Source of the DNA: Geothrix paludis
Lineage (GTDB): Bacteria; Acidobacteriota; Holophagae; Holophagales; Holophagaceae
Direction of reading: 5' to 3'
Length of the DNA: 64,000 nt
Assembly (NCBI RefSeq): GCF_022808815.1
Contig: NZ_JAKZLC010000001.1
Coordinates: 124,001 to 188,000 of the forward strand
Shown here: positions 1 to 64,000 of the stretch, piece by piece
How positions within the stretch are numbered: position 1 is the stretch's first letter
Layout of the letters: every line of letters begins with the position of its first letter
Program-made: the position numbers and the translations under genes
Notes under the pieces: generated by a model
Databases searched by the model: none
Seen by the model: the letters and a program-made list of their open reading frames with translations, nothing else
What the model was told of the DNA's origin: nothing

Positions 1-416
1 CCCCGCGGACGGAGCGCGCCGAGCCCCCGAGTCCCGTGCGGATCTTCCCGTTCTGTGGGGATGTGGCGGCCGGTTCCCCCATCCTGCCCGAGAGCCGGGC
101 CCTGCCCATCGAAGTGCCGAACAGCATCCACCGGCAGAAGGAGGAGCTCTTCGTGCTGCGGGTGCGGGGCGACTCCATGGTGGACGACGCCATCCTCGAC
201 GGGGATCTGGTGGTGCTGCAGCGCAAGGGCGAGTACCGCAACGGTGACCGGGTGGTGGCTCTCATCGACCAGGAAGAGGTCACCCTCAAGGAGTTCCGCA
301 GGGACAACCGGGGCGTGTGGCTCATCCCCCACAACCCCGAGCTCCAGCCCCGCTGCTACGCCCCCGAGAACATCGACATCCAGGGTGTGCTCGTCGGCGT
401 CATGCGCAGCTGCTGA
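1..416 (+). CDS. lexA: LexA-type S24 repressor/peptidase, 5'-truncated by window edge
   Basis: The open frame runs in from the window edge, so only about 137 C-terminal residues of a protein usually near 200 are visible and the DNA-binding domain is missing. Counting from the GTG at 36, residues 11-13 (Ala-Ala-Gly) fit the LexA/S24 self-cleavage site. Ser47 in GDSM and Lys85 in VTLKEF fit the catalytic Ser-Lys dyad. The family represses DNA-damage genes and cleaves itself when RecA-ssDNA forms. Without the helix-turn-helix part I cannot exclude a phage-type or UmuD-like S24 protein. The GTG at 36 is not the true start, because the frame continues upstream with LexA-like linker residues. Confidence 0.75.
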   Translation, partial: PRTERAEPPSPVRIFPFCGDVAAGSPILPESRALPIEVPNSIHRQKEELFVLRVRGDSMVDDAILDGDLVVLQRKGEYRNGDRVVALIDQEEVTLKEFRRDNRGVWLIPHNPELQPRCYAPENIDIQGVLVGVMRSC

Positions 417-486
417 AAGCCGGGCTGACACCATCAACAGGCTGTGGAGTGTCAGGATGCAGGTTCAGGGGCTCCCAAGGAGGCCA

Positions 487-780
487 ATGAGTCACTACAA
501 ACTGAAGTCCTTCGCTGACACAAAGCCTGCCTGGAGGTCCACGGTACTTACAACGGTCGGTGGAGCAAACGTCAAGGTCATGCACATGGACGGTGCTTCC
601 TATCCAGATGAGTCACACGGTTATCCGGAGTGTTTGCTGGTGACGGATGGCCAGCTCAATCTTTTGATTCATGAAGCATTAGTCATCGTTCGAGCGGGCG
701 AGATGTACGTCATTCCCCCTGGAGTCCCCCATGCGGTAGCGCCAGGTAGCTCGGGCACCTGCCTCATCATTGACCAGTGA
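487..780 (+). CDS. small cupin-domain protein
   Basis: A 97-residue protein preceded by a near-perfect ribosome binding site (AAGGAGG at 477-483, ATG at 487). The sequence has the two short cupin motifs: a G-x5-H-like element in the N-terminal half (around SHGYPECLLVTDGQ) and a PxGxxH element (PPGVPHAV) near the end, consistent with a single-domain beta-barrel that may bind a metal. The substrate is unknown. The gene is visibly richer in A+T and in codons such as TTG, TAT and GAT than the genes around it. It stands alone between a plus-strand lexA and a minus-strand dehydrogenase, which suggests acquisition by transfer. An overlapping longer frame starting at 55 is an out-of-frame read through lexA and is not part of the gene. 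Confidence 0.75.
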   Translation: MSHYKLKSFADTKPAWRSTVLTTVGGANVKVMHMDGASYPDESHGYPECLLVTDGQLNLLIHEALVIVRAGEMYVIPPGVPHAVAPGSSGTCLIIDQ

Positions 781-903
781 TCGCCCGAACCCTCAGCTCG
801 GCTGGGACTCCACCTGCATTGCCTTCCGCTCTCTCTCTCCAGTCCCCGCTTCTTCGGCTCCGTTCATCGCCTCGGCGCGGCCGGGTCCGGTCCGCTTCCT
901 TCT

Positions 904-1932
904 TCAGGGCAACTGATCGCGGATGATCGTTCCCATCTCCGCGGTGCCCAGGTTGCCGCCCAGGTCGCGGGTCCGCGCCCCGTGGAGCAGGGCCTCCGTC
1001 ACGGCCTGTTCCACTACCTGCGCCTCGGGCTCCCAGCCCAGGTGTCGGAAGAGCAGGGCGGTGCTGAGGATCATGCCCACGGGATTGGCCAGGTTCTTTC
1101 CCGCGATGTCCGGTGCTGAGCCATGCACCGGTTCCGCCAGGACCGCGCAGCGGAAGGGCTGGTGCGGTGCCCAGCTCAGGGAGGGAGCCGTGCCCATGCC
1201 GCCGGCGAAGGCCGCGGTAAGGTCGCTGATGAGGTCCCCCAGGTAGTTGTCGGCGGCGATGACGCCGAAGGAGCGGGGATCCTGCACTAGGGCGCAGAGC
1301 AGGGCATCCGCGTGCATGGCGCGGGCGGACACCTCGGGATGTCGCGCCTGGAGCTCCTGGAACAGCCGCACCCAGAGGCCGTGGCCGTGCTTGAGCACAT
1401 TGGCCTTGTGGGCCAGGGTGAGAACGCAGCCCCGTTGCGCGGCCCTGACGAAGGCCGCCTCCAGCAGGCGGCGCACGGCAGGCTCCGTGTGGACGGCCAA
1501 ATCCACGGCCCGCCCGGGTTCCGTGGATCCCTGGAGACAGTAGGCTCCCTCCGTGTTCTCCCGGAAGACCTCGAGGTGGAGCCCTTCAGGCCCAGTACCG
1601 GGAAGGGGCCGGCAGGGGCGGAAGTTGACGGTGAGCTCCAGCCCCTGCCGGAGGCGCAGGAGGATCGCCTCGGCATGGCGCCCGTCCGGCACCCGCGGAT
1701 CGCCCACGGCCCCGAACAGGATGGCGTCGAATCCATCGCGGAGATCCGCGTAGGCGGCCTCGGGCAGGGTCTCGCCCGTGGCGAGGAAGTGCTCCGCCCC
1801 GTAGGGCATGGGGACGGCCTCCAGATGGCGTCCCCGTACCCTGGCCCAGTCCAGCAAAGGCCTGGCCTCGGCCATGACCTCTGGACCGGCCCCGTCGCCG
1901 GGGATGAGGGCAATGCGTGTCGCGACATCCAA
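904..1932 (-). CDS. isocitrate/isopropylmalate-family dehydrogenase
   Basis: A 342-residue NAD(P)-dependent beta-decarboxylating dehydrogenase. Visible family marks are the N-terminal IPGDGAGPEV motif, the FRENTEGAY segment, AHKANVLKHGHGLW, an NYLGDLISD metal-binding stretch and a C-terminal EPVHGSAPDIAGK motif. ENTEGAY is closer to isocitrate, tartrate or homoisocitrate dehydrogenases than to LeuB, which normally has ELTGG there, so the substrate is left open. I chose the TTG start at 1930-1932 because family homology begins just after it and an ACGGAG lies upstream; in-frame codons further up encode no recognisable sequence. The gene is divergent from the peroxiredoxin with about 70 bp between them. 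A second member of this family lies at 55.3 kb. Confidence 0.75.
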   Translation of the reverse strand: MDVATRIALIPGDGAGPEVMAEARPLLDWARVRGRHLEAVPMPYGAEHFLATGETLPEAAYADLRDGFDAILFGAVGDPRVPDGRHAEAILLRLRQGLELTVNFRPCRPLPGTGPEGLHLEVFRENTEGAYCLQGSTEPGRAVDLAVHTEPAVRRLLEAAFVRAAQRGCVLTLAHKANVLKHGHGLWVRLFQELQARHPEVSARAMHADALLCALVQDPRSFGVIAADNYLGDLISDLTAAFAGGMGTAPSLSWAPHQPFRCAVLAEPVHGSAPDIAGKNLANPVGMILSTALLFRHLGWEPEAQVVEQAVTEALLHGARTRDLGGNLGTAEMGTIIRDQLP

Positions 1933-2002
1933 GGTGACTGCTCCGTTTTCTGTTTCTGTGCCAAGCCGATGGTGCCACACTCCCACCCCTCGGGAGGCGG
2001 CC

Positions 2003-2515
2003 ATGGGTCGTGGATGGAGGACGGCGATGGGAATCCTGGCGATCTTCGGCGCGGCCAGCGCAGGGGTGGTCAAGGAGGGCGTGAAGGCCCCGGCTTTCGA
2101 GGCCCGGGACCAGCACGAAGCCCTCGTCCGCCTGGCGGATTTCCAGGGCAAGTCGGCCGTGGTGCTCTATTTCTATCCCAAGGACGACACGCCCGGCTGC
2201 ACCGCCGAGGCCTGCAGCCTGAGAGACGGGTTCGCCGCCATCCAGGCCGCGGGGGCGGTCATCCTCGGGGTGAGTGCGGACACCACGCAGAGCCACAGGG
2301 CTTTTGCCGAGAAGTTCCACCTGCCCTTCAGCATCCTGGCGGATCCAGACCGGCGGATCATCGAAACCTACGGGGTGAAGATGCCCCTCCTTGGCATGGC
2401 CAAGCGGATCACGGTCCTCATCGACCGCCAGGGCATCGTCCGGAAGGTCATCACGGATGTCCGTGCGAAGGATCACGATCAGCAGGTGCTGGCCCTCCTC
2501 AAGAACCTGTCCTGA
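2003..2515 (+). CDS. exported BCP/PrxQ-type peroxiredoxin
   Basis: A 170-residue thiol peroxidase. The peroxidatic cysteine is Cys66 in TPGCTAEAC and the resolving cysteine is Cys71, the C-x4-C spacing of atypical two-cysteine BCP/PrxQ enzymes, which reduce hydrogen peroxide and organic hydroperoxides using thioredoxin. Residues 1-20 form a short positive stretch followed by a hydrophobic, Ala-rich segment, so the enzyme is probably exported to the periplasm, unlike classical cytoplasmic Bcp. The ATG at 2003 has GGGAGG upstream. The gene is followed by a modest hairpin at 2541-2562 and then mglA. Confidence 0.88.
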   Translation: MGRGWRTAMGILAIFGAASAGVVKEGVKAPAFEARDQHEALVRLADFQGKSAVVLYFYPKDDTPGCTAEACSLRDGFAAIQAAGAVILGVSADTTQSHRAFAEKFHLPFSILADPDRRIIETYGVKMPLLGMAKRITVLIDRQGIVRKVITDVRAKDHDQQVLALLKNLS

Positions 2516-2540
2516 AGGCGGAAAAGCCGCATTTGCGTTG

Positions 2541-2562
2541 AGCCCGGCGGGTTTTCCGGGCT
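2541..2562 (+). terminator. weak hairpin between peroxiredoxin and mglA
   Basis: AGCCCGG (2541-2547) is complementary to CCGGGCT (2556-2562) across an 8-nt loop. It lies 25 bases after the peroxiredoxin stop and has no clear run of T, so it may only attenuate transcription. Confidence 0.4.
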
Positions 2563-2590
2563 AAACTTATTTCTCCCAAGAGGTTCAGGA

Positions 2591-3874
2591 ATGGTCTTCT
2601 TCAACCACGCCACCCGGCAGATGACGGCTAAGATCGTCTACTACGGGCCCGGCCTGTGCGGGAAGACGACCAACCTCAACACCATCTACAGTAAGACGAG
2701 CCAGAGGGCTCGCGGCGAAATGGTTAGCCTCAACACCGAGACTGACCGCACCCTCTTCTTCGACCTGCTGCCCATGGATGTGGGCGTGGTGGCCGGCTTC
2801 AGGACCAAGCTCCAGCTCTACACCGTGCCCGGCCAGGTGTTCTACAACAGCACCCGCAAGCTCGTGCTCAAGGGCGTGGACGGCATCGTCTTCGTGGTGG
2901 ACAGCCAGGTGCCCATGCTGGATGCCTGCCGCGAAAGCTGGATGAACCTGGAGGAAAACATGCGGGAGCTGGGGCTCAACCTCCAGGACATCCCCGTGGT
3001 CTTCCAGTGGAACAAGCGGGACCTGAAGAACGTGGTCTCCGTGGATGAGCTGGAAGCGGTCTTCAACCCCCGGGGCGTGCCCAGCTTCCAGTCCGTGGCG
3101 TCGGACGGCACGGGCGTCTTCGAGACCCTGCGCGGCATCACCAAGCTGGCCTTGTCCCACATCAAGACCCACGTGCTCGAGGAGCCCCAGGCGGCTCCCG
3201 CCCCCATGGCTTCCAGGGTGACTCCGGAATCGTCCGAGATCGAGGCCCTCACCCTGTCGGACCTGCCCTCCGTCACGGATCTCCTCGACATGGATGGGCC
3301 AGTCCAGCCGTCCGGGATCGGCCCGCTGCCGGATCTGGACGACGATACCGGCATCTTCATCGAGGCGCCCCATCTGCCGGAACCTCCCGCGGGAGACGAC
3401 GGCTTGGCCTTCCTCATGGAGGAGGGCGAGTCCGGGTTCGATGCCGAGGCCTTCTCGGCCTTCCAGGGGGAAGCCCCGGTCGTAGAGGCCCAGGCGCCGG
3501 CTCCGGAGGCTGTGACGCCCTGGGAACCCGCGCCCGCCGTCCTTCCGCCCGCGCCCAAGCCCGTCGTGAAGGCCGATCCCCTGGCGGCCCTGGCCTCCCT
3601 GAAGGTCGAGGCCCGGCGGCCGGCCCCGCCCTCCAGGAACCCGGATCCCAAGGACGCCATCTCCTCGCTGCTCGAGGAACTGACCCAGGTGGGCCGCCAA
3701 GGAGCCCCGTCGGTGCTGCGGATCGAGGTTCCCTCGGACCTGGAGGGCCAGGAGATCGAGGTGGTCGTTCAGCTGCGCCACCAGGGGACGGTGCTGACCG
3801 AGGGGCAGATCCAGCGGCCGGCTCCGGCCAAGGGCAGCACGGCCAAGCTCAGCGTCGAGCTGAAGCGGAGCTGA
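2591..3874 (+). CDS. mglA: MglA-like small GTPase with long C-terminal extension
   Basis: Residues 1-195 are an MglA/Ras-like GTPase: P-loop GPGLCGKTTN (19-28), a switch region with TETDRTLFFDLLP, the MglA-typical TVPGQ (78-82) in place of DxxGQ, and NKRD (141-144). In gliding and twitching bacteria MglA sets cell polarity for motility machines and is switched by the MglB GAP. Classical MglA ends near 195 residues. This protein has 427, with an acidic, Pro/Ala-rich linker and a compact segment (about 375-427) that looks like a small beta domain. No mglB is adjacent. lolA follows after one base, so the two are probably cotranscribed. The GTPase call is secure; the role of the tail is unknown. 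Confidence 0.88.
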   Translation: MVFFNHATRQMTAKIVYYGPGLCGKTTNLNTIYSKTSQRARGEMVSLNTETDRTLFFDLLPMDVGVVAGFRTKLQLYTVPGQVFYNSTRKLVLKGVDGIVFVVDSQVPMLDACRESWMNLEENMRELGLNLQDIPVVFQWNKRDLKNVVSVDELEAVFNPRGVPSFQSVASDGTGVFETLRGITKLALSHIKTHVLEEPQAAPAPMASRVTPESSEIEALTLSDLPSVTDLLDMDGPVQPSGIGPLPDLDDDTGIFIEAPHLPEPPAGDDGLAFLMEEGESGFDAEAFSAFQGEAPVVEAQAPAPEAVTPWEPAPAVLPPAPKPVVKADPLAALASLKVEARRPAPPSRNPDPKDAISSLLEELTQVGRQGAPSVLRIEVPSDLEGQEIEVVVQLRHQGTVLTEGQIQRPAPAKGSTAKLSVELKRS

Positions 3875-3875
3875 C

Positions 3876-4469
3876 ATGGCCTTCCGCCTGCATGTCTTCT
3901 GCTTCGCGACCCTGCTCGCGGGGCCCCTGGCCGCGGCCCTGCCCGGGTGGTGGACCGCCTTCCCGAAGGTGCCGGTCCTGGCCAGCCGCTTCCGTCAGGA
4001 GAGCGACAGCGCCGTGTTCGGGAAAATGGCTCGGGAGGGGAACCTGCTGCTGGCCCGGGGCGGGAAGCTCAAGGTGACCTACGACTCGGGCCTGGCCGTG
4101 ACCTCCGATGGCCGCCATCTGGTGCAGTACGATCCCGACACGCGGACGGCCCAGCGGGTGGAACTGGCCCGGGCCGTGCGCGACTTCCCCCTGCTGGGGA
4201 TCCTGCTGGATCCCGCCCGGATCGGGGCCCTCTACCGGGCCGAATCCGCCGGGGGCGAGGCCGTCAAGCTGGTGCCCCGGGCGCCGGACATCCCCGCCCT
4301 GACCGCCACGGGACGGAAGGGTCTGCTGCACACCCTCGAGTGGACCGATCCCACGGGGGCCCGCCAGCGGCTGGAGCTGCTGGACGCGAAGGTTCCGCCG
4401 CCGCCCGCGGCCTCGGCCTTCAAGGCCCAAGTGCCGGCTGGCACCCGCTGGGCTACTCCGAACGGCTGA
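3876..4469 (+). CDS. lolA: LolA-type outer-membrane lipoprotein carrier
   Basis: A 197-residue protein with a signal peptide (about residues 1-21, ending LAAA) and the LolA pattern: an N-terminal FRQESDSAVFGKMAREGNLLLARGGKLKVTYDS segment resembling the family's 'F.Q....G.L......L...Y' signature, followed by a beta-rich middle. LolA carries lipoproteins across the periplasm from LolCDE to the outer membrane. Only the carrier is present here. It starts one base after the mglA stop, and its 3' end overlaps the convergent HAD phosphatase gene by 17 bp. The fold assignment rests on N-terminal similarity, so a LolA-like paralogue is possible. Confidence 0.7.
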   Translation: MAFRLHVFCFATLLAGPLAAALPGWWTAFPKVPVLASRFRQESDSAVFGKMAREGNLLLARGGKLKVTYDSGLAVTSDGRHLVQYDPDTRTAQRVELARAVRDFPLLGILLDPARIGALYRAESAGGEAVKLVPRAPDIPALTATGRKGLLHTLEWTDPTGARQRLELLDAKVPPPPAASAFKAQVPAGTRWATPNG

Positions 4470-5160
4470 AGGCGTCGAACACTTCCGCCTGCGGGAACCG
4501 CTCCCGCAGCCAGCCGTCGAGTTCCGGCACCGTGTCGAAGATGCGCTCGGCCCCGGCGTCCTCCAGCTCCTGCGGGCTGCCGTAGCCCCAGCCCACGCCG
4601 ATGGCCTCGAGGCCGTGGTCCCTCGCCGCGACCATGTCCACGCCCCGGTCGCCGATGAACACGCCGCCGGGCCAGAGGGCGCCCTGGCGCACCAGGCCCG
4701 CCACCACGTCGGTCTTGGGCTGCCAGCGCCCCTTGAGGGTGCTGCCGAAGATGTCATCGAAGATGAGGTTCAGGTCGAACTGGTAGGCGATGCGACGGGC
4801 GAAGAGGGTCGGCTTGGCGGACACGATGTAGATGCGGTGCCCCTGGCGCTTCAGCCGATGCAGGAGATGGAAGACGCCCGGATACAGCTCGTGCTCGAAG
4901 ACGCCGTCCTCCCGGTACCGCTCCCAGTAGAAATCCAGGGCCTCCTCCAGCCGCTCCGGGTCCTCCAGACCCTGGAGGGTGGCCAGGGATTCGCGCATGC
5001 CGAAGCCGATCCAGCCGCGGACGGTAAGCTCGTCCGGAAGGGTTAGCCCGAAGGCGTCGCAGGTCTTCCGCAGGCAGTTGCGGACGCCCAGCAGGGGATC
5101 CACCAGGGTTCCGTCCAGGTCAAAGCAGACGAGGCCGGGTGCCTCCTCGGAAGCGGTCAT
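4453..5160 (-). CDS. HAD-superfamily phosphatase (phosphoglycolate phosphatase-like)
   Basis: A 235-residue HAD hydrolase of the Gph type. Motif I is FDLDGTLVD (nucleophile Asp14, acid/base Asp16), motif II is the Ser in YIVSAKPT, motif III is the Lys region around QPKTD, and motif IV is FIGDRGVDMVAA. An alpha-helical cap follows motif I. The family dephosphorylates small phosphate esters such as 2-phosphoglycolate, but the substrate cannot be fixed from sequence. The start at 5160 is the ATG closest to motif I. Pyrophosphatase lies just upstream on the same strand with a 7-bp gap, so the two probably form one transcript. Confidence 0.82.
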   Translation of the reverse strand: MTASEEAPGLVCFDLDGTLVDPLLGVRNCLRKTCDAFGLTLPDELTVRGWIGFGMRESLATLQGLEDPERLEEALDFYWERYREDGVFEHELYPGVFHLLHRLKRQGHRIYIVSAKPTLFARRIAYQFDLNLIFDDIFGSTLKGRWQPKTDVVAGLVRQGALWPGGVFIGDRGVDMVAARDHGLEAIGVGWGYGSPQELEDAGAERIFDTVPELDGWLRERFPQAEVFDAFSRSE

Positions 5161-5167
5161 CGGCGCC

Positions 5168-5692
5168 CTACTTCTTCCGCTTGTTGAAGGCCTCGATGGA
5201 TGCCCGCACGAAGGCGTGCGCCTCGTCCTTGCCGCCCCAGCCGTCACTGGAGACGCTCTTGCGCTCGAGATCCTTGTACGTGAGGAAGAAGTGTTCGACC
5301 TCGAGGAGGAAGTGGGGTGGCAGGTCGCTGCGGGAGGTCACGTGGGCGTAGGTGGGATCGTCCGTGGCCACGGCCAGCACCTTCGAGTCCGGGCCCTTGT
5401 CATCCCTCATGCGCAGCAGGCCGATGGGTCGGGCGCGCATCACCACGCCGGGGTAGGTCGCGCCGTTGATGAGCACGAGGATGTCCGCCGGGTCGCCGTC
5501 TTCCGCCAGGGTGCCGGGGATGAACCCGTACTCGGCCGGATAGTGGAAGGGCGAGAACAGCACCCGGTCTACGTGGACCAAGCCCGTGTGGTGGTCGATC
5601 TCGTACTTGATCCGGGAGCCCGTGGGGATCTCGATGATGGCGTTGACGATCTCGGGCGCCTGCTTGCCGGGATCGAGGTGGACCAGGGACAT
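5168..5692 (-). CDS. ppa: inorganic pyrophosphatase, family I
   Basis: A 174-residue soluble family I pyrophosphatase, the usual length. It hydrolyses PPi to two phosphates, pulling biosynthetic reactions forward. Visible signatures are YEIDHHTG near the N terminus, the YPAEYGFIPGT strand, and the metal-binding EDGDPADILVL motif with its three Asp residues. The ATG at 5690-5692 gives a normal N terminus. It is the first gene of a short minus-strand unit with the HAD phosphatase downstream. Confidence 0.95.
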   Translation of the reverse strand: MSLVHLDPGKQAPEIVNAIIEIPTGSRIKYEIDHHTGLVHVDRVLFSPFHYPAEYGFIPGTLAEDGDPADILVLINGATYPGVVMRARPIGLLRMRDDKGPDSKVLAVATDDPTYAHVTSRSDLPPHFLLEVEHFFLTYKDLERKSVSSDGWGGKDEAHAFVRASIEAFNKRKK

Positions 5693-5765
5693 GGAAGCTC
5701 CGCGAAGGCCCCGATTTTCGCATGTCCTGTGACGTCCGTCACGCCGGCACGCCCCGAGGCTCCCC

Positions 5766-8021
5766 TCAGGCGAGCCCGATCAGCCCCATCAGGGCCTCAC
5801 GGAACTCGCCTCGCGGTTCCGCGTCGAGGACGCTTCTCAGGAGCGACGTGGCGCCGGGCGTCCCCAGGTCCGCGAGGGCCCGGGCGGCCGCCAGCCGGAC
5901 GGGGGACGATTCCGTGCCGGTGAAGAAGCCCCGGCGCCGGACCAGCTCCGCCAAGGGGGCTTGGGCCTCCGGCGAGCCGATGGCCCCGAGGGTCTCGATG
6001 GCCTTGATCCGCAGCTTCTCCATGGCGCGGCGGTCCTGGGCGAACTCGGCGATGGCCGGGAGGCTGGCCACGGACTTGAGCTGGCCCAGGGCGAAGAGCA
6101 CCTCTTCGAGCGCCCCCGGATCGGTCTCCTTCATCCGGGGGATGAGATGCGGTTCGGAGGCGGGGCCGCACAGCCGCCACAGGGAGCGGATGGCCACCCG
6201 GCGGACCCGCGGTTCCGGATGCCGGAGCAGGGGCGCGATGGCGGGGAGGAGGCCGGCGTCGCCTATGTCCGTGAGCAGGGTGAGGGCGTTCCGCACCAGG
6301 TACCAGGTGGGCGACTCCAGGGCCTGGAGGATGGGCGGGAGGGCCGCCGGCCCCATCTGGCGGATGGCCTCCACCAGCCGTCCCCGCTTCACGCGGTCCT
6401 CCTCCTGGCCCAGGCAGGCCATCAGGTGGTGGACCATGGGAACCCCGATGAATTCGAGGTAGGGGAAGACTTCCGAGGCGAGGTGGGCGCGGTCCATGCT
6501 GTGGAGGTGGGCCACCACCTCGTCGAGGGCACCCGGGCGCCGGAGGGCCTCCAGAAGCCGGTCGTAGGCCTCCTGGCGCCAGGGCTGGGGATGGTCTAGG
6601 AAGGCGCAGGCGCCTTCCAGCTCCCGCACATCGGAGATGACCTGGTTGAGGTCGCCGCGTTTGACATGGGCCCGGAGGAGGGACTCCAGCGCCTCAGTGG
6701 TCCAGTGGTGGACCGGGGGATCGGGTTCCCACGGGAAGTTGGCCTTCAGACCTTCCGCCAGGGGGCCCTCGATGTCCGGAGGCAGGCCCGGGGCATGGGC
6801 CCACCGGGCGATGCCGGCGAGGGTCTGGGCGGACTGCAGGCGGAGCAGGCGCTCCTGGCGGAGGGCGTCCAGGAGCAGCTCCTGCACCCGGACGAAGTCG
6901 TCGATGCGGCCGAGGTCGAGCAGCTCCCTCAGGAAGGCCAGCCGTTCCTCCAGCGTGAGGTCGAAGAGGCAGCCGTCCTCCAGGACCTTCACAAGCCGGG
7001 CCTCGAGGCTGAGGTCCTCCCAGGTGACGCGCCGCAGGAGGAGCCCGATCTTGCTGGCGTCGTGCCCCTGGCCCCGGAGGAAGTCGCCGAGGCCGCCCCG
7101 GACCTGGTCTTTGTCGGACAACTGATCCAGGATGCCCTGGACGGGGCCCGCGAGCTGACCCCAGTCGGCCCCCAGGCCGAGCAGGCCGGCCACCGCCTGC
7201 TGCAGGAGGCCTCCCGCCAGGCCGTGGGCCCCGATGGCGAGTCCAGCAGGATCCTGGGGGAGGGTGCCGAGGCCCGCCAGCAGGCGGAGCAGCGTCCCGG
7301 GGCCGAGGCCCGAGAGGACCTGGCCGAGCGTGTCCACCTGGTCGGCGGAGGGCTGGTCCGGCCCGAAGCCCAGCTCGGCGCCCAGGGCGCCGAGACCCCC
7401 CAGGTGGAGGGGCTGGAAGTCCTGGAGGAAGGCCAGCTCATCGGCCTCCGCGGAACCCGCTCCGGGGCCCGGGCCCATCGGCAGGGAGAACAGCAGGGCC
7501 TCCCGGATGGCCTTCACCAGCGGATCCTCGAGGGGCGGGGCCTGGACCGAGGGGGCGCGATTCAGCTCCCGTCCCGCATCCTCCCCCTCATCGCCCTCCA
7601 GCACCACCTGGTAGCGGACCTGGGTGATCTGGATGCGCTTCACGCCCGCCGCCAGCAGCATGCTCTCGAGCCCGCCCAGCTCCTGGACCCGCGGAGGCCG
7701 GGTCCCCAGGGCCTCCAGGAAGGCCGTGAACTCCTCCAGCGTCGCCCCGCGCTCGACGATGAAGCCGCTCACCCCCCGCTCGGTGACCTGCCGGACGAGG
7801 GCGGCGAGGTGCGGACTGCGGTCGTCCTGGGCCTCGCCATTGAAGAAGGGCCGAGCCCCCGAGACCACGAGCTGGATCCGCGGGCGTTCCTCCAGATGCA
7901 GCTGCAGGGTGGCGTAGGCCGCGGCCACGGCGTCCTTGGAACGGGGATGGGCCGCGGTGTACATCTGCAGGGACCGGAAGGCCACGGCCAGGCTCTGGGC
8001 CAGCTGGAGGACATCGCTCAT
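5766..8021 (-). CDS. HEAT-repeat protein
   Basis: A 751-residue protein. The last 250 residues contain clear HEAT/PBS-lyase-like repeats (for example a run from LPPILQALESPTWYLVRNAL through LLRHPEPRVRRVAIRSL to SPEAQAPLAELVRRR), which form a curved helical scaffold for protein binding. The N-terminal half has no catalytic motif that I recognise and includes a Gly/Leu-rich low-complexity tract. There is no signal peptide. It is the last gene of a coupled minus-strand set, starting 7 bp after the HD-domain gene, so its partner may be that protein. The function is unknown. Confidence 0.75.
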   Translation of the reverse strand: MSDVLQLAQSLAVAFRSLQMYTAAHPRSKDAVAAAYATLQLHLEERPRIQLVVSGARPFFNGEAQDDRSPHLAALVRQVTERGVSGFIVERGATLEEFTAFLEALGTRPPRVQELGGLESMLLAAGVKRIQITQVRYQVVLEGDEGEDAGRELNRAPSVQAPPLEDPLVKAIREALLFSLPMGPGPGAGSAEADELAFLQDFQPLHLGGLGALGAELGFGPDQPSADQVDTLGQVLSGLGPGTLLRLLAGLGTLPQDPAGLAIGAHGLAGGLLQQAVAGLLGLGADWGQLAGPVQGILDQLSDKDQVRGGLGDFLRGQGHDASKIGLLLRRVTWEDLSLEARLVKVLEDGCLFDLTLEERLAFLRELLDLGRIDDFVRVQELLLDALRQERLLRLQSAQTLAGIARWAHAPGLPPDIEGPLAEGLKANFPWEPDPPVHHWTTEALESLLRAHVKRGDLNQVISDVRELEGACAFLDHPQPWRQEAYDRLLEALRRPGALDEVVAHLHSMDRAHLASEVFPYLEFIGVPMVHHLMACLGQEEDRVKRGRLVEAIRQMGPAALPPILQALESPTWYLVRNALTLLTDIGDAGLLPAIAPLLRHPEPRVRRVAIRSLWRLCGPASEPHLIPRMKETDPGALEEVLFALGQLKSVASLPAIAEFAQDRRAMEKLRIKAIETLGAIGSPEAQAPLAELVRRRGFFTGTESSPVRLAAARALADLGTPGATSLLRSVLDAEPRGEFREALMGLIGLA

Positions 8022-8028
8022 ATCGGGC

Positions 8029-8703
8029 TCATGGGGGCGTCGCCTTCATGGGATCGGACCACTCCCGGCGCAGCTGCGCGTAGTGGGCCTCCAGGAAGGC
8101 CAGGCGCCGGCGGCCCTCCTCCCGGGCGGGCTCGGTGTTGAAGCTGGCGGTGATGCCCCGGGCCAGGTCCAGCCAGGCCTCGCCGCGCTTCAGAATCTCC
8201 GCCGTGGTGATGGGCTGGAAGGCCCCGCTGATGCAGCCGAAGTGGATGAGGCTGGCTGCCCCGATCTTGCTGAGCTTGTCGCAGTCCCAGAGACAGGCGG
8301 TCTCGATGGGCTCCAGCCGCTTCGTGAGCTTCAAACCCACATGGTGCTCGATGGCGTGGCGCACGGCAGGGATCTTCCCCGGCGGGAAATCCGTGGTCGA
8401 GAGGATCTCCTCCACCTGGGCCGAGGCGTCCTGGGCATGGGTGTCCTTGGCGTGCGGATCCTTCAGCCGCTTGGCCACGTCATGCAGCCAGGCCGCGCAC
8501 TCCACCACTTCGAGGTCCGCGCCCACCAGGGGCGCCAGCCACCGGGCCAGGAGCACCGCCGCGTAGGTGTGCTCGAAGCGGTAGTTGAAGATGGGCTGAT
8601 ACTCGCCGTTCACCTGGTGGCCGATGCCCCAGAACCGGATGGCGTCGGCATCGGAGAAACGCCGGAGCGCCAGTTCGCAGGCAGGCCGCCAGGGGGTGGT
8701 CAT
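8029..8703 (-). CDS. HD-domain phosphohydrolase
   Basis: A 224-residue protein of the HD superfamily. His45 (FEHTYA), the His74-Asp75 pair (AAWLHDVAK), a HAIEHHVG segment and a distal Asp (LWDCDKLS) supply the H...HD...D metal ligands. Such enzymes hydrolyse nucleotides or phosphate esters; some act on (p)ppGpp or cyclic nucleotides. The substrate is not deducible. The ATG overlaps the histidine ammonia-lyase stop in an ATGA, so translation is probably coupled, and the HEAT-repeat gene follows closely. Confidence 0.8.
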   Translation of the reverse strand: MTTPWRPACELALRRFSDADAIRFWGIGHQVNGEYQPIFNYRFEHTYAAVLLARWLAPLVGADLEVVECAAWLHDVAKRLKDPHAKDTHAQDASAQVEEILSTTDFPPGKIPAVRHAIEHHVGLKLTKRLEPIETACLWDCDKLSKIGAASLIHFGCISGAFQPITTAEILKRGEAWLDLARGITASFNTEPAREEGRRRLAFLEAHYAQLRREWSDPMKATPP

Positions 8704-10190
8704 GGGCAGACTTCCTGGTGGGCGCGGAGGGCGCCGAGGGTGGCGTCGATCTCCTGGAACATCACCCGGTCGGTCCAGGGAGCGCAGGCCTCCGCCAGGC
8801 GGGCGACCAGGGGCTGGAGGCCCGTGGCCGGGGCGAGCCCGAGGATGCGCAGCCCCTCGAGGGCCATGCGGGCCTCGATGGCCAGCACCTGCTCCAGGGC
8901 GTCCACGGCGCGCAGCAGCTTGCGGGCGGCGATGGGGCCCATGCTGACGTGATCTTCCTTCCCGGCGCTGGTGGGGATGGTGTCCACGCAGGCGGGATGG
9001 GCCAGTCCCTTCATCTCACTCACCAGAGCGGCCGAGGTGACGTGGGCCATCATGAAGCCGGATTCGAGGCCGCCGTTCTGGGTGAGGAAGGCCGGAAGAT
9101 CCGAATAGGCCGGATTCACGAGGCGCTCCTGCCGGCGCTCGGAGATGCTGGCGAGGTCCGCCGCCGCGATGGCGAGGACGTCGCAGGCGAAGGCGGGATA
9201 CTGGCCGTGGAAGTTGCCACCGGAACGGGACTCCTGGGTGTCTGTGAAGATCATCGGATTATCCGTGGCACTGTTGAGTTCCCGCTCGAGGATGGCGCTG
9301 GCGAACTGGAGGGCGTCCCGCGTCACCCCATGGACCTGGGGGATGCAGCGCAGGCTGTAGGCGTCCTGCACGCGGTGGCAGTCCTTGTGGCTTTCCGAGA
9401 TCTCGCTGGAGGCGCCCAGGATTTCCCGCATGCGCTCGGCCACGGCGATCTGGCCTGGGTGGGGCCGCGCGGTGTGGATGCGGGGATCGAAGGCGGCGCG
9501 GGTGCCCCGCAGGGCCTCCAGGCTGAGGCCCGCGATCTCGTCGGCCAGATCCGCCAGGCGGGTGAACTTCTCCGTGGCCAGGTTGCCCAGGGACGTGATG
9601 AGCTGGGTGCCGTTGATGAGGGCGAGGCCCTCCTTGGCCTGGAGGGTCACGGGCTTCAGGCCCGCCTTCGCCAGGGCCTCGCCGCCGGGAATGTGCCGGT
9701 CGCCGGACCAGGCGAGCCCCTCGCCAACGAGGAGCAGCGCCATGTGGGCCAGGGGGGCCAGGTCGCCGCTGGCGCCCACGCTGCCCTGGCTGGGCACCAC
9801 GGGCACGATGCCGCGGTTCAGGCATTCCGCCAACAGGCGGATGGGCCCGGGGCGGATGCCGCTGTGGGCCTTCAACAGGCAGTTGATGCGGGCCGCCATC
9901 AGGGCCCGCGTCTGGTCCACGGGCAGGGGCTCGCCCACGCCGGCGGCGTGGCTGCGGATGAGGTTGAGCTGGAGCTGCTGGAGCTGGTCCGGGGGGATGA
10001 CCACCGTGGCGAACTGGCCGAAGCCCGTGTTGATGCCGTAGACCGTGCGGCCCTCGGCCACGATGCGGTCCACCACAGCCCGGTTCTCGGCCACGAGGGC
10101 CAGGGCGCCTTCGTCGAGGGAGACGCCCTCGCCGGCGGCGATGCGCGCCAGCAGGGGGGCGGTGAGGGAGCGTCCATCGAGGCGGATCAT
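8700..10190 (-). CDS. hutH: histidine ammonia-lyase
   Basis: A 496-residue member of the MIO-cofactor ammonia-lyase family. Ala140-Ser141-Gly142, in GSVGASGDLAPL, is the triad that cyclises to the MIO prosthetic group. Tyr51 (VYGINTGFG) is the catalytic tyrosine. Ser80-His81 at the substrate-selectivity position is the pairing typical of histidine enzymes rather than tyrosine or phenylalanine ones. It converts L-histidine to urocanate and ammonia. No hutU, hutI or hutG is nearby. The gene is locked between an MFS transporter and an HD protein by ATGA overlaps on both sides, so urocanate may be exported or used for something other than ordinary catabolism. Confidence 0.88.
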   Translation of the reverse strand: MIRLDGRSLTAPLLARIAAGEGVSLDEGALALVAENRAVVDRIVAEGRTVYGINTGFGQFATVVIPPDQLQQLQLNLIRSHAAGVGEPLPVDQTRALMAARINCLLKAHSGIRPGPIRLLAECLNRGIVPVVPSQGSVGASGDLAPLAHMALLLVGEGLAWSGDRHIPGGEALAKAGLKPVTLQAKEGLALINGTQLITSLGNLATEKFTRLADLADEIAGLSLEALRGTRAAFDPRIHTARPHPGQIAVAERMREILGASSEISESHKDCHRVQDAYSLRCIPQVHGVTRDALQFASAILERELNSATDNPMIFTDTQESRSGGNFHGQYPAFACDVLAIAAADLASISERRQERLVNPAYSDLPAFLTQNGGLESGFMMAHVTSAALVSEMKGLAHPACVDTIPTSAGKEDHVSMGPIAARKLLRAVDALEQVLAIEARMALEGLRILGLAPATGLQPLVARLAEACAPWTDRVMFQEIDATLGALRAHQEVCP

Positions 10191-11449
10191 GCGGGCACCT
10201 TGCGGGAGAGGGTGAGGGCGAGGAGGAGGGCGAGGCCCATGGTGAGGCCGGCCACCGTGTAGGAAGCCTGGCCGCCCCAGCGGGCGAAGGCGAAGGTCCC
10301 GACGGCCGGGCCGATGATGCGCCCCAGGCCCGTCATGGCGTTCAGCACACCGAAGAGGCTGCCCTGGTCCTCCGGCGGGGTCAGCCGGCTGGCGAGAGCC
10401 GAGCCGGCGGTGTTGCTCATGCCGCTGCCCCAGGAGAGGGGGATGAACAGAAGCACGAAGGGCCACATCCAGGCGGCCTTCGGCATGAGGGGCAGGGTGA
10501 TGCCCAGGAGGAGCAGCCCGGTGATGAGGGCCATCCGCTCGGGGATGCGCTTGGATACCATCCGGACGAGGCCGCCCTGGTAGATCACCATGAGGATGCC
10601 GATGCCCGCGAAGAGGAAGCCCACCTCCCGCTGGTGGAAGTCGAAGCGGGCGTGCACGAGCAAGGCGAAGGTCCCCTCCATCATGGAGAAGCCCGCCATG
10701 GCGAGCAGGGACACGATCAGCAGCTGGGGCATGCCCGGGCGCTTGAAGGCCTTCACCAGGGCATGGCCGCGGGTCTCGCGGGACCGCGCCCGCGCCTCCT
10801 GGTCGAGCGTCTCCGGCACCCACAGCGCCACCAGGAGCGAGGCGGTCAGGGACAGCCCCGCCGCCACGAAAAAGGGCAGGTGCCAGCCGCGGGTCGCCAG
10901 CAGATGGTGTCCGAAGGCGCTGCCGCTGAGGATGCCGGCCATGGCGGGGCCCAGCACGAAGCCCAGGCCGAACGCGGCGCCGATCATGCCCATGGCCTTG
11001 GAGCGTTCCTCCGGGGCCGAGCTGTCCGCCATGGCTGCCTGGGCCACGGAGATGTTGCCGCCGGTGATACCGTCCAGGATCCGTGCCGCCAGCATCCACT
11101 CGAAGCGGCTGGTGAGGGCCAGCATCAGGTAGCCGATGGCCGAGCCCACCAGGCTCATCCACAGCACGGGCTTGCGGCCCACCTTGTCGGAGGTGCGGCC
11201 GAGGATGGGCGAGGCGATGAACTGCATGAGGCTGAAGCTGAGGAAGCCCACGCCGGCCCAGAAGGCTCCCGGCGTGGTGCCCGTGCCGCCGAGGCCGAGG
11301 AAGTGGTTGACGCCCTCCATCCAGGCGCTGGGGTGATCCGCGATCTCCTTGGCATAGAGGGGCAGGATCGGGATGACGATGCCGAAGCCCAGCAGGTCGG
11401 TGAACACGGTGAGGAAGATGGCCAGCCTGGCGCGCTTGGAAGACGGCAT
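10187..11449 (-). CDS. MFS transporter, TetA/DHA1-like
   Basis: A 420-residue membrane protein with about 12 hydrophobic segments. The loop SPILGRTSDKVGRKPV matches MFS motif A (GxLaDrxGrkxxl), and the N terminus (TDLLGFGIVIPILPLYAKEI) resembles TetA-class proton-coupled efflux proteins. The substrate is unknown. Its stop overlaps the hutH start (ATGA), so histidine uptake or urocanate export is an obvious possibility, though drug/proton antiport is the commoner role of this subclass. It begins 38 bp after the hybrid kinase gene. Confidence 0.85.
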   Translation of the reverse strand: MPSSKRARLAIFLTVFTDLLGFGIVIPILPLYAKEIADHPSAWMEGVNHFLGLGGTGTTPGAFWAGVGFLSFSLMQFIASPILGRTSDKVGRKPVLWMSLVGSAIGYLMLALTSRFEWMLAARILDGITGGNISVAQAAMADSSAPEERSKAMGMIGAAFGLGFVLGPAMAGILSGSAFGHHLLATRGWHLPFFVAAGLSLTASLLVALWVPETLDQEARARSRETRGHALVKAFKRPGMPQLLIVSLLAMAGFSMMEGTFALLVHARFDFHQREVGFLFAGIGILMVIYQGGLVRMVSKRIPERMALITGLLLLGITLPLMPKAAWMWPFVLLFIPLSWGSGMSNTAGSALASRLTPPEDQGSLFGVLNAMTGLGRIIGPAVGTFAFARWGGQASYTVAGLTMGLALLLALTLSRKVPA

Positions 11450-11487
11450 GAGGATCTCCAGCCGACCAGTTTAGCTTGGGATGCGTC

Positions 11488-13929
11488 TCAGCTTCCCAGG
11501 GCTCTCTGGATGACGGCCTTCAGGTCCTTGAGCTGGTAGGGCTTCTGGAGGAAACCCGTCGGTCCGCCTTCGGGGAAAGTCTGGAGTGAGTCCTGCTCCG
11601 AATACCCGCTGCTGAGGATTACGGGGATGGTCGGATCCAGGTTCCGCATGGTCCGGAAGGCCTCCCGGCCATCCAGGCGCGGCATGGTGAGGTCCATGAT
11701 CACCAGATGGAGGTTCTTTCCGTGTTCACGGAATCGCTCCAGGGCCTCGAGGCCATCCTGGGCGACCAGCACCTGGAATCCGAGTGAATCGAGGGCCGTC
11801 CCCGTGGTCCGAAGGATCTGCTCCTCGTCGTCCACGAGGAGCACGAGTCCGCGGAAGGGTGCCGGCTCGGGATGCGAGGCCTGCCTGGACCCGGAGACGG
11901 GGACCTCGTCCGCGGCGGGGAAACAGAGCCTGAACCGGCTGCCCCGGCCGACTTGGCTGGTGATGTTCAGGCCGGCGCCGTGGCCGCGGAGGATCCCGAG
12001 CATGGCTGAGAGCCCAAGTCCCCGGCCCGCCGCCTTGGTGGTGAAGAAGGGATCGAAGATGCGGTCCATCACCTCGGGCGTCATGCCGCAGCCCGTGTCT
12101 TCGACTTCGAGAATCACGTGGCGCCCCGGCCTGGGAGCCTCGAGCCTGAACTCGTTCCGGAGGGCCGAGACGTCGAGATCCCCTGCCGAGGTGGTGATGT
12201 GGATGGTGCCTTCCCGGTCGCCGATGGCGTCGGAGGCGTTGGTGACCAGGTTCATGATCACCTGCTGGAACTGGGCCGCGTCGGCTTGGATGGCCGGGAG
12301 GTCGGCGGCCAGCTCCAGGTGGAGGCGGACCTTCTTGGAGATGGACACCTCGAGCAGGTGGGTGAGGTCCCGGACGACGGCATTGAGGTCGTGCGGCCGG
12401 ACCTCGAAGTGGCCCCGCCCTGAGTACGCCAGCATCTGCTTTGTGAGTTCGGTGGCGCGCAGGATGGCCGCCTCCATGTTGGCGAGGTACGGCCGGACCG
12501 GGGCGTTTTCGGGGAGCTTGAGCTGGGCGAGGTTCAGGTTGCCCAGCACCACGGTGAGCAGGTTGTTGAAGTCGTGCGCGATGCCCCCCGCCAGCACGCC
12601 CAGGCTCTCCAGCTTCTGGCTCTGGCGCAGCGCCTCCTCGGCGCGCCGGCGATCCGTGATGTCGAGGAGGTAGCCCAGGTGGTAGCCGGGGTCCGACCCC
12701 GGTCCCGCCACCGAGGTGCTGAAGTCGTAGAACCACCGGTACTCCCCGGCGGCCGTCCGCAGCCGGTACTGCTGTTCGTAGTGGGTTTGGCCCCGGGCCC
12801 TGAAGGCCGCCGCGGCCTGGTGGATGGCCTCCAGTTCATCGGGATGCACCAGGCTGTTGTAGGAGACCCGGCCACTGACGAGGTCCTCCGGGGAGTAGCC
12901 CAGGATGGTCCGGACGTTGGGGGACACGTAGTCCACCGGCCATCCCTCGGCGGCGCGCCAGCGCACCACCATCACGGGCCCGCCCACGAAGAGCCCGCGC
13001 TCCGCCTGGAGCGCCTGCTCGACGGCCTTGCGGTCCGAGATGTCCCGGGTGATGGATAGCAGGCATGGCGTGCCATCCACCTCCATGATCTTCCCGGACA
13101 TGAGGCCCGTGAGGAGGCTGCCATCCTTGCGGCGGAAGGGGGCCTCGAGGCCCGTGAACTCCCCGTGGTCGCGGATGAGGCGGACGGCCCGCTCCCGGTC
13201 CTCGGGCTGGCCCCAGATCTTCAGGTCCAGGGTGGTCCGGCCCAGGGTCTCCTCTCGCGTCCATCCCGTGAGGCGCGTAAAGCCGTCGCTGATGTCCAGG
13301 TAGGTGCCGTCGTCCAGGCTGGTCAGGTTGATGGCGTCCGGGCTGGCCTGGAAGACCTTGGTGAATTTCTCGCCGCTGAGGCGGAGGGCGTCCTCGGCGG
13401 CTCTCCGCTCGATGGCCATGGCCACCTGGCCGGACACATAGACCAGCAGATCCCGCTCCTCCGGGGTGTACCGGCGGTCGCCCTCATAGATCTGGATGGC
13501 CAGGGCGCCGAACACGCCTTCGCTGCCCACCAGCGGCACCCCCAGCCAGTCCAGGAAATTCGTCCCGAACGGCTCCACCGCTCCGGAGGCCTCCAACTCC
13601 AGGAGGACTTCCGTGTCCAGGAGCAGAGGCTTCTCCGTGCGGAGCACGTACTCCGTGAGCCCCCGCCGAAGCTGCCTCGGCTCGGGCTTGGGGTCCTGGG
13701 CGTCCACGAAATAGGGGAAGGAGACGGTGTCGGAGGGCTTGTCCCACAGGGCGAAGTAGAGGTTCTCGGCCGGCATGAGATCCCGCACGATGGTGTGGAT
13801 CCGCGTGTAGATCTCCTGGAGGTCGGTGGCGCGAAGCGCCGCCTCCGCGATGCGGTAGGTGGCGTTCAGGTAGCGGCGGACCAAGGCCAGGGCCTCGGCA
13901 GGATCCTGGGGTTCCCCTGGCGGATGCAT
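11488..13929 (-). CDS. hybrid sensor histidine kinase (GAF-PAS-PAS-HisKA-HATPase-REC)
   Basis: An 813-residue soluble kinase without membrane segments. The order is a GAF-like domain (about 30-175), PAS (185-305), a second PAS/PAC (310-430), HisKA with His452 in GGIAHDFNNLL, HATPase (N box MNLVTNASDAIGD, G1 EVEDTGCGM, F box FDPFFTTK), and a C-terminal receiver with phospho-acceptor Asp746 (VIMDLTMPRLDG) and a conserved Lys in FLQKPY. It probably senses a cytoplasmic redox, gas or small-molecule signal. No separate output regulator is adjacent. It lies between an ABC exporter and the MFS-hutH set, all on the same strand with gaps of 38-48 bp. Confidence 0.93.
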   Translation of the reverse strand: MHPPGEPQDPAEALALVRRYLNATYRIAEAALRATDLQEIYTRIHTIVRDLMPAENLYFALWDKPSDTVSFPYFVDAQDPKPEPRQLRRGLTEYVLRTEKPLLLDTEVLLELEASGAVEPFGTNFLDWLGVPLVGSEGVFGALAIQIYEGDRRYTPEERDLLVYVSGQVAMAIERRAAEDALRLSGEKFTKVFQASPDAINLTSLDDGTYLDISDGFTRLTGWTREETLGRTTLDLKIWGQPEDRERAVRLIRDHGEFTGLEAPFRRKDGSLLTGLMSGKIMEVDGTPCLLSITRDISDRKAVEQALQAERGLFVGGPVMVVRWRAAEGWPVDYVSPNVRTILGYSPEDLVSGRVSYNSLVHPDELEAIHQAAAAFRARGQTHYEQQYRLRTAAGEYRWFYDFSTSVAGPGSDPGYHLGYLLDITDRRRAEEALRQSQKLESLGVLAGGIAHDFNNLLTVVLGNLNLAQLKLPENAPVRPYLANMEAAILRATELTKQMLAYSGRGHFEVRPHDLNAVVRDLTHLLEVSISKKVRLHLELAADLPAIQADAAQFQQVIMNLVTNASDAIGDREGTIHITTSAGDLDVSALRNEFRLEAPRPGRHVILEVEDTGCGMTPEVMDRIFDPFFTTKAAGRGLGLSAMLGILRGHGAGLNITSQVGRGSRFRLCFPAADEVPVSGSRQASHPEPAPFRGLVLLVDDEEQILRTTGTALDSLGFQVLVAQDGLEALERFREHGKNLHLVIMDLTMPRLDGREAFRTMRNLDPTIPVILSSGYSEQDSLQTFPEGGPTGFLQKPYQLKDLKAVIQRALGS

Positions 13930-13977
13930 GGGTCCGTTATCGGGTCATCTGCCATCCGGCTGTAGAACTGGACAGGT

Positions 13978-15039
13978 TCAGGCCCATCGGAACCGCCGCA
14001 CCGCCAGGGCGAAGGCGGCAAGCCCCCAGGCGGCCACGATGGCCAGGCCGGCGCCGTGTCCGGCCAGGGAGCCCCCGTCGTTGAACACGGCCCGCAGCGC
14101 CCGCAGGAAGGGGGCCAGGGGCGCCATGGCCACGGCGTGCTGGAGCCAGGCCGGGGCGGAATCCAGCGTGAAGTAGACGCCGCTCAGCAGCATGAGGGGG
14201 AAGAACACCAGGTTCGAGATGGCCGCGTATCCCTCGGAGGTTTCCGCGAAGCCGCTGAGGGCGAAGCCGAAGGCCATGAAGCAGCCGGTGCCCAGGGTCA
14301 TGATGAGGAACAGGTCGACGAAGGAGCCCTGGTTCTCGATGCCGAAGACCAGGCGTCCCACCAGCAGCAGGATGGCGGCCTGGACCACCGTGACCGTCAG
14401 GCGGTGCAGCACTTGGCCCAGGAGGAAGATCCACTTGGGCAGCGGCGTGACGGCCAAGCGGCGGAACTTGCCCTTCTCGCGGTAGGACACGTTCACCATG
14501 CCCACGCTGAAGAGCCCCATGCTCACCAGGTTCAGACCCAGCAGGCCCGGCAGCAGGAAGGCGGCGTAGTTGGCGGAGTGCTTGTGGCCGGGGCTCTCCA
14601 CCGAGACGGGGATCCGCTGGGGCTCGGGCGATCCGTTCAATCGCGCCTGGGCCATGAGCCAGGCCTGGTTCACCAGCCCCGCCGTGGCTCCCGCCTGGGC
14701 CATGAGGTAGCTGTTCAGACGGAGGCGGTAGCCCGCGCCATCGGTCTCCAGCTGGGCGGCGGTCTCGCCCCTCGACCAGCGGGCCTCGGCCTCGGTCTTC
14801 GGGAGGGCCTGCACCTTGAGCTGGACGTCGACCAGGGCCTGGTCCAGGGCGGTGTCCTGCGGACCCGGAGCCGGAGCCTGCACGCGGACCACGGAGAGCT
14901 TCGGCCCGCCGCCGTCCCGGAAGATGGTGCCGAAGCCCAGCAGCAGCACCACCGGGAAGGCGAAGGTCCAGAACATGGCCACGCGGTCCCGGCGGTAGAG
15001 CCGCCATTCCATTGCGAACTGGCGCCAGAGCATCATCAC
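13978..15039 (-). CDS. ABC-2 type exporter permease
   Basis: A 353-residue membrane protein with one N-terminal transmembrane helix (about 22-42), a long extracytoplasmic segment, and five or so helices from about 150 onward, the ABC2_membrane_3 layout of exporters such as YhhJ/YadH-like and drug or Na+ efflux systems. Start codons are stacked (GTG 15039, ATG 15036, ATG 15033); the ATG at 15036 or 15033 is the likely one. It directly follows its ATPase gene. The substrate is unknown. Confidence 0.85.
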   Translation of the reverse strand: MMMLWRQFAMEWRLYRRDRVAMFWTFAFPVVLLLGFGTIFRDGGGPKLSVVRVQAPAPGPQDTALDQALVDVQLKVQALPKTEAEARWSRGETAAQLETDGAGYRLRLNSYLMAQAGATAGLVNQAWLMAQARLNGSPEPQRIPVSVESPGHKHSANYAAFLLPGLLGLNLVSMGLFSVGMVNVSYREKGKFRRLAVTPLPKWIFLLGQVLHRLTVTVVQAAILLLVGRLVFGIENQGSFVDLFLIMTLGTGCFMAFGFALSGFAETSEGYAAISNLVFFPLMLLSGVYFTLDSAPAWLQHAVAMAPLAPFLRALRAVFNDGGSLAGHGAGLAIVAAWGLAAFALAVRRFRWA

Positions 15040-15965
15040 TACTCCCTCAGGCTGCGGCCGGTGCGGTGCAGGAAGACGTCCTCCAGCGTGGCCCGCCGGA
15101 TGTGGACCTGCTGGAAGGGAACGGCGGCAGACTCAGCGGCCTCCAGCAGCCGCGGCAGCAGGGCCTTGGGGTCCGGCGTGGGGATCTCCCAGAGGTCCGC
15201 GCGCCGCTCCACGGCCTGCTCCAATCGCGCCGCGAAGGCCGCCGGCTCGGGCGCATCGCCCTCGAAGGTCAGCTCCACCACGCTGGGAATGGCCAGGTCC
15301 GAGATGAGCGAGGCCGGGGTGCCCGTGGCGATGACCTTCCCGTGGTCCATGATGGCCAGCCGGTCGCAGAGGGCCTCGGCCTCGTCCATATAGTGGGTGG
15401 TGAGCATGACCGTGCGCCCTTCGGCCTTCATGCGGCGGACCACGTCCCAGAGGCTGCGCCGGGCCTGGGGATCGAGGCCCGTGGTGGGCTCGTCCAGGAA
15501 GACCAGCTCCGGATCGTTCACCAGGGCCAGCGCCAGGGCCAGGCGCTGCTGCTGGCCGCCGCTGAGGGTGATGTGGTAGGCGTCGGCCTTCTCCTGGAGC
15601 TGCACCAGGTCCAGCAGCTCCGAGGTGCTCCGGCGCTTCGGGTAGTAGCTGCCGTAGAGGTCCAGGGCCTCCCGGGGCGTGATCTTGTTGAAGAGGCTGG
15701 TGCTCTGGAGCTGCACCCCGATGCGGGCGCGGATCTCCTGCCCGCGTTCGGCCCAGGTCAGGCCCAGGATCTCGATGTCCCCGGCGTCCGCAGTGGTGAG
15801 GCCCTCGATGATCTCCAGCGTGGTGGTCTTGCCCGCGCCGTTGGGGCCCAGCAGGCCGAACACCTCGCCCCGGGCCACGTCCAGGTCCACGCCGTCCACG
15901 GCCACCACCTTGGGGAAGGCCTTGCGGAGGCCGCGGATTTGCAATGCGGAGCCGGTCATGGACAC
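15039..15965 (-). CDS. ABC exporter ATP-binding protein
   Basis: A 308-residue ATPase with a complete nucleotide-binding domain: Walker A LLGPNGAGKTTT, Q loop VQLQSTSLFNKI, signature LSGGQQQRL, Walker B LVFLDEPTTGLD and switch histidine LTTHYMDEAE. The C-terminal 75 residues are the extra domain common in CcmA/DrrA-type exporters. It pairs with the permease immediately downstream. GAGGTG precedes the ATG at 15963-15965. The 54-bp gap before it holds a nested hairpin. Confidence 0.92.
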   Translation of the reverse strand: MSMTGSALQIRGLRKAFPKVVAVDGVDLDVARGEVFGLLGPNGAGKTTTLEIIEGLTTADAGDIEILGLTWAERGQEIRARIGVQLQSTSLFNKITPREALDLYGSYYPKRRSTSELLDLVQLQEKADAYHITLSGGQQQRLALALALVNDPELVFLDEPTTGLDPQARRSLWDVVRRMKAEGRTVMLTTHYMDEAEALCDRLAIMDHGKVIATGTPASLISDLAIPSVVELTFEGDAPEPAAFAARLEQAVERRADLWEIPTPDPKALLPRLLEAAESAAVPFQQVHIRRATLEDVFLHRTGRSLRE

Positions 15966-15970
15966 CTCGG

Positions 15971-16020
15971 ACCCACCATCATGCCCGGGTTCAATTTCCT
16001 GTGCGTACAGGAAGGTGGGT
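15971..16020 (-). terminator. nested hairpin between prenyltransferase fusion and ABC ATPase
   Basis: TTCCTGT (15996-16002) and ACAGGAA (16007-16013) pair around a GCGT loop. ACCCACC (15971-15977) can pair with GGTGGGT (16014-16020), enclosing it. The outer arm touches the stop codon of the upstream fusion gene. It could end that transcript partly or affect translation of the ATPase; there is no T-run. Confidence 0.4.
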
Positions 16021-17585
16021 CAGGACAGGTGGGCCAGGGGGATGATCCCGAACCACAGGAGGTAAGTGAGGGCAAGGGCCATGAGGCCGTCGATGCGCTC
16101 GCAGGGCGCGCCGCGGCGGAGGTACCGGAGGATGGCCCGGGCCAGCAGCAGCGCATGGGGAAGGGCCAGGAAGACGAGGAGCCCGCTGGTCCCGCCGAAG
16201 AGGCCCCACCGCTGCCAGACCACCCCGCAGACAGCAGCCGCCACCGCAAAGCCCAGAGCGGCCCAGGCGGCCCCTCGGCGTCCCAGGAGCACCGCCAGCG
16301 TCCGCTTGGCCACGGCGTGGTCTGCCTCGTGGTCCGGCAAGGCCGAGAGCGTGATGGCGGAAAGGGTGGCCAGGAACAGGGGCAGGCCCGTGAGCCAGGG
16401 GAAGGGGTCCCGCCAGATGCCGGATTGGAGCAAGCCGCCCACGAAGATGGCCGCGAAGCTGTGGGTGAGGCCCACGTCCAGCTCCCCCAGGCCCCGATAG
16501 ACGAGCTTGAGGGGGGGCACAGTGTAGCCCGCGGCGAGCACCGCCAGGGCGATCATGGCCGCCAGGCCCGACCCGGACGGGGCCTGGACGGCACCCAGGG
16601 CCGCCAGGCTCGCGCCCAGCGCCAGGGCCAGCCCGGCCATGGCCCGCCGGACGCTGCGGGGGCCGAGTTCCCCGTCCGCCAGCACGCGGCTGCCGCCGTT
16701 GAAGGGGCCGGCGTGGCGGTTGAGGCGGTCCGTGCCCTGGTCGAACCACTCGTTGCTGACCACGGTGAGCGCCTCCATCAGGAAGAGGCACAGGTAGCCG
16801 AGCCAGTAGACGGGACGCGAGAAGGCGCCGTGCCTCGCCGCCGCCAGGGCGCCAATGGTGTAGGCCACCCAGGCCATGGGGTAGAACTGCAGGCGGAGCA
16901 GGCGCAGCCAGGCTCCGGCACGGCGGAGGAGGGCGTGGCGGCGGAGGCGGCCGGGCAGCCGGGTCGCTTCGGCCCGGGCCTGGCCCAGCCACCGGGCCCG
17001 CATCTCGGCGGTGGCGGGCTTCACAGGGGCGAAGGTGGAGATGAAAGTGGGCGCCACGCCGCAGAAGCCCAGAGTGGCGCGCCGCATGGCCTGGTGGCCG
17101 GGCTGGCGGTAGATGAGCCGGTAGACCCAGGACGGCGTGTCCATGGTCACCAGCAGGTGGGCCGAGCGCCCCTTCAGCAGCTTCGTCCAGGAGGCGGGAT
17201 CCTCGTCCTGGGCCTCGAAGGCGAAGCCGGGGGTGAGCACGCGGTCGAGGAAGCCCTTGAGCAGGGCGGGCAGGGTGCCCCACCAGGCCGGGTAGACGAA
17301 GACCAGGTGGTCGGCCCAGCGGATCAGCGCCTGGGCCCGGGCCAGGTTCGGTTCCAGAGGTTGTTCCCGGGGCGAGGGCGTCCGTACATTCGGATCGAAG
17401 GCGAGGCTGACGAGGTCGAGGCGCTCGACTTCGAAGCCCGCGGTCCGGGCGCCTGCTTCATAGGCCCCGGCAAGGGCCGCGCAGAAGCTGTCCAGGCGAG
17501 GATGACCCAGGATCACGAGAACCCTTGGTGCCGCGCCTTCCGTGGATGCCGCCACCTGCCCTCCGTCCGGATGGGATGGGGCCAT
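16020..17585 (-). CDS. fusion: NQO/KefF-type flavoprotein + UbiA/MenA-type prenyltransferase
   Basis: A 521-residue two-domain protein. Residues 21-210 resemble the flavodoxin-like NAD(P)H:quinone oxidoreductase family (VLVILGHPRLDSFCAAL start; VYPAWWGTLPALLKGFLDRV, the FMN/FAD-contact signature). Residues 235-521 are a polytopic UbiA-family prenyltransferase with first Asp motif N278-E-W-F-D282-Q-G-T-D286, the MenA-like FNGGSRVL loop, and second motif D418-H-E-A-D422. It plausibly prenylates an aromatic acceptor and reduces its quinone ring, as in menaquinone-type pathways. The ATG at 17583-17585 has AGGAG upstream. ispE ends 17 bp upstream on the same strand, suggesting a shared transcript. 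The domain calls are secure; joint function is inference. Confidence 0.82.
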   Translation of the reverse strand: MAPSHPDGGQVAASTEGAAPRVLVILGHPRLDSFCAALAGAYEAGARTAGFEVERLDLVSLAFDPNVRTPSPREQPLEPNLARAQALIRWADHLVFVYPAWWGTLPALLKGFLDRVLTPGFAFEAQDEDPASWTKLLKGRSAHLLVTMDTPSWVYRLIYRQPGHQAMRRATLGFCGVAPTFISTFAPVKPATAEMRARWLGQARAEATRLPGRLRRHALLRRAGAWLRLLRLQFYPMAWVAYTIGALAAARHGAFSRPVYWLGYLCLFLMEALTVVSNEWFDQGTDRLNRHAGPFNGGSRVLADGELGPRSVRRAMAGLALALGASLAALGAVQAPSGSGLAAMIALAVLAAGYTVPPLKLVYRGLGELDVGLTHSFAAIFVGGLLQSGIWRDPFPWLTGLPLFLATLSAITLSALPDHEADHAVAKRTLAVLLGRRGAAWAALGFAVAAAVCGVVWQRWGLFGGTSGLLVFLALPHALLLARAILRYLRRGAPCERIDGLMALALTYLLWFGIIPLAHLS

Positions 17586-17602
17586 CCTACTCCTGGGATC
17601 GA

Positions 17603-18439
17603 TCAGACGCGCCAGAGGCCCCAGTCGGGCCGGAGGCCGGAGATCCGCGCCGCGGCCTCGCCCCGCGCCTCGACGCTGTCGTACCGGGCAACCCAACAGC
17701 TGCCGGAGCCGCAGAGCAGTGGCTCGCCGCCGGTATCGCGCAGGGCGTCGCGCACCTCCGCCAGGGGCGGGCACACCCACAGGGCCGCGCCCGTGAGGTC
17801 GTTGCGCCAGGGCGGTGCGGCGCCTTCGGGTTGCGACGCCAGGGCCTCGGGGAAGGGATAGCCCACGTCCTGGATGGCCCGGTACACGCTGGGCGTGCTC
17901 ACATGCAGGCCCGGGTGGACCAGCAGGAGGGGTTCCAGCGGCACCGGCCGCAGGGGAAACACCCGCTCGCCCCGGCCCAGGCCCAGCACGGTGCCGCCCA
18001 GCAGGAACAGGGGCACGTCGCTGCCCAGGCGGGCGGCGAGGCCCAGCAGCACCGCGTCGTCGAGGCCCAGGTCGAACATCCGGTTCCCCAACCGCAGGGC
18101 CGCCGCCGCATCGCTGCTGCCGCCGCCGAGGCCGGCGCCGTGGGGGATGCGTTTCTCCAGGCGCAGGGCCGCGGGCAGGGGACGCTTGGCGGCCTCCTCC
18201 AGGAGGCGCCAGGCCTTGATCACCAGGTTCGACTCGTCCGCTGTGAGGCCCTGACCGGTGGGGCCGGTGATCTCAATCGTCAGCGCCGGGGCCGGCTCGG
18301 CCGACAGCGTGTCCGTCAGCGCCGCCACACCCTCCAGCACCGTGGTGACCAGCTCCAGCTCGTGGAAGCCGTCGGCACGCCGGCCCAGCACGGCGAGGAA
18401 GCGGTTCAGCTTGGCGGGGGCGGAGACCTGGAGAGCCAT
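17603..18439 (-). CDS. ispE: 4-diphosphocytidyl-2-C-methyl-D-erythritol kinase
   Basis: A 278-residue GHMP kinase that phosphorylates CDP-methylerythritol in the MEP pathway to isoprenoids. The N terminus APAKLNRFLAVLGRRADGFHEL is the IspE signature, and the ATP-binding GHMP motif is IPHGAGLGGGSSDAAA. The second GHMP motif appears as LLCGSGSCWVARY near the C terminus. I start at the ATG at 18437-18439 (MALQVSAPAK) rather than six codons upstream. It is divergent from a thioesterase gene 38 bp away and leads into the prenyltransferase fusion. Confidence 0.93.
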   Translation of the reverse strand: MALQVSAPAKLNRFLAVLGRRADGFHELELVTTVLEGVAALTDTLSAEPAPALTIEITGPTGQGLTADESNLVIKAWRLLEEAAKRPLPAALRLEKRIPHGAGLGGGSSDAAAALRLGNRMFDLGLDDAVLLGLAARLGSDVPLFLLGGTVLGLGRGERVFPLRPVPLEPLLLVHPGLHVSTPSVYRAIQDVGYPFPEALASQPEGAAPPWRNDLTGAALWVCPPLAEVRDALRDTGGEPLLCGSGSCWVARYDSVEARGEAAARISGLRPDWGLWRV

Positions 18440-18477
18440 GGCTCCAAGGTAGCGCATCGCTCCGCTAGGCTGGTCGG

Positions 18478-18981
18478 ATGGTCCTCTTCTTCCGCACCCT
18501 CTGGAAACTGCTTACGCTCTGGCGCCGTCCGGGACTCGATCCCCTGGACGTCTCCGTGCTGCATTTCCGCGTCTGGCCCAACGACCTGGACATGAACATC
18601 CACATGAACAACGGGCGCTTCCTCAGCATCATGGACCTAGGGCGGTTCGACCTTACGTTCCGGACGAAGCTGGGCCGGGCCATGCTGGGGAACCGCTGGA
18701 AGCCGCTGGTCGGCGGCATCACCATGCGCTACCGCCGCAGCCTCGAGCTGTTCGAACCCTTCACCCTCCACACACGCCTGCTGGGCTGGGACGATAAGTG
18801 GGTCTTCCTGGAGCAGCGGTTCCTGAAACGTGATGGCGACCTCGCCGCCGAAGGTGTGGTGAAAGCCCTTTTCCGAGGGAAGGCCGGCAACGTCCCCATG
18901 GCTGAGGTGCTCCGCCTGATGGAGTACGACGGGCCCCAGCTCGAAGTGCCAGAGGCCATCAGGCGGTGGGCGAAGGGGTGA
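18478..18981 (+). CDS. hotdog-fold acyl-CoA thioesterase (THEM6/YbgC-like)
   Basis: A 167-residue protein with the 4HBT-type signature NDLDMNIHMNNGRFLSIMDLGRFD, where the conserved Asp/Asn and the following helix form the active site. It is longer at the N terminus than YbgC and resembles the THEM6 group. It likely hydrolyses an acyl-CoA or acyl-ACP; the substrate is unknown. A strong hairpin follows three bases after the stop, which fits its convergent arrangement with map. Confidence 0.8.
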   Translation: MVLFFRTLWKLLTLWRRPGLDPLDVSVLHFRVWPNDLDMNIHMNNGRFLSIMDLGRFDLTFRTKLGRAMLGNRWKPLVGGITMRYRRSLELFEPFTLHTRLLGWDDKWVFLEQRFLKRDGDLAAEGVVKALFRGKAGNVPMAEVLRLMEYDGPQLEVPEAIRRWAKG

Positions 18982-18983
18982 GG

Positions 18984-19007
18984 CGAAAAACGCGTTCGCG
19001 TTTTTCG
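18984..19007. terminator. bidirectional intrinsic terminator
   Basis: CGAAAAACGCG (18984-18994) and CGCGTTTTTCG (18997-19007) form a perfect 11-bp inverted repeat, with an A-run on one arm and a T-run on the other. It lies immediately after the thioesterase stop and before the convergent map gene, so it can serve both strands. Confidence 0.75.
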
Positions 19008-19032
19008 TACGCTTGGGCTCAGTCCGCGCATC

Positions 19033-19055
19033 TGAGGACTGAGGACTGAGAACTG
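19033..19055. repeat. short heptamer tandem repeat
   Basis: Three near-copies of a 7-mer (TGAGGAC, TGAGGAC, TGAGAAC, then TG) lie in the map/thioesterase intergenic gap. This resembles the simple repeats scattered between genes in many environmental bacteria. A second such tract is at 35461-35491 with a different unit. Confidence 0.6.
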
Positions 19056-19057
19056 CC

Positions 19058-19855
19058 CTACAGCCCGTCTTCGAGTTCGAACTCAGGATCGGGGATCGAG
19101 AGGATCTCCGGCCCGTCCTTGGTGATAGCGATGTCGTGCTCGAACTGGGCGGAGAGCTGGCCGTCGCGGGTGCGTACGGTCCAGCCGTCGGGTTCCACCA
19201 GGCACCTGTGGCTGCCGATGTTGAGGATGGGCTCGATGGTGATGGTCATGCCGGGCTCCATGCGGAAGCCGGTGCCGGGCCGCTGGTCCGCGAAGACCAC
19301 CTGCGGATCTTCGTGCAGATCCCTGCCCAGGCCGTGGCCGATGTACTCGCGCACCACGGAGTAGCCGCGCTCCTCGGCGAAGGTCTGCACGGCGGTGGCC
19401 ATGTCGCCCAGGCGCTCGCCGGGGCGGCAGTGCTCGATGCCCACGAACATGGCCAGCTGGGCCGTCTGGATGAGGCGCCTGGCCTCCTCGCTGATCTTCC
19501 CCACACCCACGGTCAGGCAGGTGTCGCCATGGTAGCCGTCCAGCTTGGCGCCGCAGTCGATGGCGATGATGTCGCCCTCCTGGAGCACGTACTTGGAGGG
19601 GATGCCGTGCACCACCTTGTCGTTCACCGACGTGCAGAGGGTGGCGGGGAAGCCGTGGTAGCCCTTGAAGCTGGGGCTGGCGCCCTGCTGGCGGATGTAG
19701 GCTTCGGCCACGCGGTCGATCTCTAGGAGACTCACGCCGGGCTTGGCGGCGCGGGCGGCCAGGCGGAGCGCGTTGGCGGCCACGCGGCCCGCCTCGCGGA
19801 GCTTCTCGATCTCCTTGCGGCTCTTGTAGCGGATCTGTTCTCGGATCAGGACCAT
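19058..19855 (-). CDS. map: type I methionine aminopeptidase
   Basis: A 265-residue enzyme that removes the N-terminal methionine from new proteins. Metal ligands are visible: Asp pair in DCGAKLDGYHGDT, His in YIGHGLGRDLHEDP, and Glu in TIEPIL and in QFEHDIAIT. The upstream ATG at about 19903 would add 16 residues but overlaps the divergent lipoprotein start. The ATG at 19853-19855 (MVLIREQIRYKS) gives a normal N terminus. Confidence 0.93.
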   Translation of the reverse strand: MVLIREQIRYKSRKEIEKLREAGRVAANALRLAARAAKPGVSLLEIDRVAEAYIRQQGASPSFKGYHGFPATLCTSVNDKVVHGIPSKYVLQEGDIIAIDCGAKLDGYHGDTCLTVGVGKISEEARRLIQTAQLAMFVGIEHCRPGERLGDMATAVQTFAEERGYSVVREYIGHGLGRDLHEDPQVVFADQRPGTGFRMEPGMTITIEPILNIGSHRCLVEPDGWTVRTRDGQLSAQFEHDIAITKDGPEILSIPDPEFELEDGL

Positions 19856-19901
19856 CTTGCCCTCGGTCACCAGTCTAGCGGGGTGGCGGTAGAATGTCGG
19901 C

Positions 19902-20255
19902 ATGGCGCGACATCCGAAGATCCTGGTGACGACAACCCTGCTGGCTTCGGGCCTGATGGCGGGCCTGATGAGCTGCCGTGGCGTTCCTGCCCGTCCCGCC
20001 TCGGTCTCCCCTGAAGCCATGTGGTGCGCGGAGGCCAAGGAGGGCGTGTTCCTCAAGGTGGGCGGCCACCAGGGCACCCTCTGGCAGCTGGAGATCTGGG
20101 ACCGCCAGGGCCGCTCCCTGGCCTCGGGTTCCTTCCGGCTGCGCGGCTTCGCCAAGGCCAAGATCGTTCCCGAGGAAGTGGTGTCCTGGCAGAACGGCGT
20201 TCTGCATCTGAAGGACGGCACCGTGCTGGTGCAGGAAGCCCCGGCCGCGCCCTGA
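19902..20255 (+). CDS. small predicted lipoprotein, unknown function
   Basis: A 117-residue protein with a signal peptide and a lipobox LMSC (Cys25), so it is probably lipid-anchored, in the inner or outer membrane. The remaining 90 residues look like a small beta-rich domain (WQLEIWDRQGRSLASGSFRLRG). I do not recognise a family. Its stop and the next start share a base (TGATG), making it the first gene of a four-gene coupled set (19902-22709). Confidence 0.65.
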   Translation: MARHPKILVTTTLLASGLMAGLMSCRGVPARPASVSPEAMWCAEAKEGVFLKVGGHQGTLWQLEIWDRQGRSLASGSFRLRGFAKAKIVPEEVVSWQNGVLHLKDGTVLVQEAPAAP

Positions 20256-20878
20256 TGCCCTATACCCGCGAGGAGAAGGACTGGCTGGAGCGCGAGTGGG
20301 CCTTCCGGGCCTGGGGCCGCGCCGGCCTGCTCAGCACCGACGACTACCGGCAGGTCCTGGCCTGGGAAGCCGAAGGCGTGCCCATGGACCTGGTGGTATC
20401 CGCCCTCAACGCGTTCTTCGATCGCCGCGGGAAGCGCGAGAAGCCGCGCACCTTCGTGGCCCTCAAGCACCTCGACCGCGACGTGGCCAAGGCTGTGAAG
20501 CTGCGAGAGGCCGTGGTCCGCGCAGGGCCGGAGCTGGATGCGGGCAAAGGCTGGGACCAGGTCAAGAAGCCCCTGAGGGAGGACCCCGCCGCGAAGGCGG
20601 CCTTCGAGGCTTGGCAGCGCCTGCGGGCCGCCGCACCCTCGCCGGAATCCGCCGGCTACCTTTCACACCACGACCAGGAGCGCGAGGCCCGCGCCGCCCT
20701 GCTGGCCCTGGCCGAGGAGGCCCTCGGGCCGGCCGCCGAAGGCCTGAAGGCCGAACTGCGCCAGCGCCTGGAGGCCTCGGACATGAAAGAGGGCGGCCTG
20801 GTTTGGAAACGGGCCTGGAACCACCACTGGGCCCGCCTCGTGGGCGCCGCCTGGAACCTGCCGCTGGAGGGCGCATGA
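20255..20878 (+). CDS. conserved-looking protein of unknown function
   Basis: A 207-residue, highly charged, helical protein. The first 90 residues (EEKDWLEREWAFRAWGRAGLLSTDDYRQVLAW followed by GVPMDLVVSALNAFF) read like a helical DNA- or protein-binding module, but no specific family is recognised. There is no signal peptide or membrane segment. It overlaps the lipoprotein stop upstream (TGATG) and the next gene downstream (ATGA). Coding is supported by the consistent frame and the two overlaps. Confidence 0.65.
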   Translation: MPYTREEKDWLEREWAFRAWGRAGLLSTDDYRQVLAWEAEGVPMDLVVSALNAFFDRRGKREKPRTFVALKHLDRDVAKAVKLREAVVRAGPELDAGKGWDQVKKPLREDPAAKAAFEAWQRLRAAAPSPESAGYLSHHDQEREARAALLALAEEALGPAAEGLKAELRQRLEASDMKEGGLVWKRAWNHHWARLVGAAWNLPLEGA

Positions 20879-22167
20879 CGGTCGATCCCCGCTGGCAGCA
20901 GGAGCTGGAGGCTCCCACGGAGCGGTTCTTCGGGGCCTTCACGGCCCAGCTCGCCATGCCGGACGGCGTGCGCGATGGTGTGCGGGAGGCCGTGAAGACC
21001 CTCGTCCCCCGCATCGACTGGGAGGCCTACCTGCCCCACGTGCCGCACGGCATCCTCGGCCTGCGCGCGGTGCTGCGCCTAAAGCCGCTGCTGAGCGAGG
21101 CGGGCTTCCATCGGGCCCTGGCCACGCAGCTGCACATGGCCGCCCACGAGGGACGCCGCTCACCCCAGAACCTGGCCCAGGTGTCGGCAGCCAAGGGCAG
21201 CGGCCACTGGCCGAACCTGGAGGCCTTCATCCAGTCCCGCCGGCCCGGCCTGGCCTACGCCGAGGCCCAGGGCTTCGACGCTCCCGCCGAGGCCGACTTC
21301 CAGCGCCTTCGAGGACTCACCGAGCTGGACATGGCCACGGTCGGGCACAAGGCGGTGGTGTGCGACCATCTCGCCGACCTGCACGAGCGGCTGGAACGGC
21401 CCAAGGCCACCGGGCGGAGGCTCTTTGGCCTGGCGGCCTGGGTAGCGGCCTCGCCGGAGGACACCTTCTGGGCCCGCCGCGCCGCCAAGCGACTGGGTGA
21501 CGCGGCGGTGTCCGTGCCCTGGATGCCGGCCACGCTCGACGAGGCGGCCTGGGAACCCCAGGTGCGCGAGATCTGCGACCTGGGCCTCGTGGCGCTCCTG
21601 GATCCGTTCACGGCCCGGCTGAAGGCGGGCCAGGGAAGCGGGGACACGCTGGCGGCCCTGGTGCTGGCGGCCTCCGAGAAGCAGCTGGACGCCCGGCGCG
21701 ACCTGGAGGGCAAGACCGCGTGGACGTACGTCTACCTGGCTGCCGTGGCGCGCGCCCGCCCCGCGGACCCGCGCATCTGGTGCCAGGCCGCGGCCCTGGT
21801 GAACCTCTTCCCCACGGACGAGCCCGAGGAGCGGGTGCGGACCGCCCGGGTCGGGGATCCGGACGCCGGGGCCCTGACGGAGGCGATCCTGGACGTGGAG
21901 CCGGCCCTGGCCATGGCCCACGCCGGCGGGCTGGCGAGCGCAGGCCGTGCGGAGGCGGCTCTGGCCGCCCTGGCCGAAGCGGCGGTCCAGGACGATCCCA
22001 CCTTCAACCACGCCCACCAGGTAATGGCCGTGGCCGCCGCCGCCGACCTGCTGCCCGATCTGCCGCCTCCCGCGCAGGGAGCGATGCTGGTGGCCCTCGC
22101 CAAGAGCCTGGCCAACAGCCAGGGCAGCGGCGACCTGGGGCGGCTGGCCGACCGGGCGCTGAGATAG
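20875..22167 (+). CDS. cytoplasmic protein of unknown function
   Basis: A 430-residue, Ala-rich, mostly helical protein with no signal peptide, no membrane segment and no motif that I recognise. It starts within the stop of the preceding gene (ATGA) and is followed two bases later by a DUF1697 gene, so all four genes from 19902 are likely translated together. TPR-like helical pairs are possible in the last 150 residues (AHAGGLASAGRAEAALAALAEAA), but I would not assign a repeat family. Confidence 0.6.
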   Translation: MTVDPRWQQELEAPTERFFGAFTAQLAMPDGVRDGVREAVKTLVPRIDWEAYLPHVPHGILGLRAVLRLKPLLSEAGFHRALATQLHMAAHEGRRSPQNLAQVSAAKGSGHWPNLEAFIQSRRPGLAYAEAQGFDAPAEADFQRLRGLTELDMATVGHKAVVCDHLADLHERLERPKATGRRLFGLAAWVAASPEDTFWARRAAKRLGDAAVSVPWMPATLDEAAWEPQVREICDLGLVALLDPFTARLKAGQGSGDTLAALVLAASEKQLDARRDLEGKTAWTYVYLAAVARARPADPRIWCQAAALVNLFPTDEPEERVRTARVGDPDAGALTEAILDVEPALAMAHAGGLASAGRAEAALAALAEAAVQDDPTFNHAHQVMAVAAAADLLPDLPPPAQGAMLVALAKSLANSQGSGDLGRLADRALR

Positions 22168-22169
22168 CC

Positions 22170-22709
22170 ATGCCGAAGACCTTCGCCTTCCTCCGCGCCA
22201 TCAACGTCGGAGGCCACACCGTGACCATGGCCGACCTGAAGGCGCGGTTCCAGGAGCTGGACCTGCGGAGCGTGGAGACGTTCATCGCCAGCGGGAACGT
22301 GGTCTTCGAGGCGGGCCGGGCCGGTGAGGCGTCCCTGGCGGCGCGCCTCGAGACGCACCTGGAGGCCAAGCTGGGGTTTCCCGTGGCCGTCTTCCTGCGC
22401 TCCGGCGCGGAACTGGCGGCCCTGGTGGCCGGCTGCCCCTACGATGTCACCGAGCAGGCGGAGGCCCGGGCCATGAACGTGATCTTCCTCCAGGCGCCGC
22501 TCACGAAGACCCAGGCGGCCCGCCTCCGGGACCTGGAGACGGCGGAGGACGACTTCCGCTTCCACGGCCGCGAGGTGTGGTGGCGCTGCCGCACGAAGCA
22601 GAGCCAGTCCGCCTTCTCCAACGCGGTCTTCGAGAAGGCCCTGGGCCTGGAGGCGACCTTCCGGGGCCTTCCCACGCTCCAGCGGCTGGTGGCCAAGCAC
22701 CTGTCCTAG
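22170..22709 (+). CDS. DUF1697 family protein
   Basis: A 179-residue protein matching DUF1697: start FAFLRAINVGGHTVTMADLK, then ETFIASGNVVFEA, and a later FSNAVFEKALGLEATFRGLPTLQRL. The family is widespread and uncharacterised. The length is typical. It is the last gene of the coupled set; the next gene begins 35 bp on with its own GAGGAGTTC ribosome site. Confidence 0.85.
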   Translation: MPKTFAFLRAINVGGHTVTMADLKARFQELDLRSVETFIASGNVVFEAGRAGEASLAARLETHLEAKLGFPVAVFLRSGAELAALVAGCPYDVTEQAEARAMNVIFLQAPLTKTQAARLRDLETAEDDFRFHGREVWWRCRTKQSQSAFSNAVFEKALGLEATFRGLPTLQRLVAKHLS

Positions 22710-22744
22710 CCAGGTCGTGAAACAATCGCGGATCCGAGGAGTTC

Positions 22745-23350
22745 ATGGGCAAGAACCGGCTGGAAGCCTTCAGTGACGGCGTGATGGCCATCATCCTCAC
22801 CATCATGGTGCTGGAGCTGAGGGCGCCCCGCGGCGACTCCTTTGCGGCCCTCCGGCCGCTCCTGCCCACCTTCGTGGGCTATGCGCTGAGCTTCATCTAC
22901 ATCGCCATCTACTGGAACAACCACCACCACATGCTCCACGCGGCCAGGAAGGTGAACGGGCCGATCCTGTGGGCCAACACGCACCTGCTGTTCTGGCTCT
23001 CGCTCGTGCCCTTCGCCACGGCCTGGATGGGGGGCAACCACTTCGCGGCCGGGCCCGTGGCCCTCTACGGGGCCGTCCTGCTCATGGCCGCGCTGGCCTA
23101 CTACCTGCTGAGCCAGTGCCTCATCCACCACCACGGGCGGGGTTCTCTCCTTGAGGCTGCCGTGGGCGGGGACTTCAAGGGGAAGATCTCCATCGCGATC
23201 TACGCCTCTGCCATCTGCCTGTCCTTCGTCAACCGCTGGGCCGGCTTCGCGCTCTATTGGGTGGTGGCCCTCATCTGGCTGGTGCCGGATCGGCGCATCG
23301 AGAAGATCCTGGCCCGCGAAGCCGCCGGGGAGGACGGCTCCAGGCGCTGA
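22745..23350 (+). CDS. TMEM175-like potassium channel protein (DUF1211)
   Basis: A 201-residue membrane protein with five or six helices. The first helix carries RLEAFSDGVMAIILTIMVLEL, matching the RxxxFSDG signature of bacterial TMEM175 channels, which lack a P-loop selectivity filter and conduct K+ as tetramers. Length and topology fit the single-repeat bacterial form. GAGGAG lies upstream of the ATG. It is convergent with the DUF3187 gene across 21 bp. Confidence 0.85.
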   Translation: MGKNRLEAFSDGVMAIILTIMVLELRAPRGDSFAALRPLLPTFVGYALSFIYIAIYWNNHHHMLHAARKVNGPILWANTHLLFWLSLVPFATAWMGGNHFAAGPVALYGAVLLMAALAYYLLSQCLIHHHGRGSLLEAAVGGDFKGKISIAIYASAICLSFVNRWAGFALYWVVALIWLVPDRRIEKILAREAAGEDGSRR

Positions 23351-23371
23351 CGTGAGAGGACGGGATCCCGG

Positions 23372-24442
23372 TCAGAACCGGTACGTGGCGCCCAGCGCGA
23401 AGGATGCGTCGTCGGTGTTCTCGTGGTGGGTGATGTTGTTCACGTAGCGGAAGGTCAGGGTGGTCCGGCGGTTCAGGTAGGCATGGAAGCCAAGGTCGTG
23501 CTGGAGGCTGTTGTCGTGCAGCTTGGCGAAGGGCTGGGGCGTGCTGAAGCCGCTAAGGAAGTAGAGCTGGAGGAAGGGTTGGATGACCTTGTTGCGGCGT
23601 CCCTGCCAGGTCAGATGGGCCCCCAGGTCGGAGGTGTAGTCCAGCTGGTTGTAGGCGGCGTTGCCGCGCCCCCGGTGGGTGTAGGCGGCGCCGGCGTAGA
23701 TCACCTGGGTGGCGGAGGGCTGCCACCAGCCGCTGAGTCCGCCTTCGACGTCCCAGCCTGACTTGAACGAGTTGTAGGTGCGGGCCAGCGGGGGTTTCAC
23801 CGTGAGGGTGGCGCTCAGGCCCGTGGACGCGTCCTGGTGGATCAGGTGGACCAGGCCGAACAGGGGGTCCTGGACGCGGGTGGGCTGGGCGCCCTCCCGC
23901 ACGAAATCCAGGCGTCCGTACCGGATGGTGGCCACCACGGCCTGGTTGCGGGCTACCTCGGTGCGCCCCCACTGCTCGAAGCCGAAGGTCTTGTGGAAGG
24001 TCTCGATGGGAGTGTCCAGGTCACCACCGCCGTGGCGCTCCACCGGCAGCTCCGCCCAGACATCCGTTCGGTCCGTGAGGCCGCGCCGGACCTGGAGGGT
24101 GGTCCGGGCGATCTCCTCGTCGAAGTAGAAGACGAAGGGGGCGGTGGGGTACTCCGCGGCCAGGGCCTCCAGGGAAGCCCGGTCCATGCGATGGCGCCCC
24201 TGGAACCAGGCGGGCGGGTGATCCTTGATCAGGTCGGAGAACTCGAAGACGTTGGCCCGGACGTGGGTGAGGGTCACCTGCCAGCGACCCGGGCCGATGG
24301 GGCGCGGGGCCTGGGGCTGGTAGGTCATGGGGGCCTGGAGCAGGGTGAACATGTTCCGGGTGGGCAGGGGGCCCATCTCGGGATAGGGCTCGTCCTGGGC
24401 CTGGAGGGACAGGCCGAGGGCCAGCGCGAGAACGGCGCGCAT
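23372..24442 (-). CDS. DUF3187-family outer-membrane protein
   Basis: A 356-residue protein with a short signal peptide (residues 1-15, ending LQAQ) followed by a beta-barrel-like sequence ending in an aromatic residue (GATYRF), as outer-membrane proteins do. The N-terminal TRNMFTLLQAPMTYQPQAP and the general layout match DUF3187. The function is unknown. It is divergent from an HxlR-type regulator across about 215 bp that contains a good promoter for this gene (TTGACA at 24606-24601 on the minus strand). Confidence 0.75.
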   Translation of the reverse strand: MRAVLALALGLSLQAQDEPYPEMGPLPTRNMFTLLQAPMTYQPQAPRPIGPGRWQVTLTHVRANVFEFSDLIKDHPPAWFQGRHRMDRASLEALAAEYPTAPFVFYFDEEIARTTLQVRRGLTDRTDVWAELPVERHGGGDLDTPIETFHKTFGFEQWGRTEVARNQAVVATIRYGRLDFVREGAQPTRVQDPLFGLVHLIHQDASTGLSATLTVKPPLARTYNSFKSGWDVEGGLSGWWQPSATQVIYAGAAYTHRGRGNAAYNQLDYTSDLGAHLTWQGRRNKVIQPFLQLYFLSGFSTPQPFAKLHDNSLQHDLGFHAYLNRRTTLTFRYVNNITHHENTDDASFALGATYRF

Positions 24443-24551
24443 GGGAGGTGCTCCTTGGTTGAAGACGGATCGATGACCCTCCCATGCCAGGCGGGGTGCC
24501 GCTGGCGATGGGTGATTGGGTGCCGGAGTCGTCCGGGTTGTGCTTTCTTCC

Positions 24552-24628
24552 GGGAAGCCTATTTCCCTATGAAAGCAATATTGAGATCCCGACTTCCCCT
24601 TGTCAAGCAGCTTTCTTTGGGATAGTTT
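24552..24628. promoter_or_regulatory. A+T-rich divergent promoter region (DUF3187 / hxlR)
   Basis: The minus strand has a consensus -35 TTGACA (24606-24601) with an AT-rich -10 region (AATATT) 18 bp on. An inverted repeat GGGAA-N6-TTCCC spans 24552-24567. The local base composition is far richer in A+T than the flanks. An operator for the adjacent HxlR-type protein is a reasonable guess. Confidence 0.4.
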
Positions 24629-24657
24629 TGTGGTGCCACCGGGTTTCCCCCGGGCCC

Positions 24658-25005
24658 ATGGACCGCCTCATGAACCTTCCCGAATCATCCAGCTGCCGCT
24701 GCTTCCGCATGGCCATCGACCTGCTGGGCAAGCCCTGGACGGGGCAGATCCTATGGGTCCTCCAGGAGGGCCCCCTCCGGTTCAACGAGCTGGCCGCCCG
24801 GGTTCCCGGCATCGGGGAGAAGGTCCTTTCCGCCCGCCTGAAGGAGCTGGAATGCCAGGGCCTGCTGGTGCGCCGCGTCCTGCCCACCACGCCCGTGCGG
24901 GTGGAGTACGAGCTCACCTGCAAGGGGCAGGGTTTCCGCCAGGTGGTGGAGGCCGTCACCCAGTGGGGAACCCAGATCGTGGACGCCGAGGATCAGGCCC
25001 GGTAG
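24658..25005 (+). CDS. HxlR-family winged-helix regulator
   Basis: A 115-residue regulator with the HxlR signature: CRCFRMAIDLLGKPWTGQILWVLQEGPLRFNELAARVPGIGEKVLSARLKELECQGLLVRR. The Cys-x-Cys near the N terminus resembles the redox-sensing cysteine of the HxlR/HypR/YodB group. ATG 24658 is preferred; ATG 24670 is possible. The frame extends further upstream without homology. It overlaps the convergent lrp-type gene by 13 bp and may control the divergent outer-membrane protein gene. Confidence 0.85.
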   Translation: MDRLMNLPESSSCRCFRMAIDLLGKPWTGQILWVLQEGPLRFNELAARVPGIGEKVLSARLKELECQGLLVRRVLPTTPVRVEYELTCKGQGFRQVVEAVTQWGTQIVDAEDQAR

Positions 25006-25469
25006 TTCGGCATCGCGGCGCCCTTGGCCCATTCGAAGATGAGGCTGGTCTGGATATGGGCCACTTCGGCGCGGGTGGTGAAGGCGTCCAGGGCCAGGTC
25101 GCGCAGGTGGTGGGCATCCCGCACGGCCACATGCACCTGGAAGTCGTGGGTGCCGGCCACATGGAACACCGCCAGCACCTCCGGCAGGCCCATGGCGTGC
25201 TTCCAGAAGGCCTTCACCTGGGCCCGGCTGTGCTGGCGCAGCTGCACGGCGATGAGGGCCTGGAGGCCCACGCCCAGGGCTCCCGGGTCCACCTCCGCAT
25301 GGGCGCCCTTCAGCACGCCCTCGGAACGCAGGCGCTGCACGCGAGCCAGGCAGGAGGACGGCGCCAAACCCACGGCGGCGGCCAGTTCCTTGTTGGATAG
25401 CCGAGCATCCTTCTGTAAAAAGCTCAAAATGTTGCAGTCGATTCGGTCAAGTTCCATGAGTGACATCAT
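24993..25469 (-). CDS. Lrp/AsnC-family regulator
   Basis: A 158-residue protein: N-terminal helix-turn-helix (LDRIDCNILSFLQKDARLSNKELAAAVGLAPSSCLARVQRLRSEGVL) and C-terminal RAM ligand-binding domain (VAGTHDFQVHVAVRDAHHL). Lrp-type proteins sense amino acids. It is divergent from the methionine gamma-lyase-type gene across 65 bp that contain an inverted repeat. This is the arrangement of mdeR-mdeA in pseudomonads, so it probably controls that gene and itself. Starts at 25469 and 25457 are both possible. Confidence 0.88.
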   Translation of the reverse strand: MMSLMELDRIDCNILSFLQKDARLSNKELAAAVGLAPSSCLARVQRLRSEGVLKGAHAEVDPGALGVGLQALIAVQLRQHSRAQVKAFWKHAMGLPEVLAVFHVAGTHDFQVHVAVRDAHHLRDLALDAFTTRAEVAHIQTSLIFEWAKGAAMPNYRA

Positions 25470-25481
25470 TCCACGAAAAAG

Positions 25482-25500
25482 ATTCGGGGGATTGCCGAAT
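25482..25500. promoter_or_regulatory. inverted repeat in lrp/mgl divergent promoter
   Basis: ATTCGG (25482-25487) and CCGAAT (25495-25500) form a perfect inverted repeat with a 7-bp spacer, between the two start codons. It is a candidate Lrp-family operator. Another ATTCGG lies at 25441-25446 inside the regulator gene. Confidence 0.45.
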
Positions 25501-25534
25501 TCATGAAACCTACATTGGGGACAGGAGTGTCCCC

Positions 25535-26749
25535 ATGTCCAAGCCCAACACCGCCCTGTCCATCGAGACCCAGGCCGTCCACGCCGGCCGCGAGGTGCTC
25601 CACGAACAGGGCGTCCATGCCCTGCCCATCGACCTCAGCAGCACCTACCCCTTGCGCGACCTGGACGAGGGCGGCCGCAGCCTGGAGGCCATGGCCATGG
25701 GCGGACTGCCCATCGGGAGCCCCGTCTATTCCCGCCTCTACAATCCGACCACCGCCCGCTACGAGCAGGCCCTGGCCCAGCTGGAGGGCGCCGAGGAGGC
25801 CGTGGCCTTCGGCTCGGGCATGGCGGCGGTGACCGCCTGCCTCATGGCGGCGAAGGCCCGGGGCGGCCATGTCGTGGCCGTCCGCCCGCTCTATGGCGGC
25901 ACGGACCACCTGCTGGCCTCCGGGATGCTGGGGCTCGAGGTGACCTGGGCCGAGGCCGACGGCATTTCCGCCGCCCTCCGCTCCGACACGGCGATGGTGA
26001 TCGTGGAGACGCCCGCCAACCCGACCCTCGCGATGGTGGACCTGGACGACGTGGTGCGCCAGGCCGGCAAGGTCCCCGTGCTGGTGGACAACACCTTCGC
26101 CACCCCCATCCTCCAGAACCCCATCAAGCAGGGCGTGACCCTGGTCCTCCACAGCGCCACCAAGTTCCTGGGCGGGCACGGCGACGTGCTGGCGGGCATC
26201 GTGGCCACCAACAACGACTGGGCCACGGAGCTGCGCAAGGTCCGCGTCATCACTGGCAACGTGCTCCATCCCCTGGCGGCCTACCTGCTGCATCGCGGCC
26301 TGCCCACGCTGCCCCTGCGCGTGCGCGCGCAGCAGGCGGGCGCCCAGGTGATCGCCGAGCGCCTGGCCAAGCATCCCGCCGTCTCCGCCGTCCACTTCCC
26401 GGGCCTGCCCGGCCAGGATCCCAAGGGCCTGCTCGGCCGCCAAATGAAGGGCCCCGGCTCCCTCATGGCCTTCGAGCTGAAGGGAGGCTTCGAGGCCGCC
26501 TCCGTGGTCATGGCCGAGGTGAAGCTCATGACGGCCGCCGTGTCCCTGGGCAGCGTGGACACGCTCATCCAGCACCCGGCCGCCCTCACCCACCGCGTGG
26601 TGGATCCTGCGGCCCGCGAGCACAGCGGTGTGTCCCAGTCCCTCATGCGCCTCTCCGTGGGCCTGGAGAGCCCCGAGGACCTGTGGGCCGATCTGGAGCA
26701 GGCCCTGGCCAAGGCCATGGCGCGCCAGGCCGTCGGCGCCGCCCGCTGA
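25535..26749 (+). CDS. PLP-dependent Cys/Met metabolism enzyme, likely methionine gamma-lyase
   Basis: A 404-residue enzyme of the Cys/Met-metabolism PLP family. The active-site lysine is in HSATKFLGGHGD, PLP-contact residues in VYSRLYNPTTARYEQALAQLEGAEEAVAFGSGMAAV and in VDNTFATP. The family includes methionine gamma-lyase, cystathionine beta/gamma-lyase and homocysteine synthase. Sequence alone does not decide between them, but the divergent Lrp regulator favours an amino-acid-degrading role (methionine to methanethiol, 2-oxobutyrate and ammonia). ATG 25535 has ACAGGAG upstream. Confidence 0.85.
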   Translation: MSKPNTALSIETQAVHAGREVLHEQGVHALPIDLSSTYPLRDLDEGGRSLEAMAMGGLPIGSPVYSRLYNPTTARYEQALAQLEGAEEAVAFGSGMAAVTACLMAAKARGGHVVAVRPLYGGTDHLLASGMLGLEVTWAEADGISAALRSDTAMVIVETPANPTLAMVDLDDVVRQAGKVPVLVDNTFATPILQNPIKQGVTLVLHSATKFLGGHGDVLAGIVATNNDWATELRKVRVITGNVLHPLAAYLLHRGLPTLPLRVRAQQAGAQVIAERLAKHPAVSAVHFPGLPGQDPKGLLGRQMKGPGSLMAFELKGGFEAASVVMAEVKLMTAAVSLGSVDTLIQHPAALTHRVVDPAAREHSGVSQSLMRLSVGLESPEDLWADLEQALAKAMARQAVGAAR

Positions 26750-26832
26750 AGGCTGCGTTCGCCCGAGATTAGGGCCGGCAGATCGATTGACCCGGGTCGT
26801 ATGCTTTGGGTGTCTCCATTCCGGAGAGGCCC

Positions 26833-27543
26833 ATGGCTTCACGCGACAGCCTGATCCACCTCCACTGTGGCGATGCCGCAGTCGCGGTGCATCGGCGGTC
26901 CGGCCTGCCGGGCACCGTGCGTGTCTGCCGGGATTCTCCTGCGGTGGGTCCCTGGACCTCCGATACTTCCCGGCTGCCCGGATTGCGGGCCGCCTGGTGG
27001 GAGCTGCCCAAGGGCGAGGACCCGCCCAGGCTCGTCCTGGACGACTTGGGCGGGACCGCCGAGCCCGTCCTCTGGTTCGGTCCGGATCCCTGGGAGCAGG
27101 CCTGCCTGCTGTGGGTGCTGGCGGAGCTTCCCGAGAGCACCCTCGCCGATCTGGTCCCCTTGGATCGGGGCGTGTCGCAGACCGCGCCGGCCGCCCTGCC
27201 TGGTCTGTTCACGGGACGGGTCCTGCTCGAGGAGGAGACGCTGGCCCAGGCCCGGGGCCTCTGGGGCGCGTTCCTGGAAGGAGGCTGGCGCGCGCTGGCC
27301 GGCTGTGGCATCCCGGCCCTCCCCTGGATGGCCCGGGCCCTGGCCCGGCTCGCGGAGGATCATCCCGTCGCCGGCCCCGGCCGGACCCGGACCCAGATCC
27401 GGGGCCTCGTGGACCGTGGGATCCTGGATCTGCCGGCCCTGATGACGGGCCTCCGGAAGCTGGAGGATCCCCGCCACGGGGCCTGGTACGGAGATCGTTA
27501 CGTCGCCAAGATGGTGGAGTCCATAGAGGCGCGGCTAGGCTGA
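26833..27543 (+). CDS. DUF1835-like protein
   Basis: A 236-residue protein whose start (LIHLHCGDAAVAVHRRSGLPGTVRVCRDSPAVGPW) resembles the DUF1835 motif, which reads roughly LHIVxGDSxxxxLxxAGLPGxVxxWxDxLxxGP. The remainder is helical with no known catalytic residues. There is no signal peptide. It sits 10 bp upstream of recG and may share its transcript. The family has no established function. Confidence 0.65.
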   Translation: MASRDSLIHLHCGDAAVAVHRRSGLPGTVRVCRDSPAVGPWTSDTSRLPGLRAAWWELPKGEDPPRLVLDDLGGTAEPVLWFGPDPWEQACLLWVLAELPESTLADLVPLDRGVSQTAPAALPGLFTGRVLLEEETLAQARGLWGAFLEGGWRALAGCGIPALPWMARALARLAEDHPVAGPGRTRTQIRGLVDRGILDLPALMTGLRKLEDPRHGAWYGDRYVAKMVESIEARLG

Positions 27544-27553
27544 AACAGCCGCC

Positions 27554-29638
27554 ATGACGCTCGCGCCCCTGCCACTATCCACCAAGGTCACGGTCCTCCG
27601 GGGCCTGGGCCCCGCGCGGGCGGCGGCGCTGCAGGAAGCGGGCGTCGACACCCTGCGGGACCTGCTGTGGAGCCTGCCCTACCGCTACGTGGACCGGGGC
27701 AGCCTGCGGACCCTGGGCAGCCTGGACCTGCGGGGCTTCGAGCCGGCGGATTCGGGCATCGTGACCGTCCTGGGCACCCTGCGGGACCTGCGCCAGAGCA
27801 CCACGCGCGTGCAGCGCATGGCCCTCACCGAGGCCCTGCTGGAGGATGGCACCGGCACCCTGCGCCTCATCTGGTTCAACCAGCCCTACCTGGGCCGGTC
27901 GCTGAAGGTGGGCGACCGCCTGCTGGCCTTCGGTCCGCTTTCGGTGGGCCGCCAGGGCCTGGAGATGCGCGGGCCGCAGTTCGAGATGATGGGCCGGGGC
28001 GAGGATCTCGCCTGGGTCCGGCGCTTCCTGCCCCTCTACCGCAAGCTGGGACCCCTGCCGGGCCGGGCGCGGCAGAGGCTGGTGCAGGAGGCCCTGGGCC
28101 GGGCCCATGCGGCGGAGGAGTGGCTGCCCCTCGAGCTGGCGAAGGATCTGCCGGACGCCATGACGGCGTTCCGGCTGCTGCACGATCCGCCGGACGGCAG
28201 CGATCCCGCCCTGCTGGAGAAGGGCCAGTCGCCCGCCCACGAGCGCCTGGCGGCGGAGGAGCTGTTCGCCTTCGCCCTGGGCGTGGCCCTGCGCCGCGCG
28301 GGGCGCCTGAAGCGCCGCGGCCTGGTGGTGCCCACCTCGCCGGAGCTGCGCGAGCGGCTGCGGTCCTTCCTCCCCTTTCACCTCACCGGAGCCCAGCGGC
28401 GGGCCTTCAAGGACATCGTGGACGACCTCACCTCGGGTCGCGTGATGAACCGACTGCTCCAGGGCGACGTGGGCAGCGGCAAGACGCTGGTCGCCCTGCT
28501 CTCCATGGCCATGGTGGCCGAGACCGGCGGACAGGGGGCCCTGCTGGTGCCCACGGAGGTGCTGGCCCGCCAGCATGCCGCCAGCTTCCGGCGCTACCTG
28601 GGCGACCGCGCCGACAGCCTCCAGCTCCTGCTGGGCGGCATGAAGGCGGCGGAGAAGCGCGCGGCCCTGGCCCGCATCGCCAGCGGCGAGGCCCGCTACG
28701 TGGTGGGCACCCACGCTCTCTTCCAGGAGGCCGTGGCCTTCCACAGGCTCCAGTTGGTGGTGGTGGACGAGCAGCACCGCTTCGGCGTGAAGCAGCGCGA
28801 GGCCCTGAAGGGGAAAGGGGGCGATCCCCACTGGCTGGTCATGAGCGCCACGCCCATCCCGCGCTCCCTGGCCCTGGCGATCTTCGGCGATCTCGATCAA
28901 AGCGTGCTGGACGAGCTGCCGCCCGGCCGCCAGCCCATCAGCACGAAGCTGCACAAGCCCGAGTCCGCGGAGCGGGCCTGGGAGCAGGTGCGGCGCGAGC
29001 TGGCCGAGGGCCGCCAGGCCTTCGTGGTGAGCCCCAGCATCGACCCCTCCGACGAAGGGAAGGTCCAGCTCCGCGACATCCAGGCCATGGAGGCCCTGCT
29101 GCGGGGCATCTTCCCGGAGGTGGAGCTCGAGGTGGTGCACGGCCGGGTCCGGACGGATGAGATGGCGGCCCGCATGGCGCGGTTCGCCTCCGGCGAGGCG
29201 AAGATCCTCCTGGCCACCACGGTCATCGAGGTGGGGGTGGACGTGCCCAACGCCACGGTGATGGTGGTGGACCACGCCGAGCGCTTCGGCCTCAGCCAGC
29301 TGCACCAGCTGAGGGGCCGGGTGGGGCGAGGCGCGCATCGCAGCCACTTCCTCATGATTAGCGGCTCCGAGACCGAGCGCCTCCAGACGCTGGTGGAGAC
29401 CCAGGACGGCTTCCGCATCGCCCAGCGGGACCTGGAGCTGCGGGGCCCCGGCGAGTTCTTCGGCGTGAGGCAGGCGGGGATGCCCCAGTTCCAGGTGGCG
29501 GATCTGGTGCGTGACCGCCGCCTGCTCGCCAGGTGTCGCGAGGCCGCCGACCGGGCCCTGGCGCACGGCCTCAGTGATGCCCAAGCGGCCTGGCTGCAAC
29601 GCGAGCAGGTGCGGTTGAGGCTGGCCGAGGTGAGCTGA
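27554..29638 (+). CDS. recG: ATP-dependent DNA helicase RecG
   Basis: A 694-residue RecG of normal length. The N-terminal wedge/OB region (about 60-170) is followed by a superfamily 2 helicase core: Walker A GDVGSGKT, Walker B DEQH in VVVDEQHRFGVKQ, motif III MSATPIPRSLA, motif V TTVIEVGVDVPNAT and motif VI QLRGRVGRG. It remodels stalled forks and Holliday junctions. The C-terminal RecG-specific segment (RDLELRGPGEFFGVRQAG) is intact. Confidence 0.96.
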   Translation: MTLAPLPLSTKVTVLRGLGPARAAALQEAGVDTLRDLLWSLPYRYVDRGSLRTLGSLDLRGFEPADSGIVTVLGTLRDLRQSTTRVQRMALTEALLEDGTGTLRLIWFNQPYLGRSLKVGDRLLAFGPLSVGRQGLEMRGPQFEMMGRGEDLAWVRRFLPLYRKLGPLPGRARQRLVQEALGRAHAAEEWLPLELAKDLPDAMTAFRLLHDPPDGSDPALLEKGQSPAHERLAAEELFAFALGVALRRAGRLKRRGLVVPTSPELRERLRSFLPFHLTGAQRRAFKDIVDDLTSGRVMNRLLQGDVGSGKTLVALLSMAMVAETGGQGALLVPTEVLARQHAASFRRYLGDRADSLQLLLGGMKAAEKRAALARIASGEARYVVGTHALFQEAVAFHRLQLVVVDEQHRFGVKQREALKGKGGDPHWLVMSATPIPRSLALAIFGDLDQSVLDELPPGRQPISTKLHKPESAERAWEQVRRELAEGRQAFVVSPSIDPSDEGKVQLRDIQAMEALLRGIFPEVELEVVHGRVRTDEMAARMARFASGEAKILLATTVIEVGVDVPNATVMVVDHAERFGLSQLHQLRGRVGRGAHRSHFLMISGSETERLQTLVETQDGFRIAQRDLELRGPGEFFGVRQAGMPQFQVADLVRDRRLLARCREAADRALAHGLSDAQAAWLQREQVRLRLAEVS

Positions 29639-29706
29639 CCTCCGGGCCGGAGAACAGGCGCCGATGAACTGAACACCACCACGCTTTCAGTGGATCTACG
29701 GGTTTG

Positions 29707-29735
29707 TTGACATGGTCTTGATAAATGACCATGTT
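29707..29735 (+). promoter_or_regulatory. promoter with overlapping palindrome upstream of subtilase gene
   Basis: TTGACA (29707-29712) is a consensus -35. A perfect 8-bp inverted repeat ACATGGTC-N9-GACCATGT (29710-29734) overlaps it and fills the spacer. The surrounding 100 bp is unusually A+T-rich. This is a typical repressor-operator placement; the regulator is unknown. Confidence 0.5.
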
Positions 29736-29787
29736 CTCGAGATCGCATCATTGTTTTTTCTTGATGAAGATTTTTCGACGCAACCCT

Positions 29788-29807
29788 GCTGCCGGCGTCC
29801 CGGCAGC
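29788..29807 (+). promoter_or_regulatory. 5'-UTR hairpin before subtilase gene
   Basis: GCTGCCGG (29788-29795), loop CGTC, CCGGCAGC (29800-29807): a perfect 8-bp stem with a 4-nt loop, ending a few bases before the AGAAGGAGAT ribosome site. It may stabilise the mRNA or gate translation. Confidence 0.5.
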
Positions 29808-29825
29808 CCCAGAAGGAGATGGACC

Positions 29826-31148
29826 ATGAAGTCCCTTCCCACCGGCCTCTTCCTGACCCTCGTCCTGGCCGGGGGCGTCGCCCTGGCCGCGGACGCCCCG
29901 CGCGCCTACCTGATCCTGGCTCGGGGGCAGGGCCGCGGCAGCACCAACCTGGACGACCTGGTGACCTCCGCCGGTGGCGCCATCACGGGTCGCCTCCCCG
30001 ACATCGGCGTGGTGCTGGCGACCTCCGCCAACCCGGGTTTCCTGGCGCAGGTGACCGCCGATGCCCGGGTGCAGCAGGCCGCCGAGGACCTCGAAGTGCC
30101 GTGGCTTCCCGACGTGCACGCCACGGCGGCTCAGGACTCCGACCTCCAGGCCAATGGGCTCAACAGCGAACCCTCCTGGGGCTACCAGTGGAACATCCGC
30201 CAGATCCACGCGGACCAGACGGCGCTCAACGGCGACCAGGGCTGGGGTGTGGCGCGGGCGCGGGTGGCGGTCCTCGACGCGGGCATCTGGAGCGGGCATC
30301 CCGACATCGGCCCCAACGTCAACCTGGCGCTGAGCCGGTCCTTCGTCCCCACCGAGCCCAACATCGACCCCATCGTGTACGGCTTCAACCACGGCACCCA
30401 TGTCGCCGGGATCATCGCCGCTCCGATCAACGACCGCGGCACCCAGGGCGTGGCTCCCAAGGCCGAGATCGTCGCCGTCAAGGTGCTGCGCAGCGACACG
30501 GGAAACGGGTCCTTCTCGTGGATCATCTCCGGCATCCTGTACGCGGCCGGGCCTGAGGTCCGGGCGGACGTGATCAACATGAGCCTGGGGGCCACCTTCG
30601 ACCGCATCAATGCGGGTGGCAGCGGGTCCGGCCCGCTGATCGCCGCCCTCAACCGGGCCATCACCTACGCCACGGCCGCCGGCACCCTGTGCGTGGCCTC
30701 CGCGGGCAACGAAGGCGTGAACCTCGACAGCCGGCTCTGGGCGATCCCGGCCCAGTCGGGCAACGGCATGGCCGTGTCCGCCACCGGGCCCTACGGGCTG
30801 ACCGACTTCGACCGGGCCGCCTCGTACACCAACTACGGGGTTTCAGTCGTGAATGTGGCCGCTCCCGGTGGCGACTTCGCCTCCGCCGCGGGCTATCCCT
30901 TCGATATGGTGATCAGCCCCGCAGGCCGCACCAGCGGGGGGACCTGGCAGTACTTCTTCGCGGCCGGCACCTCCATGGCGGCACCCCATGTCTCAGGCGT
31001 GGCGGCCCTGATCGTGGGCAAGTACGGCAAGATGCCGCCCGCCGAGCTGAAACGGAGGATCCTGCAGAGCGCCGACGACATCCTCAAGCCCGGGGTCGAT
31101 CCCTACTCGGGCCGGGGCCGCGTGAATGCCCTGGAAGCCCTACGCTGA
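29826..31148 (+). CDS. secreted subtilisin-like serine peptidase (S8)
   Basis: A 440-residue protein with a signal peptide (1-22, ending ALAA), a propeptide-like region (about 25-95, I9-inhibitor style), and a subtilase domain with catalytic Asp151 ([12 protein letters not shown]), His192 (HGTHVAG), oxyanion Asn295 (SAGNEG) and Ser383 ([11 protein letters not shown]). All catalytic residues are intact, so it should be an active extracellular or periplasmic protease. ATG 29826 follows AGAAGGAGAT. A strong hairpin lies just downstream, making this a single-gene unit with its own promoter. Confidence 0.92.
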
Positions 31149-31173
31149 GGCCTGAAGGCTGATGGACCTCCCC

Positions 31174-31197
31174 CGGGGCCGGCTCTGTCCGGCCCCG
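31174..31197 (+). terminator. GC-rich terminator hairpin after subtilase gene
   Basis: CGGGGCCGG (31174-31182) and CCGGCCCCG (31189-31197) form a perfect 9-bp stem with loop CTCTGT, 25 bases after the stop. There is no T-run. Confidence 0.6.
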
Positions 31198-31235
31198 GCT
31201 GCGCCTGGGTGCTACCGTGGGGTGGGAGGTCGACG

Positions 31236-31604
31236 ATGCTCGATGCAGCCGTTCTTGCCGTGCTCGAAGCGGAAGGATCCGCGACCTTCGTGACGAAGGG
31301 GCCTGAGGGTCCGCACCTGGTGGCGACCTGGCAGAGCTACCTCGACGCGGTCGATGCCACGACCCTGGTGTTCCCCGCCGGAGGCTACCGGGTGACCGAG
31401 GCAAACCTCGCCCGCGATCCCTCGGTCCAGATGATCATCGGCAGGCAGCGGAGCGCCGAGGGCCCGGCGATCGGCTTCCGGCTCTCGGGGACCGCGAAGG
31501 TGCAGTCGGGCGAAGCGCTCCACGAGCAGATGAAGGCCAATTACCCCTGGTGCCGGGGGGTGGTCGTGATGCACGTGGCGAAGGTCGAGCGGATCCTGGG
31601 CTAA
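31236..31604 (+). CDS. pyridoxamine 5'-phosphate oxidase-like flavin-binding protein
   Basis: A 122-residue protein with the split-barrel fold pattern of PNPOx-like FMN proteins: GSATFVTKGPEGPHLVATWQSYLDAVDATTLVFPAGGYRVTEANLARDPSVQMIIG. Such short forms bind FMN or F420 and reduce varied substrates, or bind heme. Pyridoxal metabolism is not implied. GGGAGGT precedes the ATG at 31236. It is convergent with coaD across 8 bp. Confidence 0.75.
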   Translation: MLDAAVLAVLEAEGSATFVTKGPEGPHLVATWQSYLDAVDATTLVFPAGGYRVTEANLARDPSVQMIIGRQRSAEGPAIGFRLSGTAKVQSGEALHEQMKANYPWCRGVVVMHVAKVERILG

Positions 31605-31612
31605 GCGTTCCT

Positions 31613-32098
31613 CTAAGACCGGTTCATCAGCCGTTCTGCGATGCGGCCGCGCAGCACCTCGGGCACCAGGTCCGCCAGGTTGCCGCCCATGCTGCCGATC
31701 TCGCGGACGAAGCGGCTGCTCACGGCGCTGTATTTCTCCTTGGGCATGAGGAAGACCGTCTCGAGCTCCGGGGCCAGCTTGCGGTTCATGAGGGCCATCT
31801 GGAACTCGTACTCGAAGTCGCTGAAGGCGCGCACCCCCCGGATGATGAACTGGGCGTTCTGCGCCTTGGCGAAATCCACCAGCAGGCCGTGGAAGGTGGT
31901 CACTTCCACCTGGGGCAGGGAGGCCGTCAGCTCCTTGAGCATAGCCACGCGCTCGTCCACGCTGAAGGCCGGGGACTTCGCCGGGTTGTGGAGGACGGCC
32001 ACCACCAGGCGGTCCACGAGCTTGGCGGCCCGCTGGATGAGGTCCCAGTGACCCAGGGTCACGGGATCGAAGGAGCCTGGATAGATGGCCGACCGCAC
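31613..32098 (-). CDS. coaD: phosphopantetheine adenylyltransferase
   Basis: A 161-residue enzyme of the CoA pathway, converting 4'-phosphopantetheine and ATP to dephospho-CoA. The nucleotidyltransferase motif is YPGSFDPVTLGHWDLI (TxGH), with IIRGVRAFSDFEYEFQMA and SSRFVREI further on. The GTG at 32096-32098 gives the standard length and has GGAG upstream; the longer ATG frame from 32146 adds 16 residues without family similarity. Confidence 0.92.
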   Translation of the reverse strand: MRSAIYPGSFDPVTLGHWDLIQRAAKLVDRLVVAVLHNPAKSPAFSVDERVAMLKELTASLPQVEVTTFHGLLVDFAKAQNAQFIIRGVRAFSDFEYEFQMALMNRKLAPELETVFLMPKEKYSAVSSRFVREIGSMGGNLADLVPEVLRGRIAERLMNRS

Positions 32099-32171
32099 GG
32101 GCGCTCCGAAGGAAGGGTGAATCAGCCTAGCGCAACCGAGTCGCATCCCGGGTCAAAGGTGCTCCGGATGC

Positions 32172-32681
32172 TCATAGTTTGAGGATCCAGGTCCGGAACC
32201 GGCCCGTCTCCTCGGCCTCGCACCAGCAGGGGGTGCCCTCCTGGCGGAACTGGTCCAGCAGGGGCTCGGGGCGGAAGGGGCTCAGGAGCTGCATCGCCTC
32301 GCCGGGGGCCAGGGTCAGGAGGGCCCGGCGGACGCGGGCCAGGGGGTGCTCGCCGGCCGCCATGAGGGCATCCGCGTTCAGGGTGGAGCGCACGGCGCTG
32401 GAGCGCGCCCAGTCGGGGCGGGGATCCTCCACCGGGACCGTCCCTTCAGCCACGGGGCCGGCGGCCTCCCCGGCCAACTCCCGAAGGAAACACACCAGCT
32501 CCGCCGTGCGGAGGCCCGCCATGCGGGCCGCGTGCTCCACCGTGGCCAGCTTCGCCACCGTGCGTCGGAGGACGGGGTTGCGGAGCCTGGCGAACTCGGG
32601 GACGCGGGCGATGAGGGCCTCCTGCTGGTCCGGGTGCGCCGCCAGGAAGTCGCCGATCTTGGTTTCGGGCGTGATGGCCAT
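32172..32681 (-). CDS. DUF1858 + DUF2249 protein
   Basis: A 169-residue protein. The N-terminal 60 residues (ITPETKIGDFLAAHPDQQEALIARVPEFARLRNPVLRRTVAKLATVEHAARMAG) match DUF1858. The C-terminal 70 (HPLARVRRALLTLAPGEAMQLLSPFRPEPLLDQFRQEG) match DUF2249. Both domains recur beside hemerythrin, NO-detoxification and Fe-S repair proteins, where they are thought to help respond to nitrosative or redox stress. The gene lies downstream of the DUF438-hemerythrin gene on the same strand, separated from it by a 270-bp MITE-like element. It begins 11 bp after that element. Confidence 0.8.
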   Translation of the reverse strand: MAITPETKIGDFLAAHPDQQEALIARVPEFARLRNPVLRRTVAKLATVEHAARMAGLRTAELVCFLRELAGEAAGPVAEGTVPVEDPRPDWARSSAVRSTLNADALMAAGEHPLARVRRALLTLAPGEAMQLLSPFRPEPLLDQFRQEGTPCWCEAEETGRFRTWILKL

Positions 32682-32691
32682 GGGATGCCTA

Positions 32692-32961
32692 AGAGGGTGT
32701 CTGCAAATTCGCACGGGCCGCGCTGGGAGCGTCGGGCAAGCATGGCGAGGAGGAGGCCCGCAGGCATGGTGGTTCCATGTCGAGGGCCGAGGACGACGCC
32801 AGGCGCAGCCCGCCGCCCCAGCCCGGAGGGACGGTGGCCAGCCGTGCGCCCGGCGGCGTCACCGCGCTTGAACGATGTCCCGCATCGCCCATCGCGCGCT
32901 TCCTTGCCGGATCACGCGGCTGGCCACCGTCGCGGCTCGCGGGAATTTGCAGACACCCTCT
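32692..32961. mobile_element. MITE-like element with perfect 19-bp terminal inverted repeats
   Basis: AGAGGGTGTCTGCAAATTC (32692-32710) is repeated perfectly in inverse orientation at 32943-32961. Inside, a second perfect 15-bp inverted repeat pairs 32830-32844 with 32917-32931 (GACGGTGGCCAGCCG). The element is about 270 bp, GC-rich, and encodes no credible protein; the short frames inside are palindrome artefacts. Its right end abuts the stop codon of the DUF438 gene and its left end lies 11 bp from the DUF1858 start. Such structure is typical of non-autonomous transposable elements. No clear target-site duplication is visible, so a dispersed intergenic palindromic repeat is the alternative. 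Confidence 0.6.
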
Positions 32962-34199
32962 CATGCTTCGTCGTACTGGAGCAGGCGGCGGTCGCCTTCA
33001 AGGGCACGCAGCCGCGTGAGGTCCTGGGTGACCTCCAGGGTGCCCAGGTAGGCCCCGGCCTCATCGCGCACGGCGAAGTAGCGGATGTGGACGAACTTCC
33101 CCTGCATCTGGATCCAGAACTCCGCCACGGTCTGGCGCCCGGACTTGAAGTCGTTGAGGATGCGCTCCACCACGTCCACGCTCTTGGGCGGGTGGCAGTG
33201 CTTCACCTCGCGGCCCAGGATGGTGCGGCTGCGGGCGAAGACCCGGTCCGGCCCCTCGCTGAAGAAGGCCACGCGGTCCTCCGCGTCCACGAAGGTGATG
33301 TCCACGGGCAGGGAGGAGAAGATGCCGATGAGCTGCCGGACACTGAGGGCGCCGCTGGGGAAAGCCACGGCCGAGGCGTCCGGCAGGCGGATGGGGTCCT
33401 CCGGCAGGGCGGCCACCGGCGGGGCGTAGCCCGTGGCGGGTTCCACCAGGCACCAGCCGTAGCGCGGGCTGTCCCGCCAGGCCTCGCCCCATTCCTCCTC
33501 GGTGAACAGGCCCAGGCACATGGGCAGGAGGATGGTCTCCTCCTTGTAGATCATGGACTCCAACGCGGCCAGGGCGGGGCGCAGCACCGTGGGGATGAGG
33601 ATCTTCAGCTCGGCGCCGCTGAGGCTCTCCTCCCGCAGCACCTCGATGGCCCCCTTGAGCAGCTCGCGCACCTCGTCGTCCTTGGCCCACATGACCTTGG
33701 AAGGGCCGGTGTTGCCGTGGCGCTCCAGGATGGAGAAGACCAGGTGCTCCTTGCGCTGATAGTGCTTCTCCACGTCCATGAGGGCGTTGAAGGCCTCCAG
33801 CACGGCCAGGCGCTCGGCGGCGGGGTAGGTCTGGTCCGCCACGGATGCCAGGGTGGCGACCCGCTGCCGGGCGGTGGCGGTGGCGGCCTCCAGGGCCCGG
33901 TTCTCGCGCCGGAAGGTGTCCACGGGGTGACCCGCCGGCAGCTCCCGGGCCTTGGCCGGGGTCACGGTGTCCTGCAGCACCTCCGCGTGGAGGTCGCACA
34001 TGGACTTCACTTCTTCGGGGCTCATGCCGTCCGCCATGAGGGACTGCTCCATGGCCGCGATCTCGCTGGCATCCACCTCGCCCACCAGCTGAGCCAGGCG
34101 CCCCTTCACCTGCTCGGGGGCTTCACCCCGGTGCAGGTGCAGGATGACCTCCTTGAGGGTGGCGACCCGGTGTTCACGGTTGTTGAGGAGTTCGCTCAT
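32961..34199 (-). CDS. DUF438-hemerythrin-PAS protein
   Basis: A 412-residue cytoplasmic protein with three parts: DUF438 (about 8-75), a hemerythrin HHE-like four-helix domain (about 95-240, with HYQRKEHLVFSILERHG and an EExxLLP segment carrying the His/Glu iron ligands), and a C-terminal PAS domain (about 285-405, VFARSRTILGREVKHCHPPKSVDVVERI). Proteins of this type are associated with sensing or detoxifying nitric oxide and oxygen. The likely start is ATG 34199. Its stop codon lies exactly at the edge of the MITE-like element. A promoter and a small palindrome lie upstream. Confidence 0.88.
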   Translation of the reverse strand: MSELLNNREHRVATLKEVILHLHRGEAPEQVKGRLAQLVGEVDASEIAAMEQSLMADGMSPEEVKSMCDLHAEVLQDTVTPAKARELPAGHPVDTFRRENRALEAATATARQRVATLASVADQTYPAAERLAVLEAFNALMDVEKHYQRKEHLVFSILERHGNTGPSKVMWAKDDEVRELLKGAIEVLREESLSGAELKILIPTVLRPALAALESMIYKEETILLPMCLGLFTEEEWGEAWRDSPRYGWCLVEPATGYAPPVAALPEDPIRLPDASAVAFPSGALSVRQLIGIFSSLPVDITFVDAEDRVAFFSEGPDRVFARSRTILGREVKHCHPPKSVDVVERILNDFKSGRQTVAEFWIQMQGKFVHIRYFAVRDEAGAYLGTLEVTQDLTRLRALEGDRRLLQYDEA

Positions 34200-34230
34200 G
34201 GTGACTTTCCGTGGGGGGCCGTCCCCGGGG

Positions 34231-34268
34231 TTTATGAATATCAGATAAAAACGATCAAGAATTCTTAA
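34231..34268 (-). promoter_or_regulatory. promoter and palindrome upstream of DUF438 gene
   Basis: On the minus strand TTGATC is followed after 16 bp by CATAAA, a fair sigma-70 pair. AAGAATTCTT (34257-34266) is a perfect palindrome at the upstream edge of the -35. TTAAGAATT (34268-34260, minus strand) recurs in the qNor promoter at 39620-39628, about the same distance from its start codon. Confidence 0.45.
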
Positions 34269-34342
34269 ATGTGATCTTCGTCGCACCGGACCTGGGTTCC
34301 ATCGCCGGAGAGCCCGCCAGGGGCGAGTGCTAGAGTAGGTGC

Positions 34343-35431
34343 ATGAGCGAGAAACTGAGCGTCGGCCTCCTTTTCGGCGGGGAATCCCCCGAGCACGAAG
34401 TCTCCATCGTCACGGCCCGGGCCATCGCGGAGCACCTGGATCCCGCGCGGTTCGAGGTGCGGCCCATGGGTATCGCCCGGAATGGCGTGTGGGTGGTGAC
34501 CGGCGATCCCTTCACACGTCTGGCGGCCGGGGAGCTGCCGGAGCGCAGCAGCCACCCCTTCCTGCCCCTGGAGAAGGGCGCCGAGGCCACGCCCCTGCCG
34601 GACCTCTTCTTCAACGCCCTTCACGGCGCCGGCGGCGAGGACGGCCAGATCCAGGGCTACCTGGAGCTGCTGCACCGGCCCTACACGGGGGCCGGCCTGC
34701 TGGCCATGGCTGCGGGCATGGACAAGTGGATCACCAAGCGCCTGTGGGAGTCCGAAGGCCTTCCCGTGGTGCCCTACGTGGGCCTCATTGAGGAGCGCTG
34801 GGCACGGGAACGGGCGACCTGCCTGGCGGACTGCGCCAAGCTGGGGCTGCCCCTCTTCGTGAAGCCCGCGAACCTGGGCAGCAGCATCGGCGTGGAGAAG
34901 GTGAAGCGCGCCGAGGACCTGCCTGCGGCCCTGGACCGGGCCTTCACCTTCGACCGGCGCGTGCTGGTGGAGCAGGGCCTGGACGTCCGCGAGATCGAGG
35001 TGGCGGTGCTGGGTGGCGACGAGCCCCTGGTGTCCCAGCCCGGCGAAGTGATCGTGGCCGACGAGTTCTACACCTTCGAGGACAAGTACCTCCACGGCAA
35101 GAGCCGCACGGAGATTCCCGCGAACATCCCCGAAGAACTGGCGGACCTGGTGCGCAAGCTGGCCGCCAAGGCCTTCGCGGCCTCGGATGGGTACGGGATG
35201 GCCCGGGTGGACTTCTTCCTGGAGCGCCTCACGGGCCGGGTGTTCCTGAACGAGCTGAACTTCATCCCCGGATTCACCAGCATCTCCATGTATCCCAAGA
35301 TGATGGCTTCCAGCGGCGTACCCTACGCCGAGCTGCTCACGCGCCTCATCAACCTGGCCCTGGCCCGCCACGCCCAGACCGCCACCAAGCAGAAGGGCTT
35401 CCGGTCCGGTAGCGACTGGTTCCGGGGCTGA
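34343..35431 (+). CDS. ddl: D-alanine--D-alanine ligase
   Basis: A 362-residue ATP-grasp ligase making D-Ala-D-Ala for peptidoglycan. Visible marks are LFGGESPEHEVSIVTARAI at the N terminus, FFNALHGAGGEDGQIQGYLEL, the glycine loop VKPANLGSSIGVEKV, and the C-terminal FLNELNFIPGFTSISMYPKM with metal-binding Glu and Asn. In several Gram-negatives Ddl sits with cell-division genes; here a pseudo-CtpA and a YibQ-type deacetylase follow, also envelope genes. It is divergent from the DUF438 gene. Confidence 0.95.
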   Translation: MSEKLSVGLLFGGESPEHEVSIVTARAIAEHLDPARFEVRPMGIARNGVWVVTGDPFTRLAAGELPERSSHPFLPLEKGAEATPLPDLFFNALHGAGGEDGQIQGYLELLHRPYTGAGLLAMAAGMDKWITKRLWESEGLPVVPYVGLIEERWARERATCLADCAKLGLPLFVKPANLGSSIGVEKVKRAEDLPAALDRAFTFDRRVLVEQGLDVREIEVAVLGGDEPLVSQPGEVIVADEFYTFEDKYLHGKSRTEIPANIPEELADLVRKLAAKAFAASDGYGMARVDFFLERLTGRVFLNELNFIPGFTSISMYPKMMASSGVPYAELLTRLINLALARHAQTATKQKGFRSGSDWFRG

Positions 35432-35460
35432 GCCCTCCCACCCAGGGCCCCTTTCTTCAC

Positions 35461-35491
35461 TGACAGCTGACAGCTGATACCTGACAGCTGA
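35461..35491. repeat. short tandem repeat (TGACAGC-type)
   Basis: Three imperfect heptamer-type units TGACAGC / TGACAGCTGATACC / TGACAGCTGA lie between ddl and the next gene. This is simple-repeat sequence of the kind seen at 19033-19055. Confidence 0.6.
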
Positions 35492-35518
35492 ACACCCATT
35501 TCCACGTAGACTGTCCCC

Positions 35519-36682
35519 ATGCACGCCCGTACCTGGCTCTCGGTGTTCTCCTTCCCGCTCGTCGCGGTCTTCACGCTGCCGGTGATCCAGCGGGGCGAGC
35601 AGCCTGCCTCGCAGCCCAAGCCGGGAGTCAAGGCTCCGCCCCAGGACCCTCTGGCGGGCCTGTCCGACATCCAGGACGTCCTGTCCCTGGTGCAGCAGAA
35701 CTACGTCGATCCGCCCGACATGGAGAAGGTCGTCTCCGGTGGGATCCAGGCCGTGCTCGAACGCTCGCATCCCATGAACGCCTACCTGTCCGCCGACGAC
35801 CTGCGGTTGCCGGATCCCGGCCCGGCCGAGGCGGGTCTGGTGGTGGTGAAGCGGGGCATCTACGCCACGGTGCTGGCGGTGACGCCCGGCGGCCCGGCCG
35901 CCAAGGCCGGCATCCAGCCCGGTGACGTGATCCGCAAGGTGGATGGGGATTCGGTGGGCCGGCTCAGCGCCTGGACTTTGGAGCGCCGCCTCCGGGGAGC
36001 CGAAGGCACGGCCGTGGACCTCTACCGCTACAACGCCACCGGTGACCTGACCAAGACCACCCTGCAGATGCAGCGGCTGCCCAAGGCGCCGGTGACCCTC
36101 AAGCAGGGGGCCGGTGCCCTGATGGTGTCCCTGCCGGACCTGAATGCCGGCCGGGCCGAGGAGCTCAAGAAGCTGCTGGCGCCGGTGGACCGGAAGCAGA
36201 CGCTGGTGCTGGACCTGCGCCAGTGCGTGAAGGGCACGCCCGGCGAGGCCGCCGCCGTGGCGGGTCTCCTGGGCGCCAAGGGTCCCCTCGGCACCGTCCA
36301 GGAAGCGGGCAAGCCCGACCAGGAGGTCCCGCTGGCCGGAACGGGCGCTCCTTTCGCCCGCCTCTCGCTGCTGGTGGGACGCTCCACCCTGGGCCTTCCC
36401 GAAGTGCTGGCCTCCTGCCTGAAGAAGGGCGGCGCGCGCACCTTCGGAGAGAAGACCCCGGGCCTGGGTGTGGAACGCAGCCGCTTCCTCCTGAAGCAGG
36501 GCGGGGCGGTGGAGCTGGTGTCCCGCCGCTGGGTGGGCCTGGGCGGCGAGAAGCTCGATCGCCAGGGCGTGGCCCCGGACCAGGTGCTGAAGCTCACGGA
36601 TTCCGATGACGCCCTGGCCAAGGTGCTGGCCGCCCTCGAGGCCCCGGCGCCCGCCACCCCCACGCCGGCGAAGGCCGCCTAG
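35519..36682 (+). CDS. CtpA-like S41 family protein, apparently catalytically dead
   Basis: A 387-residue protein with an N-terminal signal or anchor helix (about 6-24), a PDZ domain (about 105-185; VLAVTPGGPAAKAGIQPGDVIRKVDGDSVG) and a degenerate S41 domain. In active CtpA enzymes the nucleophile Ser lies in GxASASE and the base Lys in TFGKG. The aligned segments here read GRSTLGLPEV and GEKTPGLGVE, so both the Ser and Lys positions appear to be Leu. It probably binds rather than cuts. The next gene is a YibQ-type deacetylase; ctpA-yibQ neighbours are common in Proteobacteria, often with envC. Confidence 0.75.
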   Translation: MHARTWLSVFSFPLVAVFTLPVIQRGEQPASQPKPGVKAPPQDPLAGLSDIQDVLSLVQQNYVDPPDMEKVVSGGIQAVLERSHPMNAYLSADDLRLPDPGPAEAGLVVVKRGIYATVLAVTPGGPAAKAGIQPGDVIRKVDGDSVGRLSAWTLERRLRGAEGTAVDLYRYNATGDLTKTTLQMQRLPKAPVTLKQGAGALMVSLPDLNAGRAEELKKLLAPVDRKQTLVLDLRQCVKGTPGEAAAVAGLLGAKGPLGTVQEAGKPDQEVPLAGTGAPFARLSLLVGRSTLGLPEVLASCLKKGGARTFGEKTPGLGVERSRFLLKQGGAVELVSRRWVGLGGEKLDRQGVAPDQVLKLTDSDDALAKVLAALEAPAPATPTPAKAA

Positions 36683-36683
36683 C

Positions 36684-37598
36684 TTGGCCCGAGGCAAAGG
36701 AAAGCGCACGTCCACCCTGGCCCTGCTGGGCTGGGCCACCTTCACCCTGCTCCTGGGTCTGGGCGCGGGCCTGATGCTCGGCCAGCAGGGCTGCGGAAGG
36801 CGCCAGGCTCCCGCGAAGCGGGAGGCCCCTGCGCCCGAATCCAAGAAACCCGAACGAAAACAGGCTGAGCCGAAGGCGAAGCCGTCCTCCGAGGCCGCCA
36901 AGCCTCAGGGCCCCGAACCGGAGCGCCCGCTGCCCCGCTTCGCCCTGGTGATCGACGACCTGGGCTACATGCAGCCGGAGCTGGTGACGCGGCTCTGCAG
37001 CCTGCCCGTGTCCTTCAGCGTGGCGGTGCTGCCCTACCAGGAGTTCACGCGGGACAGCGCGGACATCGCCCACCGCTTGGGCAAGGAGGTCATGCTCCAC
37101 CTGCCCATGGAACCGATTGGGTACCCGGGGCCGGGTCGCGATCCGGGGCCCAACGCCATCCTCTTCAACCTCCCGGAGCCCGAGGTCCGCCGCCGCGTCC
37201 GCCTGGCGCTGGACGGCATTCCCCACCGCGCGGGTGTGAACAACCACATGGGCAGCCGCATCACGCCGGACCGCACCCGCATGACCTGGGTGCTCCAGGA
37301 GCTCAAGGCCCGCAAGCTCTTCTTCGTGGACAGCCGCACGGAGAAGGATAGCGTGGCCTATGACGTCGCGGAGGAGCTCGGCATCCCGGCGGTCCAGCGC
37401 AAGGTGTTCCTGGATGATGACAAGGCCTTCCCCGAGATGGAGAAGCAGTGGGACCGGGCCCTCAAGCTCGCGGAGAAGGATGGCTCCGTGCTCATCATCG
37501 GGCACATCTACCCCGAGACCGTGGAGGCCCTGGAGAAGCTGGTGCCCCGCACCGAGGGGCAGGTGCGCTTCGTGAAGGCCGGCGAGCTGGCGAAGTGA
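36684..37598 (+). CDS. divergent polysaccharide deacetylase (YibQ-type)
   Basis: A 304-residue protein: basic N terminus, one membrane anchor (about 9-32), an Ala/Pro/Lys-rich linker, then a deacetylase-like domain with FALVIDDLGYM, VSFSVAVLPYQEF, GVNNHMGSRITPD and FFVDSRT, the signature set of the 'divergent polysaccharide deacetylase' family. It probably acts on envelope glycan in the periplasm. The TTG at 36684-36686 is one base after the previous stop and is the only start that gives a clean anchor; the open frame upstream overlaps the CtpA-like gene. Confidence 0.8.
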   Translation: MARGKGKRTSTLALLGWATFTLLLGLGAGLMLGQQGCGRRQAPAKREAPAPESKKPERKQAEPKAKPSSEAAKPQGPEPERPLPRFALVIDDLGYMQPELVTRLCSLPVSFSVAVLPYQEFTRDSADIAHRLGKEVMLHLPMEPIGYPGPGRDPGPNAILFNLPEPEVRRRVRLALDGIPHRAGVNNHMGSRITPDRTRMTWVLQELKARKLFFVDSRTEKDSVAYDVAEELGIPAVQRKVFLDDDKAFPEMEKQWDRALKLAEKDGSVLIIGHIYPETVEALEKLVPRTEGQVRFVKAGELAK

Positions 37599-37608
37599 TA
37601 CGCTGACG

Positions 37609-37678
37609 CTGGCGATGGCGTCCGCCCCATAACCGCCAAAACGGCTGATGACGCCTGTGGATCCTGGAGGACACAGGC
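37609..37678 (+). promoter_or_regulatory. fluoride riboswitch (crcB motif) with SD-sequestering stem
   Basis: The aptamer starts with GGCGATGGCGTCCGCC (37611-37626) and ends with GGCTGATGACGCCT (37643-37656), the conserved crcB-RNA words. P1 is GGCGTC (37617-37622) with GACGCC (37650-37655); the pseudoknot is GGCG (37611-37614) with CGCC (37623-37626). A mutually exclusive stem, GCCTGTG (37653-37659) with CACAGGC (37672-37678), encloses the GGAGG ribosome site (37666-37670). Fluoride binding should hold P1, free the site and turn on crcB translation. Confidence 0.92.
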
Positions 37679-38065
37679 ATGGCCATTTATTCTTTTCTGG
37701 CGGTGGGCGTCGGGGCTGCCCTGGGCGCGTGGCTGCGCTGGGGCCTGGGCGCCCTCCTGAATCCATTCCTCCCATCCCTTCCCCTTGGGACGCTGGCGGC
37801 GAACCTGCTGGGGGGCTACCTTGTGGGCGTGGCCGTCGCCGTGTTCACCCAGCATCCGGGCCTGGCTCCCGAGGCGAGGCTCCTCGTCATCACGGGCTTC
37901 CTGGGGGGGCTCACCACCTTCTCGACGTTTTCGGCCGAGGCGGTGCATCTCCTGAGCCGCGGTGAATACGGATGGGCGGCGGGCCACATGGCCGTCCACC
38001 TGGCGGGGTCCCTTTCCATGACCCTGCTGGGCCTGCTGACGGTGAAGGCGTTCGTGAAAGCCTGA
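37679..38065 (+). CDS. crcB: fluoride channel CrcB/Fluc
   Basis: A 128-residue membrane protein with four helices. [10 protein letters not shown], the NLLGGYLVG Asn motif and the [13 protein letters not shown] motif (central Na+/F- site) are the Fluc signatures. It exports fluoride as a dual-topology homodimer. It is preceded by a fluoride riboswitch and followed by a DUF190 gene after 9 bp. Confidence 0.96.
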
Positions 38066-38074
38066 GGAGGCGTC

Positions 38075-38404
38075 ATGAAGGGCACCTACCTGACCTTCTT
38101 CGTCCAGGAGGACCGGACCCATCACGGCATCCTGGTCTACGAGTGGCTGCTGAAGGAGGCACGGCGGCTGGGCCTCAAGGGCGGCACGGCCTTCAAGGCC
38201 ATCGCCGGCTTCGGCCGCCACGGGCTCATCCATGCGGACCACTTCATCGAGCTGGCGGGCGATCTGCCCGTGGAAGTGACCTTCATGGCCACTGAGGAGG
38301 AGGCGAACCGCCTCATCGCCTTCATCCAGGCGGAAGGCCAGTCCATGTTCTACATCTCTGTGCCCGCCGAGTGCGGCTTCATCAACGAGCAGGTGCGTTC
38401 CTAG
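38075..38404 (+). CDS. DUF190 family protein
   Basis: A 109-residue protein with the DUF190 pattern (MKGTYLTFFVQEDRTHHGILVYEWLLKEARRLGLKGGTAFKAIAGFGRHG), a PII-like ferredoxin fold. DUF190 genes are regular companions of crcB, and the two may work together, but the role is unproven. It has its own GAGGAGG ribosome site and shares the riboswitch-controlled transcript. Confidence 0.9.
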   Translation: MKGTYLTFFVQEDRTHHGILVYEWLLKEARRLGLKGGTAFKAIAGFGRHGLIHADHFIELAGDLPVEVTFMATEEEANRLIAFIQAEGQSMFYISVPAECGFINEQVRS

Positions 38405-38426
38405 GGGCAGGTTCTGTCGGGCGTGC

Positions 38427-39050
38427 TCAGTGCCCGCAGCCGCACCCGCCCGTGAAGCAGGAGCTCTTCGCCGCGCGGGTCATGCCGAGGCCCTCCTTCC
38501 CGATGAGGAACGCGAGCCCCAGGGCCGCGGCGGCGTCCACCCACCAGAGGGCGGGGGCGATCAGGAAGAGCAGGCTGCCCGCGAAGAGCACCACGGAAAG
38601 CTGGATGCAGGCCCGACTGCAGGCCGCGTCCGCCGCCACCGTGGCGCTGTCCAGGGCCTGGGCCGCCCGGAGCTTGGCGCGCCAGAGGAACACCATGAAG
38701 GCCAGCGAGAGCGCCGAGATCACGAGCCCGGGCACCGTGGTGGGCGGATGGGCGCGGGCCGTGAGCTGCAGGACGGCGCCCCCCGCGATGCCCGCGGCGA
38801 GGAAGAGGAACAGCCGGCCGATGCCGAGCGTGGCCTTGCGCTCGCGCTCGAGGTTGCCGTGGTCCAGGAGCTTCCACAGCACCAGCAGCGCCGAGGCCAC
38901 TTCGATGAAGCTGTCGGCGCCGAAGCCGAAGAGGGCGACCGAGTCGTCCGCCCAGCCGAAGGCCATGGAGACCAGGCCTTCCAGCAGGTTGTAGGCGATC
39001 GTGAAACCCGCCAGCCAGAGCGCCCGGCGGCGCCAGTCCGGCCCGCTCAT
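38427..39050 (-). CDS. CDF-like cation transporter domain protein
   Basis: A 207-residue membrane protein with about six helices, resembling the transmembrane half of cation diffusion facilitators (ALFGFGADSFIEVASALLVLWKL with the helix-2 Asp; WWVDAAAALGLAFLIGKEG with a helix-5 Asp). It lacks the cytoplasmic CTD. It ends in a Cys-rich tail, SSCFTGGCGCGH, probably a metal-binding site. The start is the ATG at 39048-39050, overlapping the anti-sigma-type gene (ATGA). Zinc, iron or other metal export is possible. Confidence 0.75.
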   Translation of the reverse strand: MSGPDWRRRALWLAGFTIAYNLLEGLVSMAFGWADDSVALFGFGADSFIEVASALLVLWKLLDHGNLERERKATLGIGRLFLFLAAGIAGGAVLQLTARAHPPTTVPGLVISALSLAFMVFLWRAKLRAAQALDSATVAADAACSRACIQLSVVLFAGSLLFLIAPALWWVDAAAALGLAFLIGKEGLGMTRAAKSSCFTGGCGCGH

Positions 39051-39487
39051 GCGTGGGCTTCCCGCACCTTCCTGGCCTTTACGAGCACCAGGGTGGAGCC
39101 CTGGGGATGGCATTCCATGTGGACCTCGTCCATGACCTGGCGCATGAAGTACACGCCCCGGCCGCCCGGCTTCAGGAGGTTCTCGGGCAGGTTCGGATCG
39201 GGCAGAGCCTCCAGGTCCACGCCGGGCCCCCGGTCCTCGATGCGGATCTCGAAACGGTCAGTCTTGGGAGTGAAGGTGACCTTCACAGGCTTGTCCCGGT
39301 CCAGCTTGTTGCCGTGGCGCATGGCGTTGGCAATGCCTTCCTGGATCGCCAGCCACAGGCGCTCGCCATCCTCCTGGGTGAAGCTCAGGTGCTTCAGGAA
39401 CTCCGCGCCCACCACCTGGATGAGGTCGATGAAGCGCAGGTCCGTGTTGCAGGTGAGGACGACGGGCAGTAGGGCGGGGTGGGCCAT
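39047..39487 (-). CDS. RsbW-like anti-sigma serine/threonine kinase
   Basis: A 146-residue protein with the HATPase_c_2 fold of RsbW/SpoIIAB-type kinases: N box ERLWLAIQEGIANAMRHGN, G1 EIRIEDRGPGVD, G2 GGRGVYFMRQVMDEV. Such proteins bind sigma factors or phosphorylate STAS-domain antagonists. No partner is adjacent. It overlaps the CDF-like gene and is divergent from qNor. Confidence 0.85.
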   Translation of the reverse strand: MAHPALLPVVLTCNTDLRFIDLIQVVGAEFLKHLSFTQEDGERLWLAIQEGIANAMRHGNKLDRDKPVKVTFTPKTDRFEIRIEDRGPGVDLEALPDPNLPENLLKPGGRGVYFMRQVMDEVHMECHPQGSTLVLVKARKVREAHA

Positions 39488-39614
39488 GGGACTGGAATTC
39501 CCTTTCAGAGATCAGGCATGCCAAGGTCAAGGTACTTGGAATCCGCCTTCCGAAGCCAGAGGTTTTGCCATGTCCCGACAGGCATCCGGGAAGGGTGGGG
39601 CACGTGCCGGAGGT

Positions 39615-39654
39615 CACAATTAAGAATTAACGGTCCTAAATGTGGAAAATTGTG
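39615..39654 (+). promoter_or_regulatory. qNor promoter region with repeat motifs
   Basis: TTAAGAATT (39620-39628) matches the word in the DUF438 promoter. CACAATT (39615-39621) and AATTGTG (39648-39654) form an inverted repeat with a 26-bp spacer. The tract is A+T-rich and lies 46-85 bp upstream of the start codon. The regulator is unknown. Confidence 0.35.
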
Positions 39655-39699
39655 GAACACTGCTGTCCGGCGCCCAGAGCGGGCAAGACGGAGGTTCCC

Positions 39700-41931
39700 A
39701 TGAAGGCAAGGTGGTGGCTGGTGTTGCTGGTGCTCCTGGCGGGCTTCGGCGTGCTGGGGTTGGGGGGGAAGCAGATCGCCCAGAATGCCCCGCCCATTCC
39801 GCAGCATGTGGTAGCCGAGGACGGCACCCAGCTTGTGGGCCCCGGCCAGATCCTGGAAGGCCAGGTGAGCTACCTGGGCCACGGCGGTCAGCACATCGGT
39901 TCTATTTGGGGCCATGGGGCTTACCTGGCGCCGGACTGGACGGCGAAGGCGCTGCACCAGTGGGCGGCCCACACCCTGGACGGCGTGAAGGCCCAAGGGG
40001 CATCCCTCGCGGACGCGAGGGCCACCACTGTGTCCATATTTCAGAGCAATCAGTATGAAAGCTCCACGGGAACCCTGAAGCTGAATGCCGCCCAGGCCGC
40101 GGCCTACCTGAAGGCCCGTGAGGAGCTGGCCAAGGTGGCCGTGGAAGGCGACAAGGGGGCGGCCATTCCCGCCCGCTGGATCCCCACGATGCAGGAAGGC
40201 GAGCGCGTGGCCGACTTCTGGCTGTGGACGGCCTGGACCGCTGCGGCCCGCCGTCCCGGTGCGGACCACAGCTACACCCAGAACTGGCCTCAGGAGCCTC
40301 TGGTGGGCAACACCATCACGCCCATCAGCCACCTCTGGAGCATCCTGTCGATCATCTTGCTGATCCTGGGCGTGGGCCTCATGGTCTGGCACCACGCCAA
40401 CCAGCCCGCCGAGGAGTTCCCGGATCCCAAGCCCATCCCGCCCGCCCCGGCGACCCCCAGCCAGCGCTGGTCCGCCATCTACTTCGCGGTGGCCATGGCC
40501 CTGTTCCTGGTGCAGATCGGCATGGGCGTGCTGACGGCCCATGACGCGGTGGAGGGCAACGGCCTCTACGGCCTCGACCTCTCGCACATCCTGCCCTACG
40601 CGGCGTCCCGCACCTGGCACCTCCAGCTGGCGGTGTTCTGGATCGCCACCTGCTGGCTGGCCACGGGCCTCTACCTGGGCCCCAAGCTCAGCGCCAAGGA
40701 GCCCAAGGGCCAGTGGCTGGGCGTGGCCGGCCTGCTGGCGGCGCTCGTGGTGGTGGTGGTCGGCGCCCTCGTGGGCGCTCACCAGGCCATCGTGGGCAAG
40801 CTCTCCGGCTCCTTCATGCTGGGCCACCAGGGGTACGAATACGTCGAGCTGGGCCGCCTCTGGCAGATCCTGCTGACGATCGGCATGGTCTTCTGGCTGG
40901 TGCTGGTGCTGCGCTCGCTGATCCCTGCCCTGAAGGGCGAGAAGGGCCGCCTGGGCCTGCTCAAGCTCTTCGTGCTGTCCGCCATCGCGATCCCGCTCTT
41001 CTACTCCGCGGGCTTCATGTACACCCGCGAGACCCACATCGCCCTGGCCGAGTACTGGCGCTGGTGGGTGGTCCACCTCTGGGTGGAGGGCTTCTTCGAG
41101 GTCTTCGCCACCGTCGCCATCGCGCTGCTCTCCACCCGCATGGGCCTGCTGCGCGAAAGCACCGCGCTGCGCGCCGTGAGCCTCTCCATGGGCCTCTTCC
41201 TGGGCAGCGGCGTCATCGGCACCTTCCACCACCTCTACTACACGGGTTCCCCGGCCTCCATCTCGGCCCTGGGCTCCGTGTTCAGCGCCCTGGAGATCGT
41301 GCCCCTCACCATCGTGGGCTTCGAGATTGCCATGAGCCTCAAGGCGGGCCGCGCCCTCGGCAGCGGCTACGAGTGGCCGTTCAAGTACTTCGCGGCGGTC
41401 TGCTTCTGGAACCTGCTGGGCGCCGGCGTCTTCGGCATGCTCATCAACCCACCCTCCGTGCTCTACTTCGGCCAGGGCCTCAACACCACGCCCATCCACA
41501 GCCACGCCGCGCTCTTCGGGGTCTACGGCTTCCTGGCGATCTCCCTCATGCTCTTCGCCTTGCGCGGCATGACGCCGGACAAGGCCTGGGACGAGAAGTG
41601 GCTGAAGTGGGGCTTCTGGGGCCTGAACCTGGGCCTGGTCCTGATGCTGGCCATGTCGCTGGTTCCCAGCGGCCTCTACCAGATCACCCAGAGCCTGAAC
41701 CAGGGCACCTGGTACGCTCGCAGCGCCGAGGTGGTGCAGTCGCCCCTGATGCGCACCTTCACCTGGCTGCGCATGCCCGGCGACACCCTCTTCGGCCTTG
41801 GCGCCCTGGCGGTGATCATCTTCACCTTCAAGGCCGTCATCGGCGCCTGGAACTGGCGGACTGCGGAAGAGACCAAGCCCGCCCGTGAGGCCGTGGACGG
41901 CGCCCCGGCCTTCGCCCTGAACGAGGACTGA
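39700..41931 (+). CDS. norZ: quinol-dependent nitric oxide reductase (qNor)
   Basis: A 743-residue inner-membrane enzyme that reduces NO to N2O with electrons from quinol. The first 220 residues are the qNor-specific N-terminal helix plus periplasmic cytochrome c-like domain without heme-binding CxxCH. The remainder is the 12-helix NorB core: HLWVEGFFEVFA (His and Glu), TFHHLYYTG (two FeB His) and IHSHAALFGVYG (heme ligands). Length is typical of single-subunit qNor. The ATG at 39700 has GGAGG upstream. A very strong hairpin follows. It is monocistronic and likely NO-inducible. Confidence 0.95.
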   Translation: MKARWWLVLLVLLAGFGVLGLGGKQIAQNAPPIPQHVVAEDGTQLVGPGQILEGQVSYLGHGGQHIGSIWGHGAYLAPDWTAKALHQWAAHTLDGVKAQGASLADARATTVSIFQSNQYESSTGTLKLNAAQAAAYLKAREELAKVAVEGDKGAAIPARWIPTMQEGERVADFWLWTAWTAAARRPGADHSYTQNWPQEPLVGNTITPISHLWSILSIILLILGVGLMVWHHANQPAEEFPDPKPIPPAPATPSQRWSAIYFAVAMALFLVQIGMGVLTAHDAVEGNGLYGLDLSHILPYAASRTWHLQLAVFWIATCWLATGLYLGPKLSAKEPKGQWLGVAGLLAALVVVVVGALVGAHQAIVGKLSGSFMLGHQGYEYVELGRLWQILLTIGMVFWLVLVLRSLIPALKGEKGRLGLLKLFVLSAIAIPLFYSAGFMYTRETHIALAEYWRWWVVHLWVEGFFEVFATVAIALLSTRMGLLRESTALRAVSLSMGLFLGSGVIGTFHHLYYTGSPASISALGSVFSALEIVPLTIVGFEIAMSLKAGRALGSGYEWPFKYFAAVCFWNLLGAGVFGMLINPPSVLYFGQGLNTTPIHSHAALFGVYGFLAISLMLFALRGMTPDKAWDEKWLKWGFWGLNLGLVLMLAMSLVPSGLYQITQSLNQGTWYARSAEVVQSPLMRTFTWLRMPGDTLFGLGALAVIIFTFKAVIGAWNWRTAEETKPAREAVDGAPAFALNED

Positions 41932-41943
41932 GGTCACTGGGAA

Positions 41944-41977
41944 GCCAGGGCCCCCGTCGCGAGACGGGGGCCCTGGC
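41944..41977 (+). terminator. strong intrinsic terminator hairpin after qNor
   Basis: A perfect 15-bp stem from 41944-41958 and 41963-41977 closes on a GCGA tetraloop (41959-41962). It begins 13 bases after the stop. No long T-run follows. Confidence 0.8.
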
Positions 41978-42034
41978 CTGTCCAGGCGGGCGCAAGACGG
42001 CCTGTTAACCTGACCCGCCCCTTGGAGGTGTTCT

Positions 42035-42946
42035 GTGGTCCTTTTCGCCCTGCTGTTGTTCGTGGTCGGTGCCCTGGCTTGGCGATGGAAGACCAAGGTG
42101 GGTTATCCCCTGTCGGCCCGGCTGGCGATCCTGCAGTGGGTGGGCCTGGGGTTGGGCGTGATCGTGTTCCTGGCCTCCATGGCCGTGGTGGTGCCCCCGG
42201 GCCAGGCCGGTGTGCAGGTACTGTTCGGCAAGGTGAGCGCGGAGCCGCTGCCCTCGGGCCTGCACTTCATCAACCCTTTCGCCCAGGTGGTGGAGATGGA
42301 GGTCCGCACCCGGAACTACACCATGTCGACCGTGGGTGACGAGGGTCAGAAACGGGGGGATGATTCCATCTCGGTCATCAGCAGCGATGGCCTCACCGTG
42401 AAGTTGGACGCGACCATCTTCTATTCGCTTCAGCAGGCTCGCCTGCCGGAGATCTACCGCACCATCGGCCCGGACGTGGAGGAGCGCATCGTCCGCAGCG
42501 AGATCCGCGCCAGTCTGCGGGATGCCGCCGCCGCCCTCTCTGCGACCGAGCTCTACACGTCCAAGCGGCAGGCCTTCGTGGACCAGGTGTCGAAGACGCT
42601 CAAGGCGGCCTTCGAGGCCCGCGGCATCACCCTGGAGCAGATGCTGCTCCGCAACGTCATCCTGCCCGACCAGATCACCAAGGCCATCAACGACAAGATC
42701 AGCGCGGACCAAGATGCCCAGAAGATGGCCTTCGTGCTCCAGAAGGAGAAGCAGGAGGCCGAGCGCAAGCGCATCGAGGCCGAAGGCCAAGCCAAGGCCC
42801 AGCAGATCGTGAGCCAGAGCCTGACGCCCCAGATCATCGAGTACCAGCGCATCCAGGCCCTGCGGGACATCGGCACCAAGGGCAACCTGATCATCACGCC
42901 CATGGGCGGCGCCACTCCCATGATTCAGGTGCCGACCCGGAAATAG
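42035..42946 (+). CDS. prohibitin/SPFH-domain membrane protein
   Basis: A 303-residue protein with an N-terminal membrane helix pair (about 5-15 and 30-55) and an SPFH/prohibitin domain (VVPPGQAGVQVLFGKVSAEPLPSGLHFINPFAQVVEMEVRTRNYTM), then a helical stretch rich in Lys/Glu/Ala (about 195-265). SPFH proteins form membrane microdomain scaffolds, and some regulate FtsH. The GTG at 42035 is preceded by GGAGG. It is a stand-alone gene after the qNor terminator. Confidence 0.9.
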   Translation: MVLFALLLFVVGALAWRWKTKVGYPLSARLAILQWVGLGLGVIVFLASMAVVVPPGQAGVQVLFGKVSAEPLPSGLHFINPFAQVVEMEVRTRNYTMSTVGDEGQKRGDDSISVISSDGLTVKLDATIFYSLQQARLPEIYRTIGPDVEERIVRSEIRASLRDAAAALSATELYTSKRQAFVDQVSKTLKAAFEARGITLEQMLLRNVILPDQITKAINDKISADQDAQKMAFVLQKEKQEAERKRIEAEGQAKAQQIVSQSLTPQIIEYQRIQALRDIGTKGNLIITPMGGATPMIQVPTRK

Positions 42947-42986
42947 ATCGAGGTCGGGTGCTGATTGTCTATCCCATCACGATGCA

Positions 42987-43015
42987 TTGACGTTCAGGGA
43001 CAGCGAATGTAGATT
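42987..43015 (+). promoter_or_regulatory. sigma-70-type promoter for sedolisin gene
   Basis: TTGACG (42987-42992), 17-bp spacer, TAGATT (43010-43015), about 95 bp upstream of the sedolisin start. The 162-bp gap is A+T-rich and holds no gene. Confidence 0.6.
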
Positions 43016-43108
43016 TCCGTGCCGTTTCAAAACAATGAGACACGGTATCAATAACCACTCGGTCCTGAATCGCGTCCGGATGCCCCGGACGGCATCACGG
43101 AGGGCGGC

Positions 43109-44302
43109 ATGAGGTGGACGAGAGCACGTTCGGTGATACTCGGATTCGGGCTGGGTTTGGCCAGCCTTGCCGGGCAGGAGGCTCCCCCAGTCATCCACGG
43201 GGACATCCTGATTCCCGATACCAGCCTTGAGGCCCGGGAGGATGTCGGCCTCCGATCCCACACGAACCACCTGGTGCTGCTCCGTCCCGCAGGAGGGCTG
43301 GGGCCCGGGGGTGGTATGTCGCCGACGCAGCTCCGCGACTTCTACAACCTCCCCGCCAGCGGGGGCCACGATGTCATCGCGATCATCGACGCTTATCACT
43401 ACCCGACGGCCCTGAGCGACTTCAACACCTTCTCCGCCCAGTTCGGCCTGCCGCAGGAGGCCTCTACCAACCCCACCGCCTCCACCAACACGGTCTTCCA
43501 GGTCGTCTACCAGGGAGGGAAGAAGCCCCGGACCAATTCCGGATGGGCCCTGGAGGCTGCACTCGACATCGAGTGGGCCCACGCCATGGCGCCCAACGCG
43601 AAGATCATCCTCGTGGAGGCCCAGTCCAATAGCAACGCGAACCTCTACGCTGCGGTGGACTTGGCGGTGTCCCTCGCGGGGGTGAAGCAGGTCTCCATGA
43701 GCTGGGGCGGCAGTGAGTCCTCAGGAGAGGCCGCCTATGACACGCACTTCAATGTGAACGGGCCCGCGTTCTTTGCGGCCAGCGGGGATACGGGCGGGAA
43801 GACCATCTACCCCTCCACCTCGCCGTACGTCGTCGCCGTGGGTGGGACCAGCGTGGCCACGGATGCCAACGGCGCCTTCACCGGCGAGACCGGCTGGAGT
43901 TCCGGGGGCGGCGGCAACAGCCCATACGAAGCGAAGCCCACTTGGCAGGCGGCCGTGTCCATGACAGGTTCAGGTCGCGGCGTGCCCGACATCGCCTCCG
44001 ACGCAGATCCGAACACGGGCGTGGCGGTGTACGACACCACGTCCTACCACGGACGGTCCGGATGGTGGGTGGTGGGCGGCACGAGCGTCTCCTCGCCCTG
44101 CATGGCCGGCATGGTGAACCTGGGTGGCGGAGCCTTCGCGAACACCACCCAGCTGCTCTCGGCGATCTACACCAACTACCTCAACCCGCCGACCACGCCG
44201 GTCTTCCGGGACATCACCTCCGGGAACAACGGCTTCCCGTGCCTGGTGGGGTGGGATTACGTCACGGGCGTCGGCTCGCCCCAGGGAACCGGAGGGTTCT
44301 GA
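43109..44302 (+). CDS. secreted sedolisin-family peptidase (S53)
   Basis: A 397-residue protein with a signal peptide (about 1-22) and an S53 domain. The catalytic residues are present: Glu149 and Asp153 (WALEAALDIEW), oxyanion Asp227 (AASGD) and nucleophile Ser326 (VGGTSVSSP). Sedolisins are usually acid-active peptidases. The usual 180-residue pro-kumamolisin domain is missing; only about 70 residues lie between the signal and the domain start, so it may need no large propeptide. It is followed by a convergent ppc gene. Confidence 0.85.
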   Translation: MRWTRARSVILGFGLGLASLAGQEAPPVIHGDILIPDTSLEAREDVGLRSHTNHLVLLRPAGGLGPGGGMSPTQLRDFYNLPASGGHDVIAIIDAYHYPTALSDFNTFSAQFGLPQEASTNPTASTNTVFQVVYQGGKKPRTNSGWALEAALDIEWAHAMAPNAKIILVEAQSNSNANLYAAVDLAVSLAGVKQVSMSWGGSESSGEAAYDTHFNVNGPAFFAASGDTGGKTIYPSTSPYVVAVGGTSVATDANGAFTGETGWSSGGGGNSPYEAKPTWQAAVSMTGSGRGVPDIASDADPNTGVAVYDTTSYHGRSGWWVVGGTSVSSPCMAGMVNLGGGAFANTTQLLSAIYTNYLNPPTTPVFRDITSGNNGFPCLVGWDYVTGVGSPQGTGGF

Positions 44303-44353
44303 TCTCCAAGCCGGATCGGGTGAGGCCGGAGCCCTCTTCATCGAGGCCCGGCT

Positions 44354-47113
44354 TCACCCGCTGTTCCGAAGACCCGCGGCGATGCCGTTGATGGTGAGCA
44401 GGATGCTGCGCACGGTGAGGTCGTCGCTGCCGCGGGCCTGGTCGCCCGCGCGGTAGCGGCGCAGCAGCTCCACCTGGAGGTGGTTCAGGGGGTCGATGTA
44501 GGGGAAGCGGTGCTGGATGGAGCGCCTCAGGGTGGGATTGTCCTCCAGCAACTGGTCCTGTCCGGTGATGGCCTTCAGGGCCTGGATGGAGGCCTCGCAT
44601 TCCTTCTGGAGGCGCTCGAAGATCCCGTTCCGAAGCCGCGCGTCCTCTACCAGGGCCGCGTAGCGTGACGCAATCCCAAGGTCCACCTTGGCCAGCACCA
44701 TGTCCATGCTGGAAAGCAGGCTGCGGAAGGTGGGCCAGCGGGCGTGCATCTCCCTCAGTAGGGTTAGGCCCGCCTCTCCGTGCTTCTGCTCGAACGCCGA
44801 GATCGCCGCGCCGAATCCGTACCACCCCGGCAGCATCACGCGGCATTGGCTCCAGCTGAAGACCCAGGGGATGGCCCGGAGGTCGGTGATGGCCCGGCTC
44901 GCCTTCCGGCTGGCGGGCCGGGATCCGATGTTGAGCCGGGCGATCTCGGCGATGGGGGTGGATTCCCAGAAGAAGCGCTCGAAACCCTCGGTGCCGTAGA
45001 TGAGCTCGCGGTAGGCCCGGCAGGCCCCGTCCGAGAGCTCATCCATGGCCTGCGCGAACCGCGGATCCAGCCCGGAGCCATCGGCATCCGGAAGGCTCGC
45101 CTCCAGGGTGGCGGCCACCAGCACTTCAAGGTTCCGGCGTCCCACGGCCGGGTGGCCGTACTTGGCGGCGATCACCTCGCCCTGCTCGGTGAGGCGGATC
45201 TGGCCCTGCACGGCGCCGGGGGGCTGGGCCAGGATGGCCTCATAGCTGGGGCCGCCACCCCGGCCCACGGAACCGCCCCGACCGTGGAAGAGCCGGAGGC
45301 GGATGCCGTGCCGTTCGGCCACCTCCACCAGACGCAGCTCGGCCTTGTAGAGCTCCCAGCGCGAGGTGAGGAAGCCTCCGTCCTTGTTGCTGTCCGAGTA
45401 GCCCAGCATCACCTCCTGCACGCCCCCGCGGCTGTCCAGCAGACGCCGGTAGAGGGGCAGGGCGAGCAGGCCATCCAGGATGCTGCCGCAGCGCTGGAGG
45501 TCTTCGATGGTCTCGAAGAGCGGGATGAGGTTGCTGTCCAGGCGGCCCTCCGCCGGGCGCAGGATCCCGCCCTCCCGCAGCATCACCGCCGCTTCCAGGA
45601 GGTCGGAGAGGCTTTCCGTGTGGCTGACGATGCAGCTGGGGAGCGCCTCGAGCCCCAGGCGGCCCTGGGCTCCGGCGGCGGCCAGGAACACGTCCAGCTC
45701 GCTCCGGGTCTCCGGGCTGTAGGCCAGGTAGGGCGAGGCGAGAGGGCGGGGGCTTTCCAGTTCAGAGGCCAGGAGGGCCACCCGCTCCGCTTCGCCAAGG
45801 CCCAGGTACCGGGCGCCAGGGCGCACCGCCTCCAGGAGCTCGGCCACCACCCGCTCGTGGACATCGGAACTCTGCCGCAGGTCGAGTGGGGCGAGGTGGA
45901 AGCCAAAGACCGACACGGCCCGTCGCAATTCACGCAGGCGCCCCCGGGCCAGCCGGCGACCGCCGTGAGTCCGCAGGGAGTGGTCCAGGGCGTCCAGATC
46001 TGCCTTGAGTTGGGCCGGGGAATCGTAGGGCCGGGAGCCAGACGCGGCGCCCGTCTCCGGGGCCGCCTCCTTCCGGTGGGTGGCCGACAGCCGGTCGAAG
46101 ATCAGGGACAGGGCGCGCCGGTAGGCTTCGTCCGCGTGTCGGGGGGCCTGGTCCGGGGACCGTTCCGCCAGGTCCAGGACCTCCGAGGAGGCGCTGGACA
46201 CCTGCAGGCTCAGGGAAAGCTCCTCGGCGAGGGCCCGGGTCTCCCGCAGCAGGTGCTCGAGGATGACGCGGGACTGGGTGCGCAGGGTCTGTTGGAGCAC
46301 CTCGGCCGTCACGAACGGATTGCCATCCCGGTCACCGCCAATCCAGCTGCCGATCTGGAGGAAGGGCGGGAGCTCCGTGTCGCCCCAGGCGGGATCCTCC
46401 CCCAGGCGGTCCTCCAGGTCCGCATAGAGGGCCGGGACCTCCCGCAGGAACGTATGGTCGAAGGTGGAAAGGGCACTGGAGACTTCATCGGCCACCGCGG
46501 GGCGCTGGGGGCGCAGCATGCGGGTCTGCCACAGCAGCAGGACCAGTCGCTGCAGGTGCTCGTCCTGCAAGGTCGCTTCCCTGGGCGTCCAGGTGTGGCG
46601 GTCCCGCTCATCCAGGAGCCGGGCGATGCCCAGGTGGGCGTTGAGGATGCTCTTGCGGTGGACTTCGGTCGGATGGGCGGTGAGCACCGGCCGGACCAGC
46701 GCCCCGCTGAAGAAGGCGCGCAGATCCGCCGCATCCAGCCCCGCCTCGGCGGCCCGGTCCAGGGCATGCTCCAGGGAACTGGGCCTGGGCGCGGCGTCCT
46801 CCATGTGGTGGGCCCGGGAGCGCCGGATGTGATGCTGATCCTCCGCCAGGTTGGCAAGCTGCGAGAAGTAGCTGAAGGCCCGGACCACCAGGATGGCGTG
46901 GCTGGGGCTGAGGCGCTTCAGGATCGCCTTCAGCTCGTCGTCGGTGCCTGATTCTCCAGTTCGGCGGAAGCGCACCGAACTCTGCCGGATCCGCTCGATG
47001 AGCTGGAAGACCTCCTCGCCCTCCTGCTCCCGCACCGTGTCCCCCAGAAGGCGTCCCAGGGTGCGGATGTCCTCCTTCAGGGGCAGGTCCTTGTCGGAGG
47101 GCGTGACATCCAT
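44354..47113 (-). CDS. ppc: phosphoenolpyruvate carboxylase
   Basis: A 919-residue enzyme that adds bicarbonate to PEP to give oxaloacetate, refilling the TCA cycle. The catalytic His is in LTAHPTEVHRKS, the second signature in VMLGYSDSNKDGGF, with FHGRGGSVGRGGGP and a conserved NIGSRPASRK segment, and the C terminus ends NSG like other PEPCs. ATG 47111-47113 is preferred to the longer frame from 47188, whose extra residues are unlike PEPC. It is divergent from ispH across 142 bp. Confidence 0.95.
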   Translation of the reverse strand: MDVTPSDKDLPLKEDIRTLGRLLGDTVREQEGEEVFQLIERIRQSSVRFRRTGESGTDDELKAILKRLSPSHAILVVRAFSYFSQLANLAEDQHHIRRSRAHHMEDAAPRPSSLEHALDRAAEAGLDAADLRAFFSGALVRPVLTAHPTEVHRKSILNAHLGIARLLDERDRHTWTPREATLQDEHLQRLVLLLWQTRMLRPQRPAVADEVSSALSTFDHTFLREVPALYADLEDRLGEDPAWGDTELPPFLQIGSWIGGDRDGNPFVTAEVLQQTLRTQSRVILEHLLRETRALAEELSLSLQVSSASSEVLDLAERSPDQAPRHADEAYRRALSLIFDRLSATHRKEAAPETGAASGSRPYDSPAQLKADLDALDHSLRTHGGRRLARGRLRELRRAVSVFGFHLAPLDLRQSSDVHERVVAELLEAVRPGARYLGLGEAERVALLASELESPRPLASPYLAYSPETRSELDVFLAAAGAQGRLGLEALPSCIVSHTESLSDLLEAAVMLREGGILRPAEGRLDSNLIPLFETIEDLQRCGSILDGLLALPLYRRLLDSRGGVQEVMLGYSDSNKDGGFLTSRWELYKAELRLVEVAERHGIRLRLFHGRGGSVGRGGGPSYEAILAQPPGAVQGQIRLTEQGEVIAAKYGHPAVGRRNLEVLVAATLEASLPDADGSGLDPRFAQAMDELSDGACRAYRELIYGTEGFERFFWESTPIAEIARLNIGSRPASRKASRAITDLRAIPWVFSWSQCRVMLPGWYGFGAAISAFEQKHGEAGLTLLREMHARWPTFRSLLSSMDMVLAKVDLGIASRYAALVEDARLRNGIFERLQKECEASIQALKAITGQDQLLEDNPTLRRSIQHRFPYIDPLNHLQVELLRRYRAGDQARGSDDLTVRSILLTINGIAAGLRNSG

Positions 47114-47188
47114 GAGGGGATCCCTGGAAACGGAAGTCGGGCGGAGTGGAGCCAGAGTAGCCGATTGGTACGGTCCCATCTGGCCCAT

Positions 47189-47241
47189 CTGACAGGCGCC
47201 CGACTCGCGGTATGATGAATATCTTGACCAACTCGGTCAGG
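47189..47241 (+). promoter_or_regulatory. ispH promoter with IscR/Rrf2-type palindrome
   Basis: CTGACA (47189-47194), 16-bp spacer, TATGAT (47211-47216). Directly downstream CTTGACCAACTCGGTCAGG (47223-47241) is a palindrome with the GAC-N7-GTC architecture of type-1 IscR sites, covering the expected transcription start. This would give repression by an Fe-S sensing Rrf2-family protein. Confidence 0.6.
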
Positions 47242-47255
47242 TTTATGGGGCTCCC

Positions 47256-48977
47256 GTGAAAGTCATCGTCGCCAAGACCGCAGGGTTCTGCTGGGGAGTG
47301 AAGCGCGCCATGGACGCCGTGCTGGAGGCCTCCGTGCGCAACGACGGCCGCAGCGTGCAGACCCTGGGCCCGCTCATCCACAACCCCCAGGCCCTGGAGC
47401 TCATCGGCCGGCGCGGCGTGGGGGTGGCCGAAGCGCCGGAGAAGGTGCAGAACGGCACGGTGGTGATCCGGGCCCACGGCATCCCCATCCAGGATCTGCG
47501 TGGCCTGAAGGAGCGGCAGAAGAAGGGCGAGCTGAAGATCGTGAACGCCACATGTCCCGAAGTGGCGAAGGTGCACCACAAGATCAAGAAGTGGAGCCCC
47601 AAGGGCTACTTCACGGTGATCCTGGGCAGCCACGGCCATGCGGAGAGCGTGGCCCACCGCAGCTTCGCGGAGAACGGATCGGTGATCGTCTCGAGCATGG
47701 CCGAGGCGGAGGCGCTCACGGACGAGCAGCTGAAGAGGGTCCTGGTGGTGGCCCAGACCACCTTCACCGTGAAGGACTACCACGCCATCACGGACTACCT
47801 GCGCACCCGCGCGGTGGATGCCGTCTTCGAGAACACCATCTGCGAAGACACCTGGATGCGCCAGGACGAGGCCCGGGAACTGGCCCGCACGGTGGATGCC
47901 GTCATCGTCGTGGGCGGCAAGACCTCCAGCAACACCAAGCACCTGGCCGAGCTGGCCCACCACTACGGCAAGCCCGTGCAGTACGTGGAGACGGCCGTGG
48001 AACTGGATCTGGGCGCCTTCACGGGCCGCGAGACCGTGGGCGTGCTGGCGGGCGCGTCCACTCCCACCTGGTTGGTGGACGAGGTGGTGGATGTGCTGGA
48101 GCAACTGGGGGACGGCCCGAGCCGCTGGCGCAGCTTCCTCCAGGCGACCTTCGGCAGCTCCTCGCTGATGGCGGTGGGCGCCGCGCTCATGACCCTCGGC
48201 GTCCACAAGTGGCTGGACCTGCGCATGGGCTGGCGCTACCCGCTCCTGACGGGAACCTACGTGTTGGCCATGTACCTGCTGACGCCTTTCCTGGATCCCC
48301 TGGGCCTGGGCGCCAAGGGGCCGGCGCGGGCCCGGTTCCTGGAGCGCAACCGCAGGGCCCTCGTGGCCCTGGGGGTGGTGGCGCTGCTGCTCACCCTGGG
48401 GCTCGCGGCGAGCCTGGGGCTGAAGGCCCTGGCCGTGGCGGCGGCCGCTTCGTTGGTGGGCGCGGGCTACAAGCGGCGCTTCCAGGTCGGCGGGTGGATC
48501 CTCAGCCTCAGGAAGGTTCCCGGCTCCAAGGATGTGGTGGTGGCCCTGGCCCTGGCCACGGTGGCCGTCATCATGCCGGTCTGGCAGGAAGGACGGGTCT
48601 GGGACCTGAGGGCCTTCGCGGCCATCTTCCTGGTGGGGGTGCTCACCTTCGTCCGGACGGTCATCTACGAGATCCGGGACATGCAGAACGATCAGATCGT
48701 GGGGAAGGAGACCCTGCCCATCTTCATGGGCAAGTCCGTCACCAAGGCGGTGCTGGTGGGCCTCCTCGGCACGCTGCTGGCAGGCACGCTCTGGCTCACC
48801 TTCGAGAACCGCCAGCACGGGCATCCCCTGGCCGTGGCCCTGGTGCTGGTGGCCTGCGCGGCCTATCCGGTGCTCTACCTGTGGCTCTACCACGAGCGCT
48901 TCACGGCGGGGAAGCACCGCTTCGAGCTGAGCGTGGACCTGAGCTTCTGGCTGGTGGGGCTGCTGGCCATCGTGTAG
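47256..48977 (+). CDS. ispH: fusion: IspH (HMBPP reductase) + UbiA-like prenyltransferase
   Basis: A 573-residue two-domain protein. Residues 1-285 are a complete IspH: Fe-S ligands Cys12, Cys100 and Cys196, His42, His128, the Glu130 region, and GKTSSNTKHL. It makes IPP and DMAPP, the last MEP-pathway step. Residues 300-573 are a polytopic UbiA-like domain with a clear second Asp motif, R473-D474-M-Q-N-D478 in IRDMQNDQIVGKETLPIFMGK, but a degenerate first motif (TPFLDPLGLG where NDxxD is expected). Activity of this half is therefore uncertain. The GTG at 47256 is the start. An IscR-type site in front fits Fe-S control. Not a sequencing frameshift: one frame throughout. Confidence 0.85.
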   Translation: MKVIVAKTAGFCWGVKRAMDAVLEASVRNDGRSVQTLGPLIHNPQALELIGRRGVGVAEAPEKVQNGTVVIRAHGIPIQDLRGLKERQKKGELKIVNATCPEVAKVHHKIKKWSPKGYFTVILGSHGHAESVAHRSFAENGSVIVSSMAEAEALTDEQLKRVLVVAQTTFTVKDYHAITDYLRTRAVDAVFENTICEDTWMRQDEARELARTVDAVIVVGGKTSSNTKHLAELAHHYGKPVQYVETAVELDLGAFTGRETVGVLAGASTPTWLVDEVVDVLEQLGDGPSRWRSFLQATFGSSSLMAVGAALMTLGVHKWLDLRMGWRYPLLTGTYVLAMYLLTPFLDPLGLGAKGPARARFLERNRRALVALGVVALLLTLGLAASLGLKALAVAAAASLVGAGYKRRFQVGGWILSLRKVPGSKDVVVALALATVAVIMPVWQEGRVWDLRAFAAIFLVGVLTFVRTVIYEIRDMQNDQIVGKETLPIFMGKSVTKAVLVGLLGTLLAGTLWLTFENRQHGHPLAVALVLVACAAYPVLYLWLYHERFTAGKHRFELSVDLSFWLVGLLAIV

Positions 48978-49034
48978 TTCTTGCCCTTTCATGGGGGACT
49001 GCTAGCCTTGGGGCACCTTTTCAAGGAGAGCCCT

Positions 49035-49322
49035 ATGCGCATGAAGTCGCTTGTCGTCCTCTCGGCCACGGCCATCCTCGGCGCCGCCCTCGGCTGGGCC
49101 GCCGCGGCCGCCAGCTACCAGAAGACCGGCACCGTGAAGGAAGTGGCCCCCGACAGCTTCACCCTCGACCTCGGCAAGGAGGCCTGGCGCTTCTACACCG
49201 ACGGCGGCACCGCCGGCAAGGAGGCCCTCAAGGTCGGCGACAAGGTGACCGTCACCTACAAGCAGGTGGCCACCAAGATCGAGGCGAAGGCCGCCGCCAA
49301 GGCTCCGGCGAAGAAGAAGTAG
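49035..49322 (+). CDS. small exported protein, unknown function
   Basis: A 95-residue protein: signal peptide (about 1-25), a 50-residue beta-type domain ([28 protein letters not shown]) and an Ala/Lys-rich tail, [10 protein letters not shown]. It looks like a small OB- or SH3-like periplasmic protein. It has AAGGAGAG before ATG 49035 and is followed by a perfect bidirectional terminator. No family is recognised. Confidence 0.65.
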
Positions 49323-49340
49323 TCCCGCCGAAGGCGGTAT

Positions 49341-49377
49341 CTGCAAAACGGGGCGCCCACGGCGCCCCGTTTTGCAG
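49341..49377. terminator. bidirectional intrinsic terminator
   Basis: CTGCAAAACGGGGCGCC (49341-49357), loop CAC, GGCGCCCCGTTTTGCAG (49361-49377): a perfect 17-bp stem with A- and T-runs. It closes the small exported-protein gene. Confidence 0.85.
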
Positions 49378-49397
49378 GCATATGGAAAGATGAACAG

Positions 49398-50222
49398 ATG
49401 CGTCACTGGGTTCTCATCACGGGATGTTCGACGGGCATCGGGCGGGCCCTGGTGCCGCTCTGCCGCGAGGCGGGCTGGGGCGTGGTGGCCACGGCGCGGC
49501 GGGTGGAGACGCTGGCGGACCTTCCCCCGGGCGAGGACCTGCGCGTGGTGCCGCTCGATGTGACCAACGAAGCCAGCATCGCTGCAGCCGCGACGGCCTG
49601 CGCCGACTTGCACCTGAAAGCGCTGGTGAACAACGCCGGCTACGGCCAGGTGGGCCCGCTTGAACTCCTACGCGCGGGGGAACTCCGTGCGCAATTCGAA
49701 ACGAATGTCATCGGCCTCCATCAGGTGACGACGGTATTCCTGCCCCTGCTGCGCCGTGAGTCCGGTGCGCGGATCGTCCAGGTCGCCTCCATGCTGGGGC
49801 GCCTGTCCATCCCCCTGGCGGGGCCCTACAACGCTTCCAAGCACGCGGTGGTGGCCTTGGCGGAGAGCCTGAGGCTGGAGATCGGTGAGGAGGTGGCCGT
49901 GGTGCTGGTGGAACCGGGCGCCATTCGGACAGAGTTCCGCGAAACCTTGACGAAGGCATGGGGCGACCTGCCCGAGCGGGCCCGGGGCACCCGCTACGAG
50001 GCCATCCTCGCCCGCTACCTCGCGACGCGGAAACACCAGGGCGAGCGCTTCGCCATGGACGCGGAACACTGCGCCCGGAAGATCCTGAAGGCCCTAGTGG
50101 CCGAGCGCCCCCCGCGGCGCGTGGTCATCGGCCGGGACGCCTTCTGGGCGGGCAAGCTGAAGGCCCTCCTGCCAGCGGCCTGGTGGGAGGGCCTCCTGCG
50201 CCGGGTCTACCGGGTGGGCTGA
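49398..50222 (+). CDS. short-chain dehydrogenase/reductase
   Basis: A 274-residue classical SDR. The cofactor motif is TGCSTGIG (TGxxxGxG), followed by NNAG and catalytic Tyr/Lys in YNASKHAV, with Ser in QVASMLGRLS. The substrate is unknown; the C-terminal 70 residues match SDR subfamilies acting on lipids or retinol-like substrates. It is convergent with the hydrolase gene. Confidence 0.9.
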   Translation: MRHWVLITGCSTGIGRALVPLCREAGWGVVATARRVETLADLPPGEDLRVVPLDVTNEASIAAAATACADLHLKALVNNAGYGQVGPLELLRAGELRAQFETNVIGLHQVTTVFLPLLRRESGARIVQVASMLGRLSIPLAGPYNASKHAVVALAESLRLEIGEEVAVVLVEPGAIRTEFRETLTKAWGDLPERARGTRYEAILARYLATRKHQGERFAMDAEHCARKILKALVAERPPRRVVIGRDAFWAGKLKALLPAAWWEGLLRRVYRVG

Positions 50223-50223
50223 T

Positions 50224-50282
50224 CTGCGGGTAATGGTGGATATCGAGGTTCTCGACCTTCAGGTCCACCCGTCCCCCCGCAG
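50224..50282. terminator. nested inverted repeats between convergent genes
   Basis: CTGCGGG (50224-50230) pairs with CCCGCAG (50276-50282), GGTGGA (50235-50240) with TCCACC (50264-50269), and TCGAG (50243-50247) with CTCGA (50251-50255). This extended stem covers the SDR stop and the last codons of the hydrolase gene, and could end both transcripts. Confidence 0.4.
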
Positions 50283-51209
50283 TTCGCGATGGAAGAGATG
50301 CCACTCCAGACTGCGGAGGCCCTCCCCATGAAAGGGCAGGGGAAAGGGCAGGGGATGAGAGGCTTCGGCCCGCTGAAGAAAGGCGACGGTCTGCTTGATG
50401 ACCGTCGTGTCCCTCAGGATCCGCTGGTGGCCCAGGCCCTCGGTGGTGAGGAGGGTGGCGGAGGGCCAGGCCGAGGCGATGGCCTCCCCATCCGACCAGG
50501 GAACCTCGCGGTCGCCGCGGTCATGGATCACCAGCAGTGGCGCAGACAGGCGGGAGGCGAGACTCAGAAGACGGATGCGCTCGGGGGGAAGCCCGCTGCG
50601 CCTGGCGTAGGCCTGGAAGGCTGCCGGATGTTCGGCCTCGGGAAAACCGAGCAGGGACAGGACCCGGTCGTAGTAGGGATCGGGTCTGGCCGGCGGCGCG
50701 AGGAAGACCACCCGCGGCGCCTGAAGCCCGTGGTCCATGGCGATGGCGGCTCCTGCGGCGCCCAACGAATGGGCCACCAGGCCGTGGATGGGGCCGACCT
50801 GGGCCACCAGGTCGCGCGTCGCCTCAGCCCATTGCAGGGGGCCGCTCCTCCGTCCCTGGGAGCCGCCGTGACCCGGCTGGTCGAAGGTGAGGATGGAGAA
50901 TCCTGCCTTCGCCAGGGGCTCGATGAAGGACTGGAACTGCGTGCCGCGGCCCTCCCAGCCATGGAGACAGAGGATGGCCGGTCCCTCGCCCCATGCATGG
51001 CCCCTCAATCGAAGGCCTTTGGACCTGAAGTGGAACACTCGGCCCCGCTGCCGGGCGCATCGTTCCGACTCGGGCTCCCGGTGGCGGCGGGGCCTGGAGA
51101 ACAGGTGCTCGGCACCCCGGTGGGCGAGGTCGATGGACAGGGCTCGAAGGGTCTGGAAACCCAGTCGCAGGGCCTTGATGCGGAGGTCGGAAGGGCTATG
51201 GCGGGTCAT
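50259..51209 (-). CDS. alpha/beta-hydrolase
   Basis: A 316-residue serine hydrolase: oxyanion segment LCLHGWEGRGTQF, nucleophile Ser in VAHSLGAAG (AHSxG instead of GHSxG), Asp in IHDRGDREVPW, His in GLGHQRIL. The substrate is unknown. The first 65 residues are Arg-rich. The start is ATG 51207-51209; the longer frame lies in the TetR gene. The gene directly follows tetR on the same strand (7 bp), so the regulator likely controls it. Confidence 0.82.
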   Translation of the reverse strand: MTRHSPSDLRIKALRLGFQTLRALSIDLAHRGAEHLFSRPRRHREPESERCARQRGRVFHFRSKGLRLRGHAWGEGPAILCLHGWEGRGTQFQSFIEPLAKAGFSILTFDQPGHGGSQGRRSGPLQWAEATRDLVAQVGPIHGLVAHSLGAAGAAIAMDHGLQAPRVVFLAPPARPDPYYDRVLSLLGFPEAEHPAAFQAYARRSGLPPERIRLLSLASRLSAPLLVIHDRGDREVPWSDGEAIASAWPSATLLTTEGLGHQRILRDTTVIKQTVAFLQRAEASHPLPFPLPFHGEGLRSLEWHLFHRELRGDGWT

Positions 51210-51216
51210 GGTGGTC

Positions 51217-51870
51217 TCACAGGGCGGGAAGCCGCGTGCCAGGCGGGGTGAAGACCCTGAGCCGCTCCTTGATGGCGCGGCGGGCCATGGTGAAGCTGCG
51301 GTGGTCGCGGTGGAGCTGGAAGGCTCCGTTGGCGCCCAGGGCCAGGGCCACGAACTCGAAGGCCAGCTGCTCAGGGTCGGCCGCGCGGGAAAGTTCTCCG
51401 GCATCCTTGGCGTCGCCCACCAGACGGGCGAGGCTGTCGCGCCAGAGGCCCATGGTGGCCGCCACCAGATCCTTGACGGGGCCCGGACGGCTGTCGAATT
51501 CCACTGACACGGAGGCGAAGAAACAGCCGCCGCGGAACATCTCGCGCTCGGCGTAGTCCAGCCAGGCGGCGAGGATGGCGCAGAGGCGCCTCAGCCCCCG
51601 GGGGGTCTTGAGCGCCGGCGCGAAGACCTGGTCCTGGAAGACGCCTCGAGCCGCCTGCACCGTGGCCAGCTGGAGTTCCTCCTTGGAGCCGAAATGGGCG
51701 AAGAGTCCGCTCTTGCTCAGGCCCGTGGCCTCGGCGAGGGAGCCGATGGTGAGCCCCTCCAGGCCATTCACGGAAGCCAGGTCCATGGCTTCCTGAAGGA
51801 TGGCCTGCCGGGTGAGGGCGCCCTTGCCGGCCGGAAGGGGGAGGAGGGGCTTCGAGGCCGTGCTGGGCAT
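51217..51870 (-). CDS. TetR-family regulator
   Basis: A 217-residue regulator. The helix-turn-helix is TRQAILQEAMDLASVNGLEGLTIGSLAEATGLSKSGLFAHFGSKEEL. The C-terminal domain (FRGGCFFASVSVEFDSRPGPVKDLV) resembles the TetR_C_6/YxaF group. Start: ATG 51868-51870. A perfect palindrome between its own -35 and -10 elements predicts autorepression and control of the hydrolase gene. Confidence 0.92.
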   Translation of the reverse strand: MPSTASKPLLPLPAGKGALTRQAILQEAMDLASVNGLEGLTIGSLAEATGLSKSGLFAHFGSKEELQLATVQAARGVFQDQVFAPALKTPRGLRRLCAILAAWLDYAEREMFRGGCFFASVSVEFDSRPGPVKDLVAATMGLWRDSLARLVGDAKDAGELSRAADPEQLAFEFVALALGANGAFQLHRDHRSFTMARRAIKERLRVFTPPGTRLPAL

Positions 51871-51893
51871 AAGTACTCCAGATCGATTCAATA

Positions 51894-51921
51894 AAAATAG
51901 AACGATCGTTCGTGCTGTCAA
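51894..51921 (-). promoter_or_regulatory. tetR promoter with embedded operator
   Basis: On the minus strand TTGACA (51921-51916), 16-bp spacer, TATTTT (51899-51894). The spacer contains the 12-bp palindrome GAACGATCGTTC (51900-51911), placed so that a bound TetR dimer would block RNA polymerase. Confidence 0.8.
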
Positions 51922-52029
51922 GTTGGTTGCGGAAAACCACCAGAAGGCTCAGCCGGGGCTGAGCCTGGAGGGATCCATCGGGACCACCCATTGGACCTTC
52001 CTGCAGCGGGATTCTGAGACACTGAGGGT

Positions 52030-52140
52030 ATGACCGAAGACTGCCTGTATCTGATCGACGCCTTCGCCTTCATCTTCTCGGTATCCGCTGCCCGGATACG
52101 CGAGACCTCGCCGTTCGGCATGGAGGTGGTTCATGGGTGA
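52030..52140 (+). CDS. mini-ORF 1, polA N-terminus duplicate
   Basis: A 36-residue frame starting MTEDCLYLIDAFAFIF, the first 16 residues of a Pol I, then an unrelated tail SVSAARIRETSPFGMEVVHG. Its TGA overlaps the next ATG by 8 bases (ATGGGTGA). Only a weak ribosome site precedes it. It may be a leader peptide or a silent remnant. Confidence 0.3.
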   Translation: MTEDCLYLIDAFAFIFSVSAARIRETSPFGMEVVHG

Positions 52141-52243
52141 AGATCGCCTTTACCTGATCGACACCTTCGCTTTCATCTTCTCGGTATCCGCTGCCCGGAT
52201 ACGCGAGACCTCGCCGTTCGGCATGGAGGTGGTTCATGGGTGA
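52133..52243 (+). CDS. mini-ORF 2, polA N-terminus duplicate
   Basis: A 36-residue frame, MGEDRLYLIDTFAFIF plus the same 20-residue tail. It has GGAGGT 6 nt upstream, hidden in a small stem. The ATGGGTGA overlap with the next mini-ORF allows re-initiation. Confidence 0.3.
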   Translation: MGEDRLYLIDTFAFIFSVSAARIRETSPFGMEVVHG

Positions 52244-52346
52244 AGATCGCCTTTACCTGATCGACACCTTCGCTTTCATCTTCTCGGTATCCGCTGCGCG
52301 GATACGCGAGACCTCGCCGTTCGGCATGGAGGTGGTTCATGGGTGA
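52236..52346 (+). CDS. mini-ORF 3, overlapping the polA start
   Basis: A 36-residue frame identical in plan to mini-ORF 2, with its stop inside the polA start region (TGA 52344-52346, polA ATG 52339). Translation of it would open the ACCTC/GAGGT stem (52311-52315 with 52329-52333) and allow coupling to polA. Confidence 0.35.
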   Translation: MGEDRLYLIDTFAFIFSVSAARIRETSPFGMEVVHG

Positions 52347-55137
52347 AGATCGCCTTTACCTGATCGACACCTTCGCCTTCATTTTTAGGGCGTACTTCGC
52401 CAATCCGCGGCTGAAGAATGGCGCCGCCTACACCTTCACGCGGCTGGTTCTCCAACTGCTGGAGAAGCACCAGCCCACGCACATCGCCTGCGTGTTCGAC
52501 ATGCCGGGCCCCACATTCCGGCACGAGATCTACCCCGAGTACAAGGCCAACCGGGCGGAGATGCCCGAGGATCTGCGGCCCCAGATCCCCATGATCCGCC
52601 AGCTGGTGGAGGCGCTCTCCATCCCCATCGTGGAGCTGTCCGGCTACGAGGCCGACGACGTCATGGGCACCCTGGCCCGGGAATCCGCTGCCCACGGTCT
52701 GCCCGCGGTCATCGTGAGCCCCGACAAGGACCTGCTCCAGCTGGTGGACGACAGCCTGAAGATCCAGGTGCTGAACACCAAGGACGGCGAGATCTGGCAC
52801 GACCGCGAGGGCGTGAAGGCCCGCATGGGCGTGTGGCCCGAGCAGGTGGTGGACTTCCTCAGCCTGGTGGGCGACGCCTCGGACAATGTAAAGGGCGTGC
52901 CCGGCATTGGCGAGAAGGGCGCGGCCCTGCTGCTGGAGAAGCACGGCAGCCTGGACGGCGTGATCGCCGCCAAGGCCGACCTCAAGCCCAAGCAGCGGGA
53001 GGGGCTGGATGCAGCTGCCGAGTGGCTGGACCTCACGAAGCGCCTGGTCACGGTGGTGACGGATCTCGACCTGCCCCTGCACCCGAAGGATCTCGTCTAC
53101 TCCGGCGTGGACGAGGCCAGAGCCCGGGAGACCTTCAAGGCCCTCGGCTTCCAGACCCTCACCAAGGAGTTCACGCAGAGCGCCCGGGAGGCGGGCAGCG
53201 CCCGGACCTACCGGGCCGCGGCCACCGTGGCGGATCTGGAAGCCGCCGTAGCCGCATGCCGCGCCGCGGGCCGGTTCGGCCTCGACACGGAGACCACCAG
53301 CGTCGATCCCACGCGGGGGCACATCGTGGGCCTCAGCCTGGCCTGGGCGGCCAACGAGGGCCTCTACATGCCGCTGGCCCACCTGAAGCCGGCCACGGCG
53401 GATACGGAGGGCTCTCTGCCGGGGCTGCTGCCGGACTCGGGCCTGCCCGACGCACTGCTGGACCTGCGGGGCGATGCGGCAGCCTTCTTCGCCGAACTGG
53501 CGCCCCACCTCGACCCCCGGAATGTGCCCTTCGCGGAGGCCCGGCGCGTGCTGGCCCCGCTGTTCGCGGATTCCGCCGTGGGCAAGTGTGGCCAGAACCT
53601 CAAGTACGACCTCCAGGTGCTGGCCCGCCACGGCCTGCCGGTGGCCGGGCTGGCGGACGACAGCATGGTGCTGAGCTTCCTGCTGGATAGCGGTGTGCGC
53701 CACAACCTCGACGACCTCTCCGTGCGCCACCTGGACGTGAAGCCCATCGCCTTCGAGGAGGTGGTGGGGAAAGGCAAGGCGCAGAAGCGATTCGACGAGG
53801 CCGTGTTCGAACACGCCGTGCAGTACGCCGCCGAGGACGCGGATCTGGCCCTCCAACTCTGCGACAAGCTGCGGGAGCGGCTCACGGACGACCGTCTGAA
53901 GCGGCTCTACGAGGAGGTGGACCTGCCCCTGGTGGATGTCCTCGCCGCCCTCGAAGGTCATGGCGTCCGGCTGGATCTTGACGTTCTTTCCCAGCTCGGC
54001 GCGCGCATGCGCGCTGAGCGCGAACGAGCGCAAACCCGCGTGATCGAGCTCGCTGGCGAGCCCTTCAACCTCAACAGCCCCACGCAGCTGGGAAACGTCC
54101 TGTTCGGTAAGCTTGGCTTCCAGCCCGTGAAGTACACCGGCAAGACCAAGGCCCCCAGCACGGACGAGGACGTGCTGCAGGAACTGGCGGAGAAGCAGGG
54201 CGCCGAAATCGCACGGGAGCTCCTGCGCCACCGGCAGATGGTGAAGCTGCTGGGCACCTACGTGGAGGCGCTGCCCCAGATGGTGAATCCCGTCACGGGC
54301 CGGGTTCACACGCGCCTGCACCAGGCGGCCGTGGCCTCGGGGCGGCTGGCCTCCAGCGATCCCAACCTCCAGAACATCCCCGTCCGCACGGAGGAGGGAC
54401 GGCTCATCCGGGGCGCCTTCGTGCCCGAACCCGGCTGGGTGCTGCTGGACGCGGACTACAGCCAGATCGAGCTGCGCGTGGTGGCGGCCCTGGCCGAGGA
54501 TCCGGTGCTGCTGGGCGCATTCGAAGCCGGCGAGGACATCCACCGGCGCACGGCCTCCGAGGTCTTCGGTGTGCCCATGGACCAGGTCACCGCGGACCAG
54601 CGCAGCGCCTCCAAGGCTGTCAACTTCGGCCTGCTCTACGGCCAGGGGGCCTTCGCCCTCGCCGCCAACATAGGCGTCAGCCAGAAGGAGGCCAAGGCCT
54701 TCATCGAGCGCTACTTCGAGCGGATGCCGAAGGTGGCGGCCTGGATCGAGCATGCCAAGGAGCGCGCCCTGGCGGAGGGCCTGGTGCGCACCCACTGGGG
54801 CCGCATCCGCCGCATCCCCGAGCTGGAGAGCCCCAACAAGCAGTTCCAGGCCCAGGGCCTGCGCGAGGCCGTGAACACCATCGTCCAGGGCACCGCTGCC
54901 GACCTCATGCGCCGGGCCATGGTGCGTCTGCACCGAAGCCTGAAGGCCTCGGGCCTTCGAGCGCGCCTGCTGCTCCAGGTCCACGACGAGCTGCTCCTGG
55001 AGGCGCCGCCCGAGGAGGTGGAGCGGGCCTCGGCCCTGCTGAAGGAAGCCATGGAAGGGGCGGACGACCTGGGCCCCCTGGGCGTGAAGCTGGCGGCGGA
55101 GGTCCGGACCGGTGACAGCTGGCTGGCCGCCAAGTAG
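52339..55137 (+). CDS. polA: DNA polymerase I
   Basis: A 932-residue Pol I with all three activities. The N-terminal 5' nuclease (1-290) has RHEIYPEYKANRAEMPEDL and Asp clusters. The 3'-5' exonuclease is intact: Exo I LDTETTSVDP, Exo II QNLKYDLQVL, Exo III YAAEDADLALQL. The polymerase has LLDADYSQIELRV, KAVNFGLLYGQ and VHDELLLE. The start at 52339 is set by GGAGGT. It is unusual for the three repeated 5' ends upstream of it. Confidence 0.96.
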   Translation: MGEDRLYLIDTFAFIFRAYFANPRLKNGAAYTFTRLVLQLLEKHQPTHIACVFDMPGPTFRHEIYPEYKANRAEMPEDLRPQIPMIRQLVEALSIPIVELSGYEADDVMGTLARESAAHGLPAVIVSPDKDLLQLVDDSLKIQVLNTKDGEIWHDREGVKARMGVWPEQVVDFLSLVGDASDNVKGVPGIGEKGAALLLEKHGSLDGVIAAKADLKPKQREGLDAAAEWLDLTKRLVTVVTDLDLPLHPKDLVYSGVDEARARETFKALGFQTLTKEFTQSAREAGSARTYRAAATVADLEAAVAACRAAGRFGLDTETTSVDPTRGHIVGLSLAWAANEGLYMPLAHLKPATADTEGSLPGLLPDSGLPDALLDLRGDAAAFFAELAPHLDPRNVPFAEARRVLAPLFADSAVGKCGQNLKYDLQVLARHGLPVAGLADDSMVLSFLLDSGVRHNLDDLSVRHLDVKPIAFEEVVGKGKAQKRFDEAVFEHAVQYAAEDADLALQLCDKLRERLTDDRLKRLYEEVDLPLVDVLAALEGHGVRLDLDVLSQLGARMRAERERAQTRVIELAGEPFNLNSPTQLGNVLFGKLGFQPVKYTGKTKAPSTDEDVLQELAEKQGAEIARELLRHRQMVKLLGTYVEALPQMVNPVTGRVHTRLHQAAVASGRLASSDPNLQNIPVRTEEGRLIRGAFVPEPGWVLLDADYSQIELRVVAALAEDPVLLGAFEAGEDIHRRTASEVFGVPMDQVTADQRSASKAVNFGLLYGQGAFALAANIGVSQKEAKAFIERYFERMPKVAAWIEHAKERALAEGLVRTHWGRIRRIPELESPNKQFQAQGLREAVNTIVQGTAADLMRRAMVRLHRSLKASGLRARLLLQVHDELLLEAPPEEVERASALLKEAMEGADDLGPLGVKLAAEVRTGDSWLAAK

Positions 55138-55292
55138 TTTTTGACGATCTGTAGGTCCAGAGAGCCGAAACGCACGTTTTCGGAGGGATTTGTGATGGCC
55201 GCCCGGGCCCGAAGTTAACGGGGAGGTCATGATTGGGCGTTTCCGGCGCAGCCTGTGCCGCACCCGCAGACCCCTTGCGAAGGAGCCTGATC

Positions 55293-56411
55293 ATGAGCCA
55301 GTTCAACATCGCGTGGTTGCCCGGTGATGGTGTGGGCGTGGAAGTCATGGAGGCCGCGAAGATCTGCCTCGATGCCCTGAAGTTCGACGCCACCTACACC
55401 CACGGCGACATCGGCTGGGAGTTCTGGTGCAAGGAAGGCGAATCCTTCCCCCAGCGCACCATCGACCTGCTGAAGCACAGTCACGCCGCCATGTTCGGCG
55501 CCATCACCTCGAAGCCGGTGAAGGATGCCGAAGCAGAGCTGGTGCCCGAGCTCAAGGGCAAGGGGCTTGTCTACCGCAGCCCCATCGTCCGTATGCGCCA
55601 GATGTTCGACCTCTACACCTGCCTGCGCCCCTGCAAGGCCTACCCGGGCAACCCCCTGAACTACCAGGACGGCATCGACATGGTGATCTTCCGCGAAAAC
55701 ACGGAGGATCTCTATTCCGGCGTGGAGTTCAGCCCCGTTCCGGATGAGCTGAAGGCCACGCTGAAGAAGCTGAGCAAGCCCTTCGGCCACTTCGCGGAAC
55801 TGCCGGGCGACGAGTTCGCCATCACCTGCAAGGTCAACACGAAGAAGGGCTGCGACCGTATCATCCGCGCCGCCTTCGAGTACGCGAAGGCGTTCAACTA
55901 TCCCAAGGTGACGGTCATCCACAAGGCCAACGTGGTGCGCGCCACCGAGGGCATGTTCCTGGAGACCGGCAAGCGCATCGCCAAGGAATACCCGGGCATC
56001 GCCATGGACGACGCCAACGTGGACGCCATCACCATGTGGATGCTGAAGAACCCGAAGAACTACGGCGTCATGGTGGCCACGAATCTCTTCGGCGACATCG
56101 TGAGCGACCTGGCGGCCCAGATGGTGGGCGGCCTGGGCTTCGGCTGCTCCGGCAACATCGGCGAGAAGCTGGCGGTCTTCGAGCCCAGCCATGGCAGCGC
56201 GCCCAAGTACGCCGGTCAGTACAAGGTGAACCCCATCGCCACCATCCTGGCCGCCAAGATGATGCTCGACTGGCTGGGCGAGACGGAGAAGGGCACGCGG
56301 CTGGAGAAGGCCGTGGCCGCCGTCATCGCCGAAGGCCAGGTCCGCACCTACGACATGGGCGGCAAGGCCTCCACCCTCGATATGGGCGAAGCGATTGCAC
56401 GGAAGCTCTAA
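55293..56411 (+). CDS. isocitrate/isopropylmalate-family dehydrogenase (likely NAD isocitrate dehydrogenase)
   Basis: A 372-residue beta-decarboxylating dehydrogenase. IRENTEDLYSGVEF is the isocitrate/homoisocitrate-type signature, with HKANVVRATEGMFLE, a metal-binding NLFGDIVSDLAAQ and a C-terminal EPSHGSAPKYAG. The start ATG 55293 is preceded by GAAGGAGCC. It is followed by aconitase-family, lyase and CoA-transferase genes, so the substrate may be isocitrate or a related branched acid. Compare the relative at 904-1932. Confidence 0.85.
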   Translation: MSQFNIAWLPGDGVGVEVMEAAKICLDALKFDATYTHGDIGWEFWCKEGESFPQRTIDLLKHSHAAMFGAITSKPVKDAEAELVPELKGKGLVYRSPIVRMRQMFDLYTCLRPCKAYPGNPLNYQDGIDMVIFRENTEDLYSGVEFSPVPDELKATLKKLSKPFGHFAELPGDEFAITCKVNTKKGCDRIIRAAFEYAKAFNYPKVTVIHKANVVRATEGMFLETGKRIAKEYPGIAMDDANVDAITMWMLKNPKNYGVMVATNLFGDIVSDLAAQMVGGLGFGCSGNIGEKLAVFEPSHGSAPKYAGQYKVNPIATILAAKMMLDWLGETEKGTRLEKAVAAVIAEGQVRTYDMGGKASTLDMGEAIARKL

Positions 56412-56420
56412 GGATTTTTA

Positions 56421-56501
56421 TCCACAGATTTCACAGATTCACACAGAAGGAAAGCGTGGCCATCTAGGTTCTTAATCTGCGAAATCTGTGGAATCTGTGG
56501 A
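56421..56501. repeat. palindromic dispersed repeat (CCACAGATT type)
   Basis: TCCACAGATTTCACAGATT (56421-56439) pairs with AATCTGTGGAATCTGTGGA (56483-56501), 18 of 19 bases matching, enclosing 43 bp. The sequence is much richer in A+T than its surroundings and closely resembles intergenic repeats found in many environmental genomes. It separates the dehydrogenase from the lyase gene. Confidence 0.65.
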
Positions 56502-56519
56502 CAAATCTTGAGGTTTTCA

Positions 56520-57428
56520 GTGAACCAGATCCTCATCCATGAAGTCGGTCCCCGCGACGGCCTGCAGGTCGAAGCCGCCGTGGTGCCGACGGAGCTGAAG
56601 CTTGACTGGATCCGCCGGGTGGCGGATTCGGGCGTGGACATCGTGCAGGTAGGTTCCTTCGTGCGGGGCGACAAGGTGCCCCAGATGGCGGACACCGATG
56701 ACCTGTTCCGCCTCCTCGCGAAGGAATCCCACCGGGCCCTGCTGTCCGGCCTGGTGCTCAACGAGAAAGGGCTGGAGCGGGCCCTGGAGGTGGGCGTTTC
56801 GCTCATCTGCATGGGTGTCTCCGCCTCGGAGACCCACAGCCGGAAGAACACCGGCATGGGCACGGAGGAGGCCCAGCGGCGCATCATCACCACGGCCTTG
56901 GCGGCCAAGCAGGCTGGCCGGAAGGTCCAAGTGAGCGTTCAGAGCGCCTTCGGCTGCGGCTTCGAAGGGCCCATCCCGGAGGAGCGCGTGCTGGGCATCG
57001 TGGCCGCCTACCTGGAGGCCGGGCTCAGCGCCATCAGCCTCGCGGACACGGCGGGGCATTCACACCCGGACCAGGTCCGACGCTATGTGCGGAAGGTGCT
57101 GGAGCTCGACCCGGCCGCGGAAGTCACGGCCCACATCCACAACACCTACGGCCTGGGCATGGCCAGCGTTTACGCGGCCATGGAGGCGGGCGCGCGGGCC
57201 ATCGAGACCAGCTTCGGCGGCCTCGGCGGCTGCCCCTTCACCAAGGTGGCGGCGGGCAACGTGGCCACGGAGGACTTGGTGCACGGCCTCCAGCGGACCG
57301 GGCAGCGCACGGACATCGACCTGGCAGCCCTCGTGGGCGTCAGCCGGGACGTCGCGCGGCACCTCGGCCGCGAGCTTCCCGGGTGTGTCTACAAGACTGG
57401 CCCCATCGCAGCGAAGGTGACGGCATGA
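56520..57428 (+). CDS. HMG-CoA lyase family protein
   Basis: A 302-residue TIM-barrel lyase: EVGPRDGLQVE at the N terminus, VSASETHSRKN, and the catalytic Cys motif GLGGCPFTKVAAGNVATEDLV. Known members cleave HMG-CoA; relatives cleave other 3-hydroxyacyl-CoAs such as citramalyl-CoA. The GTG start at 56520 has GAGG 6 nt upstream; the TTG at 56508 is too close to that site. The stop overlaps the CoA-transferase start (ATGA), so the pair is coupled. Confidence 0.85.
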   Translation: MNQILIHEVGPRDGLQVEAAVVPTELKLDWIRRVADSGVDIVQVGSFVRGDKVPQMADTDDLFRLLAKESHRALLSGLVLNEKGLERALEVGVSLICMGVSASETHSRKNTGMGTEEAQRRIITTALAAKQAGRKVQVSVQSAFGCGFEGPIPEERVLGIVAAYLEAGLSAISLADTAGHSHPDQVRRYVRKVLELDPAAEVTAHIHNTYGLGMASVYAAMEAGARAIETSFGGLGGCPFTKVAAGNVATEDLVHGLQRTGQRTDIDLAALVGVSRDVARHLGRELPGCVYKTGPIAAKVTA

Positions 57429-58624
57429 GCAGGAAGATTCTCGAGGGCATCAAGGTCCTGGACCTCACCAACGTCCTCTCCGGTCCCTTCACCACGCTCC
57501 ACATGGCCCTCCTCGGCGCCGAGGTCATCAAGGTGGAGAATCCCAAGGATGGTGACCTGGCGCGCAAGCTGGGCATCGTGCCCAACCTGAACAAGAAGCT
57601 CATGGGCACCAGCTTCCTGGCCCAGAACTGCAACAAGAAGTCCATCACGCTGAACACGAAGTCTCCGGAGGGCAAGGAGCTGTTCCGCCGCCTGGTGAAG
57701 GACGCGGACGTGGTGGTGGAGAACTTCCGGCCCGGCGTCATGGACCGGCTGGGCATCGGCTACAAGGCGCTCGCCGAGATCAACCCGCGCCTCATCTACT
57801 GCGCCATCTCCGGCTTCGGCCAGACCGGGCCGGACGCCCTCAAGCCCGCCTACGACCAGATCATCCAGGGCCTCTCAGGCGAGATGGCCGTGAACGGGGA
57901 CGAGCGGCTGAGCCCCCTGCGCACGGGTTTCCCCGTCTGCGATACCGTCGGCGGCCTGAACGCAGCCTTCGCCGTCATGGCGGCCCTCTTCCACCGGGAG
58001 CGCACGGGGCAGGGGCAGGCCATCGACATCGCGCTGCTGGACAGCATCATGCCCCTCATGGGCTGGGTGGCGGCCAATCTCCTCATCGGCGGCGAGCAGC
58101 CCGTGCTCATGGGCAACGACAACTTCACGGCCGCACCCAGCGGCACTTTCTGCACCCAGGACGGCCACATCAACATCGCCGCCAACAAGCAGGAGCAGTG
58201 GGAGGCCGTCTGCGAGGTGCTGGGGGTTCCGGACCTGAAGACGGACCCCCGCTTCCAGGAGCGGGATACCCGCAAGAAGAACCGCCGGGAATTGACTCCG
58301 CTTTTGGAGGCCCGGCTGACCCAGAAACCTACCAGTTTCTGGGTCAGGGAACTGAATGCGAAGGATGTTCCGAGCGGGGAGATCCTGGGGCTGGAAGCGG
58401 CCCTGCGGCAGCCGCAGATCGCGCATCGCGGCGTGCTCCAGAAGGTGCGGGCCGAAGGCGTCGGTGAGATCGAGGTGTTCGGACTGACCGCACTGTTCGA
58501 GAAGACGCCTGGTTCCGTGGACACGCCGCCTCCCGCACTGGGCGAGCACAACGCGGAGATCTACGGTGGCCTGGGGTTGGGCGAATCCGAACTGGCGGAA
58601 CTGAAATCCAAGGCTGTGATCTGA
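57425..58624 (+). CDS. CaiB/BaiF family III CoA-transferase
   Basis: A 399-residue transferase with the type III CoA-transferase pattern (LDLTNVLSGPFTTLHMALLGAEVIKVENPKDGD; FRPGVMDRLGIGY; FGQTGP; the catalytic Asp in PVCDTVGG). It probably moves CoA from an acyl-CoA donor to a carboxylic acid, making the substrate for the lyase. Coupled upstream to the lyase gene. Confidence 0.9.
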   Translation: MSRKILEGIKVLDLTNVLSGPFTTLHMALLGAEVIKVENPKDGDLARKLGIVPNLNKKLMGTSFLAQNCNKKSITLNTKSPEGKELFRRLVKDADVVVENFRPGVMDRLGIGYKALAEINPRLIYCAISGFGQTGPDALKPAYDQIIQGLSGEMAVNGDERLSPLRTGFPVCDTVGGLNAAFAVMAALFHRERTGQGQAIDIALLDSIMPLMGWVAANLLIGGEQPVLMGNDNFTAAPSGTFCTQDGHINIAANKQEQWEAVCEVLGVPDLKTDPRFQERDTRKKNRRELTPLLEARLTQKPTSFWVRELNAKDVPSGEILGLEAALRQPQIAHRGVLQKVRAEGVGEIEVFGLTALFEKTPGSVDTPPPALGEHNAEIYGGLGLGESELAELKSKAVI

Positions 58625-58634
58625 GGAGGCATTT

Positions 58635-59921
58635 ATGGGCATGACTGTCGTCGAAAAAATCCTGGCCCGTGCGGCGGGTCTGCCGTCCGTGAAGGTCGGG
58701 GATGTGGTCGAGCCCAAGGTGGACCTCGCCATGTCCCACGAGAACGCGGCGCTGGTGATCAACCAGTTTCTTGAAGTCTTCCAGGGCACGGGCCTGGCGC
58801 CGAAGATCTGGGATCCGTCGCGGATCGCCATCATCTTCGACCACCGGGTGCCAGCGGAGTCCCCGAAGACCGCCACCAACCAGAAAAAGATCCGCGGCTT
58901 CGTGGCCGAGCACGGCATCACCAAGTTCCACGACGTTCGCGGCGATGTGGGCGGCATCTGCCACCAGATCCTCCCTGAGTACGGCTATGTCCGGCCAGGC
59001 TACGTGGTGGTGGGCACTGACTCCCACACCACCAGTCACGGGGCCCTGGGCGCCTTCAGCTTCGGCATCGGCGCCACGGAGATGGCCTCCGTGTGGAGCC
59101 TGGGGATCGCCGTCAACATCGAGGTGCCGGCCACCATCAAGGTGGTGGTGAAGGGCGAGTTTCCGCCCATGGTGGGGCCCAAGGACTTGATCCTCCACCT
59201 CATCGGGAAGCTCACCGCCCAGGGCGCCAACTACAAGGTGCTGGAGTTCCACGGCGAGACCATCCGGAAGATGAGCACCAGCGGCCGCCTGGCCATCTGC
59301 AACATGAGCGTGGAGGCGGGCGCCACTTCCGGCATCGTCCCCGGGGACGCGGAGACCCTGCGGTACCTGCGGGAGGAGGCCGGCGTCACGGAGGCCATCC
59401 CCTGCGTGGCCCCGGATGCGGATGCCGACTACTGCCAGACCGTAGAGATCGACGTCTCCACCTTGGCGCCCCAGATCGCCTGCCCCCACATGGTGGACCA
59501 CGTGAAGCCCGTGGATCAGGTGGCGGGCACGAAGGTCCAGCAGATCGTCATCGGCAGCTGCACCAACGGCCGTCTGGACGACCTGGAGGCCGCCGCCGCC
59601 ATCCTGCGCGGCAAGAAGGTCGCCGAGGGCACCCGCATGCTGGTGTTTCCCGCCTCCAGCAAGATCTTCGCGAAGGCCCTGGACAAGGGTATCGTCCACG
59701 ACCTGATGAAGGCCGGCGCCGTGGTCATGAACTCCGGCTGCGGGCCCTGCCTGGGCGTCCACGAAGGCGCCCTGGGCGACCACGAGGTGGCCCTCAGCAC
59801 CACCAACCGCAACTTCAAGGGCCGCATGGGCAACCCCACTGGCGAGGTCTACCTCTGCAGCCCCGCAGTGGCCGCCGCCTCCGCCATCACCGGCGTCATC
59901 ACCGATCCGAGAAAGGGCTGA
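58635..59921 (+). CDS. aconitase-family large subunit (LeuC/homoaconitase-type)
   Basis: A 428-residue Fe-S hydro-lyase large subunit. The [4Fe-4S] Cys ligands are in IGSCTNGR and NSGCGPCLGVH; HDVRGDVGGICHQILPEYG and GTDSHTTSHGALGAFSFGIGATEMA are family motifs. Length fits the archaeal-type/homoaconitase group. It needs the small subunit encoded next, 3 bp on. Substrate possibilities are isopropylmalate, homocitrate, citramalate or citrate. Confidence 0.9.
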   Translation: MGMTVVEKILARAAGLPSVKVGDVVEPKVDLAMSHENAALVINQFLEVFQGTGLAPKIWDPSRIAIIFDHRVPAESPKTATNQKKIRGFVAEHGITKFHDVRGDVGGICHQILPEYGYVRPGYVVVGTDSHTTSHGALGAFSFGIGATEMASVWSLGIAVNIEVPATIKVVVKGEFPPMVGPKDLILHLIGKLTAQGANYKVLEFHGETIRKMSTSGRLAICNMSVEAGATSGIVPGDAETLRYLREEAGVTEAIPCVAPDADADYCQTVEIDVSTLAPQIACPHMVDHVKPVDQVAGTKVQQIVIGSCTNGRLDDLEAAAAILRGKKVAEGTRMLVFPASSKIFAKALDKGIVHDLMKAGAVVMNSGCGPCLGVHEGALGDHEVALSTTNRNFKGRMGNPTGEVYLCSPAVAAASAITGVITDPRKG

Positions 59922-59924
59922 TCC

Positions 59925-60416
59925 ATGTCCAAGGTCATCATCGCGCTCGGCAACGACATCAGCACCGACGACATCTACCCCGGCCGCTTCATGGCCACGG
60001 TGCTGCCCTCGGAGACGCCCCAGTTCGCCTTCTTCGACCGCACGGAGTTCAACGCGCAGCTCAAGGCGAAGGCCTTCGCGCCGGGCTCCATCATCGTGGG
60101 CGGCGAGAACTTCGGGTGTGGCTCCAGCCGCGAGCAGGCCTGCTCCACGCTGAAGGGCCACGACGTGGCCGTGGTGGCCCGCAGCATCGCCCGCATCTTC
60201 CTCCAGAACAGCATCAACCTGGGGCTCCAGGTGGTGATCTGCCCCGGCATCGAAGCCACCGAGGGCGATGAGCTGGAGATCACCGCGGACCAGGTGCTCA
60301 ACAGGACCACCGGCAAGGCCTTCGACCAGGTGAAGCTTCCCGCGGCCCGCAAGGGCATCATGGACGCCGGCGGGCTCATTCCGTACACGCGCGCCCGGCT
60401 GATGGCCAGGGCCTGA
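59925..60416 (+). CDS. aconitase-family small subunit (LeuD-type)
   Basis: A 163-residue swivel-domain subunit with ENFGCGSSREQACSTLKGHDVAVVARSIARIFLQN. The substrate-specificity loop, STDDIYPGRFMAT, does not match the loops that I know for isopropylmalate or homoaconitate isomerases, so the substrate is open. It pairs with the large subunit upstream. Confidence 0.9.
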   Translation: MSKVIIALGNDISTDDIYPGRFMATVLPSETPQFAFFDRTEFNAQLKAKAFAPGSIIVGGENFGCGSSREQACSTLKGHDVAVVARSIARIFLQNSINLGLQVVICPGIEATEGDELEITADQVLNRTTGKAFDQVKLPAARKGIMDAGGLIPYTRARLMARA

Positions 60417-60427
60417 CCCGGCAAGGA

Positions 60428-60537
60428 CTCCACGAAGGGCACGAAGGTAGAGGTAAGGGCACGAAGAAGGGGCGGCCGGCCTCGCTTCGTGCCCTTCCCG
60501 CGCCTGCAGGGCGCATTCGTGTCCTTCATGGAGGTCT
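60428..60537. repeat. palindromic dispersed repeat (CACGAAGG type)
   Basis: AAGGGCACGAAG (60435-60446) and CTTCGTGCCCTT (60485-60496) form a perfect 12-bp inverted repeat. Imperfect outer arms (CCACGAAGGGCACGAA and its near-complement TTCGTGTCCTTCATGG) surround it. It lies between the LeuD-type gene and the convergent tpx gene, and looks like a second dispersed repeat family. Confidence 0.65.
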
Positions 60538-60556
60538 TTTCCGGTCGCCGCTGCGC

Positions 60557-61102
60557 CTATTCCGAAGTCTCCAGTGCATCCTCGGGACACGGATGGTGGT
60601 GGCTCCGGATGGCATGGACGGCCAGCTCGTAGTCAGGCTCCTTCGTGAGCTCCCGCACCAGCTCCGTGTGGATCACCGTGCCGTTCTCGTCCAGCGCCAC
60701 CACGGCCCGGGCCAGGAGGCCGCGCATGGGCCCGTCGATGAGGGTGACCCCGAACTGGGCCCCGAACTCGGGGTGGCGGAAGGCGGACATCGGGTGCGCC
60801 CGCTCCAACCCCCGGGAGCCGCAGAAGAGGTCCTGCGCGAAGGGCAGGTCCATGGAGACGCACAGCAGCACCGTGTCGCTCAGATCCTGCGTCAGGGCAT
60901 TGAACTTGCGGACGCTCTCCGCGCAGGTCGGCGTGTCCAGGCTGGGAAAGATGCTCAGCAGGACGCGCTTTCCCTCCAGATCCACACTCGTGGTGTCGCG
61001 CAGATCCGTGCGGGTGAGGGCGAACGCAGGGGTGGGGGAGCCGACTGCGGGCAGCTCGCCGCAGGTATGGGTGGGGGTGCCGTTCAGGGTGATCGTGGCC
61101 AT
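60557..61102 (-). CDS. tpx: thiol peroxidase Tpx
   Basis: A 181-residue atypical two-cysteine peroxiredoxin. The peroxidatic cysteine is in SLDTPTCAESVRKFN and the resolving one in VLLCVSMDLPFAQDLFCG, as in Tpx. It scavenges organic hydroperoxides with thioredoxin. It extends slightly beyond typical length at the C terminus (AIRSHHHPCPEDALETSE). The start is ATG 61100-61102 with GGGAGG upstream. It is divergent from the LytS-type kinase. Confidence 0.92.
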   Translation of the reverse strand: MATITLNGTPTHTCGELPAVGSPTPAFALTRTDLRDTTSVDLEGKRVLLSIFPSLDTPTCAESVRKFNALTQDLSDTVLLCVSMDLPFAQDLFCGSRGLERAHPMSAFRHPEFGAQFGVTLIDGPMRGLLARAVVALDENGTVIHTELVRELTKEPDYELAVHAIRSHHHPCPEDALETSE

Positions 61103-61256
61103 GGGGACCTCCCGGCGCGCACATGCTACTCCCAATGGAGAATTCCGGCACGATTTCTTGACCGGGCGGGGGCCCCGAGCCGGGCTCGCCCCTGATATGC
61201 CTCGGCTCGCCCCACCTTTCCTGGCGGAAACTGCTTCGCGTTCTTAGTCTTGGATC

Positions 61257-62336
61257 ATGGAACCCACGCTCGGCAAGTGGCGCTGGTACTGGAGCATCTG
61301 GGGCCTGATGGGCCTGTACATGACCACCTGGGACATGGCCATGTATCCCGCCGCGCCGGTCCTGCGGCTGCTGGGGATGAACCTCCTCCAGAACGGGGCC
61401 TGGGGCCTGCTGGGTCTCCTCCTCATCCGGTTGGCGGACCGGAAGCCCATCGAGTCCTTCGCGTGGAGCCAGTGGCGCACCTGGGGCCTGCACCTGCTGG
61501 CCAGCGTCCTGGCGGCCACCCTCGGGCTGTTCCTGGCCTACCTGATCTCCCTGGCCATGGAAGGAGGCGGGAGGCACCTGGATCTCGCGACGGTCCGGAA
61601 GGGGCTGCCCCGGTTCTACCGGGCCTACTTCCACACGAACCTGCTCTTCATGTGGGCGGTGGTGGCGGCCTTCCACGGACTTCGGATCTACCGGAAGTAC
61701 CAGATCCGCGAGATCGAGGCCGCCAAACTGGAGGCCCGGTTCGCCGAGGCCCGGAACCAGGCCCTGTGCATGCAGCTCCAGCCTCACTTCCTCTTCAACA
61801 CGCTCAACTCCATCTCCGCCCTGGTCCATACGAACCCCGAGGGGGCGGACGACATGATCAGCCGCCTGGGGGACTTCCTCCGGATGACCCTGGAGGCGCC
61901 GCCGGACCAGATGGTGCCGCTGTGGAAGGAACTGGCCTTCATCCAGGCCTATCTCTCCATCGAGCAGGTCCGATTCCAGGGCCGCCTCCGGGTCGAAGTG
62001 GATGCCCCCTCCACGGTGCAGAACCTGCGGGTGCCCAGCTTCATCCTCCAGCCCCTGGTGGAGAACGCCCTCAAGCACGGCCTTTCCGACCGGCAGCAGG
62101 GCGGCACGCTCGGGCTGCGGGCCTCGCGGGATTCCGAATGCCTCGTGCTGGAAGTCCGGGATGACGGCACGGGCTACTCACCGGGCCGGGAAGGGGTGGG
62201 CCTGAGCAATGTCCGGGCCCGCCTGGGATTGATCTACAAGGGGCTGTATCACCTGGACATCCTCGGTGTGCCCGGGCGCGGCACCCTGGTGGCGCTCCGG
62301 CTGCCCCTCGGGGATGCCGTCGGGGGCGTGTCATGA
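61257..62336 (+). CDS. LytS/YehU-type sensor histidine kinase
   Basis: A 359-residue membrane kinase with four N-terminal helices, then the pfam His_kinase domain: the phospho-accepting His in LQPHFLFNTLNSISALVHTN, N box LQPLVENALKHGL and G motif VRDDGTGYSPGREGVGLSNVRARL. No separate sensory domain is obvious, so signal detection is through the helices. Overlaps its response regulator by 4 bp (ATGA). Confidence 0.93.
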   Translation: MEPTLGKWRWYWSIWGLMGLYMTTWDMAMYPAAPVLRLLGMNLLQNGAWGLLGLLLIRLADRKPIESFAWSQWRTWGLHLLASVLAATLGLFLAYLISLAMEGGGRHLDLATVRKGLPRFYRAYFHTNLLFMWAVVAAFHGLRIYRKYQIREIEAAKLEARFAEARNQALCMQLQPHFLFNTLNSISALVHTNPEGADDMISRLGDFLRMTLEAPPDQMVPLWKELAFIQAYLSIEQVRFQGRLRVEVDAPSTVQNLRVPSFILQPLVENALKHGLSDRQQGGTLGLRASRDSECLVLEVRDDGTGYSPGREGVGLSNVRARLGLIYKGLYHLDILGVPGRGTLVALRLPLGDAVGGVS

Positions 62337-63085
62337 ATCTCCGGGCCCTGGTGGTGGATGACGAGACGCTGGCCCGGCAGCGCATCCGCCATCTGCTCCG
62401 CCGGTCCACGGACATCGAAGTGGTCGGGGAGTGCGCCAACGGCCTGGAGGCGGTGAAGGCCATCGAGGAGCTGGCCCCGGACCTGGTGTTCATGGACATC
62501 CAGATGCCCGAGCTGGATGGCTTCGGGGTGGTGGAGGCCATGGGCGCGGATCGCATGCCGCCCACCCTCTTCATCACGGCCTACGATCAGCACGCCCTCC
62601 GGGCCTTCGAGGTCCATGCCGTGGACTACCTGCTGAAGCCCTTTTCGCCCGAGCGCTTCCACCATGCCCTGGAGCGCGCGCGGCGCTGGTGCCGGTCCTC
62701 CACCCGCGAGAAGGGGCAGGATCTGGAGGCCCTCATGGCCGGCCTGCGCCGGGATCGGCCCTGGGCGGATCGCCTCCTGGTCCGGCAGGGGGACCGCCAC
62801 GTTCTGGTGAGGACGGACGCCGTGCAATGGATCGAGGCGGAGGACAACTACGTCCGTCTTCATGTCGAAGGCACCTCGCATCTGGTCCGGCAGACCATGG
62901 CGGGTCTCCTTGCAAGGCTCGACCCCGCCCGGTTCCGGCGGATCCACCGCTCCGCCATCGTGAACCTCGACTGCATCCGGGAGTTCCAGCCCTGGAGCGG
63001 AGGGGACCACCTGGTGATCATGCGCGACGGCACCCGCCTGACCCTCAGCCGGACCTACCGGGACCAGTTCGGCGAGTGGCTCTGA
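62333..63085 (+). CDS. LytTR response regulator
   Basis: A 250-residue regulator. Receiver: VVDDETLARQRI, acceptor Asp in LVFMDIQMPELDGF, LFITAYDQHALRAFEVHAVDYLLKPFS. A C-terminal LytTR DNA-binding domain (about 150-250) has VQWIEAEDNYVRLHVEGTSHLVRQTMAGLLARLDPARFRRIHRSAIVNLD. It works with the kinase just upstream. Targets unknown. Confidence 0.94.
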   Translation: MNLRALVVDDETLARQRIRHLLRRSTDIEVVGECANGLEAVKAIEELAPDLVFMDIQMPELDGFGVVEAMGADRMPPTLFITAYDQHALRAFEVHAVDYLLKPFSPERFHHALERARRWCRSSTREKGQDLEALMAGLRRDRPWADRLLVRQGDRHVLVRTDAVQWIEAEDNYVRLHVEGTSHLVRQTMAGLLARLDPARFRRIHRSAIVNLDCIREFQPWSGGDHLVIMRDGTRLTLSRTYRDQFGEWL

Positions 63086-63087
63086 CA

Positions 63088-63120
63088 CAGGAAGGCCCGG
63101 CGCTGAGCCGGGCCTTCCTG
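63088..63120. terminator. bidirectional terminator hairpin
   Basis: CAGGAAGGCCCGGC (63088-63101), loop GCTGA, GCCGGGCCTTCCTG (63107-63120): a perfect 14-bp stem directly after the LytTR gene stop and before the convergent gene. Confidence 0.75.
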
Positions 63121-63134
63121 CATGCAGGGGCGGG

Positions 63135-63704
63135 TCACTCCGGGGCGAGGACCGTGACGGTGGCCATGCCCGCCTCGCGAAGCACCAGCGCGCCCTTTTC
63201 GGTCATGGTGCGGCTGGGCAGGATGACGTCCACGGTTCCGATGAGGCGGTCCGTCACAAGCAGCTCGCCGTTGGTGCCGTCACCCACGCTGAAGACGGCC
63301 CCCTGCTTCAGGGCCACGGGAGTGGTGGCGATGGCGGGTACGCCTCGCCTCCCGAGCTGGGAGATGGCCTGCGTGGCGCCGATGGAACCATCCCGGAACA
63401 TCCGGTCCCCGGGCAGCAGCACCAGGTAGTCCGCATGGTGATTCGCGATGAGATGGGCGGCGGGGACGGCCTTGTCCCAACTGCGCGCGTCCACCACGGT
63501 GATGAAGGCGCCTTCGCCGGCCGCCCGGGCCAGGGCCAGCACCGCGTCCTGGCTGGCCGGGTAGTCGCAGATCACGCCGATGTGCTGCTTGGCGGGCCAG
63601 GTGGCCTGGGTGGTCTTCATCAACGGGCGGAAGTCCTCGGCCTGGAGCGCCAGGCCGACGAGGGCCGCCGCGGCCACCACGAGGGATGCGGAAATGCGGT
63701 TCAT
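63135..63704 (-). CDS. small exported protein, unknown function
   Basis: A 189-residue protein with a signal peptide (about 1-22, ending LQAE) and a mixed alpha/beta region resembling a periplasmic-binding or flavodoxin-type Rossmann fold (HIGVICDYPASQDAVLALARAAGEGAFITVVDARSWDKAVPAAHLIANHHADYLVLLPGD). No family assigned. It is convergent with the LytTR gene. About 220 bp without genes lies upstream, before purD; I see only a possible -10 (GATACT at 63901) and no strong structure there. Confidence 0.65.
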   Translation of the reverse strand: MNRISASLVVAAAALVGLALQAEDFRPLMKTTQATWPAKQHIGVICDYPASQDAVLALARAAGEGAFITVVDARSWDKAVPAAHLIANHHADYLVLLPGDRMFRDGSIGATQAISQLGRRGVPAIATTPVALKQGAVFSVGDGTNGELLVTDRLIGTVDVILPSRTMTEKGALVLREAGMATVTVLAPE

Positions 63705-63924
63705 GATGCCTCCGGAAGAAAGGCGGTCGGGGACGGATCCCCGCGACGGGTGGAAGGGAGCCCGAACGGTGTCAGACGGGCGGGGTGAACGCCGCCAAAC
63801 ATGAGCGGCCGTCTCAGCTCAGGCCATGGATCTGGGACGAACAGGCCCAGATGGGGGTGAGGGGTTTCTTTCCGGGGGTGGGTCCGGCCCTGCTCCGGGC
63901 GATACTTGGGGTTCGGAGGCACCC

Positions 63925-64000
63925 ATGAAAATCCTGCTCCTGGGCTCGGGCGGACGGGAACACGCGCTGGCGCTGAAGCTCAAGGCTTCGGCCACCCCGG
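63925..64000 (+). CDS. purD: phosphoribosylamine--glycine ligase, 3'-truncated by window edge
   Basis: Only the first 25 codons are present (MKILLLGSGGREHALALKLKA). The LGSGGREHAL motif is the highly conserved PurD N terminus. It makes GAR in purine synthesis. GGAGGC precedes the ATG at 63925. Identification rests on the first 20 residues, so the call is good but cannot be checked further here. Confidence 0.85.
   Translation, partial: MKILLLGSGGREHALALKLKASATP

Follow-up and report, generated by a model that had tools for sequence, protein, structure and literature searches.

The stretch of Geothrix paludis DNA analysed here (64,000 nucleotides, below the window) encodes a genuine fusion of IspH with a membrane domain of the UbiA family, and this gene is the only IspH of its genome. 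IspH is the HMBPP reductase, the last enzyme of the MEP pathway, which carries a [4Fe-4S] cluster and yields IPP and DMAPP; it is essential and is usually regarded as a soluble enzyme. The fusion occurs in most genomes of the family Holophagaceae and recurs in other lineages, so that whole bacterial families would run the last MEP step solely on an IspH built into the membrane. With about even confidence, we interpret the protein as an active IspH kept at the membrane by its UbiA-derived half, a module that likely binds a ligand and is probably no ordinary quinone prenyltransferase. The IspH-UbiA architecture itself has been known since 2015; new here are its host range, its status as sole IspH, the congruent trees of the two halves and a lineage-by-lineage record of the active-site residues.

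Identification of the IspH-UbiA fusion gene

The earlier note had read one continuous frame joining a complete IspH to a UbiA-like domain, and profile and structure searches bore this out. The gene is a single uninterrupted frame that begins with a GTG codon (Table 1). Residues 3-281 matched Pfam LYTB (E=7e-79), and the score against the equivalog profile TIGR00216 was 252.9 bits, above the cut-off of 187.85 for a full-length IspH. The cluster ligands are C12, C100 and C196, as had been claimed. In an alignment of 26 fusions, these cysteines were invariant together with H42, H74, H128, E130, S224, N226 and S268, and T168/T169 are also conserved in the IspH domain. A Foldseek search of the PDB returned the IspH structures 3dnf/3szu with E values of ~1e-17 to 1e-18 (best 3.6e-18). 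The Geothrix genome contains no second LYTB match, and it also encodes IspG (GcpE), the enzyme upstream of IspH.

In the C-terminal half, residues 366-551 matched PF01040 (UbiA) with 52 bits, or 54 bits when this half was the sole query, well over the Pfam gathering score (34.2); the match covers profile positions 66-240 of 250, starting only at position 66. The AlphaFold2 model, for which a 26-row alignment was the input, had a mean pLDDT of 83.5 and a pTM of 0.78 and comprises an alpha/beta domain and about nine long helices, separated by a gap of some five residues. Among UbiA structures, Foldseek found 4tq3-4tq6, 4od4/4od5 and 8djk (the HMGCR-UBIAD1 complex) in the PDB, each with a probability of 1.00, and the TM scores (target) to UbiA structures of 0.53-0.64 identify the nine-helix UbiA fold. 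Another membrane family for this half is ruled out by the PF01040 score and the Foldseek results. The profiles, the model and the structure comparison are thus concordant.

Two neighbouring genes merged by a sequencing or assembly error would give the same picture, but the frame is found again, 72-98% identical, in dozens of genomes and several assemblies, with single-contig ones among them, so that chance and assembly error are excluded; nothing was found in favour of such an artefact, whose probability we regard as negligible.

Table 1. Features of the IspH-UbiA fusion gene (positions in the window)
Feature	Position	Strand	Basis or remark
IspH-UbiA fusion gene	47256..48977	+	573 aa, stop codon included; same frame in 68/77 Holophagaceae
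IspH (HMBPP reductase, LytB) domain, residues 1-284	47256..48107	+	Pfam LYTB, TIGR00216, invariant columns, Foldseek
Linker (~residues 285-289) and start of helix 290-300 entering the membrane domain	48108..48152	+	AlphaFold secondary structure
UbiA-fold polytopic domain, residues 300-573, ~nine transmembrane helices	48153..48974	+	PF01040, AlphaFold model, Foldseek
Degenerate first Asp motif T343-x3-D347-x3-L351 (AfUbiA N68/D72/D76)	48282..48308	+	Alignment; ligand roles from PMC4106721
Y405 (invariant), in alignment with the catalytic Tyr of AfUbiA (Y139)	48468..48470	+	Profile alignment to 4tq3
K425 (invariant, basic), where the fifth transmembrane helix starts	48528..48530	+	Conserved column; candidate diphosphate ligand
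Second Asp motif D475-x3-D479 (AfUbiA D198/D202)	48678..48692	+	Profile alignment to 4tq3

Distribution and evolution of the fusion

The domain was present in 80 of the 297 relatives searched. Named close relatives in the public collection are Geothrix and other Holophagaceae, and 68 of the 77 genomes of this family carry the domain, always in the fused form; most of those lacking it are incomplete drafts, and even genomes of ~1 Mb retain it. It is also present in all nine genomes of the sister family f2 and in three genomes from two other families of Acidobacteriota, f9 and f20, while family f3 of the same class has a plain IspH and gave no match to the domain. Of 77 genomes from the phylum of locus L063 (titled Nitrospinota), 11 have the fusion, and one more has a relative of the domain that stands alone. 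Wherever a match in the three host groups is not truncated by the end of a contig, the domain is joined to IspH. Outside a fusion, relatives of the domain came from Bacteroidota (L109, L110), from Natronomonas (L112) and from a single Nitrospinota-type genome (L157); those of Bacteroidota keep the second Asp motif and have H-x3-T in place of the first. Searches of viral and plasmid collections found no relative.

Of 16 fusion genomes tested, 14 have no IspH apart from the fusion; each of the remaining two has a second IspH, which is fused as well. Two loci of Holophagaceae, L174 (genome G065) and L175 (genome G077), hold a second, strongly eroded IspH-UbiA paralog that has lost Y405/K425 and some of the Asp residues and has kept the fold and the cluster cysteines of the IspH half. 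A search of 12 fusion genomes for the COX1 family, which also includes nitric oxide reductases and is therefore no proof of aerobic life, gave matches in nine, in one case weak and partial; a restriction to sulfate-reducing anaerobes thus does not hold here.

To follow the history of the two halves, we compared their separate trees. Both recovered the same deep groups, with the Nitrospinota-type, f9 and f20 sequences on one side and those of f2 and Holophagaceae on the other; support for the deepest forks was moderate (SH-aLRT 87-92), and long branches were flagged. This congruence fits one old fusion that was inherited, or moved, as a unit. The median dN/dS among Holophagaceae pairs was ~0.11 for the IspH half and ~0.19 for the faster-evolving UbiA half, indicating that both halves are under purifying selection.

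Active-site residues of the UbiA half

In AfUbiA, Mg is bound by N68 and D72 of the first motif and by D198 and D202 of the second, while D76 makes no direct Mg contact; the N68A and D72A substitutions abolish GPP binding, and function is lost on mutating the MenA equivalents and on mutating Y139 (PMC4106721). In the Geothrix protein, N68 aligns with T343, D72 with D347, D76 with L351, D198 with D475, D202 with D479 and Y139 with Y405. The first motif therefore departs from the canonical N-x3-D-x3-D, only its middle residue being kept, and the earlier note was right to call it degenerate. The second motif is an intact D-x3-D, as the note had also claimed, but its numbering of 474/478 was off by one.

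We compared the residue states over 41 fusions. All 14 Nitrospinota, f9 and f20 fusions and all six f2 fusions have Asn at the N68 position, where 18 of the 21 Holophagaceae sequences carry S, T, A or Q. At the D72 position, Holophagaceae show D, N or E, and f2 has S or N in four of its six rows and D in the rest. No fusion (0/41) has an Asp at the third position of motif 1, which says little because active human UBIAD1 also lacks this Asp (N102TYYDFSKG; PMC9314443). Motif 2 is kept throughout the set except in f20, where both Asp residues are lost, and in two further rows, one with an N (f9) and the other with an E. The Nitrospinota fusions retain the complete set of four direct Mg ligands. 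The losses are thus specific to lineages: the Asn is gone in most Holophagaceae, and motif 2 is gone in f20. In the f20 loci L158 and L159, the second motif reads I/V and then N, while motif 1 retains its Asn and first Asp. In UBIAD1, N102S blunts activity and lowers the affinity for GGpp (PMC4398444); the loss of the Asn in Holophagaceae is a change of the type that harms known members of the UbiA family.

In the main fusion lineages, motif 2, Y405, K425, P422, G483, P488 and G492 are invariant or nearly so. Strongly conserved columns gather at the mouth of the cavity (15/73 versus 4/201, Fisher p=1e-6, for regions bounded from known motifs after the alignment had been seen), and this clustering argues for retained ligand binding.

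Genome context

The genome contains five UbiA matches including the fusion. The earlier note had asked whether other UbiA or MenA genes were present, and the four found are an MqnP-like gene (TIGR01475 over its cut-off), a heme O synthase-like gene, a flavodoxin_2-UbiA fusion and one further, unassigned UbiA gene, the last two with an intact motif 1. An MqnP-like gene and a heme O synthase gene exist apart from the IspH fusion, so that a role of the latter as the menaquinone or heme prenyltransferase is unlikely; together, these four genes cover other needs. The flavodoxin_2-UbiA fusion also lies in the window (16020-17585, minus strand, 521 aa) and consists of a flavodoxin_2/NAD(P)H oxidoreductase followed by a UbiA domain whose motif 1 is NEWFDQGTD.

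Neighbours of the IspH-UbiA gene within the window are ppc, a gene for a small ExtJ-like protein and an SDR gene. The small protein (48981-49322, plus strand) is encoded directly 3' of the fusion, and its match to ExtJ, known from selenite/tellurite reduction operons, is weak and below the cut-off. In family f2, the gene immediately preceding the fusion (L058:3337-4155, L061:3325-4146) encodes a xylose isomerase-like TIM-barrel protein (PF01261, as tested in L058); in L061 it overlaps the fusion by 4 bases. A comparison of gene neighbourhoods across the fusion lineages revealed no common neighbour, and no conserved gene expected to make or use a prenyl acceptor.

Function of the fusion protein

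In the interpretation that we prefer, the N-terminal half would act as a standard [4Fe-4S] IspH on the cytoplasmic side of the membrane, forming IPP and DMAPP there, while the UbiA-derived helical bundle, attached through a short linker, would hold it where isoprenoids are used. The UbiA half of Holophagaceae, with its first Mg/diphosphate site damaged, is probably no longer an ordinary prenyltransferase; it probably still binds isoprenyl diphosphate, and the bound ligand could feed back on IspH. Since D347, D475, D479, Y405 and K425 are all kept, some prenyl transfer may persist, and the residues of the Nitrospinota fusions suggest that these may be active prenyltransferases. The earlier note had offered either substrate channelling or an anchoring or regulatory use of a former prenyltransferase. 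The latter fits Holophagaceae better; channelling is less favoured because IspH yields C5 units, characterised UbiA enzymes mostly take longer prenyl diphosphates, and the first site is damaged.

An active bifunctional enzyme, in which a working prenyltransferase serves some acceptor and the adjacent IspH supplies or locally enriches C5 units, is rather unlikely in our judgement. The conservation of motif 2, Y405, K425 and D347 and the four intact Mg ligands of the Nitrospinota fusions speak for it, and a Rosetta-stone proposal of this kind has already been made (PMC4746011). However, the fusion has been kept despite the loss of the N68 residue in most Holophagaceae, the change of D72 to S/N in four of six f2 rows and the loss of motif 2 in f20; furthermore, no conserved neighbour makes or uses a prenyl acceptor, and other UbiA genes, one of them MqnP-like, are at hand.

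Another rival, that the UbiA-derived bundle merely localises IspH and has no ligand role, we consider distinctly unlikely. It would account for the paralogs L174 and L175, whose fold and IspH cluster cysteines have outlasted Y405/K425 and some Asp residues, and for the faster evolution of the UbiA half, which in three genomes falls below the Pfam cut-off. Nevertheless, the (near) invariance of motif 2, Y405, K425, P422, G483, P488 and G492 is more than an anchor needs. That the UbiA half is a built-in isoprenyl-diphosphate sensor setting the activity or location of IspH is likewise a doubtful proposal; if true, this half would be a covalent bacterial counterpart, independently reached, of the UBIAD1-HMG-CoA reductase feedback pair.

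The fusions form a series, with the ligands intact in Nitrospinota, site 1 damaged in Holophagaceae, motif 2 lost in one family of Acidobacteriota and near-total loss in the two paralogs. The choice among enzyme, sensor and anchor can therefore be tested directly by comparing members of this series.

Comparison with known systems

The earlier note knew of no described function for such a fusion, which does have a literature: Rao et al. (2015) had reported 47 IspH-UbiA "Rosetta stone" proteins, mainly from Desulfobacterales and assigned to PT_UbiA_5; all were said to occur in sulfate-reducing anaerobes and to have two DXXXD motifs (PMC4746011). Channelling, membrane localisation or sensing was suggested there, the function was left undetermined, and expression was largely unsuccessful (PMC4746011). 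In the literature searched, the term IspH-UbiA occurred only in that study and in a paper citing it. Those proteins resemble the Geothrix protein in having an N-terminal IspH and a C-terminal UbiA-like polytopic domain in one chain, with separate UbiA/MenA genes in the genome. The hosts differ, being mainly Desulfobacterales by the published description and Holophagaceae, other Acidobacteriota and Nitrospinota in our analysis. The motifs differ as well: the Geothrix protein has D475-x3-D479 alone, its motif 1 being D-x3-L with T in place of Asn, although two DXXXD motifs are a property reported for the published set and not a condition of membership.

Fusions of IspH to RPS1 (PRK00087), found in Firmicutes and others, also give IspH a C-terminal partner, but there the partner consists of soluble ribosomal protein S1 repeats instead of a UbiA membrane domain, and the match of PRK00087 to the Geothrix protein is confined to the IspH half. 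The archaeal UbiA structures, AfUbiA (4TQ3-6) and ApUbiA (4OD4/5), share the fold and the positions of D198/D202 and Y139 with the fusion at 12-17% identity; they differ in N68 (T343 here) and D76 (L351 here), and only in the fusion is an IspH joined.

The UBIAD1-HMG-CoA reductase pair also couples a UbiA-fold protein to a key isoprenoid enzyme; UBIAD1, too, has a motif 1 with no third Asp, and it senses GGpp (PMC9314443). That pair is a non-covalent complex of the eukaryotic mevalonate pathway and acts on protein stability, whereas the fusion joins its two halves in one bacterial chain, and the parallel is one of analogy and not of homology between the systems.

Follow-up and report, generated by a model that had tools for sequence, protein, structure and literature searches.

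A dispersed palindromic element, amplified in tandem at the 5′-end of polA in Geothrix paludis and probably expressed through coupled mini-ORFs

Introduction

MIRUs are short (40–100 bp) dispersed repeats whose copy number in tandem is variable (PMC12548453; PMC2734929), and they are said to insert at start codons, with a short ORF that is translationally coupled to the gene (2025 review, PMC12548453). Palindromic repeats of other kinds include the Rickettsia palindromic elements (RPEs), which are found inside protein-coding genes and encode a conserved peptide (PMC10969869), and the REP sequences, GTAG- or CGTC-tagged palindromes of 20–40 bp that are dispersed, some of them in tandem together with flanking DNA and some within genes (PMC3733652). 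Upstream ORFs coupled to a gene by way of a masked ribosome site, through termination–reinitiation or RNA unfolding, are characterized in turn by a stop codon that overlaps the next start and by a Shine-Dalgarno (SD) sequence that is present and base-paired (PMC6728339; PMC12548453). Our search of the literature on repeats in Geothrix or Holophaga returned nothing on point.

Here, we describe an array of repeated polA starts in a stretch of 64,000 nt of the genome of Geothrix paludis (NCBI RefSeq assembly GCF_022808815.1, contig NZ_JAKZLC010000001.1, positions 124,001 to 188,000 of the forward strand; hereafter, the window), each unit of which holds a hairpin, E, that is dispersed in this genome and in those of its relatives. 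The array resembles MIRUs in that its copy number varies between genomes (0, 1, 2, 3 or more) and in that the inserted ORF is, by its layout, coupled to the gene, in 31 of 31 polA units and at seven other genes. It differs from them in that the overlap at polA is of 8 nt instead of the −4 nt spacing described for MIRUs, in that the ORF opens with a copy of the target gene's own start instead of belonging to the repeat, as MIRU ORFs are described to do, and in that E is a covarying bulged hairpin also found at the 3′-ends of genes, with a duplication of about 70 nt of the gene end. RPEs stay in frame within the protein, whereas every polA mini-ORF terminates and the gene restarts from a duplicated start. 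Unlike REP sequences, the stem of E carries no GTAG or CGTC tag, and the Y1/RAYT transposase is absent from 12 of the 15 genomes searched. With coupled upstream ORFs the polA array shares the stop/start overlap, the SD and a structure that masks the SD, but it is a series of duplicated gene starts with an inserted hairpin. In our comparison, the E units thus appear to work like MIRUs, yet we do not file them as MIRU.

Results

An array of four polA starts

The original prediction, made from the letters of the window, was that the 5′-end of polA is triplicated, with four starts exactly 103 bp apart and three frames of 36 residues that each stop 8 nt into the next start. This spacing and these frames were confirmed (Table 1), each mini-ORF stop lying within ATGGGTGA, and the last of the four start copies is that of a normal DNA polymerase I. 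The triplication holds for the start copies (about 46 nt), but each 103-bp unit also contains E, a dispersed hairpin of 30 nt with a bulge, and a tail of 27 nt that includes a GGAGG SD. At polA, E has the form TCTCG-GTATCNNC-nnn-GNNGATAC-g-CGAGA, with a 13-bp stem and a single bulged G. Since 103 = 1 mod 3, every polA copy is in a new frame, and the terminator of every polA mini-ORF is the TGA of an ATGnnTGA sequence.

The array is the top tandem repeat in the window (TRF score, 638), and its copies are 94–96% identical over 144 nt; the other short repeat families of the window (D2–D9) were attributable to chance or trivial. A search of Rfam gave only two chance-level matches, well below the gathering score and neither of them on the array. 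Copy 1 is diverged (MTEDCLYLIDAFAFI) and has the native upstream context found at empty sites, and copies 2 to 4 are nearly identical to one another. The prediction had allowed for a single unit multiplied by the assembly; judging from the sequences, such an artefact is unlikely, because the units differ mutually and because arrays of one or two units are found in genomes of independent isolates and in single-contig genomes. The unit count of three in the window is that of the assembly, not of the reads.

Table 1. Positions of the features of the polA array in the window
Feature	Position	Strand	Remarks
Conserved block left of native start	52014..52024	+	CTGAGACACTG in the window; many relatives have CTGCCAGACTG; candidate −10 element
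Mini-ORF 1	52030..52140	+	36 codons; begins at native (orphan) polA start
Hairpin E, copy 1	52076..52105	+	TCTCGGTATCCGCTGCCCGGATACGCGAGA; family structure
Mini-ORF 2	52133..52243	+	36 codons
Hairpin E, copy 2	52179..52208	+	Family structure
Mini-ORF 3	52236..52346	+	36 codons; stop overlaps PolA start
Hairpin E, copy 3	52282..52311	+	Family structure
Anti-SD ACCTC, unit 3	52311..52315	+	Likewise 52105–52109 and 52208–52212; helix 2
SD GGAGG ahead of PolA start	52328..52332	+	Likewise 52122–52126 and 52225–52229
polA, DNA polymerase I	52339..55137	+	932 aa; PF00476 1.2e-139, PF02739 6e-51, PF01367 1.3e-26, PF01612 1.8e-23

Units at polA in the Holophagaceae

Units were found at polA in 23 of 53 species of Holophagaceae that were compared, and the site was empty in the other 30, where hairpin E is also missing. 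Carriers have 1, 2, 3 or more units, always of 103 bp and in one carrier decayed, in line with the variable copy number that had been predicted. The carriers are scattered over the tree, with sister species that differ in presence, and parsimony over the 53 species requires at least 16 changes between presence and absence. In L231, the hairpin of a polA unit has decayed, but the overlap of 8 nt between its mini-ORF and the following start is preserved; in G009, contigs break inside the array (L234 and L235), which implies at least three units in that species. An extra in-frame stretch, ALAHSRSAGKD, follows RSYF near the N-terminus of PolA in L116 and L119, and a 69-bp unit in G006 (L192) lies near polA but within a neighbouring gene.

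Units and gene body diverge together (Mantel r 0.79 overall, and 0.47 when Geothrix is taken by itself; p 0.0002), and codon identity was 0.674 for the starts behind a unit and 0.663 for the gene body. Recent horizontal homing of the polA unit is disfavoured by both results, and descent seems to have been mostly vertical. One codon signature, GCT GAG GAT CGC CTT TAT, is common to the starts behind a unit and rare in native starts, and these shared codons argue for a single origin. Some horizontal exchange of units is possible, to judge from the incongruence between units and species: the unit of the window is nearest to that of L097, and its polA body is nearest to others. There was no match in viral contigs, searched by exact pattern, or in plasmid collections. 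Internal units are homogenized with the gene-attached start (window copies 2–4, L090, L106 and L111), and the tails of the polA mini-ORFs are not conserved as peptides. The pN/pS ratios of orphan starts, of empty-site starts and of starts that follow a unit were 0.27, 0.11 and 0.04, respectively; purifying selection is weaker on orphan starts than on real ones, and gene conversion could contribute to the difference.

E is a dispersed element with two classes of site

Outside the array, E recurs in the genome of the window and among its relatives, as a palindromic hairpin that is of 30–35 bp family-wide. Searches with a degenerate pattern found 6, 9, 5 and 7 copies in four genomes and none with a reversed-pattern control, a 69-nt probe confirmed E in all of the 14 genomes searched with it, and a search of the relatives gave, besides polA, short matches to the hairpin only, by the dozen, in genomes of the same genus; these counts rest on pattern and DNA searches. 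The stem covaries, with 94.7% of cells paired and 42 double-side changes as against 17.6 in shuffles (0/500). Among 42 distinct E sequences and their flanks, neither end of the stem had a conserved GTAG or CGTC tag. PF01797 (Y1/RAYT transposase) was detected in three of the 15 genomes, the 12 others including many carriers of E, and a RAYT/Y1 transposase was rejected as a general mobilizer because it is absent from most E carriers.

The sites separate cleanly into two classes, A and B. In class B the stem is the same, no flank is duplicated and the right side is like GAGACnAACtGAtATCTGG (GAGACnAACtGAtATCTGGyGG); such sites occur at C1:477049 and C2:348463 in the window's own genome and at L082, L083, L169–L170, L173 and L175–L178, with further sites at L182–L188, L202, L206 and L207. 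Some of the class B copies are within CTTGGTGCCTTGGTG-type repeats. In class A the left flank is found again on the right side of E, and the distance at which this copy ends hardly varies: E plus the copied end measures 102–108 bp in 26 cases, and in four genomes 103–107 bp at nearly all loci and 155 bp at one. Minority unit sizes are of 68–69 and 155–170 bp, the latter mainly in biotin-carrier genes, where E is placed in the MKM biotinylation motif. The direct repeats that flank E have a near-constant length and are lacking at empty sites, as seen from filled and empty polA and rpsT. The junction with the intact gene is preceded by a short pyrimidine-rich stretch and followed by a T in nearly all cases.

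Class A sites are found at the 5′-ends of polA, uppS, manC (a mannose-1-phosphate guanylyltransferase-like gene), folP, a ThiF-family gene, cydB, a DUF502-like gene and a permease gene, and at the 3′-ends of rpsT, with its terminator, a putative rpsU, biotin-carrier genes, an NFACT/RqcH-like gene and an oxidoreductase-like gene. Some of these names are readings: the permease is named from its sequence only, the membrane protein is read as DUF502 and the NFACT/RqcH-like gene as such from fragments of 40 and 70 aa, respectively, that have no Pfam match, and rpsU and the oxidoreductase are likewise read as such. In the cases inspected, the intact gene is to the right of E and the orphan copy of its end to the left. 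If the insertion duplicates its target, survivors are bound to have this arrangement, the right copy alone keeping the junction with the gene body. The cleanest pair of filled and empty sites is at rpsT, filled in G032 and empty in its near relative G002: the orphan copy of G032 keeps the native downstream sequence of the empty site, and the gene-attached copy runs into TTGTTTTGCC and then into E. The two copies are almost identical, and have therefore been homogenized. In the polA units, the tail that links E to the start cannot be recognized as duplicated native upstream sequence; the longer duplication can therefore be seen at loci such as rpsT, but not at polA.

The genome to which the window belongs has a second class A unit (L253, at C6:16357), of 106 bp, in which the start of uppS is duplicated and the mini-ORF stop lies 8 nt before the true ATG. 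In the first or middle units at uppS and manC (L069, L070 and L072), the gene starts are strongly diverged (MTASTSPALI, MMSDTRGTRPVVAVV and MAVDSKENLVAIV), which hints at past exchange or drift. The ThiF-family gene (L191 and L201) has a hairpin at its 5′-end and another about 1085 bp further on, in the same orientation.

Evidence on translational coupling

Each of the polA units examined (31/31) reads from its start to a stop that lies 7 nt beyond the initial base of the following start, with an 8-nt overlap. Over the carrier tree, the 57 nt formed by E and the tail have undergone 134 substitutions, by parsimony, and no indels. The stem of the unit had been predicted to mask the next ribosome site; the SD is masked, not by the big hairpin E but by a second helix, in which ACCUC in the tail pairs with GAGGU at the SD. 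Across 23 polA units, 93.9% of the cells of this helix are paired and two of its pairs have changed on both sides, as against low values in slid controls. The predicted fold of the unit RNA has a z-score of −3.9 against shuffles, and its minimum-energy structure has the SD buried in a longer pairing.

The native starts are all ATG (51/51; 21/21 orphan and 30/30 empty), whereas those behind a unit are GTG in 13 cases and ATG in 10 (Fisher, 1e-8 relative to native and empty starts, the species not being independent). Ahead of the first start, an alignment of 51 species revealed a conserved block (A−11, 94%; A−9, 92%; C−8, 92%; T−7, 94%; G−6, 92%). A consensus scan gave no sigma-70 match on this strand; the block, at −16 to −6, could be a −10 element that places the 5′-end of the mRNA at the ATG. 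The conservation of this block, together with the invariant ATG, suggests a native polA start that is leaderless, or almost, and a different way of entry, by means of the SD and re-initiation, at the starts behind a unit.

Mini-ORFs at uppS, manC, folP and cydB and at the thiF-like, DUF502-like and permease genes stop between −16 and +10 of the next start, and one uppS unit stops at −20; some of the manC, uppS and DUF502-like units have an ATGA overlap. With the gene sequences fixed, the product of the null probabilities for coupling at the eight genes is 2.4e-4. The weight of this layout, by itself, would be modest, and it is only moderately unlikely by chance, because many genes start with ATGA or ATGnnTGA anyway. 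Several lines together favour translational coupling at polA, which we consider reasonably likely. The sequential re-initiation envisaged originally is partly supported: the layout, the constant length, the masked SD, the GTG-rich starts behind units and the differences in copy number between species speak in its favour. No role peculiar to Pol I has to be assumed to account for the repeat, because the dispersed hairpin family is also found at the 5′- and 3′-ends of other genes.

Discussion

The account that we prefer, and that we hold to be probable as a whole, is of a tandemly amplified insertion of a dispersed palindromic element, expressed by coupled mini-ORFs; that E behaves as an insertion element is its most secure part and very likely correct. 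E would have entered an ancestral polA about 46 nt into the gene, with a copy of roughly 70–74 bp of flank that rebuilt the 5′-end of polA to the right of E, presumably as a long target duplication. A single old insertion at polA would have been followed by mostly vertical descent, by many precise losses, in which recombination between the direct repeats may have restored the empty site, and by tandem growth to 2, 3 or more units. The promoter and the start native to polA would stay to the left of the array, and the mRNA should begin at the orphan ATG. As the conservation of the units suggests, the ribosome would then read the 36-codon mini-ORF, unfolding both E and the ACCUC:GAGGU helix on its way, terminate 8 nt into the following start and initiate again there, so that PolA would be made after n units. 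The element would survive where the duplication rebuilds the gene, coupling making a disruptive insertion tolerable. Each unit is at least a tolerated cost, and is possibly a gear that lowers or conditions PolA output; what speaks against a coupling role is the presence of the same element at the 3′-ends of genes, where translation cannot be its role.

One alternative shares the insertion with this account and differs on function. E units would be selfish, tolerated debris of an old palindromic insertion, of which only those at gene ends survived, coupling being the minimum required for expression and the number of units having no regulatory meaning. We regard this view as evenly poised. In its favour are the occurrence of sites at 5′- and 3′-ends alike, in housekeeping genes that are unrelated, the patchy distribution, in which sister species differ, the lack of peptide conservation in the mini-ORF tails and the weaker constraint on orphan starts, but neither the absence of indels among so many substitutions nor the maintenance of the anti-SD pairing is readily accommodated, and units are retained in nearly half of the species even though direct repeats of about 46 bp should delete easily.

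A dedicated, tunable control of Pol I translation, by sequential re-initiation along an array whose copy number is varied by recombination, would agree with the coupling layout and the constant unit length, with the range from 0 to at least 3 units between species and with the stability of the RNA fold; we nevertheless think it unlikely, because the element is not special to polA, being found at 3′-ends as well, and because most species have no unit at polA. Alternatively, the 103-bp units might be mobile cassettes, each bringing a gene end along and homing into the corresponding gene of another species. Such cassettes would explain why the starts behind a unit share a signature unlike that of native starts, and why middle units at uppS and manC have diverged gene starts; they are made quite improbable by the Mantel correlation with the gene body, by a codon divergence like that of the body and by the absence of matches in viral or plasmid collections. 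Plain tandem duplication, by replication slippage, of a segment holding the hairpin is the least probable, and very doubtful: internal units are homogenized with the gene-attached start, as unequal crossing-over would give, but it requires a hairpin at empty sites, where there is none, it cannot produce the single-unit loci, with one hairpin and two copies of the gene end, and the same hairpin and geometry of about 104 bp recur at unrelated genes.

The long, near-constant duplication at class A sites is a notable feature of the E units, which, by comparison with described systems, are closest in their working to MIRUs. More tentatively, and with rather more doubt than confidence, they may represent a new family of mini-elements that make a near-constant target copy of about 70–74 nt, can insert at the ends of essential genes without damaging them and, at 5′-ends, that of polA included, set output by the number of coupled mini-ORFs in the chain. 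If the insertion of E with coupled mini-ORFs is the true account, a tiny repeat would occupy essential genes non-lethally, by duplicating the gene end and letting re-initiation bridge the insert. Related species would then offer a natural series of 0 to 3 or more coupled mini-ORFs before the same gene, and such natural arrays would suit testing how the efficiency of re-initiation multiplies along a chain.
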